A stretch of DNA of 64,000 nt from Nitrospira sp. (lineage in GTDB: Bacteria > Nitrospirota > Nitrospiria > Nitrospirales > Nitrospiraceae), in NCBI GenBank assembly GCA_030692565.1, contig JAUYAO010000045.1, positions 1-64,000 on the forward strand, written 5' to 3'. Each line of letters opens with the position of its first letter. The stretch's first letter is position 1. The notes under the pieces are model-generated. The model worked only from the letters and a program-made list of their open reading frames with translations, did not search any database and was not told the origin of the DNA. This document shows positions 1 to 64,000 of the stretch, in pieces. The position numbers and the translations under genes were made by a program.

Positions 1-294
1 GATCCCAAAGCCAAGCTCGTCGCGATTGAGTATTTCGTGTCAAAAGACCTGACCAGAAAGTTGCCTGCCATTCAGTGGCACCGTCATTTCCACGATCACA
101 AGGTCGAGATTGCCACGGGCCGCGTGCAGATTCTCGACATGCCGGCCGATCAAGCCGCGAAGGTGGCCGAAGTGGCCGCCGGAACGGACGGCGTGATCTA
201 TCACTTGTGGCAGCATGGGCAGGAATTCCCGGACGGCACGGTGAGCTTCCCGCAGTCACTCGGGCACAAGTTCCCCGGCCATTCTGACAAGTAG
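1..294 (+). CDS. DUF1264-family protein, 5'-truncated by window edge
   Basis: The frame is open from base 1 (97 visible codons), so the true start lies upstream of the window. The segment IEYFVSKDL followed by the WHRHFHDHKVE region and a later YHLWQHG matches the C-terminal half of the DUF1264 family (related to plant oil-body-associated proteins), whose biochemical role is unknown. The histidine-rich middle (WHRHFHDH) is conserved in the family. An internal ATG would give a shorter product but would cut through the domain. Family assignment comes from recognition of the pattern, not a search. Confidence 0.7.
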   Translation, partial: DPKAKLVAIEYFVSKDLTRKLPAIQWHRHFHDHKVEIATGRVQILDMPADQAAKVAEVAAGTDGVIYHLWQHGQEFPDGTVSFPQSLGHKFPGHSDK

Positions 295-648
295 ACGATC
301 GTGAAGGGGCCAGCTCCGTCTTTGTTGATGTGGGCTGGCCTTGGCTGGTGCCTGGATTCGTCAGTCTCCCGAGCAACTTCACCGACAAAATGTGGCCAGC
401 CATCTGAACAGATGTGATCCTATCTGGATGCTCAAGAATGGGCGTCCAGGGATCGAGATCGCCTCGTTTCTTTCGGGCGTTCTTCTTCAAACAGCGGAGT
501 GACGCCACCTGCTTTCTGTGCGCTCATTTGCGGAATCGCACAGAGGCTTGCTGTGCCGCCTCATTGTCTCGATTGATGGCTCAAGTGTTCTTTGCGGGGA
601 GCCGATCAGGAGGGTACTCATTGATCGAGGTCCTTACACCGGAGGCAC
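295..648. other. Intergenic gap of 354 bases
   Basis: No convincing gene was seen. An open frame begins at 414, but it overlaps the CZB gene in another frame, lacks a ribosome-binding site and has shuffled, Cys/Arg-rich composition, so I treat it as spurious. The promoter of the CZB gene should lie here, but I cannot pick one with confidence. Confidence 0.5.
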
Positions 649-1011
649 ATGATGACACGCAACGAGGCGATCACGGCGGCGATTGGGGCGCACGGGAAGT
701 GGAAAACGAAGTTTCGCGAATTTATGGACGGAAAGTTAGAGCTTGATGCTCCTACAGTCCTGAAAAATAATGCCTGCGATTTTGGCAAATGGCTCGAAGG
801 TGAGGGAACGCAGGCCCTAGCTGCCGGGGACTATCAACAGATTCATCGCCTGCACACGGAGTTCCACCGTGTGGCCGCGTCCGTCATCACGATGAAAAAG
901 TCCGGCGACGTCCTCGGCGCAGAGAAAGCCCTATCGCTTGCCGGGATATTCACCGAGGCGAGCGGATCATTGACCAGAGTAATGATGGATGTCTCGAAAC
1001 GCGCGGCCTAG
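649..1011 (+). CDS. Stand-alone CZB (chemoreceptor zinc-binding) domain protein
   Basis: This 120-residue protein is essentially one CZB domain. It shows an N-terminal HGKWK, then a central Cys in the CDFGKWLEG motif, then HRLHTEFH; these His and Cys residues are the expected zinc ligands of the CZB fold. CZB domains are usually attached to chemoreceptors or diguanylate cyclases and sense zinc or hypochlorite; here no signalling domain is fused, so it may act in trans. The start at 649 follows GGAGG at 641-645. A second ATG directly follows. No signal peptide is visible, so it is cytoplasmic. Confidence 0.85.
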   Translation: MMTRNEAITAAIGAHGKWKTKFREFMDGKLELDAPTVLKNNACDFGKWLEGEGTQALAAGDYQQIHRLHTEFHRVAASVITMKKSGDVLGAEKALSLAGIFTEASGSLTRVMMDVSKRAA

Positions 1012-1083
1012 ATTGTTCGTGTCACACCGCGTGGCGCACTTCTGGGCTCCCGCTCATTCCTCCTCCTGGTTGGGCACTCTGAC

Positions 1084-2151
1084 ATGAATGGTTGCCTATG
1101 CGGTGGTTCGGCCACTATGATCGCTCATGCGCGAGAAGCCCTGCGGGCCGGTGCATTCCATTTGTCCGTAGTTGTGTGGTGTGGAGCGGCGACTATCGCA
1201 GTGGGCTTCTCGCCACCGGTTCACGCCGAGTGGTCCGCGATTGCGGAGCAGAAAACCAGTTACACCACCGATGCCTTTCAGTTTTCCTCCGCCCGCCGGC
1301 TCCGGTTCAGCGAGGATCCTTCTCAACCCACGGTCGTGTCCACCGAGAAACCGGAGGATGTTATTTGGGAGCCGAGCCTGGAGGTTCGGCGCGGAGTTTC
1401 AAATGGGCTGGGAAAGAATGAGCTTTCCTTCAAAGCGCACGGCGCGATTTTTACCAATAATCCAGTCTTTAACCATGGAGATTACCGCATACAAGACCGG
1501 CAATGGCTGAACGACGACACCTCTGTGCTCCTGCGCTATCGCTATGTGCCAAACCTGTTTCTGGGTCCCAATTTTGAGCGGCGCACCGGCACACGATCGA
1601 TTCAAGAGGAGCGGTTGAGTTCTCACCATTGGCGAGCCGAAGTCGAACGGAACTTGAGTGAAACCGTGACGGCAACCTTGATCGGCCGTTATGGACTCCG
1701 GCTCTTTAATGCGGCGTTTGCGGAACGGGATACGCAGTTCTACACGGCTGGATCGCGCCTTGTTTTTCGGGCCGTGAGCTGGATGACCGGCACGCTGTCC
1801 TATTCCTACGAACGTGGCCTGGCCGATGGCCATGAAGAGACGCAATTCAAAGACGACGTTTCCTACTACCTCCATATGGTGTCGCTGGAGATGCTGTTCC
1901 GCCTCACGCCACGGCTGGATCTGGATTTGTCCTATGTGCATCTGCGGAAGACGTTTACGAGCGGCCTCGCCGGAGATACGCATCTGGGCCGATTCGATCA
2001 GACCAATCAAGGGATGGCGGAACTGCGTTTCCAGGTGACTCCCGCGGCGACGGCGCTGCTTTCCTTTCAACATGGCCGCCGAATCTCGACAAACAGTCTG
2101 AGGGATTTTCAGGACTCGATTGTCTCGATCGGCGGGCAGTACCGGTTTTGA
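1084..2151 (+). CDS. Outer-membrane beta-barrel protein
   Basis: This is a 355-residue exported protein of unknown substrate. A hydrophobic signal region (about residues 25-48, ending VHA) is followed by many alternating amphipathic strands, for example LSFKAHGAIF, VLLRYRYVPN and LDLDLSYVHLR. The chain ends in GGQYRF; a terminal aromatic Phe is the recognition signal for BamA-dependent insertion. About 300 mature residues would give 12 to 16 strands. No porin subfamily is recognisable. Upstream in-frame start codons are possible because the N-region is long; the ATG at 1117 (MIAHAR) is an alternative start. Confidence 0.75.
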   Translation: MNGCLCGGSATMIAHAREALRAGAFHLSVVVWCGAATIAVGFSPPVHAEWSAIAEQKTSYTTDAFQFSSARRLRFSEDPSQPTVVSTEKPEDVIWEPSLEVRRGVSNGLGKNELSFKAHGAIFTNNPVFNHGDYRIQDRQWLNDDTSVLLRYRYVPNLFLGPNFERRTGTRSIQEERLSSHHWRAEVERNLSETVTATLIGRYGLRLFNAAFAERDTQFYTAGSRLVFRAVSWMTGTLSYSYERGLADGHEETQFKDDVSYYLHMVSLEMLFRLTPRLDLDLSYVHLRKTFTSGLAGDTHLGRFDQTNQGMAELRFQVTPAATALLSFQHGRRISTNSLRDFQDSIVSIGGQYRF

Positions 2152-2442
2152 GCTGCGACATCGCGATCGCAGGGACGTGCGCCTCCTCGATTCTTTCCCC
2201 GAATCCGCTTGCAATGTTGGCGTGCTGAGCACGGCAGGGTTGGCCCCTCCGGAGAGGAAATGGAAATCGTCTCTCCAGGCTGAACCTCCAGCCTCTTATC
2301 GGGATGCGCGGCAAGCGCATCGTCGCCGGCATCGACCCGGTCATGGGGCAGGCGGGACCCCGCGAAAGTGAGGCGCGGTCATCCGGTTGAATCGTTTTCT
2401 TAATTGGGCGCTCTCACACCGCATAACCAAGGAGACTATACT

Positions 2443-2664
2443 ATGGCCTGTAATGTTGATGGGATCGAGCGGCCTGTTCGTATCGTCGCGGGTATCGTGT
2501 TGCTCGGGATCGGCGCCTTTGCCGGGGTGCCACCGGCAGGGGCCGGTATTGTGTTGCTTGTTGGAACAGTCATGTTGGTCACGGGCGCGATCGGCTTCTG
2601 CCCGGTCTGGACCCTGTTGGGAATCAATACCTGTCCGACGGGGAGCGAGAACCGTAAAAAGTGA
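2443..2664 (+). CDS. DUF2892 (YgaP-like) small membrane protein, copy 1
   Basis: 73 residues with two hydrophobic helices (about residues 16-35 and 38-58) after the conserved start MACNVDGIERPVRI. The end ...GFCPVWTLLGINTC carries two Cys residues typical of this inner-membrane family, whose function is unknown. The ATG at 2443 is chosen over the TTG at 2404 because AAGGAG lies at 2429-2434. It has a close paralog at 34261; both lie beside a monoheme cytochrome gene of the same family. Confidence 0.8.
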   Translation: MACNVDGIERPVRIVAGIVLLGIGAFAGVPPAGAGIVLLVGTVMLVTGAIGFCPVWTLLGINTCPTGSENRKK

Positions 2665-2855
2665 AGCAGGGAAAACTGAGAAATGTGAGACTTGCGAACA
2701 ACGATTCATGCGTCACGTTTCACGAAGGTATGGGTCCGAATCAGCCGCCACGATCGACTTGTCCCCTCTCCCGTAAGCGTATGCTAGAATCTCGGCTGCC
2801 GATCGAGAGCGACGTTGGGAGTAGTGATTATGCCGATGGAGAGGAGGAACGCTTC

Positions 2856-3206
2856 ATGATGCCGCGATACTGGTTGACGATGTTTGTTCTCTGTCTAATG
2901 GTTGGTCTGCCCTACGCGTCGGGGTACGCGGCCTCGGGCGATCCCACGAAAGGGAAAGATATCTATGGAAAGCACTGTCTGGCCTGTCATGGGCCGCAGG
3001 GGAAGGGCGATGGGCCGACGGGCAAAGCGATCGTGCCTCCGGCGGCCGATTTCACAAGCGCGAGGAGCAAGAGAAAATCCCCCACGGAGTTGCTGAAGGT
3101 GATTGAAGAGGGCAGGGCGAATACGGCCATGGGTGCCTGGACGCGGCAACTCTCAGATGAGGAGATCCAGCACGTCTTGGCCTACGTGCTCGAGTTTCGG
3201 AAATAG
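2856..3206 (+). CDS. Monoheme cytochrome c, class I (small family, copy 1)
   Basis: 116-residue periplasmic electron carrier. A signal peptide (residues 1-26, ending GYAA) precedes the heme motif CLACH at 41-45, a GKGDGP loop and a probable axial Met92 in NTAMGAW, then the C-terminal helix ending VLAYVLEFRK. The open frame extends upstream to 2661, but the start at 2856 has GAGGAGG in front and gives a proper signal peptide. At least four other genes in this window (24317, 33807, 43448, 53634) encode the same design, so this is an expanded family. Partner unknown. Confidence 0.9.
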   Translation: MMPRYWLTMFVLCLMVGLPYASGYAASGDPTKGKDIYGKHCLACHGPQGKGDGPTGKAIVPPAADFTSARSKRKSPTELLKVIEEGRANTAMGAWTRQLSDEEIQHVLAYVLEFRK

Positions 3207-3323
3207 TACAGTTTCGGAAGAACACAGGTGGTGGGAGTCAAGGGGGGCGGGGGTGAATCCGGAGAACGCCTGCAGACAGGATTCACTTTCATTTATTGTC
3301 CGCAGGCAAAAGGAGACAGTGTG

Positions 3324-3935
3324 ATGATCGAATTGAGTGGGCGAGGAAGACTTGTAATGGTGATGGGTACGCTGGCGATGCTTGCATTCGGTTGGATGGT
3401 GAGCCCAGTGGTTGTGTCGGCGGAAGACGCCAATGAACAGGCGAAGGCCAGTCTCCAGAAGGCGCACGATCAACTTGAACTCGCCATTGAGCAGACCGAG
3501 AAAGCCCTTGGACCGCATCGCAAAGGGAGCGGCTGGGTTCGGGCTCATATGCAGCGTGTGCTCAATGTGTTGGGCGGGGCACAGTCCCCGGACTACTTCG
3601 ATCATTTCCAGCCACCCGCTACCGAAAAGATCGGCAATCCAGGCGATGGCCACGGGGCGTTGATGTATCTGGAGGAGGCACAAGAGGCACTCAAAGCAGG
3701 CAATGCTCCGGCAGCAGTTCAGGAAGCGGTGAACCATGCGATCACGCATGTGTCTGCGGCGGTGGAATATGCGCACGAATCGGTCCATGGCACCGGCATT
3801 AAGCAGACTCATGAGAGTGCCGCCAAGGTTGCGGCGTTGCTTGTCGCAGCGCACGGAAAGGGCGATGCCGATTCTCCCGTCACCGGCACCCTGGCCTATG
3901 CGATGAAACAGGTGGGGTTGAAGATGTCGAAGTAA
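3324..3935 (+). CDS. Exported helical protein of unknown function, paralog A
   Basis: 203 residues: a signal peptide ending VVVSA (about residue 32), then an all-helical, charged protein with repeated KAHDQLELAIEQTEKAL-like heptads and dispersed His residues (HDQ, PHRKG, AHMQR, HAITH, HESVH). The spacing of His resembles small metal-binding proteins such as SmbP of nitrifiers, but I cannot confirm homology. A paralog of exactly the same length lies at 44953 and shares the order AH-QLE-AI, GxGW-RA, NPGDG and YLxEAxxA. GTG at 3321 precedes the ATG; AAAAGGAG lies at 3308-3315. Stem-loop follows at 3957. Confidence 0.6.
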   Translation: MIELSGRGRLVMVMGTLAMLAFGWMVSPVVVSAEDANEQAKASLQKAHDQLELAIEQTEKALGPHRKGSGWVRAHMQRVLNVLGGAQSPDYFDHFQPPATEKIGNPGDGHGALMYLEEAQEALKAGNAPAAVQEAVNHAITHVSAAVEYAHESVHGTGIKQTHESAAKVAALLVAAHGKGDADSPVTGTLAYAMKQVGLKMSK

Positions 3936-3956
3936 GTCATCGAAGCATCGGGACCC

Positions 3957-3985
3957 GCTCTGGCTGTGCAAGCGACAGCCAGAGC
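3957..3985 (+). terminator. Perfect stem-loop between the helical protein gene and SQR
   Basis: GCTCTGGCTGT (3957-3967) pairs perfectly with ACAGCCAGAGC (3975-3985) across a 7-base loop. A short T-rich stretch (TATTTT) follows about 10 bases later, so this could be a weak intrinsic terminator or an RNA-stabilising hairpin ahead of the SQR gene. Confidence 0.55.
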
Positions 3986-4021
3986 ACGTTGCCTATTTTG
4001 CGGTCTCCTGGGGAGGGATGT

Positions 4022-5269
4022 ATGGCACGTATTGTCATTATCGGGGCATCGATCGGCGGATTGCCGGCGGCCTATGAGGCGCGGGCGCTCTTCGCGAAGA
4101 AGCACAAGGTCACAGTCATCTCCAATGTCGAGTCCTTTCATTTCGTGCCGTCGAATCCCTGGGTGGCTGTCGGGTGGCGGACGAGGAAGGATATCAGCTT
4201 TGCGTTGGGACCGGTGTTGGAGAAAAAGGGTATCGAGTATATCCATGCCATGGCGGACCGGATCGAACCGGAGCAGAATCGGGTGGTCACGTCAAAGGGC
4301 GAGGTGCCGTACGATTACCTGATCATCGCGACGGGGCCCAAGCTGAATTTCGGCGCGGTTCCAGGGCTCGGCCCCAGTGGCTATACCCAATCCATCTGCA
4401 ATGTAGACCATGCCGAGCAGGCCTGGGGCTCGTACCAGGCCTTCCTTAAAAATCCCGGTCCCATCGTCGTCGGGGCGGCTCAGGGTGCGTCCTGCTTCGG
4501 ACCGGCCTATGAGATGGCGTTCATCCTCGACACCGACCTCCGGAAAAAGAAGCTCCGGAAGAAAGTGCCGATCTATTTCGTCACGCCGGAGCCCTATGTC
4601 GGCCATATGGGATTGGCCGGGGTGGGAGCTTCGCGCCGCCTCATGGAGGACGAGTTCGCCGAACATTCCATCAAGCCGATTCCGAATAGTTCGATCAAAG
4701 AGGTTCAGCCCGGCAAGGTGCTGTTGGAAGACGGGCAGGAGATTCCGTTCCGCTATTCCATGTTCATCCCGCCCTTTGCGGGGGTGGACGCGGTGGCGAG
4801 TACACCAGGCCTGTGCAATCCCAAGGGGTTCGTGAACATCGATGCCTATCAGGCCAACCCCAAGTACAAGAATATTTATTCAGTCGGCGTCTGCGTGGCG
4901 ATTCCACCGGTCGAAGTGACCCCCATTCCGACCGGCGCACCCAAGACCGGCTACATGATTGAATCGATGGTCTCCGCCGCGGTCCACAACATCAAGGCCG
5001 ACATGGAGAACGATCCCAAGCGCGATACGGCCACCTGGAATGCGATCTGTCTGGCCGACATGGGGGACACGGGCGTCGCGTTCGTGGCCTTGCCGCAGAT
5101 GGCGCCGAGAAATGTGACCTGGGCGAAGAAGGGCAAGTGGGTCCATCTGGCCAAGATCGGGTTGGAGAAGTATTTTCTCCATAAGATGAAGCGCGGGATC
5201 AGCGAGCCGTACTATGAGAAAGTGATTCTGAAGGCGCTGGGTATAGAAAAGCTGGATAGGCCGGTATGA
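4022..5269 (+). CDS. sqr: Sulfide:quinone oxidoreductase
   Basis: 415-residue FAD enzyme oxidising sulfide to polysulfide and reducing membrane quinone. The N-terminal FAD-binding motif IVIIGASIGG is at residues 4-13. Three cysteines match those required in characterised SQRs: Cys126 (SICN), Cys158 (ASCFGPAYE) and Cys343 (AICLAD). YMIESMV and a basic amphipathic C-terminus (YFLHKMKRG) fit membrane attachment. The start at 4022 is preceded by GGGAGG. A flavocytochrome c sulfide dehydrogenase flavoprotein is less likely because no signal peptide is present. Electrons would enter the quinone pool and the bc-type complex encoded nearby at 7217-9197. Confidence 0.88.
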   Translation: MARIVIIGASIGGLPAAYEARALFAKKHKVTVISNVESFHFVPSNPWVAVGWRTRKDISFALGPVLEKKGIEYIHAMADRIEPEQNRVVTSKGEVPYDYLIIATGPKLNFGAVPGLGPSGYTQSICNVDHAEQAWGSYQAFLKNPGPIVVGAAQGASCFGPAYEMAFILDTDLRKKKLRKKVPIYFVTPEPYVGHMGLAGVGASRRLMEDEFAEHSIKPIPNSSIKEVQPGKVLLEDGQEIPFRYSMFIPPFAGVDAVASTPGLCNPKGFVNIDAYQANPKYKNIYSVGVCVAIPPVEVTPIPTGAPKTGYMIESMVSAAVHNIKADMENDPKRDTATWNAICLADMGDTGVAFVALPQMAPRNVTWAKKGKWVHLAKIGLEKYFLHKMKRGISEPYYEKVILKALGIEKLDRPV

Positions 5270-5345
5270 ATATGATTGCTGTGCTCCCTGGCTCAGGGGG
5301 TGCCGGCAGGGAGCGTGATCGGACGAAAGTGAAAGACCGTGACGC

Positions 5346-6377
5346 ATGACAGACACGCCTCGCTTGTCGGACCCTACGCGGCATCTGGTGCTGGCGGTGC
5401 TGGCCGTGCTGGCGGTCATCGCATCGGGGACGCTCGGCTACATCCTGATCGAAGGCTGGTCCGCGTTCGACGCGTTCTACATGACGGTGACGACCGTCAC
5501 GACGGTCGGGTATCAGGAGATCCATCCGCTGTCGCCGGCCGGGCGGTCCTTCACGATCGTCCTGATCATCAGCGGGGTCGGAACGCTTTTCTATGTGTTG
5601 GGCAACATCGCGCGGCTCTTGCTGGAAGGGGAGCTGAGAGCGATTTTCGGGCGGTATCGGACTGAGGGGAAAATGAAGACGGTGACGAATCATTACATTG
5701 TGTGCGGATACGGCCGCATGGGGAAGCGGATCTGTAAGGAGCTCCGCGCGAAACCGCTGCCGTTCATCGTCATCGACAAAAATCCAGACGTGATTGCCGC
5801 GTTGCAGCGAGAAGGCTTCATGGCTGTGGAAGGCGATGCCACACAGGATGAGGTCTTGATCCGGGCGGGGATTGAACGGGCCAAAGGTGTCGTGGCGGTC
5901 GTGACTACGGATACGGAGAACCTCTACATTGTCCTGACGGCCAGGGGGCTGAACAAAGATCTCTATATCGTCGCGCGCGCCGGCGACGAGGGATCAGAGC
6001 ACAAACTGATGCGGGCCGGCGCAAACCGCGTGTCGTCGCCCTATCACATCGGCGGGCTGCAGATGGCGCAAGCGTTGATTCGTCCCGCGGTGATGGATTT
6101 TCTTGAGCTGGCGACACAGAGCGAGCATCTGGATCTTCAGATGGAAGAGCTGACCGTCGAACAGGGTTCACGTTTCAATGGCCGGAGCCCCTGCGATTGC
6201 GGATTGGCCGAGGATCGAGGGCTGGTCTTGATTGCGGTCAAACGCGCATCCGGTCATCTTGAGTTCAATCCCGGTCCCAAGGTTTTGCTGGCCGAGGGCG
6301 ACAAATTGATTGTCTTGGGTCAGCCGGAAAGTTTGAAGCGCCTTGAAGCCGTCATCAAATCACATGCGGTGGTCTAG
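5346..6377 (+). CDS. Potassium channel subunit with RCK (TrkA-N/TrkA-C) domains
   Basis: 343 residues. Two transmembrane helices (about 14-36 and 70-92) flank a pore helix and selectivity filter reading TVGYQE rather than the usual TVGYGD/E. A cytoplasmic RCK-N domain begins YIVCGYGRMGKRI (Rossmann GxGxxG, NAD or ATP binding) near residue 118, with an acidic DKNPD at the end of beta-2; an RCK-C domain occupies the last 90 residues. This is the MthK/Kch plan, a ligand-gated K+ channel. The Gln in the filter is unusual. It lies between SQR and the TauE-like gene. Confidence 0.85.
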   Translation: MTDTPRLSDPTRHLVLAVLAVLAVIASGTLGYILIEGWSAFDAFYMTVTTVTTVGYQEIHPLSPAGRSFTIVLIISGVGTLFYVLGNIARLLLEGELRAIFGRYRTEGKMKTVTNHYIVCGYGRMGKRICKELRAKPLPFIVIDKNPDVIAALQREGFMAVEGDATQDEVLIRAGIERAKGVVAVVTTDTENLYIVLTARGLNKDLYIVARAGDEGSEHKLMRAGANRVSSPYHIGGLQMAQALIRPAVMDFLELATQSEHLDLQMEELTVEQGSRFNGRSPCDCGLAEDRGLVLIAVKRASGHLEFNPGPKVLLAEGDKLIVLGQPESLKRLEAVIKSHAVV

Positions 6378-6416
6378 CGGTATCGTGAGCCGCATGAGCG
6401 TAAAAAGAAGCCACGC

Positions 6417-7220
6417 ATGACGGGCGGAGAGCCAACGGTCCTTGCTGTCGCGGTGGGAAGCCTGGTGGGGCTCTCGCTGGGCGTGACGGGGAGCGGCGGA
6501 TCGCTGATCGCGATTCCTCTCCTCGTCTATGTGCTCGGGACGAGCGTGCAGGAAGCCGTGAGCCTTTCGCTCGCGCTCGTTGCCGCCGCTGCTGGCATCG
6601 GGGCTATCGAATCCTTTCAGTCGGGCCTCGTCAAGGTGAAGGCGGCGCTCCTGTTGAGCGGGGCCGGGATGCTCGGCGGGTGGGTGGGAGCCGCAGGGCA
6701 CCGGCTGGTGCGGGAGGAAATCACGCTCCTGCTCTTCGGCGTGTTGATGATCGTGGCAGCCGGGCAGATGTGGTGGCGTACGACATTGCGGGACGATCCT
6801 GAGGAGCGTAGCATGTGTGCGGATCTGTTTCCGCGGACCTGTTGGGTGAAAGTGAGCGGAATTGGACTGGTGGTCGGGCTGTTGACCGGATTCTTCGGGG
6901 TGGGGGGAGGGTTTGTGATAGTGCCGGCGCTGACCCTGCTGCTCGGATTTCCGATGCGGGTGGCGGTGGGGACCTCCCTGCTGATCATTACGCTCATTGC
7001 GTTGGCTGGCGTCGCCGCGCATGTCCGTCTGGCTCCCTTGGATCTGGGCGTCCTCTCGGTCTTGATCGTCGGAGCCATCATCGGAATGTTGGCAGGGAGA
7101 CAGGTGAGTCGCGCCCTCTCCCCCAAGTTCTTAACCAGAGCGTTTGCTGTCGTCGCCTGGGCGGTCGCGGTGATCCTCATCGGCCATAATCTCTGGAAGA
7201 TCAATGGAGGACTATTGTGA
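6417..7220 (+). CDS. TauE/SafE-family membrane permease
   Basis: 267 residues with about eight transmembrane helices in two repeats. Each half carries the family motif: GVTGSGGSLIAIPLL near residue 23 and GFFGVGGGFVIVPAL near residue 159. TauE/SafE proteins are proposed exporters of sulfite, sulfoacetate or related organosulfur anions. Its position between SQR and the respiratory genes makes sulfite or another sulfur anion a plausible substrate, but the family is broad. Its stop codon (TGA 7218-7220) overlaps the GTG start of the Rieske gene, so the two are translationally coupled. Confidence 0.82.
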   Translation: MTGGEPTVLAVAVGSLVGLSLGVTGSGGSLIAIPLLVYVLGTSVQEAVSLSLALVAAAAGIGAIESFQSGLVKVKAALLLSGAGMLGGWVGAAGHRLVREEITLLLFGVLMIVAAGQMWWRTTLRDDPEERSMCADLFPRTCWVKVSGIGLVVGLLTGFFGVGGGFVIVPALTLLLGFPMRVAVGTSLLIITLIALAGVAAHVRLAPLDLGVLSVLIVGAIIGMLAGRQVSRALSPKFLTRAFAVVAWAVAVILIGHNLWKINGGLL

Positions 7221-7762
7221 GCGAGCACCAGAGGGGCGGTGAAGCGGGAGGGGCCCATACACCTGTCGGGACGCGGCGGACATTTTTCGGCTGGGTCACA
7301 AAGGTGGCGGCCGGTCTGATCGGGCTTGGACTGGCGATTCCGCTGGCCGGCTATGTCATTTCTCCGGCCTTGAAGCGGAGGGCGCGCCCCTGGGTGGATG
7401 TCGGCAGCCTGGAGGACGTGCCGCTCGGCGATCCCAAACAACTCGATCATGTCACGACGATTCAGGACGGGTATTTGAAGAGCCAATCACAGAAGGCGGT
7501 CTGGGCGGTCAAGCAACCGGACGGACAGGTCAGAGTATTCTCTCCGATGTGCACCCATCTCGGCTGCGGCTATCGTTGGGATGGCGAGGAGAAGCAGTTC
7601 AAGTGTCCGTGCCACGGCAGCGTATTCGACATCGAAGGCAAGGTGGTGGCAGGGCCTGCGCCGCGTCCGCTCGATCTCTTGCCCTCCAAGGTCGAGAACG
7701 GCCGTCTCCTTGTGGTCTTCAAGGAATTCAAGCCCGGAACCCGGGATGTCGTGGAGCTCTAA
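7217..7762 (+). CDS. petA: Rieske [2Fe-2S] protein of a bc-type quinol oxidoreductase
   Basis: 181 residues. An N-terminal signal-anchor helix (about 26-48) is preceded by RRTFFGW, a Tat-like sequence. The cluster ligands are Cys112 and His114 (CTHLGC) and Cys130 and His133 (CPCHGS); Cys117 and Cys132 would form the stabilising disulfide. The protein transfers electrons from quinol at the cytochrome b site to a c-type heme, on the periplasmic face. The GTG start overlaps the preceding stop codon. The cytochrome b/c gene follows after about 109 bases. I use petA in the sense of Rieske subunit. Confidence 0.92.
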   Translation: MSEHQRGGEAGGAHTPVGTRRTFFGWVTKVAAGLIGLGLAIPLAGYVISPALKRRARPWVDVGSLEDVPLGDPKQLDHVTTIQDGYLKSQSQKAVWAVKQPDGQVRVFSPMCTHLGCGYRWDGEEKQFKCPCHGSVFDIEGKVVAGPAPRPLDLLPSKVENGRLLVVFKEFKPGTRDVVEL

Positions 7763-7871
7763 TTGCGCCGGAACGGCGGGCTCGAGCGAAGTGGGTGAAA
7801 CGTAGCGGATGCTTTTCTCGCGAGTCTGGCTTGTCGCGCTCCGCTCGCGAACGAAGAAACAGGAAGGTGAC

Positions 7872-9197
7872 ATGGCCTCTCGAATCTATACCTGGCTCGA
7901 TAGCCGGCTCAATCTGAAGCCGGTTGAACGGACTCTTCTAGACGAGCCCATCCCGGGCGGCGCCAGCTGGATTTATGTCTTCGGCTCGGCCACGCTGTTT
8001 CTCTTCCTGCTGCAAGCGGTCACCGGCATGTTCCTCGCGGTCTATTATGCGCCGACGCCCGATCATGCCTACGACAGTATCCAGTTCATTGAAGAGCAAG
8101 TCACGTTCGGCGCGTTCGTGCGCGGCCTCCACCACTGGGGGGCCTCCGCCATGGTCGTGGCGATCGGGCTCCATATGCTCCAGGCGTTTCTGTACGGGGC
8201 GTACAAACCGCCGCGCGAAGCGATGTGGATGGTGGGCGTGGTGCTCTTTCTCATTGTGATGGCCTTCGCGTTCACCGGCTATCTGCTCCCATGGGATCAG
8301 ACGGCCTACTGGGCGACGCAGATCGGCCTCAATATGGTGGGCACCGTGCCGGTGGTCGGAGAGTTCTTGATGCGGGTCATGCGAGGCGGGGAAGTGCTGG
8401 GGGCGCTCACGCTGTCCCGGTTCTTTGCCGTCCATGTGCTCTTTCTGCCGGCGCTCCTGATCGGCTTGATCGCCGCCCATCTCTTCATTCTGCGGCGTGT
8501 GGGGCCGGCCGGTCCCTGGACCGATGAGCGGGCGTCACTGGGCAGCGAGACGTTCTATCCGCGGCAGGTCTATATGGATGCCGTCGTGATGCTGGGGGTG
8601 TTCACGGTCATTGCGAGTCTGGCCCTGCTGGTGCCGTTCCCGCTGACCGACAAAGCGAACCCGTCCGACACGAGTTTTGTGCCGGTGCCGGAGTGGTATT
8701 TCCTCTTCTATTACGAGTTGCTGAAGTACGTCCATGGGCCGCTGGAGCCGCTGGCGACCTGGGTGCTGCCGATGCTCGTCGTCCTCGGCATGCTGTTCTG
8801 GCCCTTCATCGACAGGAACCCGGTGCGGAATCCGATCAAGCGCCCGGCGGCGCTGGCAGCGGGGGCGGTGTTTCTCGTCGTGGTGTTTTCCCTGTTGGGC
8901 ATTTCCCTCAACAATCTCTACGCCGTTCCGCGAGTCGATCCGGCCATTGCGAAAGGGCGCGCGCTGTATATTCAATTCGGTTGCGTCGGCTGCCATCGTA
9001 TTCACGGTGAAGGGGGCGCGATCGGTCCGGACTTGTCCTTCGTCGGCGATAAGAGGCCGGACCGTGAATGGCATCTGAGGCATTTCAAGGATCCTCAATC
9101 GGTATCACCAGGGTCGTTCATGCCGAAGTTTCCGCTCACCGATCCCCAACTGAATGAGCTGACGAGCTATATGCTCAGCCTCAAAAAAACGTCCTGA
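7872..9197 (+). CDS. Cytochrome b fused to a C-terminal cytochrome c domain
   Basis: 441 residues combining three parts in one chain: a cytochrome b6-like four-helix core (heme His pairs in HHWG...GLH and HVLF...AAH, the latter separated by 14 residues as in b6), a subunit IV-like part with the quinol-site motif PEWY (about residue 275), and a class I cytochrome c domain with CVGCH near residue 373 and a candidate Met ligand in GSFMPKF. With the Rieske protein this makes a compact quinol:cytochrome c oxidoreductase. The start at 7872 follows AGGAAGGTGA; the frame opens earlier, at 7809, without support. Confidence 0.9.
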   Translation: MASRIYTWLDSRLNLKPVERTLLDEPIPGGASWIYVFGSATLFLFLLQAVTGMFLAVYYAPTPDHAYDSIQFIEEQVTFGAFVRGLHHWGASAMVVAIGLHMLQAFLYGAYKPPREAMWMVGVVLFLIVMAFAFTGYLLPWDQTAYWATQIGLNMVGTVPVVGEFLMRVMRGGEVLGALTLSRFFAVHVLFLPALLIGLIAAHLFILRRVGPAGPWTDERASLGSETFYPRQVYMDAVVMLGVFTVIASLALLVPFPLTDKANPSDTSFVPVPEWYFLFYYELLKYVHGPLEPLATWVLPMLVVLGMLFWPFIDRNPVRNPIKRPAALAAGAVFLVVVFSLLGISLNNLYAVPRVDPAIAKGRALYIQFGCVGCHRIHGEGGAIGPDLSFVGDKRPDREWHLRHFKDPQSVSPGSFMPKFPLTDPQLNELTSYMLSLKKTS

Positions 9198-9212
9198 TCG
9201 GCTCAGGCGAAT

Positions 9213-9246
9213 CCTTTGCCTGTGGGCTGACTCACACAGGCAAAGG
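9213..9246 (+). terminator. Perfect 12-bp stem-loop after cytochrome b/c
   Basis: CCTTTGCCTGTG (9213-9224) is repeated in inverse complement at 9235-9246 with a 10-base loop. There is no T-run, so it may slow transcription or protect the upstream mRNA rather than act as a classical terminator. It lies 15 bases after the stop of the cytochrome b/c gene. Confidence 0.5.
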
Positions 9247-9267
9247 GGTAGAGGAAAGGAGGGACCT

Positions 9268-9456
9268 ATGAAACTCAACGAGCTGCTGCGATTGATTGCC
9301 GGGGTGTTTGTGTTGCTGGCCGTTATCCTGGGGGCGACGGTTCATCCGTACTGGAATTATTTTGCCGCCTTTGTCGCGGCGAACTTGATCCAGTCGGCAT
9401 TTACGGGCTGGTGCCCGATGATGGCCCTTCTGAGGAAACTGGGCGTGCAAGAGTAG
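9268..9456 (+). CDS. DUF2892 (YgaP-like) short membrane protein
   Basis: 62 residues with two hydrophobic segments (about 8-26 and 29-45) and the family ending FTGWCPMMALLRKLGV, where a single Cys lies in the WCP motif. It lacks the MACNV start of the other two DUF2892 proteins in the window and is closer to the YgaP C-terminal membrane hairpin. AAAGGAGGG at 9255-9263 supports the start. Function unknown; the Cys and the position behind respiratory genes are suggestive only. Confidence 0.75.
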   Translation: MKLNELLRLIAGVFVLLAVILGATVHPYWNYFAAFVAANLIQSAFTGWCPMMALLRKLGVQE

Positions 9457-9575
9457 CCAGGCTGGTGGGAAAAACGGGGCTTCGGTTAAGGTTGGATCGT
9501 GTTCCGCCGTCACCTAAAGATGAACGACACGCGTGGTTGTATTTGCGCGGTACCGCGGCACAAGGACCAATGGTC

Positions 9576-10604
9576 ATGACGGGCATACGATGGATTCTTG
9601 CGACTGTCTTCCTGGCGGCAGGATGTAGCTCCAAAGAAGAACCGGCCACCGCGGTGGTTGCTGCCGCATCGCCGGCAACCATTCAGGTCGCCGTCGTCGA
9701 GATCAAGCCCGCTCAGGTTCCTGTCCGTGTCGAAGTGACCGGTCAAATCATGCCGATCTTTCAGGCCACGCTGTCCAGCCGCATCCAAGGCACGATCGAT
9801 ACCTTGCTGGTGAGAGAAGGCACGCGGGTTTCAAAGGGGCAGACGCTCATTCAGCTCGACAGCCGCGACGTACAAGCCGATCTGGCGCGCGCCTCGGCGG
9901 AAGTTGAGAATGCGAAGGCCCAGCTGGATCGTATGAACATGCTCTATGGCCAGGACGCGGTGTCGAAGCAGGAAATGGAGAATGCCACCCGTTCGTACAA
10001 GGTTGCGGAGGCCAGTCGGAAGTCGGTGCTCGCGCAACTGAGTTATACCGTCGTGAAGGCACCCTTCGACGGGGTCATCACCGAAAAGAAAGTGGAGGCA
10101 GGGGAGCTGGCGTCGCCCGGTCAACCCTTGCTGAAGATGGAAGATCCGCTCCAGCTCCGCCTGGAGGCGACGGTGGCGGAGGGAGACCTGAAATCGATCG
10201 CCCGGGGAGACAAGATTGCTGTGCTGATCGATGCGCTGGAGACTCAGGTTCTGAACGGAGTGGTGAGTCAGATCCTGCCGGCCGGCGATCCCCAAACCCA
10301 CACCTTCATGGTGAAAGTCGACCTTCCCAAGACCCCGGGGTTGAAAACCGGGATGTTCGGCCGCTTCCAGTTGGACAAAGGGACCAGTCGCACAATCCTG
10401 ATTCCGGCGTCCTCGGTGGTCGAACGCGGGGAACTGACGAGTGTCTATGTCGTCGGGGCCGACCGGATCGCCAGGCTCCGGTGGATTAAGGCCGGACGAC
10501 GGTTTGATCAGCAACTGGAAATTCTTTCCGGCGTGAACCTGGGCGAACGGGTGTTGACGGATGGCAGCCGGGGCATCGACGGTGCCACGGTAGAAGCGAA
10601 GTGA
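9576..10604 (+). CDS. RND efflux periplasmic adaptor (membrane fusion lipoprotein)
   Basis: 342 residues. A lipoprotein signal ends at LAAGC (Cys about 14). The rest follows the HlyD/AcrA plan: a barrel-sandwich half starting VTGQIMPIFQATLSSRIQG, a coiled-coil hairpin (about 105-160, with ENAKAQLDRM), the second lipoyl half VKAPFDGVITEKKVEAG and a beta-barrel domain. It should bridge the RND pump at 10708 to an outer-membrane channel not encoded here. ATG at 9570 is an alternative start; 9576 is better spaced from AAGGA. A repeat of the CGTCA type lies between it and the pump gene. Confidence 0.9.
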   Translation: MTGIRWILATVFLAAGCSSKEEPATAVVAAASPATIQVAVVEIKPAQVPVRVEVTGQIMPIFQATLSSRIQGTIDTLLVREGTRVSKGQTLIQLDSRDVQADLARASAEVENAKAQLDRMNMLYGQDAVSKQEMENATRSYKVAEASRKSVLAQLSYTVVKAPFDGVITEKKVEAGELASPGQPLLKMEDPLQLRLEATVAEGDLKSIARGDKIAVLIDALETQVLNGVVSQILPAGDPQTHTFMVKVDLPKTPGLKTGMFGRFQLDKGTSRTILIPASSVVERGELTSVYVVGADRIARLRWIKAGRRFDQQLEILSGVNLGERVLTDGSRGIDGATVEAK

Positions 10605-10614
10605 TGACGCCAAT

Positions 10615-10687
10615 CGTCAACCGTCAGTCGTCAATCGCCGAACCAGGAACCTTCATTCTTCTCACGAATGACGATTGACGCATGACG
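10615..10687. repeat. CGTCA-heptamer intergenic repeat, copy 1
   Basis: Tandem heptamers of the form CGTCANN (10615-10637) face their reverse complements TGACG...TGACG (10665-10687) across 27 bases, so the whole forms a long imperfect inverted repeat (19 of 23 positions pair). It fills the gap between the two RND genes. Related copies are at 22592-22661 and 35346-35453. Confidence 0.75.
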
Positions 10688-10707
10688 AAGCGACACGAGT
10701 TTCTCGA

Positions 10708-13700
10708 ATGACCCCTCACCCCTTACCCATCGCCCCTTACGGCCTCTCCGGTCGGATCGCTGCCCTTTTCATTGGGAGCAAGTTGACGCCGCTGATTATG
10801 CTGGCGGCATTGTTGCTGGGCCTGTTTGCCATCGTCGTCACCCCTCGCGAAGAAGAACCGCAGATCGTCGTCCCAATGGCCGACGTGTGGTTGCCCTTTC
10901 CCGGAGCCTCCGCCAAGATCGTCGAAGAACAACTGACCAAGCCCTTCGAGCGCAAACTCTCCGAGATCAAAGGCGTGGAGTATGTCTATTCGATCTCGCG
11001 GCCCGGCGGCGCGTTGATCATCGTGCGTTTCTATGTCGGCCAGCCGATGGAGCAGAGTCTGGTCGATCTCTACGACAAGCTGATGTCGAACCAGGATCTT
11101 CTGCCGCCGGGAGCCGAGCCGTTTCTTGTCAAACCCAAAGACGTCAACGACGTGCCGATTGTGACCGTGACGCTGTCGAGTCAGCGGTACGGTGAGTTTG
11201 ACCTGCATCAGTTGGCTGAGCAGGTGTTGGAGGAGACGAAGAAAGTTCCCGGGACCTCCGGCGGCTTCATCGTCGGGGGACGGTTGCGCGAATTGCGCGT
11301 GCAGATCGATCCGGCTCGATTGAAGGCCTATGGACTGACCCCGTTGCAGGTGGCCGGCGTGATTCGCGGCGAGAATCGGGCCTTGCCGACGGGCCGGTTC
11401 GACAGCCGCAACCAGAGCTTTCTGGTGGAAACGGGGCGGTTCATTCGATCCCGTGAGGACTTGGACGCGTTAGTGGTCGGCGTGAATGAGCAGCGCCCGG
11501 TGTATCTCCGGCAGGTGGCAGACGTCACCGATGGTCCGAACGAGGCGACGCAGTACGTCTGGTTCGGGGCGCGTGATCAGGACGAGGAGCCTGCCGTGAC
11601 CGTGGCGATCGCCAAGCAGGGCGGGATGAATGCCGTAAGCGTGGCCGAGAGCGTCATTCGCAAGGTGGAGGACATGAAGGGGCGGACGATCCCGGCGGAC
11701 GTGCGCGTGACGGTGACGCGCGACTACGGGGACACCGCTCGCGAAAAGGCCGACGAATTGCTCTGGCATCTCTTCATTGCGGTGGCCGCGGTGGTGGCGT
11801 TTCTCGGACTGACGCTGGGGCTTCGCCCGGCTCTCGTCGTGTCGCTGGCGATTCCCTTGACGCTGGCCTTGACGCTGTTTACGTCGATGCTCATCGGCTA
11901 CACGATCAATCGAGTCACGCTCTTTGCGTTGATCTTCTCCATCGGGATTCTGGTGGACGATGCGATCGTGGTGGTCGAGAACACCTATCGTCATTTGACG
12001 CTGCGCCTGAAGCCTCACCAGGAAGCGTCGATCTATGCGGTCGACGAAGTCGGCAATCCCACGATCCTGGCCACGTTCACCGTGATTGCCGCGTTGCTTC
12101 CGATGGCGTTCGTGTCCGGATTGATGGGGCCCTACATGCGGCCGATTCCGGTGAATGCCTCCATTGCCATGTTCTTTTCGCTGCTCGTCGCGTTCATCGT
12201 CATTCCCTGGTTCTGCCAGACCTGCTATCGGCCGGGCGCCGTCGTGAAAGGAATCGATCATGAAGCGGACGAGCAGGGTGTGATCGCCCGCTGTTATCGT
12301 CGAGCGCTGGCACCGCTGCTGGCTCATCCGCTCCTCGCAGCCGCCTTTCTGGGTCTCGTCGCGCTCATGTTGGGCGGGGCCGTGATGCTGTTTCAGACCC
12401 GCCATGTCGTGGTGAAAATGCTGCCGTTCGACAACAAGAGTGAGATTCAATTGGTGATCGACATGCCGGAAGGCACCACATTGGAGGAAACGGCGCGCGT
12501 GACTAAAGCGTTGTCGCAGTATGTGCGTACGATTCAGGAGGTGCGCGATTATCAAGCGTATGTGGGCACGGCGTCGCCGTTCAACTTCAACGGATTGGTC
12601 CGCCACTATTATCTGCGGGAACAGCCGCATGAGGCCGATATGCAGATCAATCTTGTGGCCAAGGATGCGCGGAAGGCGCAGAGCCATGAGGTGGCCCAGC
12701 GGATTCGCCCTGCCTTGCAGGACATTGCCCGGCAGTTCAATGCGAACGTGAAAGTCGTTGAGGTGCCGCCGGGGCCTCCCGTGCAATCGGTCCTCGTCGG
12801 AGAAATCTATGGGCCGGAGTATGGGCGTCAGCTCGCTGTGGCCCGGGAGGTGCGGGCTCTGTTCGAGGAGACGCCCGGCGTGGTCGATGTAGATGATTAC
12901 ATCGAAGCGGATCAAGTGAAGTACCTGTTCACCGTCGATCGGGCGAAAGCGGCACTGGCCGGTATTCCGTCCGAGGAAATCGTGCACACGCTGCGGATGG
13001 CGCTGGAGGGTACGAAGATCGGATTGGTCCACATCCCCCAGGAAAAGAGTCCGGTGCAAATCGTGCTGCGTTTGCCGCTGGCTGAGCGGACCGGCCTTGA
13101 GCATATCGGGGAGATCGGCTTGCGCACGCATACCGGCGGGATGGTGCAACTCTCCGAGCTCCTGACCGTGGAGCAGATGATCCAAGAGAAGGCGATCTAT
13201 CATAAGAATCAGAAGCCGGTGGTCTATGTCGTAGCCGACGTGGGCGGGCCCGGCGCAGAAAAAGCCGAAAGCCCGGTCTATGGCGTGCTCGGTGTCGGAA
13301 AGAAGCTGGAAGCCTATCGGCCGGCTGAGGGCTATCAGTTGGAGCAGTACTATGCGTCACAACCCTGGTCGGAAGACCAATTGAGCATGAAGTGGGACGG
13401 GGAATGGCAGATCACCTATGAAACGTTTCGCGACATGGGGATCGCCTTTGCGGTCGCGATGCTCCTGATCTATCTGTTGATCGTCGGGCAGTTCCAATCG
13501 TTTCTGACGCCGGTCATCATCATGGCGCCGATCCCGCTCACGCTCATCGGGATTCTTCCGGGGCATTGGCTGACCGGCTCATACTTCACGGCGACGTCCA
13601 TGATCGGCTTTATTGCGTTGTCCGGTATCATCGTGCGGAACTCTATTTTACTGGTGGACTTTATCCAGTTACAGGAACGGACGGGTGTGCCGTTGCTGGA

Positions 13701-13923
13701 AGCCGTCATCACGGCCGGTGCGATCCGCACCAGACCTATTTTGCTGACGGCCGCCGCGCTGATGGTCGGCGCGTTCGTGATAATCCTCGACCCCATCTTC
13801 CAAGGATTAGCCGTGTCGTTACTGTTCGGCGTGGGGGCGTCGACATTGCTCACGCTCATCGTCATTCCGTTGCTGTACTACCATGTGCAGAGACGCTCTG
13901 CTGCTCCCGTCAGTGCTCCCTGA
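10708..13923 (+). CDS. RND-family efflux pump, inner-membrane component
   Basis: 1071 residues with the standard RND plan: TM1 near residue 25, a periplasmic porter domain, TM2-6 (about 355-500), a second porter domain and TM8-12. The relay region in TM4 reads FSIGILVDDAIVVVENTYRHL, with the Asp pair of HAE1/CzcA-type pumps. The sequence resembles the AcrB-like group of unknown substrate rather than CzcA heavy-metal pumps. ATG at 10708 is preferred to TTG at 10675, which lies within the upstream repeat. With the adaptor at 9576 it forms a two-gene system lacking its own TolC. Confidence 0.92.
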   Translation: MTPHPLPIAPYGLSGRIAALFIGSKLTPLIMLAALLLGLFAIVVTPREEEPQIVVPMADVWLPFPGASAKIVEEQLTKPFERKLSEIKGVEYVYSISRPGGALIIVRFYVGQPMEQSLVDLYDKLMSNQDLLPPGAEPFLVKPKDVNDVPIVTVTLSSQRYGEFDLHQLAEQVLEETKKVPGTSGGFIVGGRLRELRVQIDPARLKAYGLTPLQVAGVIRGENRALPTGRFDSRNQSFLVETGRFIRSREDLDALVVGVNEQRPVYLRQVADVTDGPNEATQYVWFGARDQDEEPAVTVAIAKQGGMNAVSVAESVIRKVEDMKGRTIPADVRVTVTRDYGDTAREKADELLWHLFIAVAAVVAFLGLTLGLRPALVVSLAIPLTLALTLFTSMLIGYTINRVTLFALIFSIGILVDDAIVVVENTYRHLTLRLKPHQEASIYAVDEVGNPTILATFTVIAALLPMAFVSGLMGPYMRPIPVNASIAMFFSLLVAFIVIPWFCQTCYRPGAVVKGIDHEADEQGVIARCYRRALAPLLAHPLLAAAFLGLVALMLGGAVMLFQTRHVVVKMLPFDNKSEIQLVIDMPEGTTLEETARVTKALSQYVRTIQEVRDYQAYVGTASPFNFNGLVRHYYLREQPHEADMQINLVAKDARKAQSHEVAQRIRPALQDIARQFNANVKVVEVPPGPPVQSVLVGEIYGPEYGRQLAVAREVRALFEETPGVVDVDDYIEADQVKYLFTVDRAKAALAGIPSEEIVHTLRMALEGTKIGLVHIPQEKSPVQIVLRLPLAERTGLEHIGEIGLRTHTGGMVQLSELLTVEQMIQEKAIYHKNQKPVVYVVADVGGPGAEKAESPVYGVLGVGKKLEAYRPAEGYQLEQYYASQPWSEDQLSMKWDGEWQITYETFRDMGIAFAVAMLLIYLLIVGQFQSFLTPVIIMAPIPLTLIGILPGHWLTGSYFTATSMIGFIALSGIIVRNSILLVDFIQLQERTGVPLLEAVITAGAIRTRPILLTAAALMVGAFVIILDPIFQGLAVSLLFGVGASTLLTLIVIPLLYYHVQRRSAAPVSAP

Positions 13924-14233
13924 AAGCCGAACCCGGAAAAGGAAGCGGCCTCCGTTGCGCCGTTCGAGCGGAAGGTTCATTATTTGGATGCTGGCGCGTT
14001 TCGCTACAGCTCGTCAGAGAGTGCTGGGGAGAGGCTCCCCTGTTGAGCGCGTTCGATCTGCAGCGGGCTCCGGCAACTGCTGGAATTGACTGTCGAGACG
14101 CATACTGGCTCTTGTCAGCCATGCAGGTCTTCTGCTTGCACTCTTCCACCGAGCGGAGTTCAGCCATGGCTGAGAGTTTGGATGGACGATAGAGTCTCGA
14201 TAGCGGGTGGTTTCGCCGGAAAGGGAGTTCCCT
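13924..14233. other. Intergenic gap of 310 bases
   Basis: No gene was accepted here. A small hairpin (GGGGAG 14026-14031 with CTCCCC 14035-14040, 3-base loop) might end the RND transcript. The promoter of the HAD-ackA-xfp-ftsH operon probably lies in the last 100 bases, but no clear -35/-10 pair stands out. Short overlapping frames on both strands look like noise. Confidence 0.45.
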
Positions 14234-14920
14234 ATGTCGTCATCAGACCTGGTGTTTTTGTTTGATGTCGATAACACGCTGCTGGACAACGATCGCGTCA
14301 CAGAAGATCTCGCGGATTACCTCGAAGAGGAAATGGGGCACGAGCGGCAGCAACGTTATTGGATCATCTTCGAACAGCTGCGGGCCAAGCTGGGCTATGC
14401 AGACTATTTGGGCGCCCTGCAACAATACCGCATCGAGTATCCCCACGACCCCCATCTGTTAGCGGTCTCACGCTTTCTGATTCATTACCCCTTTGCCGAC
14501 CGGTTGTACCCGAAGGCGCTCGCCGTCGTGGAACATGCCAAACGGTGGGGCAAGGTCGTCATCCTTTCCGATGGTGATGTGGTGTTTCAGCCGAGAAAGG
14601 TCGAGCGGTCGGGGTTGTTTGAGGCCGTCGGTGGGAATGTGTTGATCTATGTGCACAAGGAACAGGAGTTACAGGATGTGGCGCAGCGGTATCCGGCTCA
14701 GCAGTATGTGCTGATCGACGACAAGCTGCGCATTCTTGCCGCGGTGAAGAAGATCTGGGGTTCACGTGTCACGACGGTGCTTCCGCGTCAGGGGCACTAT
14801 GCGTTGGATCAGCAGCTGCCTGGCCGGTATCCGTCGCCGGACGCGACGGTCGAGCGCATCGGAGACTTGCTGGATCATGATTGTTCGGCTTTGCCTGCCT
14901 CACTTCAGAGGAGAGCCTAA
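14234..14920 (+). CDS. HAD-superfamily hydrolase
   Basis: 228 residues. The nucleophile motif FDVDNTLLDND (residues 9-19) supplies the catalytic Asp pair of HAD phosphatases; motif II is probably VILSDGD and the acidic motif IV is VLIDDK. The helical cap falls between them. Substrate unknown. It is the first gene of a compact operon with acetate kinase and phosphoketolase: its TAA (14918-14920) shares its last base with the ackA ATG. A role as a sugar-phosphate phosphatase is possible but not shown. GGAAAGGGAG precedes the start. Confidence 0.82.
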   Translation: MSSSDLVFLFDVDNTLLDNDRVTEDLADYLEEEMGHERQQRYWIIFEQLRAKLGYADYLGALQQYRIEYPHDPHLLAVSRFLIHYPFADRLYPKALAVVEHAKRWGKVVILSDGDVVFQPRKVERSGLFEAVGGNVLIYVHKEQELQDVAQRYPAQQYVLIDDKLRILAAVKKIWGSRVTTVLPRQGHYALDQQLPGRYPSPDATVERIGDLLDHDCSALPASLQRRA

Positions 14921-16125
14921 TGTCGGCATTGCCTCATCCAGGTCCTGGCATCCTGGCGATCAATGCCGGTTCGTCCAGTATCAAATGTGCGCTGTTTGAG
15001 GCCAAGCCGCAGCAGCGTCGTCTCATGGAAGGCCAGGTCGAACGCATCGGGTTGCCCGGCACCCGGTTGTCGATGACGGATGTCATGAGCCGCCGGACAG
15101 AGCAGGTTGCGATTCAGGAGGCCGATCATGCGGCCTGTGTCGGGCCGCTGCTGGATTTGATTGAACAACGAGTCGGTCCCGCCGCTCTGGTGGCCGTGGG
15201 GCATCGCATTGTCCATGGCGGTATGAAATACAGCCGGCCTGAACCGGTGACTCCGGCAGTGATGGCTGAATTGCAGCGAATCAGCCCCTATGATCCGGAA
15301 CACATGCCGGCAGAGATCGGCCTTGTGGAAGTGTTCAGCCGGCGTTATCCACGGGTGCCTCAAATCGCCTGTTTCGACACGGCCTTTCATCGCGACATGC
15401 CGCGCGTGGCTCGCCTGCTGGCGATCCCCAGAAAATATGACAAGATGGGCATCCAACGGTACGGATTTCACGGCTTGTCCTATGCATTTCTGATGAAAGA
15501 GTTGGCTAGAATCGGCTTGCAGGGGGAGGCCGAGGGGCGGGTCATTCTCGCGCATCTGGGCAACGGGGCCAGCCTGACGGCGGTGCTGGGCGGAAAAAGC
15601 ATCGAGACGACCATGGGATTCACGCCGGCATCGGGTCTGCCCATGAGCCGGCGCTCGGGCGATCTCGATCCGGGATTGATCTCCTATCTTACGCAAACGG
15701 AAGGCCTGACCGTGGAGCAGTTCCACAAGATGGTCAATTCAGAGTCCGGCCTGCTCGGCCTGTCGGAGAGCAGTGCTGATATACGCGATTTGCTCGCCCT
15801 GGAGGAGCAAGACCCGCGGGCGGCCGAAGCGGTCGCGCTGTTTTGTTATCAGGCGAAGAAAGCCATCGGCGCGTTGGCCGCCGCGTTAGGCGGGGTGGAT
15901 ACCCTGGTGTTCAGTGCCGGAATCGGCGAGCACTCGCCGGTCATCCGCGCCAGGGTCTGCGAGGGCTTGGGGTTTCTCGGCATCACGATTGATGATCGGC
16001 TCAACGAGATGAATGACGCCGTGATTTCGACAGAGGGTGGCCGGGTGACCGTTCGCGTCATCCATACGGACGAAGAGCGTGAAATTGCGCAATCCGTGCT
16101 TTCTGTACTGGCTAAGACAAAATAG
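14920..16125 (+). CDS. ackA: Acetate kinase
   Basis: 401 residues, normal for the family. The first signature INAGSSSIK (about residues 13-21) and the second RYGFHGLSY are intact; HLGNGASL and the ATP-side SAGIGEHSP motif follow. The enzyme converts acetyl phosphate and ADP to acetate and ATP. The phosphoketolase gene begins 16 bases downstream, so acetyl phosphate made by Xfp is the obvious substrate. ATG at 14920 overlaps the HAD stop codon and follows GAGGAGA. Cytoplasmic. Confidence 0.95.
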
Positions 16126-16141
16126 GAGCGTTGAGAAGACG

Positions 16142-18520
16142 ATGCCGCTGACAAAGAAGAAACCGCTCACACCGGACCTGCTCAAGAAGATGGACGCCTA
16201 TTGGCGGGCGGCGAACTACCTCTCCGTCGGCCAGATCTATCTCTACGATAACCCGCTGTTGAAGAAGCCGCTGACGCGTGCGCACATCAAGCCGCGGTTG
16301 CTGGGGCACTGGGGAACCACGCCGGGACTCAACTTCATCTATATGCATCTGAACCGGGTCATTGCACAGCACGACCTGGACATGATCAATATCACCGGTC
16401 CGGGGCACGGGGGGCCGGGGCTTGTAGCGAATGCGTATCTCGAAGGCACGTACAGCGAGGTCTATCCGAACATCTCGCAGGACGAAGCGGGGATGAAGCG
16501 GCTCTTTAAACAGTTTTCGTTTCCCGGCGGTATTCCGAGTCACGTCGCGCCGGAAACGCCGGGCTCCATTCACGAAGGGGGCGAGTTAGGGTATTCGTTG
16601 TCGCATGCGTACGGGGCCGTGTTCGACAATCCCGATCTTATTGCCGCTTGCGTGGTCGGCGATGGGGAAGCGGAAACCGGTCCGCTCGCGACGAGCTGGC
16701 ACTCAAACAAGTTCCTGAATCCGGTCACCGACGGCGTGGTGCTGCCCATTCTCCATCTGAACGGCTATAAGATCGCGAATCCCACCGTCCTGGCTCGCAT
16801 CAGTCATGACGAACTGGATCAACTGTTTCGGGGGTATGGCTACAAGCCGTATTTCGTTGAAGGGCGCGATCCGCGCACGATGCATCAACTCATGGCGGCC
16901 ACGCTGGACGCCGTCATTGCGGAGATCAAGAAGATTCAACGCGCAGCCCGCACGAAAGGATTCATGGGCCGTCCGCGATGGCCGATGATCGTTCTGCGCT
17001 CGCCGAAAGGCTGGACTTGTCCCAAGTCGATCGACGGCAAGCGAGCGGAGGATTACTGGCGTTCTCACCAGGTGCCCATGGGCGATATGGATAAGCCCGG
17101 GCACATCACCATCCTCGAAAAGTGGATGAAGAGCTACAAGCCGAGGGAATTGTTCGACAAGGCTGGACGACTCAAGCCTGAACTCGCGGAGCTTGCACCC
17201 AAGAAGGCGCACCGGATGAGCGCCAATCCCCAGGCCAACGGCGGCCTCCTCCTCAAGGATTTGCGTCTGCCGGATTTCCGTACGTACGCAGTCAAGGTAA
17301 GCAAGCCCGGCGGGGTCGAGGCGGAGTCCACCCGGCTCATGGGGCAGTTCCTGCGCGATACGATGAAACTCAATATGGGCAGCCGCAACTTTCGCCTCTT
17401 CAGCCCGGATGAGAACAACTCGAATCGCTGGCAGGATGTCTTGGAGGTCACCGATCGCGCCTGGATGGCGGATCGCTATCCGTACGACGATCACCTGGCG
17501 CCGGACGGTCGGGTGATGGAAATGCTCAGTGAGCACCAGTGCCAAGGGTGGTTGGAGGGGTATCTTCTCACCGGCCGGCATGGATTCTTCTCCTGCTATG
17601 AAGCGTTCATCCATATTATCGACTCGATGTTCAATCAACATGCCAAGTGGTTGAAGGTGTGCGGCCACATTCCCTGGCGGCGGCCGATCGCGTCACTCAA
17701 TTATCTGTTGTCGTCCCACGTCTGGCGGCAGGACCATAACGGGTTCAGCCATCAGGATCCCGGCTTCATCGATCACGTCGTCAATAAGAAGGCCGAGGTG
17801 ATCCGGGTCTTTCTGCCCCCCGATGCCAATACCTTGCTGTCCGTCACGGATCATTGTCTGCGCAGCCGAAATCATGTGAACGTGATCGTCGCCGGGAAGC
17901 AATCAGCGCCGCAGTGGCTCGATATGGACGCGGCGATTACTCATTGCACGGCCGGCATCGGAATTTGGGACTGGGCCAGTAACGACCAGGATAGCGAGCC
18001 GGATGTGGTCATGGCCTGTTGCGGGGATGTGCCGACGATGGAAACGCTGGCGGCGGTGGCGTTGCTGCATGAGCACCTGCCGGAATTGAGGGTCCGGGTC
18101 GTCAACGTGGTGGATCTCATGAAGTTGCAACCGACCAGGGAGCACCCCAATGGACTGAGCGATAAGGAGTTCGATGCGCTCTTCACCGCGGACAAGCCGA
18201 TCATCTTCGCGTTCCATGGCTATCCCTGGTTGATCCATCGGCTCACATACCGGCGAACCAATCATCGGAATTTACATGTGCGGGGCTACAAAGAAGAAGG
18301 CACGACAAGTACCCCGTTCGACATGGTGGTGATGAATGATCTGGACCGCTTTCATCTGGTCGGGGACGTCATCGACCGGGTGCCGTTGCACGGGTCGCGC
18401 GCCGATTATGTGCGGCAGGCGATGCGTAACAAATTGATCGAACATAAGCAATACATCACTGAGCATGGCGAAGACCTGCCGGAGATTCGCAGCTGGACAT
18501 GGCCAGGAGCCCGGCGATGA
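16142..18520 (+). CDS. xfp: Xylulose-5-phosphate/fructose-6-phosphate phosphoketolase
   Basis: 792 residues, full length. Thiamine-diphosphate enzyme splitting xylulose 5-phosphate (and often fructose 6-phosphate) with phosphate to acetyl phosphate plus an aldose phosphate. Diagnostic stretches are GPGHGGPG (about residue 82), [15 protein letters not shown] and the ThDP-binding [16 protein letters not shown]. With AckA it forms a short ATP-yielding route from pentose phosphates, seen in heterofermenters and in several autotrophs. The upstream in-frame codons at 16079 overlap ackA and are not needed. Its stop codon overlaps the ftsH start (ATGA at 18517-18520). Confidence 0.95.
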
Positions 18521-20319
18521 ATAAGAAAATCTCGTTTTCCATCTGGTACGTCTTTCTCGCCATCTGGGCGGTGATTCTCGTTCACGACTTGATTCATGTC
18601 CTCCAGAAGATTGAAGAGCTGCCCTATAGCGAATTCAGGCAGCTTGTGGTGGCCGGCAAAGTCGCCGAGGTGGCGGTCGGCAGCCACACCTTGACGGGGA
18701 CGCTCAAGCCGGAGGGCGAGGCTAAAGAGCCGAAGCTGTTTTCGACCATTCGGGTGGAAGATCAGGATCTCGTCCGGGAGTTGAATCAGCACGGCGTGAA
18801 GTTCGTCGGGGTGATCGAGACGACCTTCTGGCGCGATGTGATGTCGTGGGTTCTGCCGGTCGCCATCTTCGGGGCCATCTGGTATTTCTTCATTCGCCGG
18901 CTGGGGCAGGCCCAGGGTGGCTTTATGCAGGTCGGCCAGTCCAAGGCGAAGATTTACGCCGAGACCGATATCAAGATCACCTTTGCCGATGTTGCGGGTG
19001 TCGATGAGGCCAAGGAAGAACTCCGCGAGGTGATCGAGTTCCTGAAGACGCCGGAGAAGTTCACTCGTCTGGGTGGAAAGATCCCCAAAGGCATCTTGCT
19101 GGTCGGCCCGCCGGGAACCGGCAAGACGCTGCTGGCCCGCGCCGTCGCCGGAGAGGCCGGGGTGACGTTCTTCAGTATCAGCGGGTCGGAGTTTGTCGAA
19201 ATGTTTGTGGGGGTCGGCGCGGCGCGGGTGCGCGATCTCTTCGAACAGGCAAAGCTGAAGGCGCCCTGCATCATCTTCATCGATGAACTGGATGCGCTCG
19301 GGAAAGCGCGCGGCATGGGACCGATGGCCCATGAAGAACGCGAGCAGACGCTCAATCAATTGCTGGTTGAGATGGACGGGTTCGATCCGCGCATCGGTGT
19401 CATCTTGATGGCGGCGACCAACCGTCCGGAAATTCTCGATCCGGCGCTCCTGCGTGCAGGCCGGTTCGATCGCCACGTCGTCGTGGACCGTCCGGACAAG
19501 ATCGGGCGCCTGGCAATCCTTCGAGTTCATGCCAAGCATGTGCCGCTGGGTCCTGACGCGGATCTCGAGAACATCGCGGCAATGACGCCAGGATTTTCCG
19601 GCGCCGATCTGGCCAATATCATCAACGAGGCGGCGTTGCTGGCGGTGCGGCGCGGCAAAGACCTGGTGGGGATCTCGGAATTGCAGGAAGCGGTGGAACG
19701 GGTGATTGCTGGGTTGGAAAAGAAGAATCGGGTTCTCAATAAGATGGAGAAAGAACGGGTGGCCTATCATGAGACCGGCCACGCGCTGGTGGCGATCTCG
19801 TTGCCGGGCTCGGACCAGGTGCAGAAAATCTCGATCATTCCTCGCGGCGTGGCGGCGCTGGGCTACACACTGCAATTGCCCACCGAGGACCGGTTTCTGA
19901 TGACGAAGTCCGAACTGGAGAACAAGATTGCGGTACTCCTAGGGGGACGCATTGCCGAGGAAATGATCTTCGGCGAGGCCTCCACCGGCGCGCAGAACGA
20001 TCTGGTTAAAACGACGGACATTGCCAAGAGCATGGTGAAGGCCTACGGAATGAGCGAGAAGCTGGGCACCATTACGCTGGAACGGGAACGGCAGCCACAG
20101 TTCGTCCAGATTCCGGTGGCGTCGGAAAAAGGGGATTATTCCGAAGAGACGGCCCGGGAAATCGATTGTGAAGTGCGGCGGATCATCGACGAACAGTATG
20201 AGCGGGTGAAGCGGCTCATTGAGCAACGCAAAGCCGCCTTGACCGAAGGCGCGCGGGTCCTGCTGGAACGGGAAGTCATCAGCGGGAGTGAGCTGAGAGC
20301 GATTATGGATACGCACTGA
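18517..20319 (+). CDS. ftsH: ATP-dependent zinc metalloprotease FtsH
   Basis: 600 residues. Two transmembrane helices (about 8-27 and 108-125) enclose a small periplasmic domain. The AAA module has Walker A GPPGTGKT (about 200), Walker [11 protein letters not shown] and the second region of homology ATNRPE...LLRAGRFDR. The protease has HETGH (zinc site; the commoner form is HEAGH). It degrades membrane and regulatory proteins. It is unusual to find it translationally coupled (ATGA) to phosphoketolase; this may be an extra FtsH beside a housekeeping copy. AGGAG at 18505-18509 selects 18517 over the in-frame ATG at 18499. Confidence 0.94.
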
Positions 20320-20392
20320 TCTGTACGACGGATGTGCGGCGCGGGGGATGCGCCGGACGGCAGCGCTGGTTGATGCGAGGTGTGACGAGAAC

Positions 20393-21508
20393 ATGACGCT
20401 GGAACGGCAGGCTTCGATTGAGCGCGTGGACCATGTGATGTATTGCCGCGGCCGGTGGGTTCTGCCGAATGTCGCCGACCTCGAATGCCAAGCCGGCGCG
20501 CTCGGCTGGCCCGAGAGGGGCGGTGTGATCTATGACGCGAGCGAGATTACCGCGATGGACACAGGTGGGGCGGTGCTCTTGTGCCAGAGTCTCCGTGCGG
20601 CCGGTCGGGGTGGACGAACGGTGTCGCTCCAAGGCCTGCCAGCGCAATTCGCCGCGTTGCTCCACATGGTCGAGACTCAGTCGCTGAACGTCTCCGGAGT
20701 GGTCCCTGCGCAAGGGGGATGGATCGAGCGAGTGGGACGGGCCGCGTGGCATGAGCTGGAGTCCGGCAGGCGCGGTCTCGCCTTTCTTGGCGAGAGCACC
20801 GTCGCCTTTCTGCGCGTGCTGCGCCAACCGGGGTCGCTGCGCTGGCGTTCTCTCTTACGGATGCTGCAAATCGACGGGGTGAATGCCTTGCCCATCACGG
20901 GCTTGCTGACGTTTCTCATCGGCGTGGTAATCGCCTATCAGGGCGCCGAGCAGCTACGAAAGTTCGGAACGAACATTTTCATCGTCGATCTGGTGGGCAT
21001 CTCGTTGCTTCGTGAGATCTCACCCTTGATCGTGGCTATTCTCATTGCCGGCCGGTCGGGATCGGCCTATGCGGCCGAGATCGGCACCATGAAGGTGACG
21101 GAAGAGCTGGATGCCGTGCGGACGCTGGGCATCTCTCCGATGGCGCTGCTCGTCCTTCCGCGGGCGCTGGCGCTGGTCGTCGCCTTGCCGTTGCTGACGG
21201 TGTACGCGGATGTGCTGGGAGTCTTCGGGGGAATGTTGATCGCTTCGAGCCAGTTGAATGTCGGCTTTACGGAGTTTGTTTCGCGCTTTGAAGACGCGGT
21301 CGCAGTCCGCCACTTTTTCATCGGAATCGCCAAGGCGCCCTTCTTCGCCATCATCATTGCGCTGGTCGGATGCTACCAGGGATTCCAGATTCGCGGCGGG
21401 GTGGACGATGTCGGGCGGCATACGACCATCAGTGTGGTGCAGAGCATTTTCCTGGTCATTGTGTTCGACGCGATTTGCAGTATTTTGCTGAACTGGTGGG
21501 ATCTCTAG
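20393..21508 (+). CDS. mlaE: MlaE-type lipid ABC permease with N-terminal STAS domain
   Basis: 371 residues (386 if the ATG at 20348 is used). Residues up to about 100 look like a STAS/MlaB domain (VIYDASEITAMDTGGAVLL, with the conserved Asp-Thr-Gly), joined to a five-helix MlaE permease with the EQLRKFG, LREISPLIVAILIAGRSGSAYAAE and GTMKVTEELDAVRTLG signatures. In E. coli MlaB and MlaE are separate chains; here they are one. The protein moves phospholipids between the membranes with MlaF and MlaD. It is followed by a 232-bp repeat before mlaF. Confidence 0.9.
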   Translation: MTLERQASIERVDHVMYCRGRWVLPNVADLECQAGALGWPERGGVIYDASEITAMDTGGAVLLCQSLRAAGRGGRTVSLQGLPAQFAALLHMVETQSLNVSGVVPAQGGWIERVGRAAWHELESGRRGLAFLGESTVAFLRVLRQPGSLRWRSLLRMLQIDGVNALPITGLLTFLIGVVIAYQGAEQLRKFGTNIFIVDLVGISLLREISPLIVAILIAGRSGSAYAAEIGTMKVTEELDAVRTLGISPMALLVLPRALALVVALPLLTVYADVLGVFGGMLIASSQLNVGFTEFVSRFEDAVAVRHFFIGIAKAPFFAIIIALVGCYQGFQIRGGVDDVGRHTTISVVQSIFLVIVFDAICSILLNWWDL

Positions 21509-21510
21509 CG

Positions 21511-21742
21511 GGATGTTGAAAATGACCTCCAGCGTCGTTCTCGCATCGTTCAGACCCTCAACGTATGGAGTCTACTGGAGGCAAAGTACCTATCCGCTCG
21601 CAGGTGATCGAAGCGAGCGGAGCAAGCGAAGCTTGGTCTGTACCTCCTCGGCTTCTCACTCGCTGCGGCCTTGCCCGTGGAGCGGCGCGTCTTGGCGCGC
21701 CGGGGCTGGGCGGGTGAGATCGGCGTCCATTTTGAACATCCC
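21511..21742. repeat. Palindromic-ended intergenic repeat (MITE-like), copy 1
   Basis: Imperfect terminal inverted repeats GGATGTTGAAAATG (21511-21524) and CATTTTGAACATCC (21729-21742) enclose 232 bp with no gene. Inside are CGTTCTCGCATCGTTCAGA, CTCAACGTA and CTCGCTGCGGCCTTGC, which recur in the copy at 38729-38854. It interrupts the mlaE-mlaF operon. An internal AT-poor palindrome GGCGCGTCTTGGCGCGCC is also seen. No transposase is present. Confidence 0.75.
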
Positions 21743-21766
21743 TCGTGATCCGGAAGGGGAGTGGCT

Positions 21767-22576
21767 GTGACGTCCCTTGCTGCAACTGAAAGACCGCAAT
21801 CGGTTATCGAGGTCAGCCATGTGGCGACTCGGTTCGGCCAGGCCGTGGTGCACGCGGATGTGAGCCTTTCGGTCCGGCGCGGCGAAGTCTTTGCAATTGC
21901 GGGCGGCAACGGGTGCGGGAAATCGACGCTGTTGCGTGAAATCGTCGGGCTGCTCACACCCTCGTCCGGGTCGATCCGCCTGTTCGGCTTAGACAGTCGG
22001 GCGCTGGAAGAATACGACGGTCGCCCGATCCATCGGCGGTTCGGGGTGATGTTCCAGCAAGGGGCGTTGTTCAGTTCGTTCACACTGGCGGAAAATGTCG
22101 CGGTGCCGTTGCGGGAATTTACGGGCCTGAGCCCGCAACTGATCCGTGAGATTGTGGCCGTGAAGATTGCGATGGTGGGATTGCCGCCGGACAGCGCCAC
22201 CAAGTTTCCCAGCGAACTGAGCGGCGGGATGCGGCGGCGGGCGGCGCTGGCCCGGGCGATCGTGATGGATCCTGAATTGTTGTTCCTCGATGAGCCGACG
22301 GCGGGTCTGGATCCGATCATCGCCGCGGGATTCGATGATCTGGTGCTCTCCCTGAAGCGCCTGTTGGGACTGACGGTGGTCATGGTGACGCACGATCTGG
22401 ATTCGCTGTGGCGCATCGCCGATCGGGTGGCGGTCTTGGGCAACGGAAAGGTTCTCGGTGTCGGGACGATGCAGGAGTTGTCGCAGTCCGACGACCCCGT
22501 CATTCGTGAATATTTCCAGGGCCAGCGGGGGCGGGCGGCGCAGGAGCAGGCGGCTTGGAATGTGCGAGACAAGTGA
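21767..22576 (+). CDS. mlaF: MlaF-type lipid transport ABC ATPase
   Basis: 269 residues. Walker A is GGNGCGKST (about residue 43), the Q-loop MFQQGALF, the ABC signature LSGGMRRRAALARA and Walker B LLFLDEPTAGLDP, followed by the H-loop THDL. The form LSGGM and LFLDEPTAGLDP with a GALF Q-loop is typical of Mla/Mkl ATPases. GTG at 21767 is chosen because GGAAGGGGA (21752-21760) is then well spaced; GTG at 21761 is the alternative. It powers the MlaE permease upstream. Confidence 0.92.
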   Translation: MTSLAATERPQSVIEVSHVATRFGQAVVHADVSLSVRRGEVFAIAGGNGCGKSTLLREIVGLLTPSSGSIRLFGLDSRALEEYDGRPIHRRFGVMFQQGALFSSFTLAENVAVPLREFTGLSPQLIREIVAVKIAMVGLPPDSATKFPSELSGGMRRRAALARAIVMDPELLFLDEPTAGLDPIIAAGFDDLVLSLKRLLGLTVVMVTHDLDSLWRIADRVAVLGNGKVLGVGTMQELSQSDDPVIREYFQGQRGRAAQEQAAWNVRDK

Positions 22577-22591
22577 GGGATGCGGGGCAAG

Positions 22592-22661
22592 CGTCAACCG
22601 TCAAGCGACAAACGGTCTGCCGCATTGTACCCGATTGACGAATGACGATTGACGTATGACG
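22592..22661. repeat. CGTCA-heptamer intergenic repeat, copy 2
   Basis: CGTCAACCGTCAAGCGACAAACG (shown in part: heptamers at 22592-22614) is followed after 17 bases by four TGACG heptamers on the same strand (22632-22661), that is, an inverted pair of arrays. It separates mlaF from mlaD and reaches within 11 bases of the mlaD ATG, so it probably contributes to the mRNA leader. Confidence 0.72.
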
Positions 22662-22671
22662 GGAAATTAGC

Positions 22672-23634
22672 ATGGAACCGAAGGTGAATTATTTTCTCGT
22701 GGGCTCCTTTGTCGTCGTCCTCGGCGCGGCGATGGTGATCGGCATGTTCTGGCTGGGCAAAACAGACTACCGCGGCGTGAATGACCGATACGAAGCGTTT
22801 ATGCGGGAGTCCGTCGCAGGGTTGAGCGTGGATTCCACGGTCAAGTATCGCGGTGTGGACGTGGGTCGGGTGAAGGCCATCACCTTGAACCAGAGCAATC
22901 CAGAAGAGGTGCTGTTGACGTTGGATATCGCGCGCGGGACGCCGATCAAGACCGATACCATCGCCGTCCTTGAAACGCAGGGGCTCACAGGACTGGCCAC
23001 GATCAACTTAACCGGTGGCAGCCGCGATGCCCCTCCGCTGCAGGCCGAGCCGGGGCAGGAATATCCGGTGATCAAGACGGGGCCATCCTTGTTCTTTCGG
23101 CTCGATGAGGCGGTGTCTAGGCTCTTATCCGAAAAGGGGCTGACTAAACTGCTCACCGATCTTGATGTGTTGGTGAAGGGGGCGTCGGAGGTGGTGGATG
23201 AGGAGAACCGCGTCCGGTTAAAGCAGACGCTCAAAGACCTGTCCGAGGTGGCGCAGACGATCTCCGCGCATAAGGATCGACTGGATCGCGGCCTGACCGG
23301 CGCGGAGCGGAGCGCGGACAACCTCGCCAAGATGACCCTGTCGCTCAACGAGCAGGTGCCGTTGCTGCTTGCGCGGATCAACAAGAGCGCCTCGTCGCTT
23401 CAGCGGCTGACCGACGAGTTGGCTGTGACGAGTAAGGCCGTCGGGGCGTTGGTCAACGAGACGAAGCCTGAGGTGGAGCAGTTCTCACGCCAGACCTTGC
23501 CGGAGTCGAGTCTGTTGGTGAGTGAACTGCGGCAATTGACCGGAACCCTCAATCGCGTGGTGCGTGATCTGGAGCGGGAGCCGAACGCGCTGGTGTTCGG
23601 GAAACCGGCGCCGCGCCGCGGACCCGGCGAATAG
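22672..23634 (+). CDS. mlaD: MlaD-type MCE-domain substrate-binding protein
   Basis: 320 residues. One N-terminal transmembrane anchor (about 8-28), then a single MCE domain (about 40-120) with VKYRGVDVGRVKAI and GLTGLATINLTGG, then a long helical C-terminal region (about 140-300). MCE proteins form hexameric rings in the periplasm that carry phospholipids. The C-terminal extension is far longer than that of E. coli MlaD (183 residues), as in PqiB/YebT-like or Rv-type MCE proteins. No strong ribosome-binding site is seen; GGGAAATTAGC precedes the ATG. Confidence 0.9.
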   Translation: MEPKVNYFLVGSFVVVLGAAMVIGMFWLGKTDYRGVNDRYEAFMRESVAGLSVDSTVKYRGVDVGRVKAITLNQSNPEEVLLTLDIARGTPIKTDTIAVLETQGLTGLATINLTGGSRDAPPLQAEPGQEYPVIKTGPSLFFRLDEAVSRLLSEKGLTKLLTDLDVLVKGASEVVDEENRVRLKQTLKDLSEVAQTISAHKDRLDRGLTGAERSADNLAKMTLSLNEQVPLLLARINKSASSLQRLTDELAVTSKAVGALVNETKPEVEQFSRQTLPESSLLVSELRQLTGTLNRVVRDLEREPNALVFGKPAPRRGPGE

Positions 23635-23644
23635 GGAGGCACGG

Positions 23645-24277
23645 ATGAAATCGTGGTTTGGACGAATGGTGTCGATGATGCTGTTATTGACGGCATCGGG
23701 CTGTTTCTCGCCTCGGGGCGATGCCCTTCCGGTTCATACCTTTCAATTGAGCGCGGACGGAGGGTCTGATGAAGGGCGTCCCGCTTCAGTGGATGGGCCG
23801 GTCTTGTTGATAAGCCTGCCGCAGGCGGAGCCCGGGTTCGAGACGCAGCGGATGGTCTATGTCACGCGGCAGTTCGAGTTGGAATACTACGCCACGAATC
23901 AATGGGCCGAGAGTCCCGCGCGCCTGTTTGCGCCTTTGCTGGTGCAGTCGGCCGGTCGAACCGGTGACTGGCGCACGATCGTCGCCTTGCCGAGTTCCAT
24001 TCGCGGAGACTATCGGTTGGATGTGGCGGGGTTCTCCGTCCAGCAGGAGTTTCTGCAACGGCCGAGCCGCGTGCGGATGACGCTCCGCAGCCAGCTCGTG
24101 GATCTCAAAGAGTCTCGCGTCGTGAGCACGAAGACCTTCGAAGCGGTGGCCCAGGCCCCGAGCGAGGATGCTTACGGGGGGGTGTTGGCGGCGAATCAGG
24201 CAACCACGACCATACTCACGCAGGTCACGTCGTGGCTCCACAGCTGTGTGCGGCATCAGCCGGAGTGCAATCGGTAG
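23645..24277 (+). CDS. ABC-transport auxiliary lipoprotein (PqiC-like)
   Basis: 210 residues with a lipoprotein signal ending LTASGC (Cys about 20). The mature part has the VYVTRQFELEYYATNQWAE region typical of the ABC_trans_aux family, which includes PqiC and accompanies MCE transporters. It probably sits in the outer membrane and receives or docks the MlaD assembly, taking the place of MlaC or MlaA, neither of which is nearby. GGGAGGC lies 5 bases before the ATG, and mlaD ends just 10 bases upstream. Confidence 0.82.
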   Translation: MKSWFGRMVSMMLLLTASGCFSPRGDALPVHTFQLSADGGSDEGRPASVDGPVLLISLPQAEPGFETQRMVYVTRQFELEYYATNQWAESPARLFAPLLVQSAGRTGDWRTIVALPSSIRGDYRLDVAGFSVQQEFLQRPSRVRMTLRSQLVDLKESRVVSTKTFEAVAQAPSEDAYGGVLAANQATTTILTQVTSWLHSCVRHQPECNR

Positions 24278-24316
24278 ATGAGTGGCAGGCTATCAGAAGC
24301 GGGGGATAAGAAGATC

Positions 24317-24667
24317 ATGATGGATTTCCGTATGCAGATGATCGTGGTCGCCGTGATCGGCTGGTGGCTGGCGATGGCTATCCCAGGATTTGCTGCAGGC
24401 GAGGTGAATCTCCATCGAGGGAAGCAGGTCTATGAGAAATACTGTCTGGCTTGCCATGGATCGCAGGGGAGAGGGGACGGCGCGACGCAGTTTGATCCGC
24501 CGGTGGCGGATCTGACGTCGAGCGAGGTCCTGGTGAAACCCGATTCACGGTTACTCCGAAGCATTCATGACGGCCGGACGAATACGGCGATGGACGCGTG
24601 GAAGTCCACTTTGTCGGATGACGCGATGCGCGATGTGCTGGCCTATATCCTGACGTTTCCCCGATGA
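24317..24667 (+). CDS. Monoheme cytochrome c, class I (small family, copy 2)
   Basis: 116 residues; signal peptide ending GFAA, heme motif CLACH near residue 43, GRGDG loop and probable Met ligand in NTAMDAW. It is nearly the same length as the cytochrome at 2856 and shares much of its sequence. The frame also opens at 24278, immediately after the auxiliary lipoprotein stop, but the start at 24317 gives a standard signal peptide. Its place directly behind the lipid transporter is unexplained; no functional link is known to me. Confidence 0.88.
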   Translation: MMDFRMQMIVVAVIGWWLAMAIPGFAAGEVNLHRGKQVYEKYCLACHGSQGRGDGATQFDPPVADLTSSEVLVKPDSRLLRSIHDGRTNTAMDAWKSTLSDDAMRDVLAYILTFPR

Positions 24668-24700
24668 AGATGACGTGATCGAAGGAATGGCTGTTGTGTC

Positions 24701-25189
24701 ATGAGAGCCTCATGGATAACCGGGTTGAGTTTCGGGTTGACGTCCGGTGTGATCACCACATTGGGGTTGATGGTCGGATTGAATTCCGGGACGCATTCCC
24801 GTCCTATCGTCATCGGCGGGATTCTGACGATTGCGATCGCCGACGCCATGTCGGATGCGCTTGGCATCCATGTGTCGGAAGAGTCGAAAAATAATAGCCC
24901 GGCCACGCAGATCTGGGAAGCGACCGTGGCCACGTTTCTGGCCAAATTCGTGATCGCCCTGACCTTTGCCGTCCCGGTTCTGCTGGCGCCGCTCGATCAG
25001 GCCATTCTCATCAGCGTCATGTGGGGCCTGTTCTTGTTGGCAGGGCTCAGCTTCTTTATCGCAAGGACGCAAGGAATCGCCCCCTGGAAAGTCATCGGCG
25101 AACACCTTGTGATTGCGCTCTGCGTGGTGGCTCTCACGCATGCGGTCGGGGATTGGGTCCGGCTGTATGTGGCGGACGGGAGGCCATGA
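24701..25189 (+). CDS. VIT1/CCC1-like small membrane protein
   Basis: 162 residues with about five hydrophobic helices. The N-terminal part GLSFGLTSGVITTLGLMVG and IAIADAMSDALGIHVSEES matches the first helices of the VIT/CCC1 iron-manganese transporter family, including the acidic residue in TM2. The usual cytoplasmic metal-binding helical domain between TM2 and TM3 is missing, so transport of iron is uncertain. The stop overlaps the ATG of the next gene (ATGATGA at 25186). Confidence 0.65.
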   Translation: MRASWITGLSFGLTSGVITTLGLMVGLNSGTHSRPIVIGGILTIAIADAMSDALGIHVSEESKNNSPATQIWEATVATFLAKFVIALTFAVPVLLAPLDQAILISVMWGLFLLAGLSFFIARTQGIAPWKVIGEHLVIALCVVALTHAVGDWVRLYVADGRP

Positions 25190-25734
25190 TGACTGCGGCG
25201 ACGGATCGCTCCGATCTTGATCCTACCTATGAGCGCCTGCTGATGCTCTGGACCTCCGGGGTGCGCGACTATCACACGATGCTCTCCGACTATCTGACGG
25301 CGCATTCCATTTTCGTGGCGGTGATCGGCCTGATCGTCTCGCGGGGATTGCTGCCGTTGTCGTTCACCGTGTTGATTGCGCTTCTTTGCGCGTTTGGCGT
25401 GTTGATGTGTCTCCAGATGGCGATCGTGCTTGGGCGATTGTCAGGCCAGAATGCCTTGTGGGAGTGGCGATTACGCGGGATCGAACAGTCTCCCGGCTGG
25501 GATCGGCAGAAACTGGTCATGAGCCTCTATCAGCTCCAGGAGACGAGGCTGCCTATACAAGATCCCCTGAACGAGCCGCCGGTATTCTTGCCGAACTGGG
25601 CGTTCCGTCAACACCGGCAGTGGTGGGCCCATCGCGCCGTCAGCTTCCCCTGGTTTTTCGGATCGGTGTATGGAGTGTTTTTTGTCTGGGCGGCGACACA
25701 GTTAATCCGACTGATTGCAGGCGGGTCACCCTAA
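25186..25734 (+). CDS. Uncharacterised three-helix membrane protein
   Basis: 182 residues. I do not recognise the family. Hydrophobic segments fall at about 36-56, 58-80 and 150-172, with a polar, Trp-rich stretch between (NALWEWRLRGIEQ and RQHRQWWAHRA). It is translationally coupled to the VIT-like gene by an ATGA-type overlap, so the two probably work together. No catalytic motif is visible. The GGGAGG before 25186 supports the start. Confidence 0.65.
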   Translation: MMTAATDRSDLDPTYERLLMLWTSGVRDYHTMLSDYLTAHSIFVAVIGLIVSRGLLPLSFTVLIALLCAFGVLMCLQMAIVLGRLSGQNALWEWRLRGIEQSPGWDRQKLVMSLYQLQETRLPIQDPLNEPPVFLPNWAFRQHRQWWAHRAVSFPWFFGSVYGVFFVWAATQLIRLIAGGSP

Positions 25735-25756
25735 TATCGCAGATGACGGGGGAGAT

Positions 25757-26206
25757 ATGTGGAAATCGTCCATCGTCCTGACCGGGCTGTTCGGCGTGCT
25801 GTTATTGTTTCACGCCACGCCTCTGCATAGTTTGGGCGAGCAGATCCCGGTGGATCAGACGCATCGTGTCGTCATGCATCTGAACTCCGGCGATGAGAAA
25901 GTTCAGCGGGGCGCGCTGAACAATATCCGGCACCTCTATCAGGAGGTGGGGCGCGAACATCTTCAGTTGGAACTGGTCGTTCACGGGGTCGGGCTGACGT
26001 TGCTCGCAACGGGTGCGACGGCATTCAGGCAGGATCTGGCGGACTTGAAGGCGGAGTATGGCGTGCGGTATACCGCCTGTTCGAATACGATGAAAGCGAT
26101 GAAGCTCGTACGTGAGGATTTGATCCCGGAAGTCGGGGATACCGTTCCGGCGATGGTCCGGCTGATGGAGCGGCAGGAACAGGGGTGGGCCTATATCAAG
26201 CCTTAG
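25757..26206 (+). CDS. Exported DsrE/F-like protein
   Basis: 149 residues. A signal peptide (about residues 1-26) is followed by a DsrE-like alpha/beta fold: HRVVMHLNSGD, LELVVHGVGLTLL and the characteristic YTACSNTMKAM containing the single conserved Cys, ending QEQGWAYIKP. This exported branch of the DsrE family is often found beside sulfur or redox genes; cytoplasmic relatives transfer sulfane sulfur. Only one Cys is present. GGGGGAG precedes the ATG. Confidence 0.8.
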   Translation: MWKSSIVLTGLFGVLLLFHATPLHSLGEQIPVDQTHRVVMHLNSGDEKVQRGALNNIRHLYQEVGREHLQLELVVHGVGLTLLATGATAFRQDLADLKAEYGVRYTACSNTMKAMKLVREDLIPEVGDTVPAMVRLMERQEQGWAYIKP

Positions 26207-26259
26207 CGGAGAGCTCATGGCTTATAGCTGATGGCTGGAAGCAGGGACTAGGAGGAAGC

Positions 26260-26694
26260 ATGGAATCGAAACCGAAAGTGTATCTGTATCACACGGCGGT
26301 GAAATGGACGGAGCAGCGCAAGGGACTGATCTCCTGCTCGGGCAAACCCGATGTGCAGATCGCGACGCCGCCGGAGTTCAAGGGGCACGACGGCATCTGG
26401 TCTCCTGAGGATCTATTCGTCGCGTCTGCCAATATTTGTTTGATGACAACGTTCTTGTCAGTGGCGGAGCGAGCCGGTCTGGCCTTTACTGCCTACGAGA
26501 GTGCGGCTGAAGGAAAGCTGGAATTGGTCGAGGGCAAGTTTCAGTTCACGGCCATCACGCTGAAACCGGTGATTACGCTTCCTGCCGGAGGGGATGCCGC
26601 CAAGGCGAAGGAGCTGATCGAAAAGGCTGAAGCCAACTGCCTGATTTCCAACTCCATGAAGGCTAAAGTCAGCTTGGAAGCGACCATCCGATAA
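26260..26694 (+). CDS. OsmC-family thiol peroxidase-like protein
   Basis: 144 residues. The two peroxidatic-type cysteines are in ASANICLMTTF (about residue 60) and EANCLISNSMK (about 126), as in OsmC/Ohr proteins that reduce organic hydroperoxides or bind persulfide. GGAGGAAGC lies directly before the ATG. A damaged copy of its last 35 codons (about 90 percent identical over 57 bases) lies on the far side of the restriction island at 33480-33609, suggesting a second osmC existed there. Confidence 0.86.
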   Translation: MESKPKVYLYHTAVKWTEQRKGLISCSGKPDVQIATPPEFKGHDGIWSPEDLFVASANICLMTTFLSVAERAGLAFTAYESAAEGKLELVEGKFQFTAITLKPVITLPAGGDAAKAKELIEKAEANCLISNSMKAKVSLEATIR

Positions 26695-26698
26695 TAGG

Positions 26699-26830
26699 AT
26701 GCTGAAAAATGGGAGGGGATGGAGCCTGATGATCTTCTGTGCTCGCGCAACGCGTAGCCTCAGAAGGCCCTCGTTGGATGTGCGCAGTGAAGGACCATCT
26801 GTCAACGACGTACAGTGCCGGGTCACGCGA
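26699..26830. repeat. Possible remnant of a dispersed intergenic repeat
   Basis: The gap after osmC begins GGATGCTGAAAAATGGGAGG, which resembles the GGATGTTGAAAATG end of the repeat at 21511, and then has a GC-rich palindromic stretch (GCTCGCGCAACGCGTAGC). No matching right end is seen. I regard it as a decayed or different member; the rest of the 206-base gap presumably holds the antitoxin promoter. Confidence 0.35.
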
Positions 26831-26900
26831 TGACCCCGGCGGCCCCCGTCAATACTTATCCAATCTTCCATTTCTTTCCGAGACAGGATACAGTACACCC

Positions 26901-27140
26901 ATGGCTCCATCCACACAGCAACTACTGAAGGATGCGCTGCAACTGCCGGATCAACAGCGAGCGGAATTAGTGGTCGGGTTGCTCGATAGTCTGCCGCCAG
27001 CGGAACCGGGGCAAGAGCGCTCTGATGCGCAATGGCTTGCGGAGATTGAGCGCCGCGCACGAGCGGCACAGGCCGGAGCTGACGGCATATCCTGGGAAGA
27101 GGCGCGCAAGCAGGTGTTGGATCGCCTGCCCAAGCGGTGA
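26901..27140 (+). CDS. Addiction-module antitoxin component
   Basis: 79 residues. The start STQQLLKDALQLPDQQRAELVVGLLDSL and the later DAQWLAEIERRARA match the short family of putative addiction-module components found directly upstream of ParE/RelE toxins. It should bind and neutralise the toxin and repress the pair. The stop codon overlaps the toxin's GTG start. The ribosome-binding site is weak, and upstream in-frame codons (from 26739) read through the repeat-like gap. Confidence 0.85.
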   Translation: MAPSTQQLLKDALQLPDQQRAELVVGLLDSLPPAEPGQERSDAQWLAEIERRARAAQAGADGISWEEARKQVLDRLPKR

Positions 27141-27454
27141 AACCTGTTGGCCTCTCGCCTGAGGCCGTGACGGAGTTGGCAGAAGCCGTCTCCTGGTACG
27201 AAACCCGCCAACCTGGACTCGCAATCAGATTCCTTCAAGAAATCGATCAGGCACAACGCGCCATACAATCCCGTCCCCTGTCGTTCCCCCGCCTCGCAAA
27301 TACCGCCGTTGATCTAGAGATTCGACGAGCCTTGCTCCCCCGATTCCCCTATGCACTCGTGTTTCTTGAACTCCAAACAGAAATCCGCGTGCTCGCACTT
27401 GCCCATGCCAAGCGCCACCCCGACTATTGGCTCAATCGCCTGCACGCTACCTGA
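27137..27454 (+). CDS. ParE/RelE-superfamily toxin
   Basis: 105 residues. SPEAVTELAEAVSWYETRQPGLAIRFLQEI is the usual first half of ParE/RelE toxins; the second half gives RRALLPRFPYALVF and ends in HAKRHPDYW, the common C-terminal motif AHxxRxPxYW. ParE toxins poison gyrase and RelE toxins cut mRNA; which applies here is not clear. GTG start overlaps the antitoxin TGA (AAGCGGTGA). The pair marks the left side of the restriction island. Confidence 0.87.
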   Translation: MKPVGLSPEAVTELAEAVSWYETRQPGLAIRFLQEIDQAQRAIQSRPLSFPRLANTAVDLEIRRALLPRFPYALVFLELQTEIRVLALAHAKRHPDYWLNRLHAT

Positions 27455-27641
27455 TCCTAACAGTGGGTCAGCAGGCTAGATGAAGATTGAGAAGAAGACC
27501 GGACTGTTCCTCACCAATCGTAACCCACGCCAAATCTTTCGGAGTCTTACTCACGACATAAACGATGGCGGACAAGGTCAAACAATGACCCCAGTGCTTC
27601 CTCTGTTGGATCGCATATTAACCTCGCTCATGGATGCCTCG

Positions 27642-28825
27642 TCACAGCTCTCCCTTGAACGCTTTGTCGAGGATGGAGGGCAGGAGCGCGGCGAGTTCGG
27701 CAGCGGTCTCAGTCTGCAGTTTCTTTAGCGCATTCACCTTGGCCTGCAAACCGTCGAGATGAGCGACGATGTGGTGCTGCACTGAAAGCGGTGGAACTGG
27801 AATCGAAAAGTCTAACAACTTGGGAGTCTCCAGCTTACGGGTATCATGCGTTGACTTCTCAACAAGGTTCAAGATGTTGGAATTGAATGCCCAGAAAAAT
27901 GCACATAAAAAATCAGGTAATAGCTCGCTGGTGGGTATAAGTGCCTTCATGTCCTGATTGATGGCAGCGGGAACTCGAAGCACTGCGGACGGAAAAGTAT
28001 GCACAAGGATCATCCCACGAACAACAACGAGCACGGCACCTGGAGCAAGCAGTTTGGCTGCCGTTTCTGTTGTTGCGCGTTCGGATATGTGGTCAATAGA
28101 GGCACGAATCTCTCGCACCTTCATGTCTTTCGGTGTGACCCACGGAATTGAACCGTCCCAATAAAATGGATCTGACTTCGACGGAGTACCTCCACGCGAA
28201 TGGTCACCACCTCGCTTAGCGGTCGCCTTGAAAACTTCTCCATGGAAACATTGAGGAGAGCACTAGATCCACTGATACCAAGTGAACTGGTCTCCTTGAT
28301 GGCCTGCTGCCGAATTGTGCTGACCTCTTCAATCATGGCGGCCAGGGATTCGATACGCGCCACGATTCGTCGCTGCTCTGCGAGAGGAGGGAGAGGAACT
28401 TCCTCATGAAGAAATCGATCCTCTTGAAGGCGTATCCGATTAGTTGTCCCCTCGCTGGCCTGCTTGCAGATATCCACAAATGCAGGAGTTCGGCCCATCC
28501 AGCCGAGATAGGGAGGAATCACACGCTCAGCGTTGAGTGCAAAGGTTGGGAAGTCGGTACTCACGACCGCTCCGTCGAGCGATTCAGGAACGAGACCAAT
28601 CGCACCGTTTCTGGCATCAATCCGAGACAAGATGAATTGGTTCGCTCGTACGCGTAGTCGTCTGCTCGAAGCAATCTCTGCGCCGATCACTTGGCGACGT
28701 AGCACAACGCCCTTGCCCCAAAGTCGAACGGTTACCTCGTTGTACTGCTTTTCCGGGTCGAGAGCGACCCAGTCTTCAGATTTGGTGAGAATTTCTCCGA
28801 GCGGCACCAATGGCCACTTGCTCAT
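27642..28825 (-). pseudogene. hsdS: Type I restriction specificity subunit, frameshifted
   Basis: Two open frames make up one HsdS. From 28825 the first gives TRD1 and the conserved spacer PLPPLAEQRRIVARIESL; it leaves frame near 28195-28200 just after EVVTIR. One frame over, the sequence at once reads RGGTPSKSDPFYWDGSIPW, the usual start of the second target-recognition domain, and continues to VPPLSVQHHIVAHLDGLQ and the end at 27642. One base is missing at the junction. As it stands, translation would stop at 28121 with only one recognition domain. The start overlaps the restored hsdM stop (ATGA). Confidence 0.85.
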
Positions 28826-28852
28826 GTTCCACCCTGTGCGAGCAAGGTCTTT

Positions 28853-28876
28853 ATCTGAGATATGAGATCGCAGATC
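28853..28876. repeat. AT-rich ATCTGAGAT-type repeat at the hsdM 3' end
   Basis: ATCTGAGATATGAGATCGCAG word cluster lying inside the (frame-corrected) C-terminal codons of hsdM. It matches the word family repeated at 29325, 30402, 30611, 30931 and 31588. Confidence 0.5.
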
Positions 28877-29324
28877 TTCGTTTCCTTGCGGAGGATATCC
28901 TCCGCAAGGACATCGGGGGGAAGATGCTCAAAGTCCACTTTGCCGCGAGGGTTCTTGATGTCGAGGTTACAGCCATTTTTGAGAATGGCGGAGGCGGGGA
29001 CTTTCCAGGCACGATCGTTCTCTTTGCGCTTGTGCCACCAGGCGATGCAGTCTGCAAACGCCTCGAACTGAATCGGCTGGGTCTTGGTGTAGTTTTTTCG
29101 GTCTTCGGGGAGTAGCTGCTCGTAGTACCAGACAGTTTTTGTCGGGCCGGATCGATCGAAGAACAGAAGATTCGTCGGAATGCCTGTGTAGGGAGCGAAG
29201 ACGCCATTGGGAAGACGGATAATGGTGTGGAGGTTAAGTCTTTCAATAGTTCTTCTTTGATACGGGCGCAGACGCCGTCGCCGAAGAGGATACCGTTCGG
29301 AACGACCACGCCCGCTCGACCGCC

Positions 29325-29348
29325 TTTTGAGATTTGAGATTTGGAATC
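29325..29348. repeat. AT-rich GAGATTT repeat inserted in hsdM
   Basis: TTTTGAGATTTGAGATTTGGAATC lies within the reading frame of hsdM and encodes the residues DSKSQISK, between the helical LRRPGAPS segment and GGRAGVVVPNG, where HsdM proteins normally run on without an insert. Confidence 0.6.
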
Positions 29349-30401
29349 GCGACTTTCTGAAGGGGCGCCAGGGCGGCGAAGCTTGCGCATAATGAGCTGG
29401 AGAAAGAGCAAGGCAGTTTCGGAAGCCTGTTTGTCTTCGGGAAAATTAGAGAGGATGCCGCGCTCTTCTTCGCCGCCGAAGGGGGGATTAGTCAGGATGA
29501 TGTCCACACGATCTTTATCGCCGATTTCTTTCAACGGGAACCGGAGGCTGTTGAGGGGATCGATCTTGGGCGTTTCCAAACCATGCAAGAGGAGATTCAT
29601 TTGCGCGAGCAAATACGGAAGCGGTTTAGCCTCCCCGCCCAGGAGGCTCTCGGATTGGAGGACAGCATAATGCTCGGCCCGCTTGCATTGCTTTCGCAAA
29701 TGATCGAAGGCTTCGACTAAGAAGCCGCCAGTGCCGCAGGCGGGATCGAGAAGCGTTTCGCCCAATCGTGGGTCGGTGACCGTAACCATGAAGCGGACGA
29801 CAGCGCGCGGAGTGTAGAACTCGCCAGAATCGCCAGCGGCGTCGCGCATTTCTTTCAGCATGGACTCGTACAGATGGCCGAGGGTATGGATTTCGCCGGA
29901 GGCGGTAAAGTGAATGCCGTGGACTTTATTGATGACGTCGCGGAGGAGATAACCGTTGATCATACGGTTGACGGTGCCTTTGAAGACGGTAGCGACCACG
30001 TCGCGCCGGTCTCCGCCGTTCGCACCCTGAAGGCTGCGGAGGTAGGCGAAGAGGCCGGGGCCTTTCTTGCCGTCGGGACCGCGGGCTTCTTCGTTGTTCA
30101 CGAAGGCGATCAATTCGTCGCCGGTGATGCCGTCGGGCTTGGCAGCCCAGTCGCGCCAGCGATAGGGCGATTCGATGGTATGACGGAAGCGTTTACCGGC
30201 GAGCTTGGCGTCGGTCTCGCGGATCTGCTCCAAATCATCCAAGAATTTGAGAAACATGATCCAGGTGAGCATGGGCAGGCGGTCGAGGTCGCCGTTGAGC
30301 CCTTTGTCCTTGCGCATGATGTCGCGCGCAGACTTGATGAGGCTGCCGAGTTGCTGGGCGGTTGTGAGGGGGACCTTCGATTTCATATTTCCATTTCAGG
30401 A

Positions 30402-30434
30402 AAATTTCAAATTTCAAATCTCAGATTTCAGATT
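30402..30434. repeat. AT-rich repeat between hsdM and the four-helix-bundle gene
   Basis: AAATTTCAAATTTCAAATC followed by TCAGATTTCAGATT fills the gap and supplies the last codons (KQSEI) of the four-helix-bundle protein on the - strand. It is among the least GC-rich stretches in the island. Confidence 0.65.
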
Positions 30435-30915
30435 GTTTTGGGTCTGATTGGCGGATACGGTCGAGTTCTTCAAGGAAAGCGTCTTGATCCTTCTTTGCCG
30501 CAGTGCGGGCTCGGGTACTGTCGTTCAGATGTCGCTGGCCGGTGATGCCGGCGTTCTTCAATTGTTCGATCCAGCCATAGAGCTGCCGTGAAATGTTCTC
30601 GGCAGCTGATCTCATATCACAAATCTCAGATTTCAGGAGGGAGAACTCGGAGACGCGTTCTAGGAGGCAATGCATGGATCGCACTTCACCGGCAGAACCA
30701 CGGGCGATGTACAGAAAGGCGAGCAGTTCGTTCGTGCTGCCGCGTTCGAAGCCCTCTGCGACGTTATTCGAGATGGAGAGCGTGGCGCGCTCCAACTGAT
30801 CGCGCAAACCGGCGTGGCGACGGAAGGCTTCGTGACTGGTGAAGGCGTAGGTTCTCCTGGCTAGCTCAATGGCCGCTTGCCACACGGGGAGATCTTCGAA
30901 ACGTCGATACTTCAT
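30421..30915 (-). CDS. Four-helix-bundle (S23/IVS-type) protein
   Basis: 164 residues. FEDLPVWQAAIELARRTYAFT and ATLSISNNVAEGFERGSTNELLAFLYIARGSAGEVRS are signature stretches of the small four-helix-bundle family first known from intervening sequences of 23S rRNA genes. Its function is unknown; such proteins are often found as passengers in restriction or mobile loci. It sits between hsdM and hsdR on the same strand. A KSEICDMR segment and the C-terminal KQSEI are encoded by copies of the AT-rich repeat; the tail after about residue 125 is longer than usual. Confidence 0.85.
   Translation of the reverse strand: MKYRRFEDLPVWQAAIELARRTYAFTSHEAFRRHAGLRDQLERATLSISNNVAEGFERGSTNELLAFLYIARGSAGEVRSMHCLLERVSEFSLLKSEICDMRSAAENISRQLYGWIEQLKNAGITGQRHLNDSTRARTAAKKDQDAFLEELDRIRQSDPKQSEI
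30611..30637. repeat. AT-rich repeat inside the four-helix-bundle gene
   Basis: CTCATATCACAAATCTCAG then ATTTCAGG, read on the - strand as LLKSEICDMRS. It falls in the connection between predicted helices 3 and 4 and keeps the frame. Confidence 0.6.
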
Positions 30916-30930
30916 CGCGTCCCGCGATTC

Positions 30931-30987
30931 GTAATCTCAAATCTCATATTGCACATCGCATATTTGAGATCTGAAATCTGTGATTTG
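30931..30987. repeat. Palindromic AT-rich repeat between hsdR and the four-helix-bundle gene
   Basis: GTAATCTCAAATCTCATATT and ATATTTGAGATCTGAAATC face each other around GCACATCGC, so this copy is an inverted pair able to fold as a hairpin. It fills the 85-base gap between the hsdR stop and the next ATG on the - strand. Confidence 0.65.
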
Positions 30988-31000
30988 CCTATGCGTTTCG

Positions 31001-33364
31001 CTATGCCGCGTAGAGCAGAGTCTGCAATTGCACGACCGCTTGGCGCAAGTGGTCTGGTCCGCCGAACAGACTGGCAATTTCCAAGATGTTCCCCCGTTCG
31101 GAGATCGGCGGGACATGCAGCACATCCGGCAAGATAAATTGCGCCGTTCCATGTTCGGCATACTTCTCCAGCAGGTCGTTGAGAATCACCTTGGCTTCGG
31201 AGCCGTATTGGTCGAAGAAGTCCTTCTTTTCTTTCTTCAGCCGGTCCGCCCTCTCACGCCTGGTCCGCAATGGCGCATTGAACGCCACGTGGCAAAGCAA
31301 ATCGAACGGGTCTGCCTCCGGGTGATTGGCAGCCGCCGCCAGATTGTCGAAATCGATGCCACGTTCTTCTAGTCGCCGAATAATTTCCGATCGCTTCTCA
31401 GGGTCAGCCCATTGCTCGCGCAGTTCCGGCGCGGAGGGATAGAGGGTCCGTACTTTGTCTGCCGCGTACTCGGTAAACTTGACCACGCGCAACTGCTTTC
31501 CGTCCGGATCGAGCTCATGGACGATATGCGCGACAATCTCGACCTGCCCACCATCAAAATAATATTTTCGGCGCTCCCCTTCTCTGTCATCTGAGATTTG
31601 AAATGTGTCTTCCTTCTCCGCCATGACCGGCTGCTCTTCGACGATCTCGTAGGTCTTTGGCACCGTCTCTCCTGCTTCATCGACCTGCTCTTCGGTGATC
31701 AAGACCGGATCGCCGTCGAAGTCCGGATCGGCAAAGAGGCGCGTGGCGGAGCCTGTGTAGTCCAGGATATTGAAGTACAGTTTGCCGTAATCGTCGCGCA
31801 CGCGCGTGCCGCGCCCGATCATCTGCTTGAATTCGGTCATCGAATTGACGACTCGCGCCAACACGATGTTCTTGCACGTCGGCGCATCGACACCGGTCGT
31901 AAGCAACTGCGATGTCGTGAGGATCACCGGCGTAGCAGTTTCTAATTCTTGGAATCGGCCCAAATGCCCGCGCCCGATGTCGCCTTCTTCCGACGTTACC
32001 CGACAGACGTAATCGGCATGTTGCCTGGTCAAATCCGTATTGAGGTTGTTCAGGGCTTGCCGCATCTCGTCGGCGTGCGGCTGATCCACACAGAACACAA
32101 TCGTCTTGGCAAAACGGTCTGTCTTCTTCATGAAATCCGTCAGGTGGCGCGCGATGGCCTGCGTCCGCGCCCGTAGCGCAACGACTCGCTCAAAGTCCTT
32201 TGTAGGATATTCGTCGTCTGGAATCGCGCGCCCGTAGCGATCGAGGTCGCCCTGGCTTGGCCGCCATCCTGCCGCGTCCCATGTGCTGACTACCCGATGC
32301 ACTCGGTAAGGAGCGAGGAATCCATCGTCGATGCCCTGACGGAGGCTGTATGTGTAGATCGGATTGCCGAAGTAGGCATAGGTATCGCGATTATCCTCTC
32401 GCAACGGCGTGGCCGTCATACCGAGCTGATAGGCCGGTTCAAAATAGTTCAGAATCTCCCGCCAATTGCTTTCATCGCGCGCGCTTCCCCGATGACACTC
32501 GTCCACGATGATCAGATCGAAGAAATCGCGGGCATATTCCTTATACAGGCCTGGGCGGTGCTCATCCTTGGCAATCGCCTGATAGATGGCGAAGTACATC
32601 TCGCGGCCCTTGTTGACCTCGCCGTTCTCAATCTTCCAGCGCGCATCGCCGAACGGAGTAAAAATCTTATCCTTGGGATCGTCGATCAAAATGTTGCGGT
32701 CGGCTAGGTAGAGGATTTTCGGACGGCGATATTCTCCGGTCCGATTCCAGCGTGCCTGCCACAGCTTCCAACAAATCTGAAACGCAACCACCGTCTTCCC
32801 CGTCCCGGTCGCCATCGTCAGCAGAATGCGTGGCCTCTTCTGGAGAATCGCTCGCACCGTTCGATTGATGGCAATGTCCTGATAGTAGCGGGGGCTCTTT
32901 CCGGAGAGATGGTTGTAGGGCGTAAGCAGCTGGTCTGCTGCGGTCGCGTCTTTCAGACGTTCGTCTACACAGAGGCGCTTCCAGAGTTCATCCGGCGCTG
33001 GGAACGTTTCAAGCTGCCGCTCTTGCCCAGTGAGAAAGTCGAACTCGACGATCCCATGCCCATTGGTTGCATAGGCGAACTTGAGATCGAGGATCGCCGC
33101 ATACTCCTTCGCTTGTTGCAGTCCGTCACTCGGTGTTTTGTATGCCGCTTTGGCTTCAACAACGGCTATGACGAAATCGCGCGTGTAGCGCAAGAGATAG
33201 TCCGCTCGTTTCTGTGCCCGGCGGCGGACTTTTTCGCCAATTAAGACGATCCGACCATCTGTAAATGTTTTCTGTTCGGTGAAGGAGCGTGGGTCGTTAT
33301 CCCAGCCCGAAGCAATGAGCTTCGGGAGGACATATTTTCGGCAGGTGTCAGCTTCGTTGATCAT
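31001..33364 (-). CDS. hsdR: Type I restriction enzyme endonuclease/translocase subunit
   Basis: 787 residues, intact, transcribed first in the restriction operon. An N-terminal nuclease domain (about 1-130, with VVEAKAAYKTP) precedes the SF2 motor: motif I ATGTGKT (about 185), motif II DECH, motif III GMTATP and motif VI QMIGRGTRVRDD. It translocates and cuts unmodified DNA only as a complex with HsdM and HsdS, both of which look broken here, so it is probably idle unless partners are supplied elsewhere. A short FQISDD stretch (about residue 590) is encoded by the AT-rich repeat. Confidence 0.93.
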   Translation of the reverse strand: MINEADTCRKYVLPKLIASGWDNDPRSFTEQKTFTDGRIVLIGEKVRRRAQKRADYLLRYTRDFVIAVVEAKAAYKTPSDGLQQAKEYAAILDLKFAYATNGHGIVEFDFLTGQERQLETFPAPDELWKRLCVDERLKDATAADQLLTPYNHLSGKSPRYYQDIAINRTVRAILQKRPRILLTMATGTGKTVVAFQICWKLWQARWNRTGEYRRPKILYLADRNILIDDPKDKIFTPFGDARWKIENGEVNKGREMYFAIYQAIAKDEHRPGLYKEYARDFFDLIIVDECHRGSARDESNWREILNYFEPAYQLGMTATPLREDNRDTYAYFGNPIYTYSLRQGIDDGFLAPYRVHRVVSTWDAAGWRPSQGDLDRYGRAIPDDEYPTKDFERVVALRARTQAIARHLTDFMKKTDRFAKTIVFCVDQPHADEMRQALNNLNTDLTRQHADYVCRVTSEEGDIGRGHLGRFQELETATPVILTTSQLLTTGVDAPTCKNIVLARVVNSMTEFKQMIGRGTRVRDDYGKLYFNILDYTGSATRLFADPDFDGDPVLITEEQVDEAGETVPKTYEIVEEQPVMAEKEDTFQISDDREGERRKYYFDGGQVEIVAHIVHELDPDGKQLRVVKFTEYAADKVRTLYPSAPELREQWADPEKRSEIIRRLEERGIDFDNLAAAANHPEADPFDLLCHVAFNAPLRTRRERADRLKKEKKDFFDQYGSEAKVILNDLLEKYAEHGTAQFILPDVLHVPPISERGNILEIASLFGGPDHLRQAVVQLQTLLYAA
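31588..31608. repeat. AT-rich repeat inside hsdR
   Basis: CATCTGAGATTTGAAATGTG, encoding TFQISDD on the - strand, lies in the poorly conserved linker between the motor and the C-terminal helical part of HsdR. Shorter than the other copies. Confidence 0.45.
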
Positions 33365-33458
33365 GCCTCAACTGCAGACGGAAGGCTTAGAATGTCGCCG
33401 CAGAATACCCGTTTCGCAGCTCGAAATCATCACGCCTTTTAGAATGAGAAGGGGGGCA

Positions 33459-33480
33459 GGCGCCGTTCGGAAGCGGCGCC
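33459..33480. other. Hairpin at the right edge of the restriction island
   Basis: GGCGCCG (33459-33465) and CGGCGCC (33474-33480) form a 7-bp GC stem with an 8-base loop, about 95 bases upstream of the hsdR start and directly beside the osmC fragment. It could mark the island end or belong to the hsdR control region. Confidence 0.4.
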
Positions 33481-33609
33481 AGTCCCCGTATGGTTCCTTG
33501 CCGCAGCGATAGGCCCAAAGCAAAGGAGCTGATCGAGAAGGCCGAAGCGAACTGCCTGATTTCGAACTCCATGAAGGCTCACGTCACCCTCGTCCCAACC
33601 ATTCGTTAA
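33480..33609 (+). pseudogene. 3' fragment of a second osmC gene
   Basis: From about 33517 the sequence encodes KAKELIEKAEANCLISNSMK and then AHVTLVPTIR before a TAA at 33607-33609, that is, the last 31 codons of an OsmC protein. It is about 90 percent identical to the intact osmC (26260-26694) over its best 57 bases. Similarity seems to continue upstream to about 33480 with small indels that break the frame. No start codon or 5' part exists. It is the likely remains of a tandem osmC cut by the island. Confidence 0.8.
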
Positions 33610-33806
33610 TTTTCTCGTATTGGGGCATCCTGGGACAGTGTGTGAAAGCCGGCCTGGGGTGTTTCTCGCCAGTTGAAGTTCCTGCGTCCATCCGTCCTTC
33701 AGGTATTGAAGCTAACCTGCTGAGATCATAGAATGGATTTGTTATCTGATTTTCACGCCGATGGCACATCGCTCGCATTGTCTCCTTCGCAGGCTCATGA
33801 GGTCGT

Positions 33807-34175
33807 ATGCGTGTTGTCGGAATCATAGTCAGCCTTTTGATCGGGACTGTCTCGGCCGGATTCGGTGGCGGCGGATTGAAAGATCTTCCGGCTCCGGGGA
33901 AGGACTCTGATGCCGTGACCGGTCGAGAGATCTATTCCAATACCTGTATTCGCTGTCACGGGATCGACGGCAAGGGAGCGATGGGAATTCGCCTCGTTCC
34001 AAAGCCGGCCGACCTCACTTCCCCGGGCATTCAGAACCGTTTGGATGCCAGTCTCTTCAAGCGGATTCACGACGGCAAGCCCAATACGGCGATGGGGGCA
34101 TGGAGTACGGCGTTATCAGACGACGAAATCTGGGATGTGTTGGCCTATGTGCGGACATTGAAGCAGGGGCCTTGA
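33807..34175 (+). CDS. Monoheme cytochrome c, class I (small family, copy 3)
   Basis: 122 residues. Short signal peptide (about 1-20), heme motif CIRCH near residue 47, and probable Met ligand in NTAMGAW, ending VLAYVRTLKQ. The GGGG stretch after the signal is unlike the other copies. It precedes the DUF2892 paralog and the TsdA-like gene; the same pairing (DUF2892 next to this cytochrome family) occurs at 2443-3206. GAGG lies just before the ATG. Confidence 0.88.
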   Translation: MRVVGIIVSLLIGTVSAGFGGGGLKDLPAPGKDSDAVTGREIYSNTCIRCHGIDGKGAMGIRLVPKPADLTSPGIQNRLDASLFKRIHDGKPNTAMGAWSTALSDDEIWDVLAYVRTLKQGP

Positions 34176-34260
34176 GAATGAGCGAATCTTTTTAGCAGAT
34201 CCTGACTCCTATGAATGCAAAGGGTACGCTGGGTGGCGAGCTTAACCGGGAGGTGTCGTG

Positions 34261-34479
34261 ATGGCATGCAATGTTGGAGGGGTTGAACGACCCATTCGAA
34301 TCGTTGTCGGAGTCATTGCCCTGGGAATCGGAGCTTTTGCGGGATTGCCGCCGGTGGGTACCGGGGTGGCGCTCGTCGTTGGGACCATTGCCCTGGTCAC
34401 CGGGGCTATTGGATTCTGCCCGCTCTGGACTGTTTTCGGGATCAATACCTGTCCGGTCACCCCTGGGAAGAAGGGCTAG
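34261..34479 (+). CDS. DUF2892 (YgaP-like) small membrane protein, copy 2
   Basis: 72 residues, very similar to copy 1 at 2443: MACNVGGVERPIRI, two membrane helices, then GFCPLWTVFGINTC. Both Cys pairs are kept. GGGAGG at 34249-34254 supports the start; GTG at 34258 is a possible alternative. Function unknown. It lies between a monoheme cytochrome and the TsdA-like cytochrome, only 10 bases upstream of the latter. Confidence 0.8.
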   Translation: MACNVGGVERPIRIVVGVIALGIGAFAGLPPVGTGVALVVGTIALVTGAIGFCPLWTVFGINTCPVTPGKKG

Positions 34480-34489
34480 CGGGGAGGCA

Positions 34490-35344
34490 ATGCGAATATA
34501 TCTCTGGACATGCGTCATTGTGGTTGGGTTCCTGGTCGGTGAAGGTGGATGCACGCCAACCCCGAAGGTCGTTTCGACTCTTGAGTCCGGCCATAGGGGT
34601 GACGGGTTAACTTCCGCCGACATGGTGTTTGCGCCGCCATCGCCGGAGCTGATCCCCGGCGATCAACGAGGCGAGCAGATTCGCTTAGGCTACAAAATCG
34701 TAGTCGATACGCAGGACTATGGGCGGCCCTATGTGGGCAATCGGTTGAATTGCACGAACTGCCACCTCGATGCCGGAATGAATCCGAACACCGCCTCCTT
34801 TGTCGGCATCAGCCGGTTGTATCCGGAATATCGTGCACGGGCCGATCGTCAGATGTCCTTGGCCGACCGCATCGGCGAATGTTTCGAGCGCAGCATGAAC
34901 GGCACAGCCCCTCCCCCCGATAGCTCGAAGCTCCAGGCCGTCGTGGCCTACATCGAATGGCTTTCGCAAAACGTCCCGCCGGGTAGTACGGTGCCATGGC
35001 GCGGGATTCCACGTCTGACCTCCGGTCACGTTCCAGATCCCGTGAACGGGAAAAAGCAGTTCGCCACGAAGTGTGTGTTCTGCCATGGAGCGGATGGACA
35101 GGGGACCATGGCCGGGCCGCCGGTCTGGGGGCCGCATTCTTACAATATTGCGGCAGGGATGGCTCGTATCACGGTGGCGGCGCCGTTCATCAAGTCCAAT
35201 ATGCCGAGAGGCTGGGGGTGGACACTGACCGATGATGAGGCCTTCGATGTGGCGGCCTATGTGAACAGCCAGCCGCGTCCGGATTTCCCCGGCAAGCAAC
35301 ACGACTGGCCGAAGGGCGGCAAACCGGCGGATGTGCCGTATTAA
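34490..35344 (+). CDS. TsdA-like diheme cytochrome c (thiosulfate dehydrogenase family)
   Basis: 284 residues. Lipoprotein-like signal (GEGGC, Cys21), first heme CTNCH at 88-92, second CVFCH at 195-199. The block NRLNCTNCHLDAG, SFVGISRLYPEYRAR, SLADRIGECFERSMNG and AYIEWLS is that of TsdA, which couples two thiosulfates into tetrathionate or runs in reverse; Cys131 in ECFERSMNG may be the unusual Cys heme ligand, though I have not aligned it. TsdA is normally soluble; lipid anchoring would tether it. GGGGAGG precedes the ATG. Next come genes for sulfite oxidation. Confidence 0.82.
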   Translation: MRIYLWTCVIVVGFLVGEGGCTPTPKVVSTLESGHRGDGLTSADMVFAPPSPELIPGDQRGEQIRLGYKIVVDTQDYGRPYVGNRLNCTNCHLDAGMNPNTASFVGISRLYPEYRARADRQMSLADRIGECFERSMNGTAPPPDSSKLQAVVAYIEWLSQNVPPGSTVPWRGIPRLTSGHVPDPVNGKKQFATKCVFCHGADGQGTMAGPPVWGPHSYNIAAGMARITVAAPFIKSNMPRGWGWTLTDDEAFDVAAYVNSQPRPDFPGKQHDWPKGGKPADVPY

Positions 35345-35345
35345 G

Positions 35346-35453
35346 ACGTGAAACGTCAAACGTCATGCGTGAGAGGAGGCCGAAGGATAAGTTTCGAGAA
35401 CGCTTGACGCTTGACGATCAGGATAAGACCAATGACGAGTGACGAATGACGCA
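35346..35453. repeat. CGTCA-heptamer intergenic repeat, copy 3
   Basis: ACGTGAAACGTCAAACGTCA (35346-35365) on one side; CTTGACGCTTGACGATCA (35403-35420) and AATGACGAGTGACGAATGAC (35431-35450) on the other. The same CGTCANN heptamer family as at 10615 and 22592, again as facing arrays, here between the TsdA-like and OsmC-like genes. Confidence 0.7.
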
Positions 35454-35472
35454 CGGCACACAGGAGGGCCTC

Positions 35473-35886
35473 ATGAAACTCCAAGTGGCGTATCACGGAG
35501 GTATGCGCTACGACGTCACCAGCGGTCGGCATCGTGTGGTGACCGATCAGCCGGAAGAAGATGGCGGCCACGATGCGGGGATGAGTCCGGTCGAACTCTT
35601 TGTCGGCTCGGTCGCCAGCTGCGTCGGGTACTTCGTTGGGCAGTTCTGCGCGCGGCATGACATTTCCCGTGACGGCCTCGGGGTGGATGCCGAGTGGGAG
35701 ATGGCCGAGGGACCGCATCGCGTGGGGACGATCGCACTGGTGATCCGGTTGCCGCATCGTCTCACGCCGGACATGAAAGAGCGCTTGTTGAAGGTCGCCC
35801 ACGGGTGCACGGTACACCAATCCCTCTCCGGCTCTCCGGTCGTCACGATCCAACTCAATCCTCATGCCCAGGGAGTACATCCATGA
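35473..35886 (+). CDS. OsmC-like protein, divergent paralog
   Basis: 137 residues. OsmC fold with conserved Cys in SVASCVGYF (about residue 49) and AHGCTVHQSL (about 115). This branch (YhfA-like) is shorter than classical OsmC and often sits by sulfur genes. Its last codons overlap the sulfite dehydrogenase ATG (ATGA at 35883-35886), so the two are translated together; a role in handling sulfane sulfur or peroxide near sulfite oxidation is an inference. CAGGAGGG precedes the ATG. Confidence 0.82.
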   Translation: MKLQVAYHGGMRYDVTSGRHRVVTDQPEEDGGHDAGMSPVELFVGSVASCVGYFVGQFCARHDISRDGLGVDAEWEMAEGPHRVGTIALVIRLPHRLTPDMKERLLKVAHGCTVHQSLSGSPVVTIQLNPHAQGVHP

Positions 35887-37070
35887 GGAAGTCCGTGTCA
35901 TCCTCCCGTCGAACGCTGTTCAAGCGGATAGCCGCTATGATCGGCGGGCTCGCGGTCTGGCGTCAGATGCGACCGGCGCTGGCCCAGCAGGCGGTATCCC
36001 CGGAAACCGGTCCGCAGACCGTACGCGTGATGCGACCGTACGATGCGGAAACGCCCGTGCGCGAATTCACATCATATGTGACCCCCAATCATCGGTTTTT
36101 CGTGCGAAGTCATTTCGGGCCGCCCGCGCCCGAATTGATTGCCGAGGCCAATTGGCGGCTGCATGTCGGGGGATTGATCGAACATCCGCTGGAACTCACG
36201 CTCAAGGATCTCAACGCGTTCGAGCGGGTGACGATCACCGCCGTCGTCCAATGCAGCGGCAACGGGCGCGCGTTTCATCGTCCGAAGGTGCCGGGTGTGC
36301 AATGGGAGCGCGGCGCGGTCGGCAATGCGCAATGGACCGGTGTGCGGCTGCGGGACGTGCTGGCCAAAGCCGGCCTACGGCCGGCCGCGAAGCACGTGCA
36401 ACTCCAAGGCGCTGATCGCCCGGTGGTGTCATCGGTCCCATTATTTACGCGTAGTATTCCGCTGGAGAAAGCCGTTCATCCGGACACGATCCTTGCGTAT
36501 GAGATGAATGGACGCCCCTTGCCCCTGTTGCATGGCGCGCCGTTGCGGGTGATCACGCCGGGTTGGATGGCGGATTCCTGCACCAAGTGGCTGACCGATA
36601 TCACGGTCCAGGCGGATGAAGCCAAGGGGTATTACATGCAGACGGCGTATCGTGTGCCGGTCACGGCAATTCAGGCGAACTCCGGTCTGCCTGGCACCTC
36701 GATGGTGCCAGTTGAAGCGATGGTGGTGAAGTCGCTCATCGCCTCGCCCGTCAACGGCGATCAGGTCGGGCGAGGACCGGTCACTGTGCAGGGCGTGGCC
36801 TGGAGCGGAGAAGCCGCTGTGGCGACCGTGGAGCTTTCGTTCGACGACGGCAAGACCTGGGAGCCGGCGCGGCTGGTCGGCGAAGACGAGCCCTATGCCT
36901 GGCGGCAATGGCAGTTCCTGTGGAAGCCCAAGGGGGCCGGGGCCGTGACGATCCTTTGTCGTGCGACGGATGCCGCGGGACAGGTTCAACCTCAAGAGAG
37001 CCCGTGGAATCCCAGCGGGTTCTTGTGGAACGGGTGGGACAGCGTGTCTGTGACGGTGCAGATACGATGA
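35883..37070 (+). CDS. sorA: Sulfite dehydrogenase molybdenum subunit (SorA/SoxC-like)
   Basis: 395 residues. A twin-arginine signal (RRTLFKR, residues 9-15) and a Mo-cofactor domain with the Mo ligand Cys124 in VVQCSGNGR are followed by a C-terminal dimerisation domain (from about 290, SPVNGDQV ... DDGKTWEPARL). The enzyme oxidises sulfite to sulfate in the periplasm. The next gene encodes a diheme cytochrome, matching the SorAB arrangement, whereas SoxCD partners differ. Start overlaps the OsmC-like stop. A nitrate reductase relationship is excluded by the size and the CSGNGR motif. Confidence 0.86.
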   Translation: MRKSVSSSRRTLFKRIAAMIGGLAVWRQMRPALAQQAVSPETGPQTVRVMRPYDAETPVREFTSYVTPNHRFFVRSHFGPPAPELIAEANWRLHVGGLIEHPLELTLKDLNAFERVTITAVVQCSGNGRAFHRPKVPGVQWERGAVGNAQWTGVRLRDVLAKAGLRPAAKHVQLQGADRPVVSSVPLFTRSIPLEKAVHPDTILAYEMNGRPLPLLHGAPLRVITPGWMADSCTKWLTDITVQADEAKGYYMQTAYRVPVTAIQANSGLPGTSMVPVEAMVVKSLIASPVNGDQVGRGPVTVQGVAWSGEAAVATVELSFDDGKTWEPARLVGEDEPYAWRQWQFLWKPKGAGAVTILCRATDAAGQVQPQESPWNPSGFLWNGWDSVSVTVQIR

Positions 37071-37681
37071 CGCGTATCTCGGTGCTCATCGGCGCAGTGC
37101 TGTTGGGAGTTGCCGGTGTGGCCGCGATGACGGCGGCGCAGGAAGACGATCTGGCGACGGTGAGCGTCGCGCTGGCGCCGCGTGCCGAAGGGCTGATCGT
37201 GGCGCGTTGCTCGGTGTGCCACAGTCCGGATCTGGTGGCTCAACAGCGCTTGCCGAAAGACCGCTGGGCAGCGACCGTCGACAAGATGAAACATTGGGGG
37301 GCGGAGATTGCCGATGATGAAGCCGACCTGCTCGTGCGGTACCTGTCGGCCCGTTATCACCCGGCTGCGCCGGATCATCTCCCGCCGCTCGATCAGGAAT
37401 TGAGAAAAGCGGAGCCGCTGACACAGGAGCCGGCGGACACCGGTCCGCTCGTCGGCGTGGCGACAAGAGGGGCGGGCGTTTTCGAACATAATTGCCAGGC
37501 CTGTCACGGCGCCGGTGCGACCGGCGGGATGGGGCCGAAGCTGGCGAAGAATCCGATTCTGAAACATGACGATCTGTTCTGGGAGACCGTACTGCATGGG
37601 CGAGGGCCGATGCCGGCCTGGGGATCGGTGTTGAGTCAGCAAGATATTGCCGACGTACACACATGGTTACTGACGAAGTAG
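37067..37681 (+). CDS. sorB: Diheme cytochrome c subunit of sulfite dehydrogenase
   Basis: 204 residues with signal peptide (to about 24) and two heme motifs, CSVCH (about 48-52) and CQACH (about 143-147). It would take electrons from the SorA molybdenum site. SorB of Starkeya is monoheme; a diheme partner is more like the SoxD/SorB-fused forms, so the name is by position. The ATG overlaps the sorA stop (ATGA at 37067-37070). The N-terminal domain has SPDLVAQQRL and WAATVDKMKHWGA, as in quinohemoprotein-associated cytochromes. Confidence 0.82.
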   Translation: MTRISVLIGAVLLGVAGVAAMTAAQEDDLATVSVALAPRAEGLIVARCSVCHSPDLVAQQRLPKDRWAATVDKMKHWGAEIADDEADLLVRYLSARYHPAAPDHLPPLDQELRKAEPLTQEPADTGPLVGVATRGAGVFEHNCQACHGAGATGGMGPKLAKNPILKHDDLFWETVLHGRGPMPAWGSVLSQQDIADVHTWLLTK

Positions 37682-37718
37682 CGGGTAGTCGAGCTCACCA
37701 TAGAGGAAAGGAGCGGTC

Positions 37719-38729
37719 ATGAACGTGCGACGGAGCGTGGTAGTCGGAGGGGCGCTGCTGACATTGGTGGGGTTGATGTCTACCCCACGGTTGTTGTTCG
37801 GAGCCGATCAGCCCAAGGCCAAGGAGCTGATTCAGCAGAACTGCGTCCAATGTCACCGGATGGAAGGGCAGGCTGAATCCCGTTTCAATCTCAAGGCGCC
37901 CGATCTCATCTGGGCCGGGAGCAAGTATAACCGGGCCTGGTTGATTCGCTGGCTGACCGGCAAAGAAGCGCCCCTGTACGTCAAAGGGTATCGCTGGGAT
38001 CAATCGCAGGAAGCGCATAAGCATGTGACCGTCTCGGAGGCCGAGGCCAACGGGATTGCCGATTACCTGGCCGAACACAACAAGGATCCGCGTGTGAAAG
38101 TCGGGGCCTTCGACACAGCGAAGGTCTCCAAGTATGAAGTGGCGTTCGGCGGGATGGCCTACAAGGCGCATGCCTGTCTCGGCTGTCACACGGTCGAGGA
38201 AAACGGGAAACTCATCGGCGGGCAGCAAAGCATCGCATTGGAGAAAGCCGGTCAGCGGTACAACATGGACTGGCTGTTCCGCTTCGGGCAGAACCCGCAG
38301 GATTTCATCATTCACACCGGTGAATTTGTGGCCGATGCCACGGAACCGCAATTGCGCGCGGTGATCGGATATCTGGCGGCGCAAGGGGTTCCGGACTTCA
38401 AATATTACGAGCCCTGGACGAGTCAGGAATTTTCCAAGGCCAGCTCCGGACGCGGCAAAGTGATTTACAAAGAATACTGCATGCAATGCCACGGAGCGAC
38501 CGGCAAGGGCGACGGGCCGGCTGCGGCCACGATCGAGCCGAAACCCGCGATCCATGCCAACATCAACTTCAGCGAGGTGCCGACTGAGTATCTGTACAAC
38601 ATGATCAATCACGGCGGGGCGGCGATGGGCAAGTCCGCCAATATGCCCTACTGGGGACATACCATCGGACAGCAGGGCGTGGCCGATGTCATGGCCTATT
38701 TGAAAACGACATTCAAAGGGCCGAAGTAG
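37719..38729 (+). CDS. Triheme cytochrome c
   Basis: 336 residues; signal peptide to about 29, then three cytochrome c domains with CVQCH (42-46), CLGCH (153-157) and CMQCH (254-258). The first domain contains KAPDLIWAGSKYNRAWLIRW and the third GKGDGP and a candidate Met in SANMPYW. The same domain order occurs with a fourth heme at 49755, and the first two domains alone at 42684. Periplasmic electron transfer; partner unknown, but it follows sorAB closely (37 bases), so it may accept sulfite electrons. AAAGGAG precedes the ATG. Confidence 0.9.
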   Translation: MNVRRSVVVGGALLTLVGLMSTPRLLFGADQPKAKELIQQNCVQCHRMEGQAESRFNLKAPDLIWAGSKYNRAWLIRWLTGKEAPLYVKGYRWDQSQEAHKHVTVSEAEANGIADYLAEHNKDPRVKVGAFDTAKVSKYEVAFGGMAYKAHACLGCHTVEENGKLIGGQQSIALEKAGQRYNMDWLFRFGQNPQDFIIHTGEFVADATEPQLRAVIGYLAAQGVPDFKYYEPWTSQEFSKASSGRGKVIYKEYCMQCHGATGKGDGPAAATIEPKPAIHANINFSEVPTEYLYNMINHGGAAMGKSANMPYWGHTIGQQGVADVMAYLKTTFKGPK

Positions 38730-38854
38730 CAGGTTGTTGATAAAGGCTGCCAGCGGCGTTCTCGCAGCGCTCAGAGACTCAACGTACCGCAGAGAGTACG
38801 CTTCGTCTCTTCGCTTGCTGCGGCCTTGCTGGACCGCCTTTCTGAACAACCTGC
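38729..38854. repeat. Palindromic-ended intergenic repeat (MITE-like), copy 2
   Basis: Imperfect terminal inverted repeats GCAGGTTGTTGATAAAGG and CCTTTCTGAACAACCTGC bound about 126 bp. Internal sequence GCGTTCTCGCAGCGCTCAGA, CTCAACGTACCG and TTGCTGCGGCCTTGCTGG matches the core of the copy at 21511-21742. It sits directly behind the triheme cytochrome stop codon (38727-38729). Confidence 0.78.
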
Positions 38855-38927
38855 GTGAGACCTAGGACTTCGTGAGGCGTGAATAACGTCTGCGGGATGC
38901 GCACGGCGAGTGAGAAAGGGGCAATTG

Positions 38928-39287
38928 ATGGCGACGTTTATTATTTCTGGCAGCCGAGGCACGGATGATCCTACGATGGCGACACTCCCGTTTGTCGCGG
39001 CAAAAGCGGCCAAAGAGCAGGGACACGACGTGGTGCTCTGGCTCTGGAACGAAGCGGTGACGCTGGGACGGAAGGGTACGGCCGATCATGTTCATGGTGT
39101 GAATCTAACACCGCTAAAAGACTTGCTTGCCGGGGTACAAGCTGCAAATATTCCCATATGGGTCTGCGGCGCCTGTGCGGTGGCGAGGCAAATCGGTGGA
39201 GCTGATCTGGTCGCAGGTGCATCAATCAAGGGGATGCCCGACTATATCAAGGCTGTAGCCGAGCGTGATCGCAGTGTCGTGTTCTAA
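38928..39287 (+). CDS. Cytoplasmic DsrE-family protein
   Basis: 119 residues without signal peptide. MATFIISGSRGTDDPTMATLPFVAAKAAKEQGHDVVLW is a DsrE-like start, and WVCGACAVARQIG holds two Cys that could carry sulfane sulfur. DsrE-type proteins relay sulfur from persulfides to downstream enzymes. Together with SQR and the sulfite enzymes this suggests persulfide handling. The best start is the ATG at 38928 (GAAAGGGG upstream). TusD/DsrE assembly partners are not nearby. Confidence 0.78.
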   Translation: MATFIISGSRGTDDPTMATLPFVAAKAAKEQGHDVVLWLWNEAVTLGRKGTADHVHGVNLTPLKDLLAGVQAANIPIWVCGACAVARQIGGADLVAGASIKGMPDYIKAVAERDRSVVF

Positions 39288-39319
39288 TTCGTGGATTGAG
39301 TCTAACGCGGGGGGATGTC

Positions 39320-40381
39320 ATGGCTGGTGAAGACGAGTCGGCCGGTAAATCGGAGAATAGAAAAGTGAGTCGAGCTGATCGGGATGCCGAGGCGATTGCC
39401 GGTAACGATGGCGAGTTGCTGGCCGATGAACTGGAAGCCATTCCGACAGCGATCCCCCAGCAGGGCGACGGCTACCGTCAGGCACAGAGCAAGGCCGTCG
39501 ATCAGGTCGCGTATGCCATCGGTGTCGCCGGGCATGCGTTGACGGATGACGACTTGATTCGCATCAACACCCGCAGGGGGTTGTTGACGCTCCTGAAGCG
39601 GAAAGAAGTGGATCTGGAGGAAGTCCGCAAGACGTTGCTCTACGAGCAGGAATTGCGGCAGCTTCAGGTCGAGCTGGTTCGATTGCAGCGGTGGGTGCAG
39701 GAGAGCGGGCAGCGGATTGCGATTCTGGTCGAAGGCCGCGATGCGGCAGGGAAGGGCGGTACGATCCGCCGCTTTACTGAACATCTGAATCCTCGCGCCA
39801 TGCGAGTCGTCGCGCTCCCCAAGCCGTCGGATGAAGAGCGTGGCCAGTGGTATTTCCAGCGCTATATCCGGCAATTGCCGAACAAAGGCGAGATCGTCTT
39901 CTTCGACCGCAGTTGGTACAACCGCGCCGTCGTCGAACCGGTGATGGGGTTTTGCAGCAAGAAGGATCATCAACGCTTTCTGCAGCAGGTCACCGAGTTC
40001 GAACATATGCTCTACGAAGACGGGGTGACCATCATCAAGTTCTGGTTCTCCATCTCCAAGGATGAGCAGGCCAAACGTTTTGAGGCGCGTCGACAGAATC
40101 CCCTCAAGCAGTGGAAGCTGAGTCCGGTCGATGAGAAAGCGCAAGAGCTCTGGGATTCCTACACGCGCTATAAAGAGGAAATGTTCAGCAAGACGCACGC
40201 GACCTTCAGCCCCTGGATCATTGTGAAGGCGAATGACAAGCAGTCTGCGCGGTTGGAGAGCCTGCGGTATGTGTTGAATCTTCTGCCCTACAAGGGCAAG
40301 GAAGAGACCCAGATTCGCCTGACACCGGATCCCAATATCATCACGCGCTTCCATCGCAAGATGGTGGAGCTCGATTTGTGA
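39320..40381 (+). CDS. ppk2: Polyphosphate kinase 2
   Basis: 353 residues. Walker A GRDAAGKGGTIRRF (about residue 140) and the downstream DRSWYNRAVVEPVMGF with the lid region RRQNPLKQWKLSP define PPK2 class I (one-domain), which phosphorylates ADP or GDP with polyphosphate. The N-terminal 100 residues are charged and helical, longer than the minimal PPK2 domain. GGGGGAT lies before the ATG at 39320. It may supply ATP or GTP from stored polyphosphate; it has no evident link to the cytochromes except position. Confidence 0.93.
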   Translation: MAGEDESAGKSENRKVSRADRDAEAIAGNDGELLADELEAIPTAIPQQGDGYRQAQSKAVDQVAYAIGVAGHALTDDDLIRINTRRGLLTLLKRKEVDLEEVRKTLLYEQELRQLQVELVRLQRWVQESGQRIAILVEGRDAAGKGGTIRRFTEHLNPRAMRVVALPKPSDEERGQWYFQRYIRQLPNKGEIVFFDRSWYNRAVVEPVMGFCSKKDHQRFLQQVTEFEHMLYEDGVTIIKFWFSISKDEQAKRFEARRQNPLKQWKLSPVDEKAQELWDSYTRYKEEMFSKTHATFSPWIIVKANDKQSARLESLRYVLNLLPYKGKEETQIRLTPDPNIITRFHRKMVELDL

Positions 40382-40389
40382 GGAGTAGG

Positions 40390-40968
40390 ATGACGACGAT
40401 GACAATCACACGTGTGCTGGCGGCTGTTCTAGTTTGCGGTGTCGTGAGTGCGTCGGCCTTGTCGGCAGCTGAGCGACCCATGATGCAGCCGCGCGTGCCG
40501 GCTGACAAGCTGGCGGAAGCGCGCGCATTGGCGAGTCCGTTGCCGAATTCCGCCGAGATCGTCGAGAAGGGCAAGGCGCTCTACAACGGCAAAGGCACGT
40601 GCTTCAATTGCCACGGCAAAGACGGATCGGGCAACGGTATGGCGGCAGTCGGTCTCGATCCCTCGCCGCGTAATTTTCAACACCATGGATTCTGGCGGCA
40701 TCGGACGGAAGGCGAGATTTACTGGGTCATCAAGCACGGCTCGCCCGGCACGGCTATGATCGGATTCGGCGATCAACTCAGCGATGAGGAGATCTGGTCC
40801 CTCATCCAATACGAGCGAAGCTTTGCCGGAGAACATGGGCCAGGCATGATGGGGCACAGAGAAGGCATGGGCTCCGGAATGGGACCCGGCGGAGGGATGG
40901 GCGGCATGGGACACCGCGGACCGAAAGACGGGATGGGGTGCCGTGAAACGGAGAGCTGCGAGAAGTAA
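40390..40968 (+). CDS. Monoheme cytochrome c with Met/Gly/His-rich tail
   Basis: 192 residues. Signal peptide to about 27; heme motif CFNCH near residue 75; probable Met ligand in GTAMIGF; domain ends near 145 with LIQYERSFAG. The last 45 residues are a GMMGHREGMGSGMGPGGG-type tail rich in Met, Gly and His, ending CRETESCEK, likely to bind copper or another soft metal. The heme domain resembles the fourth domain of the tetraheme protein at 49755. AGGAGTAGG precedes the ATG, 8 bases after ppk2. Confidence 0.87.
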   Translation: MTTMTITRVLAAVLVCGVVSASALSAAERPMMQPRVPADKLAEARALASPLPNSAEIVEKGKALYNGKGTCFNCHGKDGSGNGMAAVGLDPSPRNFQHHGFWRHRTEGEIYWVIKHGSPGTAMIGFGDQLSDEEIWSLIQYERSFAGEHGPGMMGHREGMGSGMGPGGGMGGMGHRGPKDGMGCRETESCEK

Positions 40969-41298
40969 GAGGAGCTCTCTGGTCGGGCTGGACGATCGTC
41001 TGTACCCATGTGCGTCGCGCTGATGTAAGCCCTCGCCCCAATAGTCCGGACTCTCATAGGCCGTCGACTGCGGGCCGGGAGAAGCGGTTATCGCCGACCC
41101 CGAAGTCCTGGCCGTGCCTCCCCTCACCGATCTCGAATCTGTCAGCCCAATCCAGCAGGATAACCACTTCATCGGCATGCCTGCACCTCTTCTCGTGCGG
41201 CCTCCGGTTATTAAATTACCGCTCTTCGTAAATGGGGTATCTTGCGCCATCGATAGCCTCGCGTCTGGGGCAATAATCTGCACGCCATTGCATAACGC

Positions 41299-41323
41299 CT
41301 CTCTCTCTCTCTCTCTCTCTCTC
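41299..41323. repeat. (CT)12 dinucleotide microsatellite
   Basis: Twelve uninterrupted CT units plus a C. Tracts of this length are rare in bacterial chromosomes and prone to slippage. It lies about 225 bases upstream of the CBS-domain gene and about 330 bases after the cytochrome gene, outside any accepted coding frame. Confidence 0.9.
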
Positions 41324-41452
41324 ATAACCAGCTCAATCAAGTAGTTGGGTCCTGGTGCTATTCTGTGAAGCCTACGCACAGAGAGAGGTATGACTCTTGC
41401 GCTCATTGAAAATTGTCAGCCTATCGAGTGATTGTGCAGGCGATGTGCGAAT

Positions 41453-41484
41453 CCTATTCAGTCTCGAAGACTCACATGAATAGG
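41453..41484 (+). promoter_or_regulatory. Stem-loop in the leader of the CBS-domain gene
   Basis: CCTATTC AGTCT pairs with AGACT and, after a 5-base bulge, GAATAGG, with a CGA loop. It lies 64 bases before the ATG of the CBS gene and has no T-run, so it may be an mRNA leader element. Confidence 0.35.
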
Positions 41485-41547
41485 CAGGGCATTTGAGAGG
41501 ATTCAAGAGTGCCCGTTTCTTCATTCACCAATACCAAGGAGGGGTTC

Positions 41548-41991
41548 ATGTCTACGTTATCCAGACCGGGCGTTCCTGTCGGAGGCTTCAAGACAGTGGG
41601 GCAGGTGCATGCGACGAACGATCTCGTATTTGGCCGGACACACAATGCGATGGGTGTGGCGGTGGAACTGCTGACAACGCATACACCGGGTGCGCCGGTT
41701 GTCGATGATGCGGGACAATTTATCGGCTTCGTGAGCGAGTTCGACATTTTGCGCGCGCTGAGCGCGGAGAAGGATCTGAATCAACTTACAGCCGGAGACG
41801 TCATGGGGAAGGATCGAATTGCTGTGACCGATGAGACGAGCATCGAAGACGCCCTCAAGCTGATGGATGAGAAGCGGCTGCTGAACCTTCCGGTTCAACG
41901 CAATGGAAAGGTGACCCATTCGATCACCCGCCACGACATTCTGCGGGCATGGATCGGATTGGGCGTCGATATCGAGAATCCGGCAATGTAA
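41548..41991 (+). CDS. CBS-domain pair protein
   Basis: 147 residues made up almost entirely of two CBS motifs: one ending VVDDAGQFIGFVSEFDILRAL and the second DVMGKDRIAVTDETSIEDALKLM...LPVQ...SITRHDILRAW. CBS pairs bind adenosine nucleotides (AMP, ATP, SAM) and regulate partners. No enzyme domain is fused, so it presumably acts on another protein. AAGGAGGGG stands just before the ATG. Confidence 0.9.
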   Translation: MSTLSRPGVPVGGFKTVGQVHATNDLVFGRTHNAMGVAVELLTTHTPGAPVVDDAGQFIGFVSEFDILRALSAEKDLNQLTAGDVMGKDRIAVTDETSIEDALKLMDEKRLLNLPVQRNGKVTHSITRHDILRAWIGLGVDIENPAM

Positions 41992-42074
41992 TCGCGCGAC
42001 CGGCGTGCGCGTGGCGGCACCGCAGTCGATGGGCTGCGGCGCCGCCGGGTGTGGAGTGGTCGGCCAAGGAGGGC

Positions 42075-42659
42075 ATGATGAATTTGTTCACAGGAATCGG
42101 TTCCGCCGTGATAACCGGACTCGTCCTAGGAGGCTGTTCTTCCTATCACACGGGCAAGCTGAGCGCTCCGCTGCACGCGAACGCGGTCATTGCAGGGCCG
42201 GGGATCACGGGGGAGGCGCGGCTCTACCAGGAGTATGAAGGCCGTGTGCGGATCAAGCTCAATCTGCAGGGGACGGCAGACAGCAAGCTGACGTCGGGGT
42301 TGCATGCCATCCATATTCATGAAACCGGAAACTGCGAGCCATTCTCGGCTGCGAAGGGGCACTTCGACGGCAACAGCGATTCGCAAGTCAATCCCGAGGC
42401 GAATGTCAGCCCCGGCCTCGGCAATCATCCGTATCACCTCGGAGATCTCCAGAATCTCTCCGTCGATGAGAATCGAAACGGGTCGCTCTATACCATCACG
42501 AGCCGCGTGACGCTGTCGGACGGATTGAATTCGTTGTTCGACAAGGACGGGAGCGCTTTCATCATCCATGAGTTGCAGGATAAGTATCTGCCCGACCCGC
42601 CGACCAAAGATGCGCCGGGCGGTCCGCGGATTGCCTGCGGCATCATCGTAAAACGGTAA
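42075..42659 (+). CDS. sodC: Cu-Zn superoxide dismutase (lipoprotein)
   Basis: 194 residues. Lipoprotein signal ending VLGGC (Cys about 18). Copper/zinc ligands: HAIHIHETGNC, GHFDG (bridging and zinc), NHPYHLGDLQNL and, late, AFIIHE; the partner Cys is in GGPRIACGIIV. The enzyme dismutates superoxide in the periplasm, where the many cytochromes could generate it. Tethering to a membrane is typical of some SodC. AAGGAGGG precedes the ATG at 42075; the frame opens earlier at 41949 in the previous gene. Confidence 0.92.
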   Translation: MMNLFTGIGSAVITGLVLGGCSSYHTGKLSAPLHANAVIAGPGITGEARLYQEYEGRVRIKLNLQGTADSKLTSGLHAIHIHETGNCEPFSAAKGHFDGNSDSQVNPEANVSPGLGNHPYHLGDLQNLSVDENRNGSLYTITSRVTLSDGLNSLFDKDGSAFIIHELQDKYLPDPPTKDAPGGPRIACGIIVKR

Positions 42660-42683
42660 TGCCTGGGGTATGGAGGACCTGAG

Positions 42684-43373
42684 ATGGATCAGCATTGCTC
42701 GCGCGTGAACGGACGAGTCGCGGTGGTCATCGGTTTCGTACTCTCGATGACGGCGGGGCTGGTTCTGGCCCAGTCCCGAATAGGGCTTGCGGCTGATCCC
42801 GGAGAGCAGATCGTGAAGTCGCTGTGCGTGCAATGTCATCGGATTGAAGGGAAGCCCGCCCCGCGCAAAACGAAGAAAGCGCCCGATCTCATCTGGGCCG
42901 GGAACAAATATCAGCGAGACTGGCTGGAAGGGTGGCTCCGGAATCCCGACTTCAAACATTACCCCGTCGGCTACGACTTTCGCCCGGAGCGCAAGAAGCG
43001 GCACCTGGCCTTGCCTGCCGATCAAGCGAAGGCGGTGGCGGGGTTTCTTGCGAAGCGGAAGGACGCTCGCATCACCGAAGGTGTGATGAAACCGAGCACG
43101 CCGGAACAGTTGGAGCGAGGCCAGAAGTTGTATCGGGAGCATGGCTGCCAGAACTGCCACTTCACGCCGGCGAAGACGGCAAAAGGGTATGCGGGAGGGA
43201 CGGCAAGCACATCCTTTATCAAGATCAATGAACGTTTGTATGCGGATTGGGTGTACCGCTTCAATCAGAATCCGAACGACTTCGAGCCGGAGAGCGGCGC
43301 CTATATCCCGAAGCCGCCGCTGCCGGACGAAGATATCTATGCAATCACGGCGTACATGATGACGCTCAAGTAA
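42684..43373 (+). CDS. Diheme cytochrome c (short relative of the triheme protein)
   Basis: 229 residues; signal peptide to about 37, heme motifs CVQCH (about 48-52) and CQNCH (about 152-156). KAPDLIWAGNKYQRDWLEGWL and YADWVYRFNQNPNDFEPESGAYIP show it to be the first two domains of the 37719/49755 family without the third. The ending DIYAITAYMMTLK is a normal class I helix. It follows sodC by 24 bases and probably shares its transcript. GGAGGACCTGAG precedes the ATG. Confidence 0.9.
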   Translation: MDQHCSRVNGRVAVVIGFVLSMTAGLVLAQSRIGLAADPGEQIVKSLCVQCHRIEGKPAPRKTKKAPDLIWAGNKYQRDWLEGWLRNPDFKHYPVGYDFRPERKKRHLALPADQAKAVAGFLAKRKDARITEGVMKPSTPEQLERGQKLYREHGCQNCHFTPAKTAKGYAGGTASTSFIKINERLYADWVYRFNQNPNDFEPESGAYIPKPPLPDEDIYAITAYMMTLK

Positions 43374-43447
43374 AGAGATGGAGCGTCGCGGCTGAAGCAT
43401 GTATGGCGACATGAACAGGGCGCTTTACGCGACGCGGGAGGACGACA

Positions 43448-43801
43448 ATGCGGCTGACAAGTGTGTTGAGTTTGTGTGTATGCACGGTTGTGCTGGGATT
43501 TACGCAGATGACTATGGCGGCTTCGCCCAAGGGCGATCCTGATGCCGGCAAGAAGATCTATCTGGAGAGTTGCCAGAGTTGCCATGGTCCGACGGGGAAG
43601 GGTGACAGCGACATGGCCGCTTATTTGACGCCTCCGCCCGCCAATCTTGCGGCCAAGGCGACCCAGGCGAAGACCGATGCGCAATTGCGAAAGGTCATTC
43701 TGGAAGGGCGGCCCGGCACGGCGATGTCGAGTTACGATGGAGCGTTTGAAGAGGCGCAACTAGCCGACCTGCTGGCCTATATCCGATCGCTTAAGCCGTA
43801 A
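43448..43801 (+). CDS. Monoheme cytochrome c, class I (small family, copy 4)
   Basis: 117 residues, signal peptide ending MTMA, heme motif CQSCH near residue 42, GKGDSD loop and Met ligand in GTAMSSY. It belongs with 2856, 24317, 33807 and 53634. It could take electrons from the diheme protein directly upstream (74 bases apart). GGGAGGAC lies just before the ATG. Confidence 0.88.
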   Translation: MRLTSVLSLCVCTVVLGFTQMTMAASPKGDPDAGKKIYLESCQSCHGPTGKGDSDMAAYLTPPPANLAAKATQAKTDAQLRKVILEGRPGTAMSSYDGAFEEAQLADLLAYIRSLKP

Positions 43802-43819
43802 TGTGCAACGAGGGTAATC

Positions 43820-44098
43820 ATGAATCCGCTCAATGTGCCACGCTGGTTTCTTTTCGGAACGGGGTGTCTGTTGCTGATCCTGGGGCTGGCTCTGCGCACG
43901 ACGCCGGGCGTGTCGCAAGGTCTCTCGGCCCAATTGCGGTTTGAGTACCGGGTGCTCGAAGTGCTTCCCGACACGCGCAGCATTCAAGCGGTGCTTACCG
44001 AGTATGGCCAATCCGGGTGGGAGTTGGCAGCGTTCGAGATGGGCGATCTGCAAACTCCGAGACTCATCTTCAAGAAGGGGGTTCCCGCTGCTCCATAG
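43820..44098 (+). CDS. DUF4177-like membrane-anchored protein
   Basis: 92 residues. One hydrophobic N-terminal helix (about 8-26) is followed by FEYRVLEVLPDTRSIQAVLTEYGQSGWELAAFEMGD, the pattern of DUF4177 (a small fold with a conserved GWEL). Function unknown. It is 18 bases behind the cytochrome gene and probably cotranscribed. AGGGTAATC precedes the ATG. Confidence 0.7.
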   Translation: MNPLNVPRWFLFGTGCLLLILGLALRTTPGVSQGLSAQLRFEYRVLEVLPDTRSIQAVLTEYGQSGWELAAFEMGDLQTPRLIFKKGVPAAP

Positions 44099-44176
44099 AG
44101 AGGGCGAAGGGGATTCGGCGATCTTCATCATGTTCAGGTCTCTGGGCCGGAGAGACCGTCTCAGAGGGAGGATCTC

Positions 44177-44761
44177 ATGTCGATCAGGACGTGGTTCGTC
44201 GGAGGCGTAGGCATTGCCTTGTGCGTGATCGGAGGCTGGGGGACTGGTATGGCCGGGAAGGATTCAGCCGGCAGCGTCCCGCTGGAAACGGTCGTGGACT
44301 ATCTCCATTCAGTGCTGGAGTCCAACCGGACGTTTTATACCGTCCACGTCGTGGAGCGAATGCAGCGGCGGGGTGTGATCGAATCGTCGGAGAAATGGCG
44401 CGAGGCCAGTGCGCTCCCGCTGCCGGCCCAATTCTTCCAGGAGGCGGCGAGCCTGGCGTCGTTGACGGGAAGCGCAGTGCAGTATCGATTGATCAGCTTG
44501 AATCCGATCAACAAGCAAAGCGGGCCTCGAAGCGATTTTGAGCGGAGGGCGCTTGAGGCGGTCATGGCGCACCCTGAGCAGCCGTATAAGGGGCAGGTCA
44601 AGGAGGGAGGAGTCCGCTACTTCCAGGCCCTGTATGCGGACTTTGCCGTCTCGCCGGTGTGTGTGAGTTGCCACAACGCCGATCCGCGCAGCCCGAAGCG
44701 TGACTACAAACTGAACGATGTGCTGGGTGCGGTCCTGATCTCGATTCCGATGCCGGAGTAA
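44177..44761 (+). CDS. DUF3365 (Tll0287-like) heme protein, copy 1
   Basis: 194 residues. Signal peptide to about 27, then a PAS-like DUF3365 domain. The N-terminal helix HVVERMQRRGVIESSEKWREASALPLPAQF is followed by the CVSCHN heme motif near residue 160 and GVRYFQALYADF. Members bind one c-type heme and are thought to sense redox state or gas. It differs from copy 2 at 52248 in sequence but shares the CxxCH site and ending (GAVLISIPMP). GGAGG at 44166 supports the start. Confidence 0.82.
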   Translation: MSIRTWFVGGVGIALCVIGGWGTGMAGKDSAGSVPLETVVDYLHSVLESNRTFYTVHVVERMQRRGVIESSEKWREASALPLPAQFFQEAASLASLTGSAVQYRLISLNPINKQSGPRSDFERRALEAVMAHPEQPYKGQVKEGGVRYFQALYADFAVSPVCVSCHNADPRSPKRDYKLNDVLGAVLISIPMPE

Positions 44762-44952
44762 ACGGAAAGCGTGGCACGGGTACGACGCGGAAGGGATCCA
44801 GCCCAGGCCGTAACATATCTCGGAAGGAAGGAGGGAACTATGATGAAATGATGCATCTAAGCTGACGGGCAAAGTCTTAGAAAACGAAGGCAGTGATCAT
44901 TAACCAGTCCGAACTTCCGGCCGGTGGAGTGCGCACTCAAGGAGGAGAGACC

Positions 44953-45564
44953 ATGCATACATTCCTGTTGAAGCATTTTCCGACAAAAGCCAAGGCCATG
45001 GCGATCGCCGCTCTTATGGCTGCATCGAGTGTGGTTGGCGTGACGGGACTGGCCCCCGCCTGGAGCGCGGAATCGGAAAAGGCCGCGTCCGGGCATGAAC
45101 TTCTCATGAAGGCCCATGAACAATTAGAAATTGCCATTCATTATGCTGAACTTGCCGTGGCTCCACACCAACCTGGTCAAGGATGGCATCGTGCACAGAC
45201 GCAACGGGCGATCAATGTTGTGGTGGGGGCAGGTAATCCGGACTTCAGCAAGGACGTCGAAAATCCAGGCGATGGCCGTGGCGTGATCAAATATCTTCAA
45301 GAGGCGCACAATGCGATGAAGGGCTGCACACCCGCCAATACCTGTGACGCGATTGAAAGCAGCTTGGAATATCTCAGGGCCGCGATTCAACACGGACAGC
45401 AGTCATTGAAAGAGGGGAATCGGGCTGGATTGTCCCAGCAGCAGGCTCGAATGCTCGGTGCTTTGTTGCGGGCTGCCTTGGGAACGCGTGAGACGGAATC
45501 CCCAACAATGGGAGCGATGACTTATGCGATTCGCATGACCGAACACATGGCTGAGCACAAGTAA
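44953..45564 (+). CDS. Exported helical protein of unknown function, paralog B
   Basis: 203 residues, exactly the length of its paralog at 3324. Signal peptide ending PAWSA (about 37). The mature part shares AHEQLEIAIHYAE, APHQPGQGWHRAQTQRAINVV, NPGDGRGVIKYLQEAHNAM and a C-terminal AMTYAIRMTEHMAE with paralog A (AMKQVGLKM at the same place). A disulfide-like pair (KGCTPANTC) is present only here. His residues are well spread; metal or heme binding is possible but no motif is definite. GGAGGAGAG precedes the ATG; a strong stem-loop follows. Confidence 0.62.
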   Translation: MHTFLLKHFPTKAKAMAIAALMAASSVVGVTGLAPAWSAESEKAASGHELLMKAHEQLEIAIHYAELAVAPHQPGQGWHRAQTQRAINVVVGAGNPDFSKDVENPGDGRGVIKYLQEAHNAMKGCTPANTCDAIESSLEYLRAAIQHGQQSLKEGNRAGLSQQQARMLGALLRAALGTRETESPTMGAMTYAIRMTEHMAEHK

Positions 45565-45583
45565 GCGGTAGGTAAGGACAGAT

Positions 45584-45617
45584 GAGCAGCGGCCGCGGGC
45601 TGGCGCGGCCGCTGCTC
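45584..45617 (+). terminator. Perfect 14-bp stem-loop after paralog B
   Basis: GAGCAGCGGCCGCG (45584-45597) is followed by a 6-base loop and its exact reverse complement CGCGGCCGCTGCTC (45604-45617). No T-run follows. Paralog A also has a perfect stem-loop in the same place (3957-3985), though with a different sequence. Confidence 0.65.
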
Positions 45618-45652
45618 ACAGGTGCTTCTACGGTTCGGCAATAGGGGACGAG

Positions 45653-46138
45653 ATGAACCGAATCACGATCGTATCGGTTGGATTGGGATTGGTTGGGCTG
45701 TTGAGCCTGACGGCTGTCGGGCAGGCTCAGCATGACCATGGGCACTCCATGATCAAGGAGGGAACTCCGGGCGATAGTCATCCTGACGAACGCGCGGCGC
45801 TGGGCCTCAGCCAGGCGGCTGAAGCAGGCATGAAGCTGACGATGCGCGAACATTTGGAGGCGATCCGGGACATTGTCGCTGCCCTGGGCCGGCAGGATTT
45901 CGAGCAGGCAGCCACAGTGGCGCACGAGGAACTCGGATTGCCCAAGCATCACCAGGCCATGCAACGGGAGGGCGGGGCGACGTTTCCGCCGAAGTATCAT
46001 GAGCTCGCGATGGCACACCATCAGGAGGCCGAGGATTTGGCCAAGGTGCTCCCCTCGAAAGACCTCCAGACGATCCTGCCGAAGCTCGAAAAAACCATCG
46101 GGGCCTGTGTGTCCTGCCACAGGGCTTATAAGTTGTGA
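45653..46138 (+). CDS. Cytochrome c'-like (class II) protein, copy 1
   Basis: 161 residues. Signal peptide to about 25; a His-rich mature N-terminus (HDHGHSM); four predicted helices; the heme motif CVSCHRAYKL is at the extreme C-terminus, as in class II cytochromes c' and c556. These bind NO or O2 or act as electron carriers. The block HHQAM...FPPKYHELAMAHHQEAEDLAKVLPSKDLQ recurs in the protein at 56678. GGGACGAG precedes the ATG. Confidence 0.78.
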   Translation: MNRITIVSVGLGLVGLLSLTAVGQAQHDHGHSMIKEGTPGDSHPDERAALGLSQAAEAGMKLTMREHLEAIRDIVAALGRQDFEQAATVAHEELGLPKHHQAMQREGGATFPPKYHELAMAHHQEAEDLAKVLPSKDLQTILPKLEKTIGACVSCHRAYKL

Positions 46139-46147
46139 CGGGTGACC

Positions 46148-46648
46148 ATGATCGACGAAAAGACCAAAGGCATGATCCTCGAAGCTCTGAACGATGAGTA
46201 CAAGGCGCGGGCGTTCTATCGCCTGGTGATCAAGACCTTCGGCCCTGCGCGGCCCTTCGTCAACATCGTGGAGGCGGAAGACACCCATGCGAGAGCGCTC
46301 GAAGCGCTCTGTCCTCGGTACGGGATTCCTCTCCCGTCCGATGACTGGGAGGCAACGCTGCAGCCTCCCGCATCTATTCTGGAAGCCTGCCTGGCCGGCG
46401 TCGAAGGGGAACATGAAAATATCGCCATGTATAACCGGTTCCTGCGTGAGACGGAGAATCCCGAGGTGAGAAGTCTCTTTCAACGGCTCCAAGCCAGGTC
46501 ACGCGACGCCCATCTTCCCGCATTTGAGCGATGCGTCGCGCAAGGCGGGGAAGCAGGGCGAGGGCCTGGTCGAGGGAAGGAGCTGCCAGGGAGAACACAA
46601 GCTGGCTCCGGTCAAAAACGATTCCGTCGTCAAGGGAGGACCACATGA
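46148..46648 (+). CDS. Ferritin-like protein (DUF2202-type)
   Basis: 166 residues. DEYKARAFYRLVIKTFG, EAEDTHARALEAL, GVEGEHENIAMYNRFL and SRDAHLPAFERC hold the Glu and His residues of a ferritin-like di-iron four-helix bundle. The last 35 residues are Gly/Arg/Lys-rich and not part of the fold. Possible roles are iron handling or peroxide reduction. ATG 46148 (or GTG 46142). The end overlaps the next start by four bases (ATGA). Confidence 0.78.
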   Translation: MIDEKTKGMILEALNDEYKARAFYRLVIKTFGPARPFVNIVEAEDTHARALEALCPRYGIPLPSDDWEATLQPPASILEACLAGVEGEHENIAMYNRFLRETENPEVRSLFQRLQARSRDAHLPAFERCVAQGGEAGRGPGRGKELPGRTQAGSGQKRFRRQGRTT

Positions 46649-47655
46649 CGTCATTGCTCGAAAAAGGTGGCGGGACCTTTGCCGGGATCAAAATGCTGCT
46701 CTGTGAGAATCCGTTGCCGCCGCTGGATGAAGCGATCGCCGCTGCCCAAGAGGAACTGGCCCGGAGCAACTACTACACGGAAGCCTACTCTGCGCCGCTC
46801 CGCCGGTTGCTGAGCGAACAGCTTGGTGTGCCTGAGCGGCTGATTCATATCAATGCCGGTTCGGAACTGATCCTTCGCCAACTGTTTTCGAGACTCGGAA
46901 AGCGCGTGCACTTGCTGACGCCGACCTATGTGCTGTTCCCCGAGATTGCCGAATCCTACACAGAGACCTATCTTTTGCCACAGGACAATTTCACCTTCGA
47001 CCTGGCCCGGTTGACCATTCCGCCGGACACGACGCTCGTGGCGATCGTGAATCCCAACAATCCAAACGGCGGCACGTTCGACATGGCGCCGCTGCCCGAT
47101 CTGCTCGCGCGCTACCCGCACACGCATTTCCTGGTCGACGAAGCCTTCGTCGGCATGGCCGGCCAATCGGTCGCCTCCTGGGTGCCGCGTTATCAAAACC
47201 TCCTGGTGACCCGCACGCTGTCGAAGGCCCACAGTCTGGCCGGGTTCCGCGTGGGCTACGCGATCCTTCCGGAACCGCTGGCCGACGATCTCAATCAGAA
47301 CAACGACGCCTATCCCTTGGCCCGTTCCAGCGAGGCGGCGGCAATTGCCACGTTGCGCTACGAAGACAAGATTCGAGCGCGAGCTGTGGAGTTGAGGGGA
47401 TGGGCAAGGGAGCTGGCGGTTGAGTTGGAGAAGCTTGGCGTGAAGACGTTCCCTTCAGAAACCTATTTCTTTCTGGCCGATGTGGCCCCGCACGATGCGA
47501 CGGTCGTTGCGACGCGACTCCGCGAACAGAAGATTCTGATCAAACCGCTGAAAGATTCCCGGCTGGGTCCCGGCTATATGCGTGTGACGACGGCATTGCC
47601 GGAAGACAACCGGCGGTTTCTTGACGCGATGAGAGAGGTTCTGGCCCGGTTGTGA
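46645..47655 (+). CDS. PLP-dependent aminotransferase, HisC-like
   Basis: 336 residues, fold type I. YYTEAYSAPLRRLLSEQLG and VNPNNPNGG bind cofactor and substrate; the PLP lysine is in TRTLSKAHSLAGFRVGYA, the form typical of histidinol-phosphate aminotransferase and related cobC/HisC proteins. It lies far from any his gene, among redox genes, so histidinol phosphate is not assured. GGGAGGACC precedes ATG 46645, which overlaps the ferritin-like stop. Cytoplasmic. Confidence 0.82.
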   Translation: MTSLLEKGGGTFAGIKMLLCENPLPPLDEAIAAAQEELARSNYYTEAYSAPLRRLLSEQLGVPERLIHINAGSELILRQLFSRLGKRVHLLTPTYVLFPEIAESYTETYLLPQDNFTFDLARLTIPPDTTLVAIVNPNNPNGGTFDMAPLPDLLARYPHTHFLVDEAFVGMAGQSVASWVPRYQNLLVTRTLSKAHSLAGFRVGYAILPEPLADDLNQNNDAYPLARSSEAAAIATLRYEDKIRARAVELRGWARELAVELEKLGVKTFPSETYFFLADVAPHDATVVATRLREQKILIKPLKDSRLGPGYMRVTTALPEDNRRFLDAMREVLARL

Positions 47656-47717
47656 TGACGCCTGTGCGGCCGGCGAAACGACGAACCTTCCATCACCTCA
47701 GCAGAGAGGAGTTCCCT

Positions 47718-48255
47718 ATGATCAGGCGAATGGCATCTACCGTGGCGATGGGGGTGGCAGTGTTCGCGATCGCAGCTTGTGTGGCGATGCAGGCGGGTTC
47801 TGCGCCGAAAGACGGAGAGGTGGCCTTGCCGGCCGATTACAAGTCCTGGCCGGTGTGTTTGAAGGAGGTGCAGAAACCGGATGCCGTCAGAGATTTGTAT
47901 GTCAACCCTGTCGGGTCCCGCACGGCCCAGGGCCAGATGGTCCCGAACGGGACCCAGTTCGTGATGGAAATCTACAGCGGCAAGAAAGCGGCCGATGGCA
48001 TCTTTGAAAAAGACGCGGCGGGGAAGCTGGTGAAAGACAAGCTCGCCAAGGTCTTTGTCATGGGCAAGGGGGAAGGCTGGGGGCAGGACGTCCCGGACAA
48101 CGTCAAGACCGGCGCCTGGGTCTATGCCGCCTACGGGCCGGATGCAGCCTCTGAAGGCGAATTTTGCCGAGTGCCGGGCCTGCCATGTGCCGCTGGCGCA
48201 GAAGGACTTCGTCCACCGGTACGACGAGTATTTCGAGAAACGGAGCGGCCATTAA
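47718..48255 (+). pseudogene. Cytochrome P460-family protein, frameshifted
   Basis: The signal/lipoprotein start (AIAACVAMQAG) and P460 core (PADYKSWPVCLKEV, QFVMEIYSGKKA, VFVMGKGEGWG, GAWVYAAYGPDA) run in one frame. Then the frame becomes nonsense, while the next frame from about 48145 reads QPLKANFAECRACHVPLAQK, with the expected CRACH heme site, to a stop at 48253-48255. The shift is +1 (or loss of two bases) near 48141-48148. Cytochrome P460 enzymes oxidise hydroxylamine or bind NO. As it stands the heme motif is not in the main frame. Start follows AGAGAGGAG. Confidence 0.82.
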
Positions 48256-48288
48256 GGCGCTGAGAGGCAAAGAATAGGGAGGTGGTCG

Positions 48289-49368
48289 ATGAGGTGTAGA
48301 AGAAGGCAGGTGTTGTGGTTTGCGATGATCGCCGGTGCGGTGAGTCTGTTTGTGCTCGCCGCCGAGCTGTCGGCACAGAATGCGTTCGGCGGTGGCAATT
48401 CGTCACCGGGAACGGTGTCGCTCGACGGCGTGACGGTTCCTGATATCGGGCCACTGCCGACAGTCGTGCCGATCCCTGCTACAAACCTCAATTACAAGGC
48501 CAAGGTGGATCTGGGAAAACAGCTCTACTTCGACGGGCGGCTTTCCAAGAACAACGCCATTTCCTGCGCGTTTTGCCACAACCCCTTCACCGGCTTTGCC
48601 GACCCGCGCCAAACCTCAATCGGCGTGGGCGGAGGGGTCGGAGGGCGGCAGGCTCCGTCGGTGTATAACACCGGATTCATTCCGCTCCAATTCTGGGACG
48701 GCCGCGCCGGTTCGCTGGAGGAACAGGCCATCGGTCCGGTCGTCAATCCTGTCGAAATGGCCGAGACGCACGAGAATGTCGTCAAGAAGCTCGGCAAGAT
48801 CAAAGGCTACCAGCAGCAGTTCCGGACGGTCTTTGGGACGGACGTGAATCTTCAGGGACTCGCCGAAGCCATTGCGGCTTATGAGCGGACGGTCGTTTCG
48901 ACGAACTCCGCATTCGACAAGTATGTGCTGGGCGATGCCAAGGCGATGGACGAATCGGCGATCCGTGGGATGTCTCTGTTCAAAGGCAAGGCGCGCTGCG
49001 TCCTCTGTCACAACGGGCCAAACTTTACCGACAATCAGTTCCATAACCTGGGCGTCCCTCAGGAAGGCCCCATGAAAGAGGATCTGGGCCGTTTCTACGT
49101 GACACGGCAGGAGCAGGATAAGGGCGCCTTTAAGACGCAGACGCTCAGGAGCATCACCGAGACCGCGCCCTACATGCATGACGGCGTCTTCAAAACGCTG
49201 GAAGAGGTCGTAGATTTTCTTGATCAAGGCGGCGGACAGAATCCCAACCTGAGTCCGATGGTGAAACCGCTGGGGCTGACGCAGCAGGAGAAAGCCGATC
49301 TGATCGCGTTTCTGAAAGCGCTGGCAGGCGAACCGGTCAAGTTCGAAATGCCGAAGTTGCCGAAGTGA
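48289..49368 (+). CDS. Diheme cytochrome c peroxidase (CcpA/MauG family)
   Basis: 359 residues. Signal peptide to about 29; heme motifs CAFCH (93-97) and CVLCH (237-241). The N-terminal heme domain (LGKQLYFDGRLSKNNAISC, GGRQAPSVYN, FWDGRAGSLEEQA) and C-terminal LRSITETAPYMHDGVF are the standard di-heme peroxidase pattern. It reduces hydrogen peroxide with electrons from small cytochromes c, several of which are encoded around it. GGGAGGTGG lies close to the ATG at 48289. Confidence 0.92.
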   Translation: MRCRRRQVLWFAMIAGAVSLFVLAAELSAQNAFGGGNSSPGTVSLDGVTVPDIGPLPTVVPIPATNLNYKAKVDLGKQLYFDGRLSKNNAISCAFCHNPFTGFADPRQTSIGVGGGVGGRQAPSVYNTGFIPLQFWDGRAGSLEEQAIGPVVNPVEMAETHENVVKKLGKIKGYQQQFRTVFGTDVNLQGLAEAIAAYERTVVSTNSAFDKYVLGDAKAMDESAIRGMSLFKGKARCVLCHNGPNFTDNQFHNLGVPQEGPMKEDLGRFYVTRQEQDKGAFKTQTLRSITETAPYMHDGVFKTLEEVVDFLDQGGGQNPNLSPMVKPLGLTQQEKADLIAFLKALAGEPVKFEMPKLPK

Positions 49369-49439
49369 GGCGGTTGAGGAAGAAATGACGTAATGCCGAC
49401 AGCAATCACATTCGCAGATTCGCGCAAGGAGGTAACGTC

Positions 49440-49685
49440 ATGGACACACAGCCAGTACATGAGAGACCAGTGAAGACACGCCGGGTGGCGGCTGCAAAGA
49501 CTCAGAGTCCGGACGCTGTTCCGGTAGCGAGCAAATCATCTGTGTCCGTCTGCGACGACCTCCAGGTACTCATCGCCAAGCGCGCGTATGAGCTTCATCT
49601 GGAACGAGGTTGTCGAGACGGCAATGCGTTCGATGATTGGTTGGAAGCGGAACGGGAAATCCTGAGTCAGGTTCCGCCGGTCTAG
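49440..49685 (+). CDS. DUF2934 small protein
   Basis: 81 residues. The second half, LIAKRAYELHLERGCRDGNAFDDWLEAEREIL, is the DUF2934 motif, common in short proteins of unknown role in stress or phage-defence contexts. The N-terminal half is basic and low in complexity. Cytoplasmic; no partner is evident. GGAGG is six bases upstream of the ATG. Confidence 0.8.
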   Translation: MDTQPVHERPVKTRRVAAAKTQSPDAVPVASKSSVSVCDDLQVLIAKRAYELHLERGCRDGNAFDDWLEAEREILSQVPPV

Positions 49686-49754
49686 TCATCGGTTCTTCGC
49701 TGCGGGAAGCTTTTCGTAGGAACAGGCGAGTATCAACAACAGGAGGACTCATTC

Positions 49755-51170
49755 ATGAGCACCATGAACCGGAAGTTTCGTCTGGGGATTCGCCTGACCG
49801 CGCGCGCTGTCATGGGAGGTGCGGCGCTGGCGTTGTCGGCGAACGACGAGCAGCAGACGCGCGCCCTCCTGCAGAAATCCTGCGCAGGCTGCCATCGCCT
49901 TGAGGGGGCGGCCGATTCACGGTTCAAGCTCAGCGCCCCTGATCTCATCGGAGGAGGCAGCAAGTTCAAGCGGGAGTGGCTCACCGGCTGGTTGGCGGGC
50001 AAAGAAGATCCGGTCTACGCCAAGAGCTATCGCTGGGATCAGTCGCAGCAGCCCGACCGGCATCCGGTGGTCTCTGAAAACGAGGCGGGGCAGATCGCCG
50101 ACTACTTCGAGAAACAGCTCAAAGATCCCCGGGTGAAAGAGGGGGCGATCGATCTTTCGACGTTCAGCGCCATCGAAGCGAAGTTCGGAGAACAGCTCTT
50201 CAAGGACCATTCCTGCATCGGGTGCCATCAGATCATGGTGGACGGGAAACCGACGGGTGGCCCGCAGAGCGCCTCCTTCGTGACCAGCGGCCGCCGGCTG
50301 AAGGCGGACTGGATCTATCGGTTCAATTCCAACCCCCCTGATTTCGTGCCGCATAGCGGAGAGTTTGTCGCCGATGTCAGCGCATTGGGGCTACGCTACA
50401 TCACCGGGTTCATCGCGACTCGAGGGTGGAACGAGTTCAAGTTCTACGAACCCTGGACGGCCGACCCGTTCCGGAAAGCGGATGCGACACGTGGGGGCCA
50501 GGTGTACAAGGAATATTGCGCCCAGTGCCACGGCGCGACCGGTCAGGGTGATGGAGCCGCCGCATCAGGATTGGATCCGAAGCCGGCCGTGCATGCCAAG
50601 ATCGCGTTCGACAAGCTGCCCGATGAGTATCTCTACAACGTCATCAACTACGGAGGCAAAGGGGTGGGGAAGTCTTCCCTGATGCCGTACTGGTCTTTGA
50701 CTCTGGAGCAGCCTGGCGTGGCGGATGTGATGGCCTATCTGCGGCAGACGTTCAAGGGAGCGGTTGTTGCCGAGGCGACGGCCGGGGCGGCCGGTGGTCC
50801 ATTAGGGGTGTGTCCGCAACCGCGAGCCACGAAGAGAGCTCCGGCGGATTTTCTCAAACGGACGAATCCGCTTCCGGCGACGCCGGCACATGTCCAGGCA
50901 GGCAAGACATGGTTTGTTGAAACCGCTAAGCCCCTCGCCTGTATGAATTGCCACGGGCAGCAAGGGGACGGCGCCGGCCCGATCGGTGCGGCGCTGGTGC
51001 CGCCTCCGCGGAACTTCACCTGTGGCGCGACGATGAAAGACATTACCGATGGCCAGCTGTTCTGGGTGATTAAGAACGGCTCGTCGGGAACCGGGATGAT
51101 GGCATTCCCGGGACTGTCCGACGACGAAGTTTGGCAGATCATCCACTATCTGCGCACCTTGGCGCGATGA
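49755..51170 (+). CDS. Tetraheme cytochrome c (extended form of the triheme protein)
   Basis: 471 residues. Four heme motifs: CAGCH (43-47), CIGCH (154-158), CAQCH (255-259) and CMNCH (396-400). Domains 1-3 align closely with the triheme cytochrome at 37719 (LSAPDLIGGGSKFKREWLTGWL, FRKADATRGGQVYKEYCAQCHG). A linker of about 40 residues (VAEATAGAAGGPLG...) joins a fourth class I domain similar to the heme domain at 40390, with GSSGTGMMAF as Met-ligand region. Signal peptide to about 29. AGGAGGAC precedes the ATG. Confidence 0.92.
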   Translation: MSTMNRKFRLGIRLTARAVMGGAALALSANDEQQTRALLQKSCAGCHRLEGAADSRFKLSAPDLIGGGSKFKREWLTGWLAGKEDPVYAKSYRWDQSQQPDRHPVVSENEAGQIADYFEKQLKDPRVKEGAIDLSTFSAIEAKFGEQLFKDHSCIGCHQIMVDGKPTGGPQSASFVTSGRRLKADWIYRFNSNPPDFVPHSGEFVADVSALGLRYITGFIATRGWNEFKFYEPWTADPFRKADATRGGQVYKEYCAQCHGATGQGDGAAASGLDPKPAVHAKIAFDKLPDEYLYNVINYGGKGVGKSSLMPYWSLTLEQPGVADVMAYLRQTFKGAVVAEATAGAAGGPLGVCPQPRATKRAPADFLKRTNPLPATPAHVQAGKTWFVETAKPLACMNCHGQQGDGAGPIGAALVPPPRNFTCGATMKDITDGQLFWVIKNGSSGTGMMAFPGLSDDEVWQIIHYLRTLAR

Positions 51171-51264
51171 TGAGGGCGACTACAGCAGGACCGGCCGGTA
51201 TGGGGGGAGAGCGGTTCTTCTCGCGGTTGGTCACGGTTCAAGCTGAAACAATGGGAGGGTCATC

Positions 51265-51591
51265 ATGAGCGAAATCATCCACTATCCTGGGGCGATGGTT
51301 TGGCAGGAGTTGCGCGAGTTTCCCGGCAAGGGGGAAGTCACCGTGCTACGCGAAGAAGGCAAGGGCGGGGCCAAGACCATGATCGTTCGGCTCCCGGCCG
51401 GGGGCCAGATTGTTCCCCATAGCCATGTGGGAGCCGTTCAACATTATGTGCTGGAGGGGGAATGCGAGACGCAGGGGAAGACGCTGGGACGAGGAGCCTA
51501 TCGGTTCCTGCCGAAGCACGCGGATGTTTCGACCATTTTTACGAAGGGCGGTGTCACCATTCTGATGGTTTACGATGCGGCAGTCGAATAG
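51265..51591 (+). CDS. Cupin-domain protein
   Basis: 108 residues, a single cupin barrel. Motif 1 PHSHVGAVQHYVLEGE gives the His, His and Glu metal ligands; motif 2 GAYRFLPKHADVSTIFTKGG is less complete. Substrate unknown. Cytoplasmic. It stands alone with an AT-poor 90-base leader; GGGAGG before the ATG. Confidence 0.82.
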   Translation: MSEIIHYPGAMVWQELREFPGKGEVTVLREEGKGGAKTMIVRLPAGGQIVPHSHVGAVQHYVLEGECETQGKTLGRGAYRFLPKHADVSTIFTKGGVTILMVYDAAVE

Positions 51592-51631
51592 CAGGAGAAG
51601 CGAGTCGCACTGCCTACTGGAGGTGATGGTC

Positions 51632-52213
51632 ATGATGAAGAGACAATGGGTCGCTGGATTAACCGGAGCTGCATTGGTAATTGCCGTTACTGCTCTCTCC
51701 GGCTTTGCCGATGAGGGCCAGGGCCGAAAGATGGGTGGCCAGATGCAGAGCGGCCACGATCAGGGGGAACAAGACGAGCACAGCGGGCATTATCTTAAGC
51801 ATCTGCTGAAGCATGCAAAGGAAATCGGACTGACGCCGGAGCAGATTAAGCAGCTCAAAGTCCTGCAACTGGATTGCAATCGAACCCAGGCCAGAAGTGA
51901 AGCGGACATCAAGATTGCCAAGCTTGAGTTACATGCGCTGACGGAGGAGGAACAGGCCGATTTCTCCGCGATTCAGGCGAAGGTTGAGCAACTTAAGAAA
52001 GCGGAAGGGGCGTTTCTGCTCGCCGTCATCAAGAGTAAACGCGACGGTATGGCGCTGCTGACGTCGGAGCAGCGGGAGAAGGACTTTGCCCATCGTGAGA
52101 AGATGAAGAGCGGAGGCGAGGCGCAGCATCGGGGCAGCAAGGGCGGCGGCGGGCATGGAGGAGGCGAGCACGGGAGCGGTGAGCAGGGCGGGGGACAGCA
52201 GCATCAGCACTAA
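51632..52213 (+). CDS. Spy/CpxP-like periplasmic protein with Gly/His-rich tail
   Basis: 193 residues. Signal peptide to about 24. The mature part is helical with LLKHAKEIGLTPEQIKQLKVLQL and ALLTSEQREKDF, the LTxxQ pattern of the Spy/CpxP/heavy-metal-resistance family. The C-terminus (from about 155) is Gly/His/Gln-rich (GGGHGGGEHGSGEQGGGQQ), probably metal binding. Such proteins act as periplasmic chaperones under metal or envelope stress. GGAGG (51619-51623) supports the start. A cytochrome tail of similar composition is at 40390. Confidence 0.82.
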   Translation: MMKRQWVAGLTGAALVIAVTALSGFADEGQGRKMGGQMQSGHDQGEQDEHSGHYLKHLLKHAKEIGLTPEQIKQLKVLQLDCNRTQARSEADIKIAKLELHALTEEEQADFSAIQAKVEQLKKAEGAFLLAVIKSKRDGMALLTSEQREKDFAHREKMKSGGEAQHRGSKGGGGHGGGEHGSGEQGGGQQHQH

Positions 52214-52247
52214 CAGTCCATGCGGACGCGGCTTGTGAGGCATTGCC

Positions 52248-52859
52248 ATGATGACACGGCGCAGATTCCGTCTTGTGCGAGTATTGGCAGGAACCATAGC
52301 TGTCTTCATGATCGCGACCGGCCTGGTCTCTGCGGAGGTCAATGAGCGGGATCGGGCGGCGAACGAGATTTCCGCGGCTTTTGTGAAAGAGCTGGGGGCG
52401 GTCATGACAAGGGAGATGGTCAAGGGTGGTCCGACCGAGGCCATCAAGGTCTGCATTGAGCTGGCCCCCGCGATCGCCGGTCGCTTGTCCAGAGAACACG
52501 GCTGGCGGGTTACGCGCGTGGGGACGCGGGTGCGCAATCCCTTGCTTGGCATGCCGGATGTCTGGGAGCAACGGGTCTTGGCTGAATTCGCCGAGCGGTC
52601 GGCGAAAGGGGAGGCGTTTGCCGGGATGGCCCATAGCGAAGTCGTGACGGAACCGGGCGGGCAGTACTACCGGTTCATGAAGCCGATTGCGGTTCAGCCG
52701 CAATGTCTGCTCTGTCACGGGCCGAGTGACCAGATCCCGGATGAGATCAGAACGATGCTGAAGAAACAGTATCCCTTCGATGCGGCCACCGGGTACAAGG
52801 CCGGAGAGTTACGCGGCGCGGTCAGTATTAAACAGCCGCTCAGCAACGGGAACCAGTAG
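52248..52859 (+). CDS. DUF3365 (Tll0287-like) heme protein, copy 2
   Basis: 203 residues. Signal peptide to about 29; DUF3365 domain with ISAAFVKELGAVMTREMVKGG, YYRFMKPIAVQPQCLLCHG (single heme motif near residue 160) and GYKAGELRGAVSIKQPL. It is a more canonical member than the copy at 44177. Probably a periplasmic heme sensor or electron carrier. GAGGCATTGCC precedes the ATG. ZIP transporter follows 5 bases later. Confidence 0.86.
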   Translation: MMTRRRFRLVRVLAGTIAVFMIATGLVSAEVNERDRAANEISAAFVKELGAVMTREMVKGGPTEAIKVCIELAPAIAGRLSREHGWRVTRVGTRVRNPLLGMPDVWEQRVLAEFAERSAKGEAFAGMAHSEVVTEPGGQYYRFMKPIAVQPQCLLCHGPSDQIPDEIRTMLKKQYPFDAATGYKAGELRGAVSIKQPLSNGNQ

Positions 52860-52864
52860 GACCG

Positions 52865-53611
52865 ATGGTATTGACCTGGATAGTCGGGTTCGCCCTCCTC
52901 GGCAGCATCGGTGCCATCGGCGCGGCTGCTTTGTTTCTGTTGTTTTCCAAGCCGGTTCGCGAACGCCTGGTTCCCTTTCTCGTTAGTTACGCCACCGGCA
53001 CGTTGTTAGGCGCAGCCCTGTTGGGTCTGCTGCCGGAGGCCATCGAACAGGGTGGCCTCCGGCCAAGCCTCGGCACTGTGCTTGGCGGGCTGATGGCGTT
53101 CTTCGTACTCGAGCGGCTTTTGATCTGGCGGCATTGCCATGCTGAGAGCTCCTGCGAGGTGCATGGTGCTGCGGGCTATCTCCTTCTCGCGGGAGATGCA
53201 CTGCATAACTTCGTGGACGGTGCTGTTATCGCCGTGGCATTCATGTCCTCGATTCCGCTCGGCATCGCGACAGGCATTGCGGTCATCGCGCATGAGCTGC
53301 CGCAAGAAGTCGGAGATTTTGCCATTCTTCTCGATAACGGGTTTACGAGGATACGTGCGCTGAAATGGAACCTCATTTCCGGCAGCACGACAATCCCCGG
53401 CGCGCTCCTTGCGTATGTAGGGGTGGAGCAAGCGCCGCAGTTCAACGCCACAATTCTGGCCTTGTCGGCGGCAAGTTTTCTGTACATCGGACTCGCAGAT
53501 CTCGTGCCCGGTCTTCATCGGCGAATCGGGGCTGAGACAGGACTCGGGCAATTGGTTCTGATCCTGGCAGGAGTGGCAACGATTCTGATACTGCAAATGT
53601 ACAAGGCTTAA
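52865..53611 (+). CDS. ZIP-family divalent metal transporter
   Basis: 248 residues with about eight transmembrane helices. Helices 4 and 5 hold DALHNFVDG and IAHELPQEVGDFA, the zinc/iron-binding residues of the ZIP family (His, Asn, Asp and His, Glu, Glu). A His/Cys loop (RHCHAESSCEVH) between TM3 and TM4 may sense metal. Function: uptake (occasionally export) of zinc, iron or cobalt. It is coupled to the DUF3365 gene. No ribosome-binding site stands out: GTAGGACCG precedes the start. Confidence 0.9.
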   Translation: MVLTWIVGFALLGSIGAIGAAALFLLFSKPVRERLVPFLVSYATGTLLGAALLGLLPEAIEQGGLRPSLGTVLGGLMAFFVLERLLIWRHCHAESSCEVHGAAGYLLLAGDALHNFVDGAVIAVAFMSSIPLGIATGIAVIAHELPQEVGDFAILLDNGFTRIRALKWNLISGSTTIPGALLAYVGVEQAPQFNATILALSAASFLYIGLADLVPGLHRRIGAETGLGQLVLILAGVATILILQMYKA

Positions 53612-53633
53612 ACCATATTGGAGGAACAACGAT

Positions 53634-53996
53634 ATGTACGCACGCATGATGGGGGTGGGGGTAGTGGCGATCATTCTGACCGGATCGTGGGCGTTGGCTC
53701 AGACCCTGCCGGGCAATCTGAAGCAGGGAGAGAGCCTCTATCAACAGCATTGTGTCCGGTGCCATGGAGCGTCCGGAGACGGGTTAGGGCGCGACGTGAA
53801 GGATCTGATTGTTCCTCCCGCCGATTTGCACTCGCTGAAATCCCGTTCGAAAACCGATGCGGAGATGCTTTTGGCGATCAAGCAAGGGGTGCTGTTCAGT
53901 CCGATGCATGGGTGGTCGGATCGACTCTCTGAGCAGCAGATGCGAGATGTCTTGAGTTATATCCGTACCTTGGCGCCCTTTAACGCGGTGAGCTAG
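53634..53996 (+). CDS. Monoheme cytochrome c, class I (small family, copy 5)
   Basis: 120 residues, signal peptide ending WALA, heme motif CVRCH near residue 41, and a Met-ligand region reading SPMHGW instead of NTAMGAW. It is the most divergent member of the small family. TTGGAGGAAC precedes the ATG, 22 bases after the ZIP gene, so these may share a transcript. Confidence 0.87.
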   Translation: MYARMMGVGVVAIILTGSWALAQTLPGNLKQGESLYQQHCVRCHGASGDGLGRDVKDLIVPPADLHSLKSRSKTDAEMLLAIKQGVLFSPMHGWSDRLSEQQMRDVLSYIRTLAPFNAVS

Positions 53997-54171
53997 TTCG
54001 CTTCGGAGCCGGGCGATCCTCCATCCTGATCGACCGGTTCTGTTGCCTTTTGCACCAGCGTGCGTTATCGGTAAGGTCTGGAATGCCTCAGCAACGTAAG
54101 CCTCCTCTATTACTTTCCGCGGAAGCTCTCATCAAATCAGCGCAATCGGTAAATGGCCGGCTGGACGAGTT

Positions 54172-54187
54172 TGGCACGAACCTGGCT
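54172..54187 (+). promoter_or_regulatory. Candidate sigma-54 (-24/-12) promoter
   Basis: TGGCACG (54172-54178), four bases, then TGGCT (54183-54187): 15 of the expected spacing positions fit the consensus TGGCACG-N4-TTGCW with one change (TT to TG). Both the GG at -24 and GC at -12 are present. The YtxH gene begins about 42 bases downstream. RpoN promoters need an activator, whose site is not identified. Confidence 0.55.
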
Positions 54188-54228
54188 TTTCAATTAAAGA
54201 AGAACTTAATCATCACGGAGGAATAGCC

Positions 54229-54540
54229 ATGGATAACCACGACGCACGATGTTCATCGCAAGCAGTTGCTCTTGCCTTTCTTGGCGGCGCCATCGCGGGA
54301 GCGGTCGCCGGTATTTTACTCGCGCCCAAATCGGGAGAAGAGACAAGGCGTGAGTTAAGAGGGTACGCGAGGAAGGCGGAGGAAGAGGTGATCGAGAAGG
54401 CCAAAGAGGCTCGCGCCGCCCTCGATGAAATGATTGAACGAGGGAAGCATTTCGTGGCCGAAAAGCGCGAGGATGTCGAAGCTGCGGTCACGGCAGGCAA
54501 AGAAGCCATGAAAGAGAAGATGGATAAATGCTGTAGCTGA
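54229..54540 (+). CDS. YtxH-like stress protein
   Basis: 103 residues. One hydrophobic N-terminal helix (AFLGGAIAGAVAGILLAPKSGEETR, the YtxH signature) and a long charged coiled-coil tail, ending KMDKCCS with two Cys. YtxH proteins are general-stress proteins of uncertain role, membrane-attached by the helix. The candidate sigma-54 promoter lies upstream. CGGAGG precedes the ATG. Confidence 0.82.
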   Translation: MDNHDARCSSQAVALAFLGGAIAGAVAGILLAPKSGEETRRELRGYARKAEEEVIEKAKEARAALDEMIERGKHFVAEKREDVEAAVTAGKEAMKEKMDKCCS

Positions 54541-54569
54541 CGCCGCGATCGTCAGGAAGGAGTGGAGCG

Positions 54570-54926
54570 ATGCTGCTGGTCGAGGATATTCGAAAGAAGC
54601 TGATCACCCAACGGCGTGAGTTGTTTCGGGAAGTGGCCAAGACGGAAGAAGATCTGCGCTGGCTCCAAAGCGATATCGAAAGCGAAGTGGAGGAGCGGGG
54701 GCAGGAGGAGACGATGGTCCGGCTGCTTGATCGTCTGGACGGACGAGCGAAGGCTGAGATCGAGGCGATCGACCGGGCGCTTTTCAAGCTGGGGTCCGAG
54801 CAGTACGGCCGATGTGAGCAATGCGGAACGGCCATCCCCCAGTCCAGGCTGGAGGCGGTCCCCGCGGCGGCTATGTGTATGGGTTGCGAGCAGGCAGCGG
54901 AGGCCCAGGCGGCGCTGAGGAAATAA
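54570..54926 (+). CDS. DksA/TraR-type zinc-finger protein
   Basis: 118 residues. Long N-terminal coiled coil (about 5-70), then the C4 zinc finger CEQCGTAI...MCMGCEQA (about 85-106). DksA proteins bind the RNA polymerase secondary channel and modulate transcription with ppGpp. The fingertip acidic pair of E. coli DksA (DxxDxA) is not clearly present, so regulation of rRNA promoters is not assured. AGGAAGGAG precedes the ATG. Follows the YtxH gene by 29 bases. Confidence 0.82.
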   Translation: MLLVEDIRKKLITQRRELFREVAKTEEDLRWLQSDIESEVEERGQEETMVRLLDRLDGRAKAEIEAIDRALFKLGSEQYGRCEQCGTAIPQSRLEAVPAAAMCMGCEQAAEAQAALRK

Positions 54927-55125
54927 GTGGGCGCGCCGTCCGCGTTCATGGTTGAGGATTGGCAAGATGTGCTGATCTCCGTATTTGTAGGTCCAACCAG
55001 CGGGGACGAGGCATCGGTAAGCAGAATTGTCTCGTGACCGCCCTGCCCGGATCATTCATCGGGCGCGAAACGAACGGCCGGAGAGTCCCCGACGCGGTCG
55101 ACTGAACAGCCGGAGACGATGCCAG

Positions 55126-56058
55126 ATGGAATTTAAGGATTACTACAAGCTCCTCGAGATTGACCGCACGGCGACCGCCGACGACATCAAAAGTTCCTAC
55201 CGCAAACTGGCGCGAAAATATCATCCGGACGTGAGCAAAGAGCCTGGAGCGGAAGCGCGCTTCAAGGAAATCGGCGAAGCCTACGAAGTCCTCCAGGACC
55301 CGGAGAAGCGCGCCGCCTACGACCAACTCGGCGATCGCTGGCGAGGGGGGCAGGAATTTACCCCTCCGCCAGAATGGGGTGCGGGGTTCGAGTTCACCCC
55401 AGGCGGCGATTCCGCAGCGGAAGGTACCGACTATAGCGACTTCTTCTCCACTCTATTCGGCAACTTCTCTCGTCACGGCGCATCCACTCGTGCTCATGGC
55501 GAGGACCACCATGCCAAGATCTTCATTGATCTTGAGGCCGCGTTTCACGGCGGAACCCACACGATGACCCTGCGTTCGCCGCAGGTGGATGCACAAGGCC
55601 GGGTGGTGTTGCGGGAGCGGTCGCTGAATGTCCAGATCCCCAAGGGCATCCGTGAAAGCCAGCATATCCGACTTGCCGGTCAAGGTGCGCCGGGAATCCA
55701 GGGGGCTACCCCCGGTGATCTGTATCTCGAGATCCATTTTCATCCCCACCCCCTCTATCAGGTGCAGGGCCGGGACCTCTCGCTGTCATTGCCCATTGCA
55801 CCCTGGGAAGCGGCCCTTGGGGCGACTGTCAAAGCGCCGACCCCGACCGGCGTGGTGGAAGTCAAAATCCCTCCGGGCTCACAGAGCGGACGGAAGCTAC
55901 GACTCAAAGGACGTGGCATCCCCGGCGAACCGGCCGGCGATCTCTATCTCGCCCTGAACGTGGTTCTGCCGAAAGCGGACACGGAGTCGGCCCAAAAGAT
56001 CTATCAGACCATGGCTCGGGAACTGGCGTTCGATCCGCGCCAAGCACTGGGGGTCTAA
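55126..56058 (+). CDS. cbpA: Curved-DNA-binding/DnaJ-type co-chaperone CbpA
   Basis: 310 residues. J domain (residues 4-70) with HPD and YHPDVSKEPGAEARFKEI; Gly/Phe region; and two DnaJ C-terminal substrate-binding domains without the zinc finger, as in CbpA. FKDYYKLLEIDRTATADDIK is typical. It delivers substrates to DnaK. The frame is open to 55027, but ATG 55126 fits the J-domain start. The cbpM gene follows with 2 bases between, the usual pairing. Confidence 0.94.
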   Translation: MEFKDYYKLLEIDRTATADDIKSSYRKLARKYHPDVSKEPGAEARFKEIGEAYEVLQDPEKRAAYDQLGDRWRGGQEFTPPPEWGAGFEFTPGGDSAAEGTDYSDFFSTLFGNFSRHGASTRAHGEDHHAKIFIDLEAAFHGGTHTMTLRSPQVDAQGRVVLRERSLNVQIPKGIRESQHIRLAGQGAPGIQGATPGDLYLEIHFHPHPLYQVQGRDLSLSLPIAPWEAALGATVKAPTPTGVVEVKIPPGSQSGRKLRLKGRGIPGEPAGDLYLALNVVLPKADTESAQKIYQTMARELAFDPRQALGV

Positions 56059-56060
56059 TT

Positions 56061-56381
56061 ATGGACAGGGAGCAGGAGATTCTGACAGGCAACGTGATCG
56101 GTGATGAGGGTGTGTTGTCGATCGAGGAGTTGGCGAGAGCCTGTCGCGCGGAGGCGCAGTGGGTTATCGAATTGGTGGCAGTGGGGGTGTTGGAGCCGCA
56201 AGGTACGGAAGCCTCGCGCTGGCGGTTTCGCGCGGCAGATCTCACCTGCGCCCGCCGGGTGGCCCGTCTGCAACGTGATTTTGATGCCAGCCTCGATGCG
56301 GCCGCAGTAATGCTCGATCTGCTCGATCAGATCGAACAGTTGCGCGCTCGCCTGAAGCGGGCCGGCCTGGATGTGGAATAA
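56061..56381 (+). CDS. cbpM: Chaperone modulator CbpM
   Basis: 106 residues. MerR-like N-terminal segment LSIEELARACRAEAQWVIELVAVGVLEPQG and a C-terminal coiled coil. CbpM binds the J domain of CbpA and inhibits it; gene order cbpA-cbpM agrees. Starts 2 bases after the cbpA stop. No signal peptide; cytoplasmic. Confidence 0.88.
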   Translation: MDREQEILTGNVIGDEGVLSIEELARACRAEAQWVIELVAVGVLEPQGTEASRWRFRAADLTCARRVARLQRDFDASLDAAAVMLDLLDQIEQLRARLKRAGLDVE

Positions 56382-56677
56382 ATCAGCAGGATAAGGGATA
56401 TTGAGAAAGCGCCAGGGCCAGAGGCGCTAATTGTCGCATTGTGCGCCAGTACCGATCGGGCTGCTGGAGCAATTGACCCCATTCTCACCGGACGCGCTTC
56501 ACAAGAGCCCGCCAAGTTGTTGTCTCTGTAACGCAATCACGCGCTTCCGATGTAGTGGTCGGAGGCATGCCCATTGCTCATCAGCAATCTGGTGTAGGCC
56601 GATTGATAGTTTGGAGGGTGGGGGAGCACTCTGGCTTGATGGCAATTACAGCGAGATTGTATTGAGAGGGGTTCGGA

Positions 56678-57193
56678 ATGTCTCAGCGTTCGTCGCGATC
56701 AAGATACAAAGGGACGCAGGTGCTTCTTGGCGAGGCAAGTCTTGTGGTTCTCTGCGTGTTGCTCTTGGCTGGTTGCACGAAGGTCGAACATCGCCAGGGG
56801 GAACAACGGTCGCATCCTATTCTGACGTCCGATGTCCGACAGCCTATTCCGCTGTCGCCGGCAGCCGGAGCAGAACATCGCGCCGTGATGCTGCAGCATC
56901 TGGAAACCATTCAAGTGATCATGAACGCGCTGGTTGATGAGGACTATGAGTTGGCGAAAGGCTTAACGGAATCGCACCTGGGTTTCTTTATGCATCGGCA
57001 GGCGATGGCGAGTCAGCAGCCGGAGAACTTTCCACCGGCCTATCATGATCTGGCGATGGCCCATCATGCCGCAGCGGAGGAGCTCGCCCGCACCATTCCG
57101 ACGAAAGATCTCAAGCAAATCCTGCCGCAATTCAACAATGTCTTGAAGGCCTGCGTCGCCTGCCATCTGGAATACAAACTGCGAAGCTCATAA
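56678..57193 (+). CDS. Cytochrome c'-like (class II) lipoprotein, copy 2
   Basis: 171 residues. Lipoprotein signal ending LLLAGC (Cys about 33). Like copy 1 at 45653, the heme motif is terminal (CVACHLEYKL) and the block MHRQAM...FPPAYHDLAMAHHAAAEELARTIPTKDLKQ is shared. The mature N-terminus lacks the His stretch of copy 1. Probably a membrane-attached NO-binding or electron-transfer protein. GAGAGGGG precedes the ATG. Confidence 0.8.
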   Translation: MSQRSSRSRYKGTQVLLGEASLVVLCVLLLAGCTKVEHRQGEQRSHPILTSDVRQPIPLSPAAGAEHRAVMLQHLETIQVIMNALVDEDYELAKGLTESHLGFFMHRQAMASQQPENFPPAYHDLAMAHHAAAEELARTIPTKDLKQILPQFNNVLKACVACHLEYKLRSS

Positions 57194-57206
57194 GGAAGGA
57201 GCGCTT

Positions 57207-57650
57207 ATGCCTGAACGCACGATCAGCACCATGTTTGACGAAGACCATGACCGCCTGGATGCGCTGTTCAAGTCCTTCCAGACGCTGAAGCGGACGGATT
57301 TCCCCAAGGCCAAGAGCGCGTTCCTTGAGTTCAAAACGGGGCTGCAGCGGCATGTGGCATGGGAGGAAGAAGTGATGTTTCCTCTGTGGGAGAAGAAATC
57401 GGGCATGACCGGCGGCGGGCCGACGATCGTCATGCGGCGCGAGCACCAGGAAATCCAAGACTGTTTAGAATCCATTTATCGCAAAGTGCAGGCGCAGAAT
57501 CTGGAGACCGACCATGAGGAAGAGATCCTGCTGGATTTGGTGGATCGACACTACATGTCGGAAGAAGAGGTGCTCTATCCTGAAATGGATCACATGATCA
57601 GCCCTGAGGAGCGTGAGGCCGCGTTTCGCGCCATGGAGAAGATTGCCTGA
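57207..57650 (+). CDS. Hemerythrin-domain protein
   Basis: 147 residues. Di-iron ligands HD (DEDHDRLD), HVAWEEEVMF, HQEI and HYMSEEEVLYP are all present in the right order for the hemerythrin HHE fold, which binds O2 or senses NO/iron. No signal peptide, so cytoplasmic. GGAAGGAG precedes the start, 13 bases after the cytochrome c'-like gene. Confidence 0.9.
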   Translation: MPERTISTMFDEDHDRLDALFKSFQTLKRTDFPKAKSAFLEFKTGLQRHVAWEEEVMFPLWEKKSGMTGGGPTIVMRREHQEIQDCLESIYRKVQAQNLETDHEEEILLDLVDRHYMSEEEVLYPEMDHMISPEEREAAFRAMEKIA

Positions 57651-57688
57651 GAGGATGGTACGCAGCCGGGAGAGAGCAGAGGCTTGGC

Positions 57689-58018
57689 ATGATGAGACGA
57701 TGGTGTGGATTCACCGTAGCGCTCCTTATCATGGCGGCGCGGGTCAGTGGCGGCGAAGCGGTTGTGCAAGCCGCAGTACCCGCTGAGGTTGATCAGACCA
57801 TCAACCCCCACAGTGATCTGATCTTTCGAGCAACCGGCGCGAAGACCTGTTGGGACTGTCACCGGGCGGAGCGAGACCAGAGTCTCAGTCCCCGGACATT
57901 GGATAATGATCTGGTCCGAAACCTTCGGTCGAAAGCGAAGGGCATTCATGGGCCCGGGCGGTTTGCCGATTGCCTTCGTTGCCATGCGGGAGGGCGAAAG
58001 GGAGTGGAGAAATACTAG
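57689..58018 (+). CDS. Small diheme cytochrome c
   Basis: 109 residues. Signal peptide to about 23. Two heme motifs, CWDCH (54-58) and CLRCH (95-99), in a very short mature chain without a class I fold, so it is more like a multiheme cytochrome fragment (NapB/c3 type). Partners unknown. The last residue run after CLRCH is short (AGGRKGVEKY). GAGAGAGCAG precedes the start. Confidence 0.72.
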   Translation: MMRRWCGFTVALLIMAARVSGGEAVVQAAVPAEVDQTINPHSDLIFRATGAKTCWDCHRAERDQSLSPRTLDNDLVRNLRSKAKGIHGPGRFADCLRCHAGGRKGVEKY

Positions 58019-58088
58019 CGGATTGCTGAATACGTCCGCTGCACATACGAAGTCAGCGAGGTACAGCGAATATAGAAAGACTATTACG

Positions 58089-58517
58089 ATGAGAATCTCC
58101 TACGTTGGCCTTATCCTCCTCGGACATGTGTTAGGTGATGAATCTTCCGTTCAGGCAGCGGGGCAGCAGGTCAAACCGTCGGCGACCGCTCAAGGCGATG
58201 ACGAGCGGGGGCGAGCTGTGTTCAACGGGAAAGGCGTCTGTTACTACTGTCACGGTGTCGATGGGCACATCGACAAGCGACCGGAACTCGCTGCCGACAC
58301 GGCAGCGTTGATTGCCCGGCTGAACCCTCCGCCTGCCGATCTTCGCAATCCAAAAGCGCTCCATCTGAAGCGCGACAAGCAGCGCGCACGAGCCGTTCGC
58401 GAAGGTCATCCCGGCACGGGGATGTTTCCCGATACGACTATGACGAATCAGGAGCTTGCGGATACCCTGGCCTATCTGGCCCGCCTCCGTAACGAAGGCC
58501 CTGCGGGGCCCAAGTGA
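58089..58517 (+). CDS. Monoheme cytochrome c
   Basis: 142 residues. Signal peptide to about 23; heme motif CYYCH near residue 51; probable Met ligand in GTGMFPD. The mature domain, NPPPADLRNP...RAVREGHPGTGMF, is a class I fold. Upstream in-frame codons reach 57906 but overlap the previous gene. No strong ribosome-binding site is seen. It precedes the frameshifted cytochrome gene by 28 bases. Confidence 0.82.
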   Translation: MRISYVGLILLGHVLGDESSVQAAGQQVKPSATAQGDDERGRAVFNGKGVCYYCHGVDGHIDKRPELAADTAALIARLNPPPADLRNPKALHLKRDKQRARAVREGHPGTGMFPDTTMTNQELADTLAYLARLRNEGPAGPK

Positions 58518-58545
58518 CGCTGGATCACGAAATGGAGTCATGCCG

Positions 58546-58919
58546 ATGAGTCGATGGATGATCGGCGCTATTCTTTCATTGGTCGTTCTCGAAGCCGGGA
58601 GCAACGGGATTGCGGGTCGGGCGACCGACGGGGGGCCGCAAGGCGTTGACCAGGATAGTTCGAGCGGGAATGCGTTAAAGCGTCCTGGGGGGATAGCAGC
58701 AGAGGCGAGGGACTCTACAATGCCAGTTGTATTGTCTGCCATAACTCCGGTGCCACGGGTGGACTCGGTCCTCGGTTAGCGGGCAATCCCGTGTTATCCA
58801 ATGAGCATGCATTTGGGAAAGTCGTATATGAAGGGCGGCACGTGATGCCGCCGTTGAAAGGCGCGATCACCGAACAGCAGATGGCCGACATTCAAGCCTG
58901 GCTGAAGACGCTACGGTAA
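58546..58919 (+). pseudogene. Monoheme cytochrome c broken at a G-tract
   Basis: Signal peptide MSRWMIGAILSLVVLEAG from 58546 runs in one frame to KRPGG; from a run of six Gs (58687-58692) the original frame gives no domain and stops at 58777-58779. With a seventh G the sequence reads DSSRGEGLYNASCIVCHNSG, with heme motif CIVCH, a Met region RHVMPPL and a proper class I end (ADIQAWLKTLR) to TAA 58917-58919. One base seems to be lost in the G-run: an inactivating mutation, a slippage switch or a sequencing error. Confidence 0.82.
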
Positions 58920-58995
58920 TGCCCGCTGAACCAGCGGAATGGGAAAAGAAAAGTGACTCACGCCTGAATTTCGTTATGGTCGTATCGGTTCATGT

Positions 58996-59442
58996 ATGAG
59001 TGAGAACGTTCAAGTCGTCTGCCCTCATTGCCGGAGCCTCAACCGCGTCCCGGAAGGTCGCTTGACCGATCGTCCCACTTGCGGTCAGTGCCACGCACCG
59101 CTTTTTACGGGACATCCCCTCGTGTTGACGCAGGCGGACTTCGATCGGCATGTTTCGCGCTCCGGGATCCCGCTCGTGGTGGATTTCTGGGCACCCTGGT
59201 GCGGACCCTGCAAGATGATGGCCCCTGCCTACGAGAAGGCTGCGACGAGGTTGGAGCCGCACGTTCGCCTGGCCAAGGTGAACACGGAGGAAGAGCAAGC
59301 GCTGGCGGCAAGGTTCGGGATTGCCAGTATCCCGACTCTGATGATCTTCCGCGGGGGACGTGAGGTGGCGCGGCAGCCCGGTGCCATGGGAGCACAGGAT
59401 ATCGAGCGCTGGATCCGTGGGCATCTCGCGCACGTTCGATGA
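58996..59442 (+). CDS. trxC: Thioredoxin 2
   Basis: 148 residues. An N-terminal zinc-binding region with CPHC and CGQC (residues 9-12 and 29-32), then a thioredoxin domain with active site WCGPC and cis-Pro in ASIPTLMIF. This is the TrxC type, a zinc-bearing, stress-linked disulfide reductase in the cytoplasm. No strong Shine-Dalgarno: the ATG at 58996 follows GGTTCATGT. The neighbouring gene on the opposite strand converges toward it. Confidence 0.93.
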   Translation: MSENVQVVCPHCRSLNRVPEGRLTDRPTCGQCHAPLFTGHPLVLTQADFDRHVSRSGIPLVVDFWAPWCGPCKMMAPAYEKAATRLEPHVRLAKVNTEEEQALAARFGIASIPTLMIFRGGREVARQPGAMGAQDIERWIRGHLAHVR

Positions 59443-59488
59443 GCCGGATCTGCCCGGGTATCTATCCGGACAGGGAGGCGGAGACCCG

Positions 59489-61642
59489 TCAGCGTGCGAC
59501 CCTGATTCTCGCATCCATAATCCGGCAACCGTGCTCTTCTGGCAGGGCGAAGATCGGGTTCAGGTCTAGCTCGCTGATCCCGGGAATTTCTTCGACGAGG
59601 CGGGAGAGACGCAACAGCACCTCTTCGATCGCCTTCACATCCGCTGCAGGCTGCCCCCGGTAGCCTTGCAGTAATCGATAGCCTTTAATCTCGCGCACCA
59701 TCTGAGATGCATCGCGATCGGTCAGCGGAGCGATGCGAAACTGCACGTCCCCGAGAATCTCGACATGAATTCCTCCGAGGCCGAATGCGAGCAAGGGGCC
59801 AAAGAGGGGATCGCGGGTCATGCCGGCCATCACTTCTATGTCGCCCGACAGCATCGGCTGCACTAGTACACCTTCCATCGCATCCGGTTTCCCTTCCTGC
59901 GCGAGCTTGGTCCTGATCGCTTCGAACGCGTCACGCACGGCCTGTTCATCGGCGAGGTTCAAACGTACGCCGCCGATCTCGGTCTTGTGCAGGATCGTTT
60001 GCGAGGCGAGCTTCACTGCCACAGGAAAGCCGATCTCACGTGCAGTTCTGACGGCATCCTCCGCAGTCGTGGCAAGCCCTCCTTGTGCCAGCGGGAGTTT
60101 CATCGCTGAGAGGAGCGCACGGGTTTCTTGCGTGGTCAGCCATCCCGGCCCACGGCTGGATAAGGCTTTGGCGCAAATCTCTTTGGCGGTTTCCAATTCG
60201 ACATTGGGGTAGTTCGGCATCTGCCCATGTGGCTCCCGCCGCCAAGCGTCATAGTCAATTGCGTGACGGATGATGCGGGCGGGAATCTCCGGATGCGGAT
60301 ACGTCGGAATGGTTTCTCCGTTCACGCTGAAGTTCCGGTCCAGATCTCCTTCCGCCACCCAGCAGATATAGACCGGCTTCTGTGTCCCGCTCGTCCGGCG
60401 GGCTGCGCGGATGCCCCGGATGATCCCGGCTGCCACGGGGGGATTGTCTTCGGCCCTGACCGAGACGTGGACGATGATGAGGGCGTCGATCTCCTCTGCC
60501 TTGAGCATCGTCTCGACGGCCTGTGCATGCTGCGCTTCTGTGGCAAATCCGATCACATCGACAGGATTTCTGAGGGCCGCTGTGGGAGGGAGAAAGGAGG
60601 CGAAGACGGATTGCGCCAGGTTGGATAATTCCGGAACCGTGAGCCCTTCCGTTGCGCAACTGTCCGCGCAGAGCACGCCGGGACCGCCGGAATTCGTCAG
60701 GATGCCGATACGCTGCCCTTGAGGCACCGGCTGGGCGGAGAGGCCGGTCGCCAAGGCCAGAAAGTCGTCCAGCGTGTTCGCGCGGATCACGCCGCATTGA
60801 GTGAAGAGCGCGTCGACGGCGGTGTCGTTTGTGGCGAGCGCCGCGGTGTGCGATCCGGCTGCGGATTGGCCTGCCGATGTCTTGCCTGCCTTTAACGCGA
60901 TGATCGGTTTTTGCCGGCCTACTCGATCGGCAATTCGTCTGAACCGGTGAGGATCCACGATGGTTTCGAGATAGAGCAGGATCACGTCGGTGGATTCATC
61001 CTGTTCCCAGTATTCGAGCAGATCGATGACCGACACATCGATGTGGTTGCCGACACTGACGAAGCTGGAGAGGCCGAGATTCAATCGCCGGGCTGCCGTC
61101 ACGACGGCCAGTCCGAGCCCGCCGCTTTCCGAGGCGAAGGCCACTCGGCCGACCGGCGGGAATGCGGGGGTATAGGTCGCGTTGAGACGAACGGCGGGAT
61201 CGAGGTTCATCAGCCCGAAGCAATTCGGTCCGATCAAGCGTATCCCGTGCCGCCGGACCTTTTCCTGTAGTTGCTGTTCAAGCGAGAGCCCGGCCTCGCC
61301 GGTTTCCGCAAAGCCCGCTGTGATCAGGACGGCTGCCGGAATGTGTGCGGCGGCACATTCATCGATCACTGAGAGGACGAGTTGCGGTGGAACAGCAATG
61401 ATGGCGAGATCGACGGGGCTTGGTACCACGGTCAGCGAAGGGAACGTTTTGAGCCCTGCCACCTCGGTGGCGTGCGGATTGATTGGAAAGATCGTGCCGG
61501 GGAATTGACTGCCCAGGAGCGCGAGCAGGATGCGATGGCCGATACCAGCCGGTTCCCGCGATGCGCCGACGACAGCGACCGTGCGGGGATGGAAAAACGG
61601 CTTCAGGGAGTGTGGCCTGGAGAATTCCGTCGAAGGTTTCAT
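59489..61642 (-). CDS. Acyl-CoA synthetase (ADP-forming), fused alpha and beta parts
   Basis: 717 residues. CoA-binding domain with VAVVGASREPAGIG (about 24-37), succinyl-CoA synthetase-like domains with NCFGLMN, the phospho-His site GSHTAALA (about residue 265), then a C-terminal ATP-grasp domain (about 480-700). The enzyme makes acetyl-CoA or another acyl-CoA from the acid, CoA and ATP, or the reverse with ADP to give ATP. It could link the acetate formed by AckA to acetyl-CoA. It is last in a three-gene set on the - strand. Confidence 0.9.
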   Translation of the reverse strand: MKPSTEFSRPHSLKPFFHPRTVAVVGASREPAGIGHRILLALLGSQFPGTIFPINPHATEVAGLKTFPSLTVVPSPVDLAIIAVPPQLVLSVIDECAAAHIPAAVLITAGFAETGEAGLSLEQQLQEKVRRHGIRLIGPNCFGLMNLDPAVRLNATYTPAFPPVGRVAFASESGGLGLAVVTAARRLNLGLSSFVSVGNHIDVSVIDLLEYWEQDESTDVILLYLETIVDPHRFRRIADRVGRQKPIIALKAGKTSAGQSAAGSHTAALATNDTAVDALFTQCGVIRANTLDDFLALATGLSAQPVPQGQRIGILTNSGGPGVLCADSCATEGLTVPELSNLAQSVFASFLPPTAALRNPVDVIGFATEAQHAQAVETMLKAEEIDALIIVHVSVRAEDNPPVAAGIIRGIRAARRTSGTQKPVYICWVAEGDLDRNFSVNGETIPTYPHPEIPARIIRHAIDYDAWRREPHGQMPNYPNVELETAKEICAKALSSRGPGWLTTQETRALLSAMKLPLAQGGLATTAEDAVRTAREIGFPVAVKLASQTILHKTEIGGVRLNLADEQAVRDAFEAIRTKLAQEGKPDAMEGVLVQPMLSGDIEVMAGMTRDPLFGPLLAFGLGGIHVEILGDVQFRIAPLTDRDASQMVREIKGYRLLQGYRGQPAADVKAIEEVLLRLSRLVEEIPGISELDLNPIFALPEEHGCRIMDARIRVAR

Positions 61643-61660
61643 ATCGACCGATGGGACTCC

Positions 61661-62797
61661 TCAGTGGCCGGCCAATCCCGGCAGAAACGAGACGACGATC
61701 GAAATGGTGATCAGAACGATGATGATCCACTCCAACACCTCCATCCGCCAGGACGCGGCGCTCTCGGTCATCTTTCCGTAGATGCTGTCGAGCGTATGGA
61801 GTTTGCGGGTGATGCTGGTGTCCCAGGATTCCAGGTGAAAACGCAGCGAGAGCAGCCGGTGTACGCGGGCCAGATACTGGTCGCCGAACAGTTTGAGGGT
61901 GTTGGTGACTTGCTCGAATAAAATCGCTCCGTCCACCTGGAGTTGAGCGATGCGGCGGACGTTTGCGCGCGGCGCTCCCGGAAACCATGGACGGTCCCAG
62001 CGCCGCAGGGATGAGGCTTGATAGGCTTGATCCAAGGCCAGATCGAGCTGCTGATCCAGAAACCGCATTTCGAGCAGCTCTACATTGGCGAACTCTATCA
62101 CGGCCACGACGTCCTCCATGTCCCGGCCATAGATGAGTGTCGCGTTCCAATCGATGATGGCGACATCATCGGAGCCGAACGAGATGCGTTGGTTGAGGGA
62201 GTCGTGGACCTGCTGGTCTGCGAGTTCCAGCGTCTCCGACCGGAGGAGCCGCGCGAGAGGCTGGGCAAACCCCGTCAATAGCGTGTCCGGAGCGAGAGAC
62301 GGGGTGGCCTGTTCAATGTGCAGGATCACATAGTCTTCCACGAAGTCGGCAATATGAGGCCGCTCTGCGGCATCTCCGAGTCCGGTCAGGAGTTCTTCGA
62401 TCCGGCGGCGGGAATCGCTCAGCAGCGCCTCATTCTCATAGAGATCCTGGCTCAGCAGTTCCAGAGAACTGAAGGGGCCTTGGAGTGGAAGACTGTAGGA
62501 CACACACACGCCCCCGAAGTCGTACAGCAGCATATCCACGACCGGGCCGGTGCGGTATTGGCCGATGGCGATCGGATCGACATCGGCCGTTATCCGGAGC
62601 GGCGCCGGCGTATAGTCGAAATAGGCCGGAGCCCGCCGTTTGTGTTTCAGGCGGCTCCGTTCCGTGATGGCCGTAATGCGGCGTTCGGCTCGGGTCAGGT
62701 CGACGGAGCGGGCAATATCGTAGGCAAACAGCACGAAACAGGTTCCATGGTCGATATGAAACCCTGTCTGGGAGGAAGCTTTTGCCGCATCCGCCAT
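61661..62797 (-). CDS. RMD1/YagE (DUF155) family protein
   Basis: 378 residues. The N-terminal DUF155 core (CFVLFAYDIARSVDL, VDMLLYDFGGVCVSYSLPL, DYVILHIE) and the helical C-terminus with one transmembrane helix (about 350-372, IIIVLITISIVVSFLPGLAG) are typical. Yeast RMD1/SIF3 homologs act in meiosis and mitochondria; bacterial function is unknown. It lies 18 bases upstream of the synthetase gene and about 54 bases after the membrane protein gene. Confidence 0.85.
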   Translation of the reverse strand: MADAAKASSQTGFHIDHGTCFVLFAYDIARSVDLTRAERRITAITERSRLKHKRRAPAYFDYTPAPLRITADVDPIAIGQYRTGPVVDMLLYDFGGVCVSYSLPLQGPFSSLELLSQDLYENEALLSDSRRRIEELLTGLGDAAERPHIADFVEDYVILHIEQATPSLAPDTLLTGFAQPLARLLRSETLELADQQVHDSLNQRISFGSDDVAIIDWNATLIYGRDMEDVVAVIEFANVELLEMRFLDQQLDLALDQAYQASSLRRWDRPWFPGAPRANVRRIAQLQVDGAILFEQVTNTLKLFGDQYLARVHRLLSLRFHLESWDTSITRKLHTLDSIYGKMTESAASWRMEVLEWIIIVLITISIVVSFLPGLAGH

Positions 62798-62851
62798 GGA
62801 GAATTCCTGTCTTCCTGGCGTAAGGTGCCGGGTTCGGGACGCATAGGCACC

Positions 62852-64000
62852 TCACATAAGCCACTTGGGTTGAAGAAGCAAGATTGCGCCCAGTCCGACC
62901 ATCACCAGGCCGCTGGTCAGCTTCAGCCAACGGCCAGCCCGTTCTTGTAGTTTCGTGCGACTCAGCGTGGCGACCGCAATTGCAACCATGACCGCATCAT
63001 CGAACATGTAGGCCAGATTATAGAGGCCAAGGTACCCGTAGTATTTCCATGACGGTATCTGCTGCATGGTCAGAATCTGAGTATAGAGAGCGGGAAGCCC
63101 GGCGGTGCATAGCAGCTCGACGAGATTCACGAATCCTGCCAGGACGACGACTCCCGCCAGCGCGCCGGCGAGATGCTCGGCTTGAAGGATCTGCCTGGTG
63201 CGCGCATAGAGGCCGGGCTTGGCGGACTCGGGAATGCTCAACGAAAGGCCGCGGTGCAATGCAAAGAAGTCCTTCACATTGACGGATCCGATCAGGAACG
63301 CGATGCAGCCGAGACCGATCTGAACGGCTCTCGACAGGCCGATCAGGAGGAAGATATTCAGCCAGGCGGCCATGAAGGCAAAATAGACCAGACCGCTGAC
63401 GAGGACAAAGGTTCCGGCGATGAGGGCCATCTTCCGCCGGTCTTGAAGATTGACGAGGAGTGACAGCAGAAACAGCAGGACCCACATGGCGCAGGGATTG
63501 AATCCGTCCAGCAGGCCGATCGTGATCGTAAAGAGCGGTAAGCCCAGGTCCGTGACCCGTAATTCTCCGAGCCACCGGGACTGAATACTTTCGCCGGCGG
63601 TTGGCGCGACCGGGTGTGCGGGGGGGTGATCGAGTCGTGCAAGAATCTCGCTCCCGGTTGTGTCGGCCGATTGAAAGCCAATGATCAGTTCCGAGCCGAT
63701 GAGGAAGGCGGGTACGCCGAGGCTGCCCAGGCCTTGTTCGGTTCCCAAGTGTGAAAGCCGGCGGCGGGCAAGGCTGTCTTCCGCGATATCGTAGACGACT
63801 ATTCGCAGCCCCGGACGTGTTTGTCGGATGTCGGCGAGGAATGATTGTGCGACTTCGCAGTGAGGGCAGCCGGATCGGACAAAAACCTCAAGGTCGGGCG
63901 CGGGTTCTCCTGACTGGGCGCTGACTCCGCAGAAGCTGATCAGGAAGAGTGCGCAACCGATCGCCGCCCTGCGAATGAGTCCGGACCAGCGTGTGTCCCG
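62852..64000 (-). CDS. Thioredoxin-like/DsbD-like fused membrane protein, 5' end outside window
   Basis: On the - strand the frame stays open from the window edge (64000) to the stop at 62852, so the start is missing. The first visible residues include a hydrophobic segment (IGCALFLISFCGVSA), then a glutaredoxin-like domain with CPHC (VFVRSGCPHCEVAQSF), then about six transmembrane helices (from FTITIGLLDGFNPCAMWV) like CcdA/DsbD. The NPCAMW and VELLCTAGLPALY cysteines match the paired redox Cys of that family. It would carry reductant from the cytoplasm to periplasmic thiols or c-type cytochrome maturation. Confidence 0.85.
   Translation of the reverse strand, partial: RDTRWSGLIRRAAIGCALFLISFCGVSAQSGEPAPDLEVFVRSGCPHCEVAQSFLADIRQTRPGLRIVVYDIAEDSLARRRLSHLGTEQGLGSLGVPAFLIGSELIIGFQSADTTGSEILARLDHPPAHPVAPTAGESIQSRWLGELRVTDLGLPLFTITIGLLDGFNPCAMWVLLFLLSLLVNLQDRRKMALIAGTFVLVSGLVYFAFMAAWLNIFLLIGLSRAVQIGLGCIAFLIGSVNVKDFFALHRGLSLSIPESAKPGLYARTRQILQAEHLAGALAGVVVLAGFVNLVELLCTAGLPALYTQILTMQQIPSWKYYGYLGLYNLAYMFDDAVMVAIAVATLSRTKLQERAGRWLKLTSGLVMVGLGAILLLQPKWLM

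Follow-up and report, generated by a model that had tools for sequence, protein, structure and literature searches.

A (CT)12 tract in the leader of a Nitrospira CBS-domain gene, probably an ordinary slippage microsatellite

A long, perfect dinucleotide repeat is an unusual feature of a bacterial genome, and its position 5' of a gene raises the question of whether it regulates that gene, is left over from another gene, or is a microsatellite with little consequence for its neighbors. We addressed this question for a (CT)12 tract in Nitrospira sp., using the window (the whole stretch of 64,000 nucleotides that was analyzed), the genome from which it derives and 79 genomes of the genus, with one genome per species.

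The tract and its setting

An initial annotation placed a (CT)12 microsatellite between a cytochrome gene and a CBS gene and called it exceptional. Both statements agree with our results. The tract consists of 12 error-free CT units followed by a C, and it is the only place with at least nine CT/GA units in the 4,167,159 bases of its own genome, which hold two CT/GA places of at least six units. It lies in a gap of 579 nt, from the stop at 40968 to the start at 41548, and is 224 nt from the CBS start codon.

40390-40968, plus strand: cytochrome c gene (Pfam PF13442 and PF00034), upstream boundary of the gap
41299-41323, no strand assigned: (CT)12C perfect dinucleotide tract, 25 nt here and 13 nt in the sister genome G030
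41548-41991, plus strand: CBS-domain gene, 147-aa product with two matched CBS stretches (PF00571, E 4.7e-19), protein 100% identical in G030

The gene order around the gap is PPK2, cytochrome c, the gap with the tract, CBS, Cu/Zn superoxide dismutase and a further cytochrome. The CBS protein has matches at E <= 1e-20 in 34 of the 79 genus genomes, and its residues 75-144 are 73% identical to a protein of a Nitrospira MAG. Our search of open-access literature for any three of CBS domain, Nitrospira, sigma-54 and polyphosphate kinase together found no report.

A chance origin of the tract was rejected, as 100 dinucleotide-preserving shuffles of the window yielded no copy of it and only about 1e-8 copies of the 25-mer would be expected in the genome; the corresponding expectation for (CT)9 is 1e-4 (first-order Markov model, window composition). 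The tract therefore fits the definition of a bacterial microsatellite, in which a unit of 1-6 nt is repeated perfectly in tandem to an extent that chance does not explain. Counting whole AG or CT units, with the GA/TC phase not scored on its own, the window's second-longest run measures 8 nt. No other repeat of at least 12 nt was found in the gap by a search that omits units of 1-3 bases, and the 9-nt partner run described below falls under this length limit. No intrinsic terminator was predicted in 40900-41650 (0.6 expected), and no Rfam family reached its gathering threshold in the window. A K_chan_RES RNA element in 40960-41600 (E 0.4, 19.6 bits vs 51) was taken as a chance match.

Comparison with a sister genome

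The leader between the tract and the CBS gene (41324-41547) was matched in two of the 79 genus genomes, its own and G030. Comparison of tract length among strains had been proposed in the initial annotation, and G030, the one other genome in which the locus was found, made a comparison between genomes possible. Its neighboring genes are collinear with those of the window and it carries the tract at the same place, at a length of 13 nt vs 25 nt here. Length variation between related genomes is thus observed, in this single comparison.

41242-41547, plus strand: leader common to G030 (with the tract counted in, 278 identities over 296 aligned positions, and a further 10 gap positions)

Based on these observations, we consider it probable that the tract is an ordinary CT/GA slippage microsatellite in the non-coding leader upstream of the CBS-domain gene. 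It would grow and shrink via slipped-strand mispairing, the process by which ordinary bacterial microsatellites change according to a review (PMC7015867). The tract resembles such microsatellites in being a perfect dinucleotide array of variable length in a non-coding place. Unlike them, it is unusually long and single in its genome, and tracts of at least nine units in the genus belong to the CT/GA class only. Slippage would be the simplest mechanism for the length difference, as judged from one genome pair. We also infer that the tract does not strongly affect the CBS gene, since it has half the length in the sister species and most orthologues are without it. As matters stand, the case shows that the rarity of a repeat does not by itself make a regulator.

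The following points speak against plain slippage: the low divergence of the leader and CBS gene, a kept sigma-54-like site, a kept AG run and the excess of one tract class in the genus. With regard to the first, 213 of 227 positions (94%) from the tract end to the start codon are identical to G030, and the block 41237-42056 as a whole has 95% identity, vs 87-92% for the other five long blocks in the comparison. Four-fold sites follow the same pattern, with 73/80 identical in the CBS gene vs 445/585 in six neighboring genes (Fisher p 0.0014). Upstream of about 41237 the gaps of the window and G030 are dissimilar, and the Cu/Zn superoxide dismutase gene 3' of CBS had no match within the compared 7001-base stretch of G030. 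This suggests that the leader and CBS gene form a mosaic block with its own history, through either recent exchange or selection. Constraint or recent exchange fits their low divergence as well as neutrality does.

Promoter candidates and leader structure

The strongest of the alternatives is that a sigma-54-type promoter and an upstream activator site flank the tract, so that changes in its length would rotate or shift the activator site and thereby tune transcription of the CBS gene. It was suggested in the initial annotation that the tract may alter spacing in a promoter, and a hairpin was noted in the CBS leader. The features that bear on these proposals are as follows.

41380-41388, plus strand: AGAGAGAGG, which could base-pair with the start of the CT tract; G030 retains its AG run
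41386-41401, plus strand: AGGTATGACTCTTGCG, candidate -24/-12 sigma-54-like element of the form GG-N10-GC, the best score in the leader
41453-41484, plus strand: drawable leader hairpin

GG-N10-GC is the spacing of sigma-54 promoters, and activator sites are often found about where the tract sits relative to such a promoter. The first base of AGGTATGACTCTTGCG is 63 nt past the last tract base and at -162 from the CBS start codon. The element is identical in sequence in G030, and the genome encodes a Sigma54_DBD protein. In contrast, its score, obtained with a general sigma-54 consensus and weights, is weak: among 2000 dinucleotide shuffles of the leader, 123 score at least as high, and the two strands of the window hold 42 sites that equal or exceed it. 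A spacing effect of the tract on this candidate promoter is therefore conceivable. A single sigma-70-like match was detected, upstream of the tract (0.5 expected); its AATAAT aligns with AATAAG in G030.

The upstream regions of CBS orthologues bear on both the preferred reading and the promoter alternative. We examined 24 of them (L037-L060) out of 30 loci, with L061-L066 left out. In the 22 regions other than those of the window and G030, CT/AG runs within 400 nt do not exceed 8 nt, which argues against a conserved role of the tract in regulating this gene. The motif [CT]GGCA[CT]N5TCGCA is present in 14 of the 24 regions and a looser form in 18, vs an expectation of 0.0006 per shuffled 400 nt for the stricter form. 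Twelve of the 14 copies are at -132 to -153, and those of G070 and G021 are at -280 and -295. This suggests that the CBS gene may be sigma-54-dependent in relatives. The count nevertheless overstates the independent support, as the motif was composed with the upstream regions already in view, and the species share ancestry. Further, the motif form found in orthologues is absent from the window and from G030, and the activator site is purely hypothetical. On balance, we regard a promoter tuned by tract length as an unlikely, though not negligible, explanation. Examples of this CGGCATCAGAATCGCA-like orthologue motif, of the sigma-54-like form GG-N10-GC, are those 5' of the CBS gene at L039, L045, L052 and L058.

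Most known simple-repeat switches come from host-adapted pathogens, and if the tract did tune a promoter, this mechanism would be extended to a free-living environmental nitrifier. Nitrospira is unmentioned among the matches listed in our search of the literature on repeats and phase variation. As described in the respective reports, changes in the length of the nadA tract of Neisseria meningitidis (PMC2791445) and of the sabA T-tract of Helicobacter pylori (PMC4081817) were shown to change promoter output. Like these tracts, the one described here is a variable-length repeat in a non-coding region 5' of a gene. Unlike them, it is known from sequence alone, and its gene encodes a CBS-domain protein and not an adhesin.

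Leader structure was also considered. Apart from the tract itself, the window's sole stretch of four whole AG or CT units, in a count that did not score the GA/TC phase on its own, is the one within AGAGAGAGG, at a distance of 57 nt from the tract. Folding of 41290-41400 predicts a structure, including the stem that AGAGAGAGG would form, that is no better than those of shuffled sequences (50/200). The hairpin at 41453-41484 can be drawn as the initial annotation implied. As a conserved structure it was rejected, because it does not form in the fold of G030 and 28 of 200 shuffles fold as well.

Long tracts in the genus, gene remnants and reading frames

CT/GA tracts of at least nine units occur in six of the 79 genus genomes, one in each (four of the 49 genomes of higher quality), and AC, AT and GC tracts of this length in none of the 79. 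This excess of one class is not predicted by slippage at equal rates across classes. The six tracts are all at different loci, and the five outside the window's genome are each either on a different contig from their genome's best CBS match or 25 kb or more away from it. Those of G004, G022 and G033 were read by eye as intergenic. A 26-nt CT/GA tract is also present in G050, a genome of the same order. The settings of the tracts differ between genomes, which fits a sporadic origin.

A broader explanation is that free-living bacteria of this genus employ sporadic long CT/GA tracts as slippage switches, acting at a start codon in some species, such as G021, and here as a spacer by which a sigma-54-type promoter of a CBS-domain regulator is tuned, with the class bias reflecting a shared mutational or selective process. 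We think this improbable, and more so than a promoter effect at the present locus. The G021 tract (G021:C45:70420-70448; L083 / L012) is a 29-nt GA repeat that directly follows an ATG and is in frame. The product of this gene looks secreted (signal peptide judged by eye), and a paralogue 14 kb off, at 56 kb of the same contig, is 83% identical and without the tract. The locus is a candidate for translational phase variation, and it resembles the in-frame contingency repeats of pathogens (PMC2651432, PMC6321876). The tract of the window differs from such repeats in lying outside any conserved reading frame. In G018 (C4; L016 1494-1999), ATG-GCT enters a 31-nt GA tract in a frame that closes after 13 codons, and a 166-codon frame opens within the tract, so that the repeat is apparently out of frame at the start of the gene.

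It was also proposed in the initial annotation that the tract may be a remnant of a changing gene, and this found no support: no Pfam match was obtained and the minus-strand ATG frame through the tract stops in G030. One form of the proposal is that the tract arose next to the debris of a broken CBS gene that makes up the upstream half of the gap. The relevant feature is the following.

41151-41178, plus strand: possible CBS relic, a 28-nt match (93%, E 3e-4) to a CBS-domain gene of G026

This match, and the presence in G021 of two CBS matches about 1.3 kb apart, point faintly to a possible decayed CBS fragment in the upstream half of the gap. The match is single and short, however, and the 94-aa frame around it matches nothing in Pfam even with a cutoff of E 1. 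In addition, the tract is in the part common to G030 and outside the matched part. An origin of the tract beside a decayed gene therefore seems quite unlikely.

Still less credible is a translational contingency locus on the minus strand, in which an ATG followed by (GA)n would switch a reading frame. On this strand an ATG leads directly into the tract and the frame is open for 298 codons in the window, a layout similar to that of the G021 GA tract just past its start codon, whose paralogue is tract-less. In G030, however, the same ATG frame reaches a stop after five codons, which largely refutes the idea. The long frame of the window also runs antisense over the cytochrome gene, and the sequence beyond about 41237 (downstream on the minus strand) is not common to G030. 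With the same cutoff of E 1, neither of the two frames of at least 50 codons across the tract was assigned to a Pfam family. A coding role was considered unlikely on the basis of these Pfam-less frames and the early stop in G030.

Least likely of all is an assembly artefact of tract length: the number of units is known from the assembly alone, but a CT tract stands at the same place in a second genome. The tract could be used as a length marker for strain typing.
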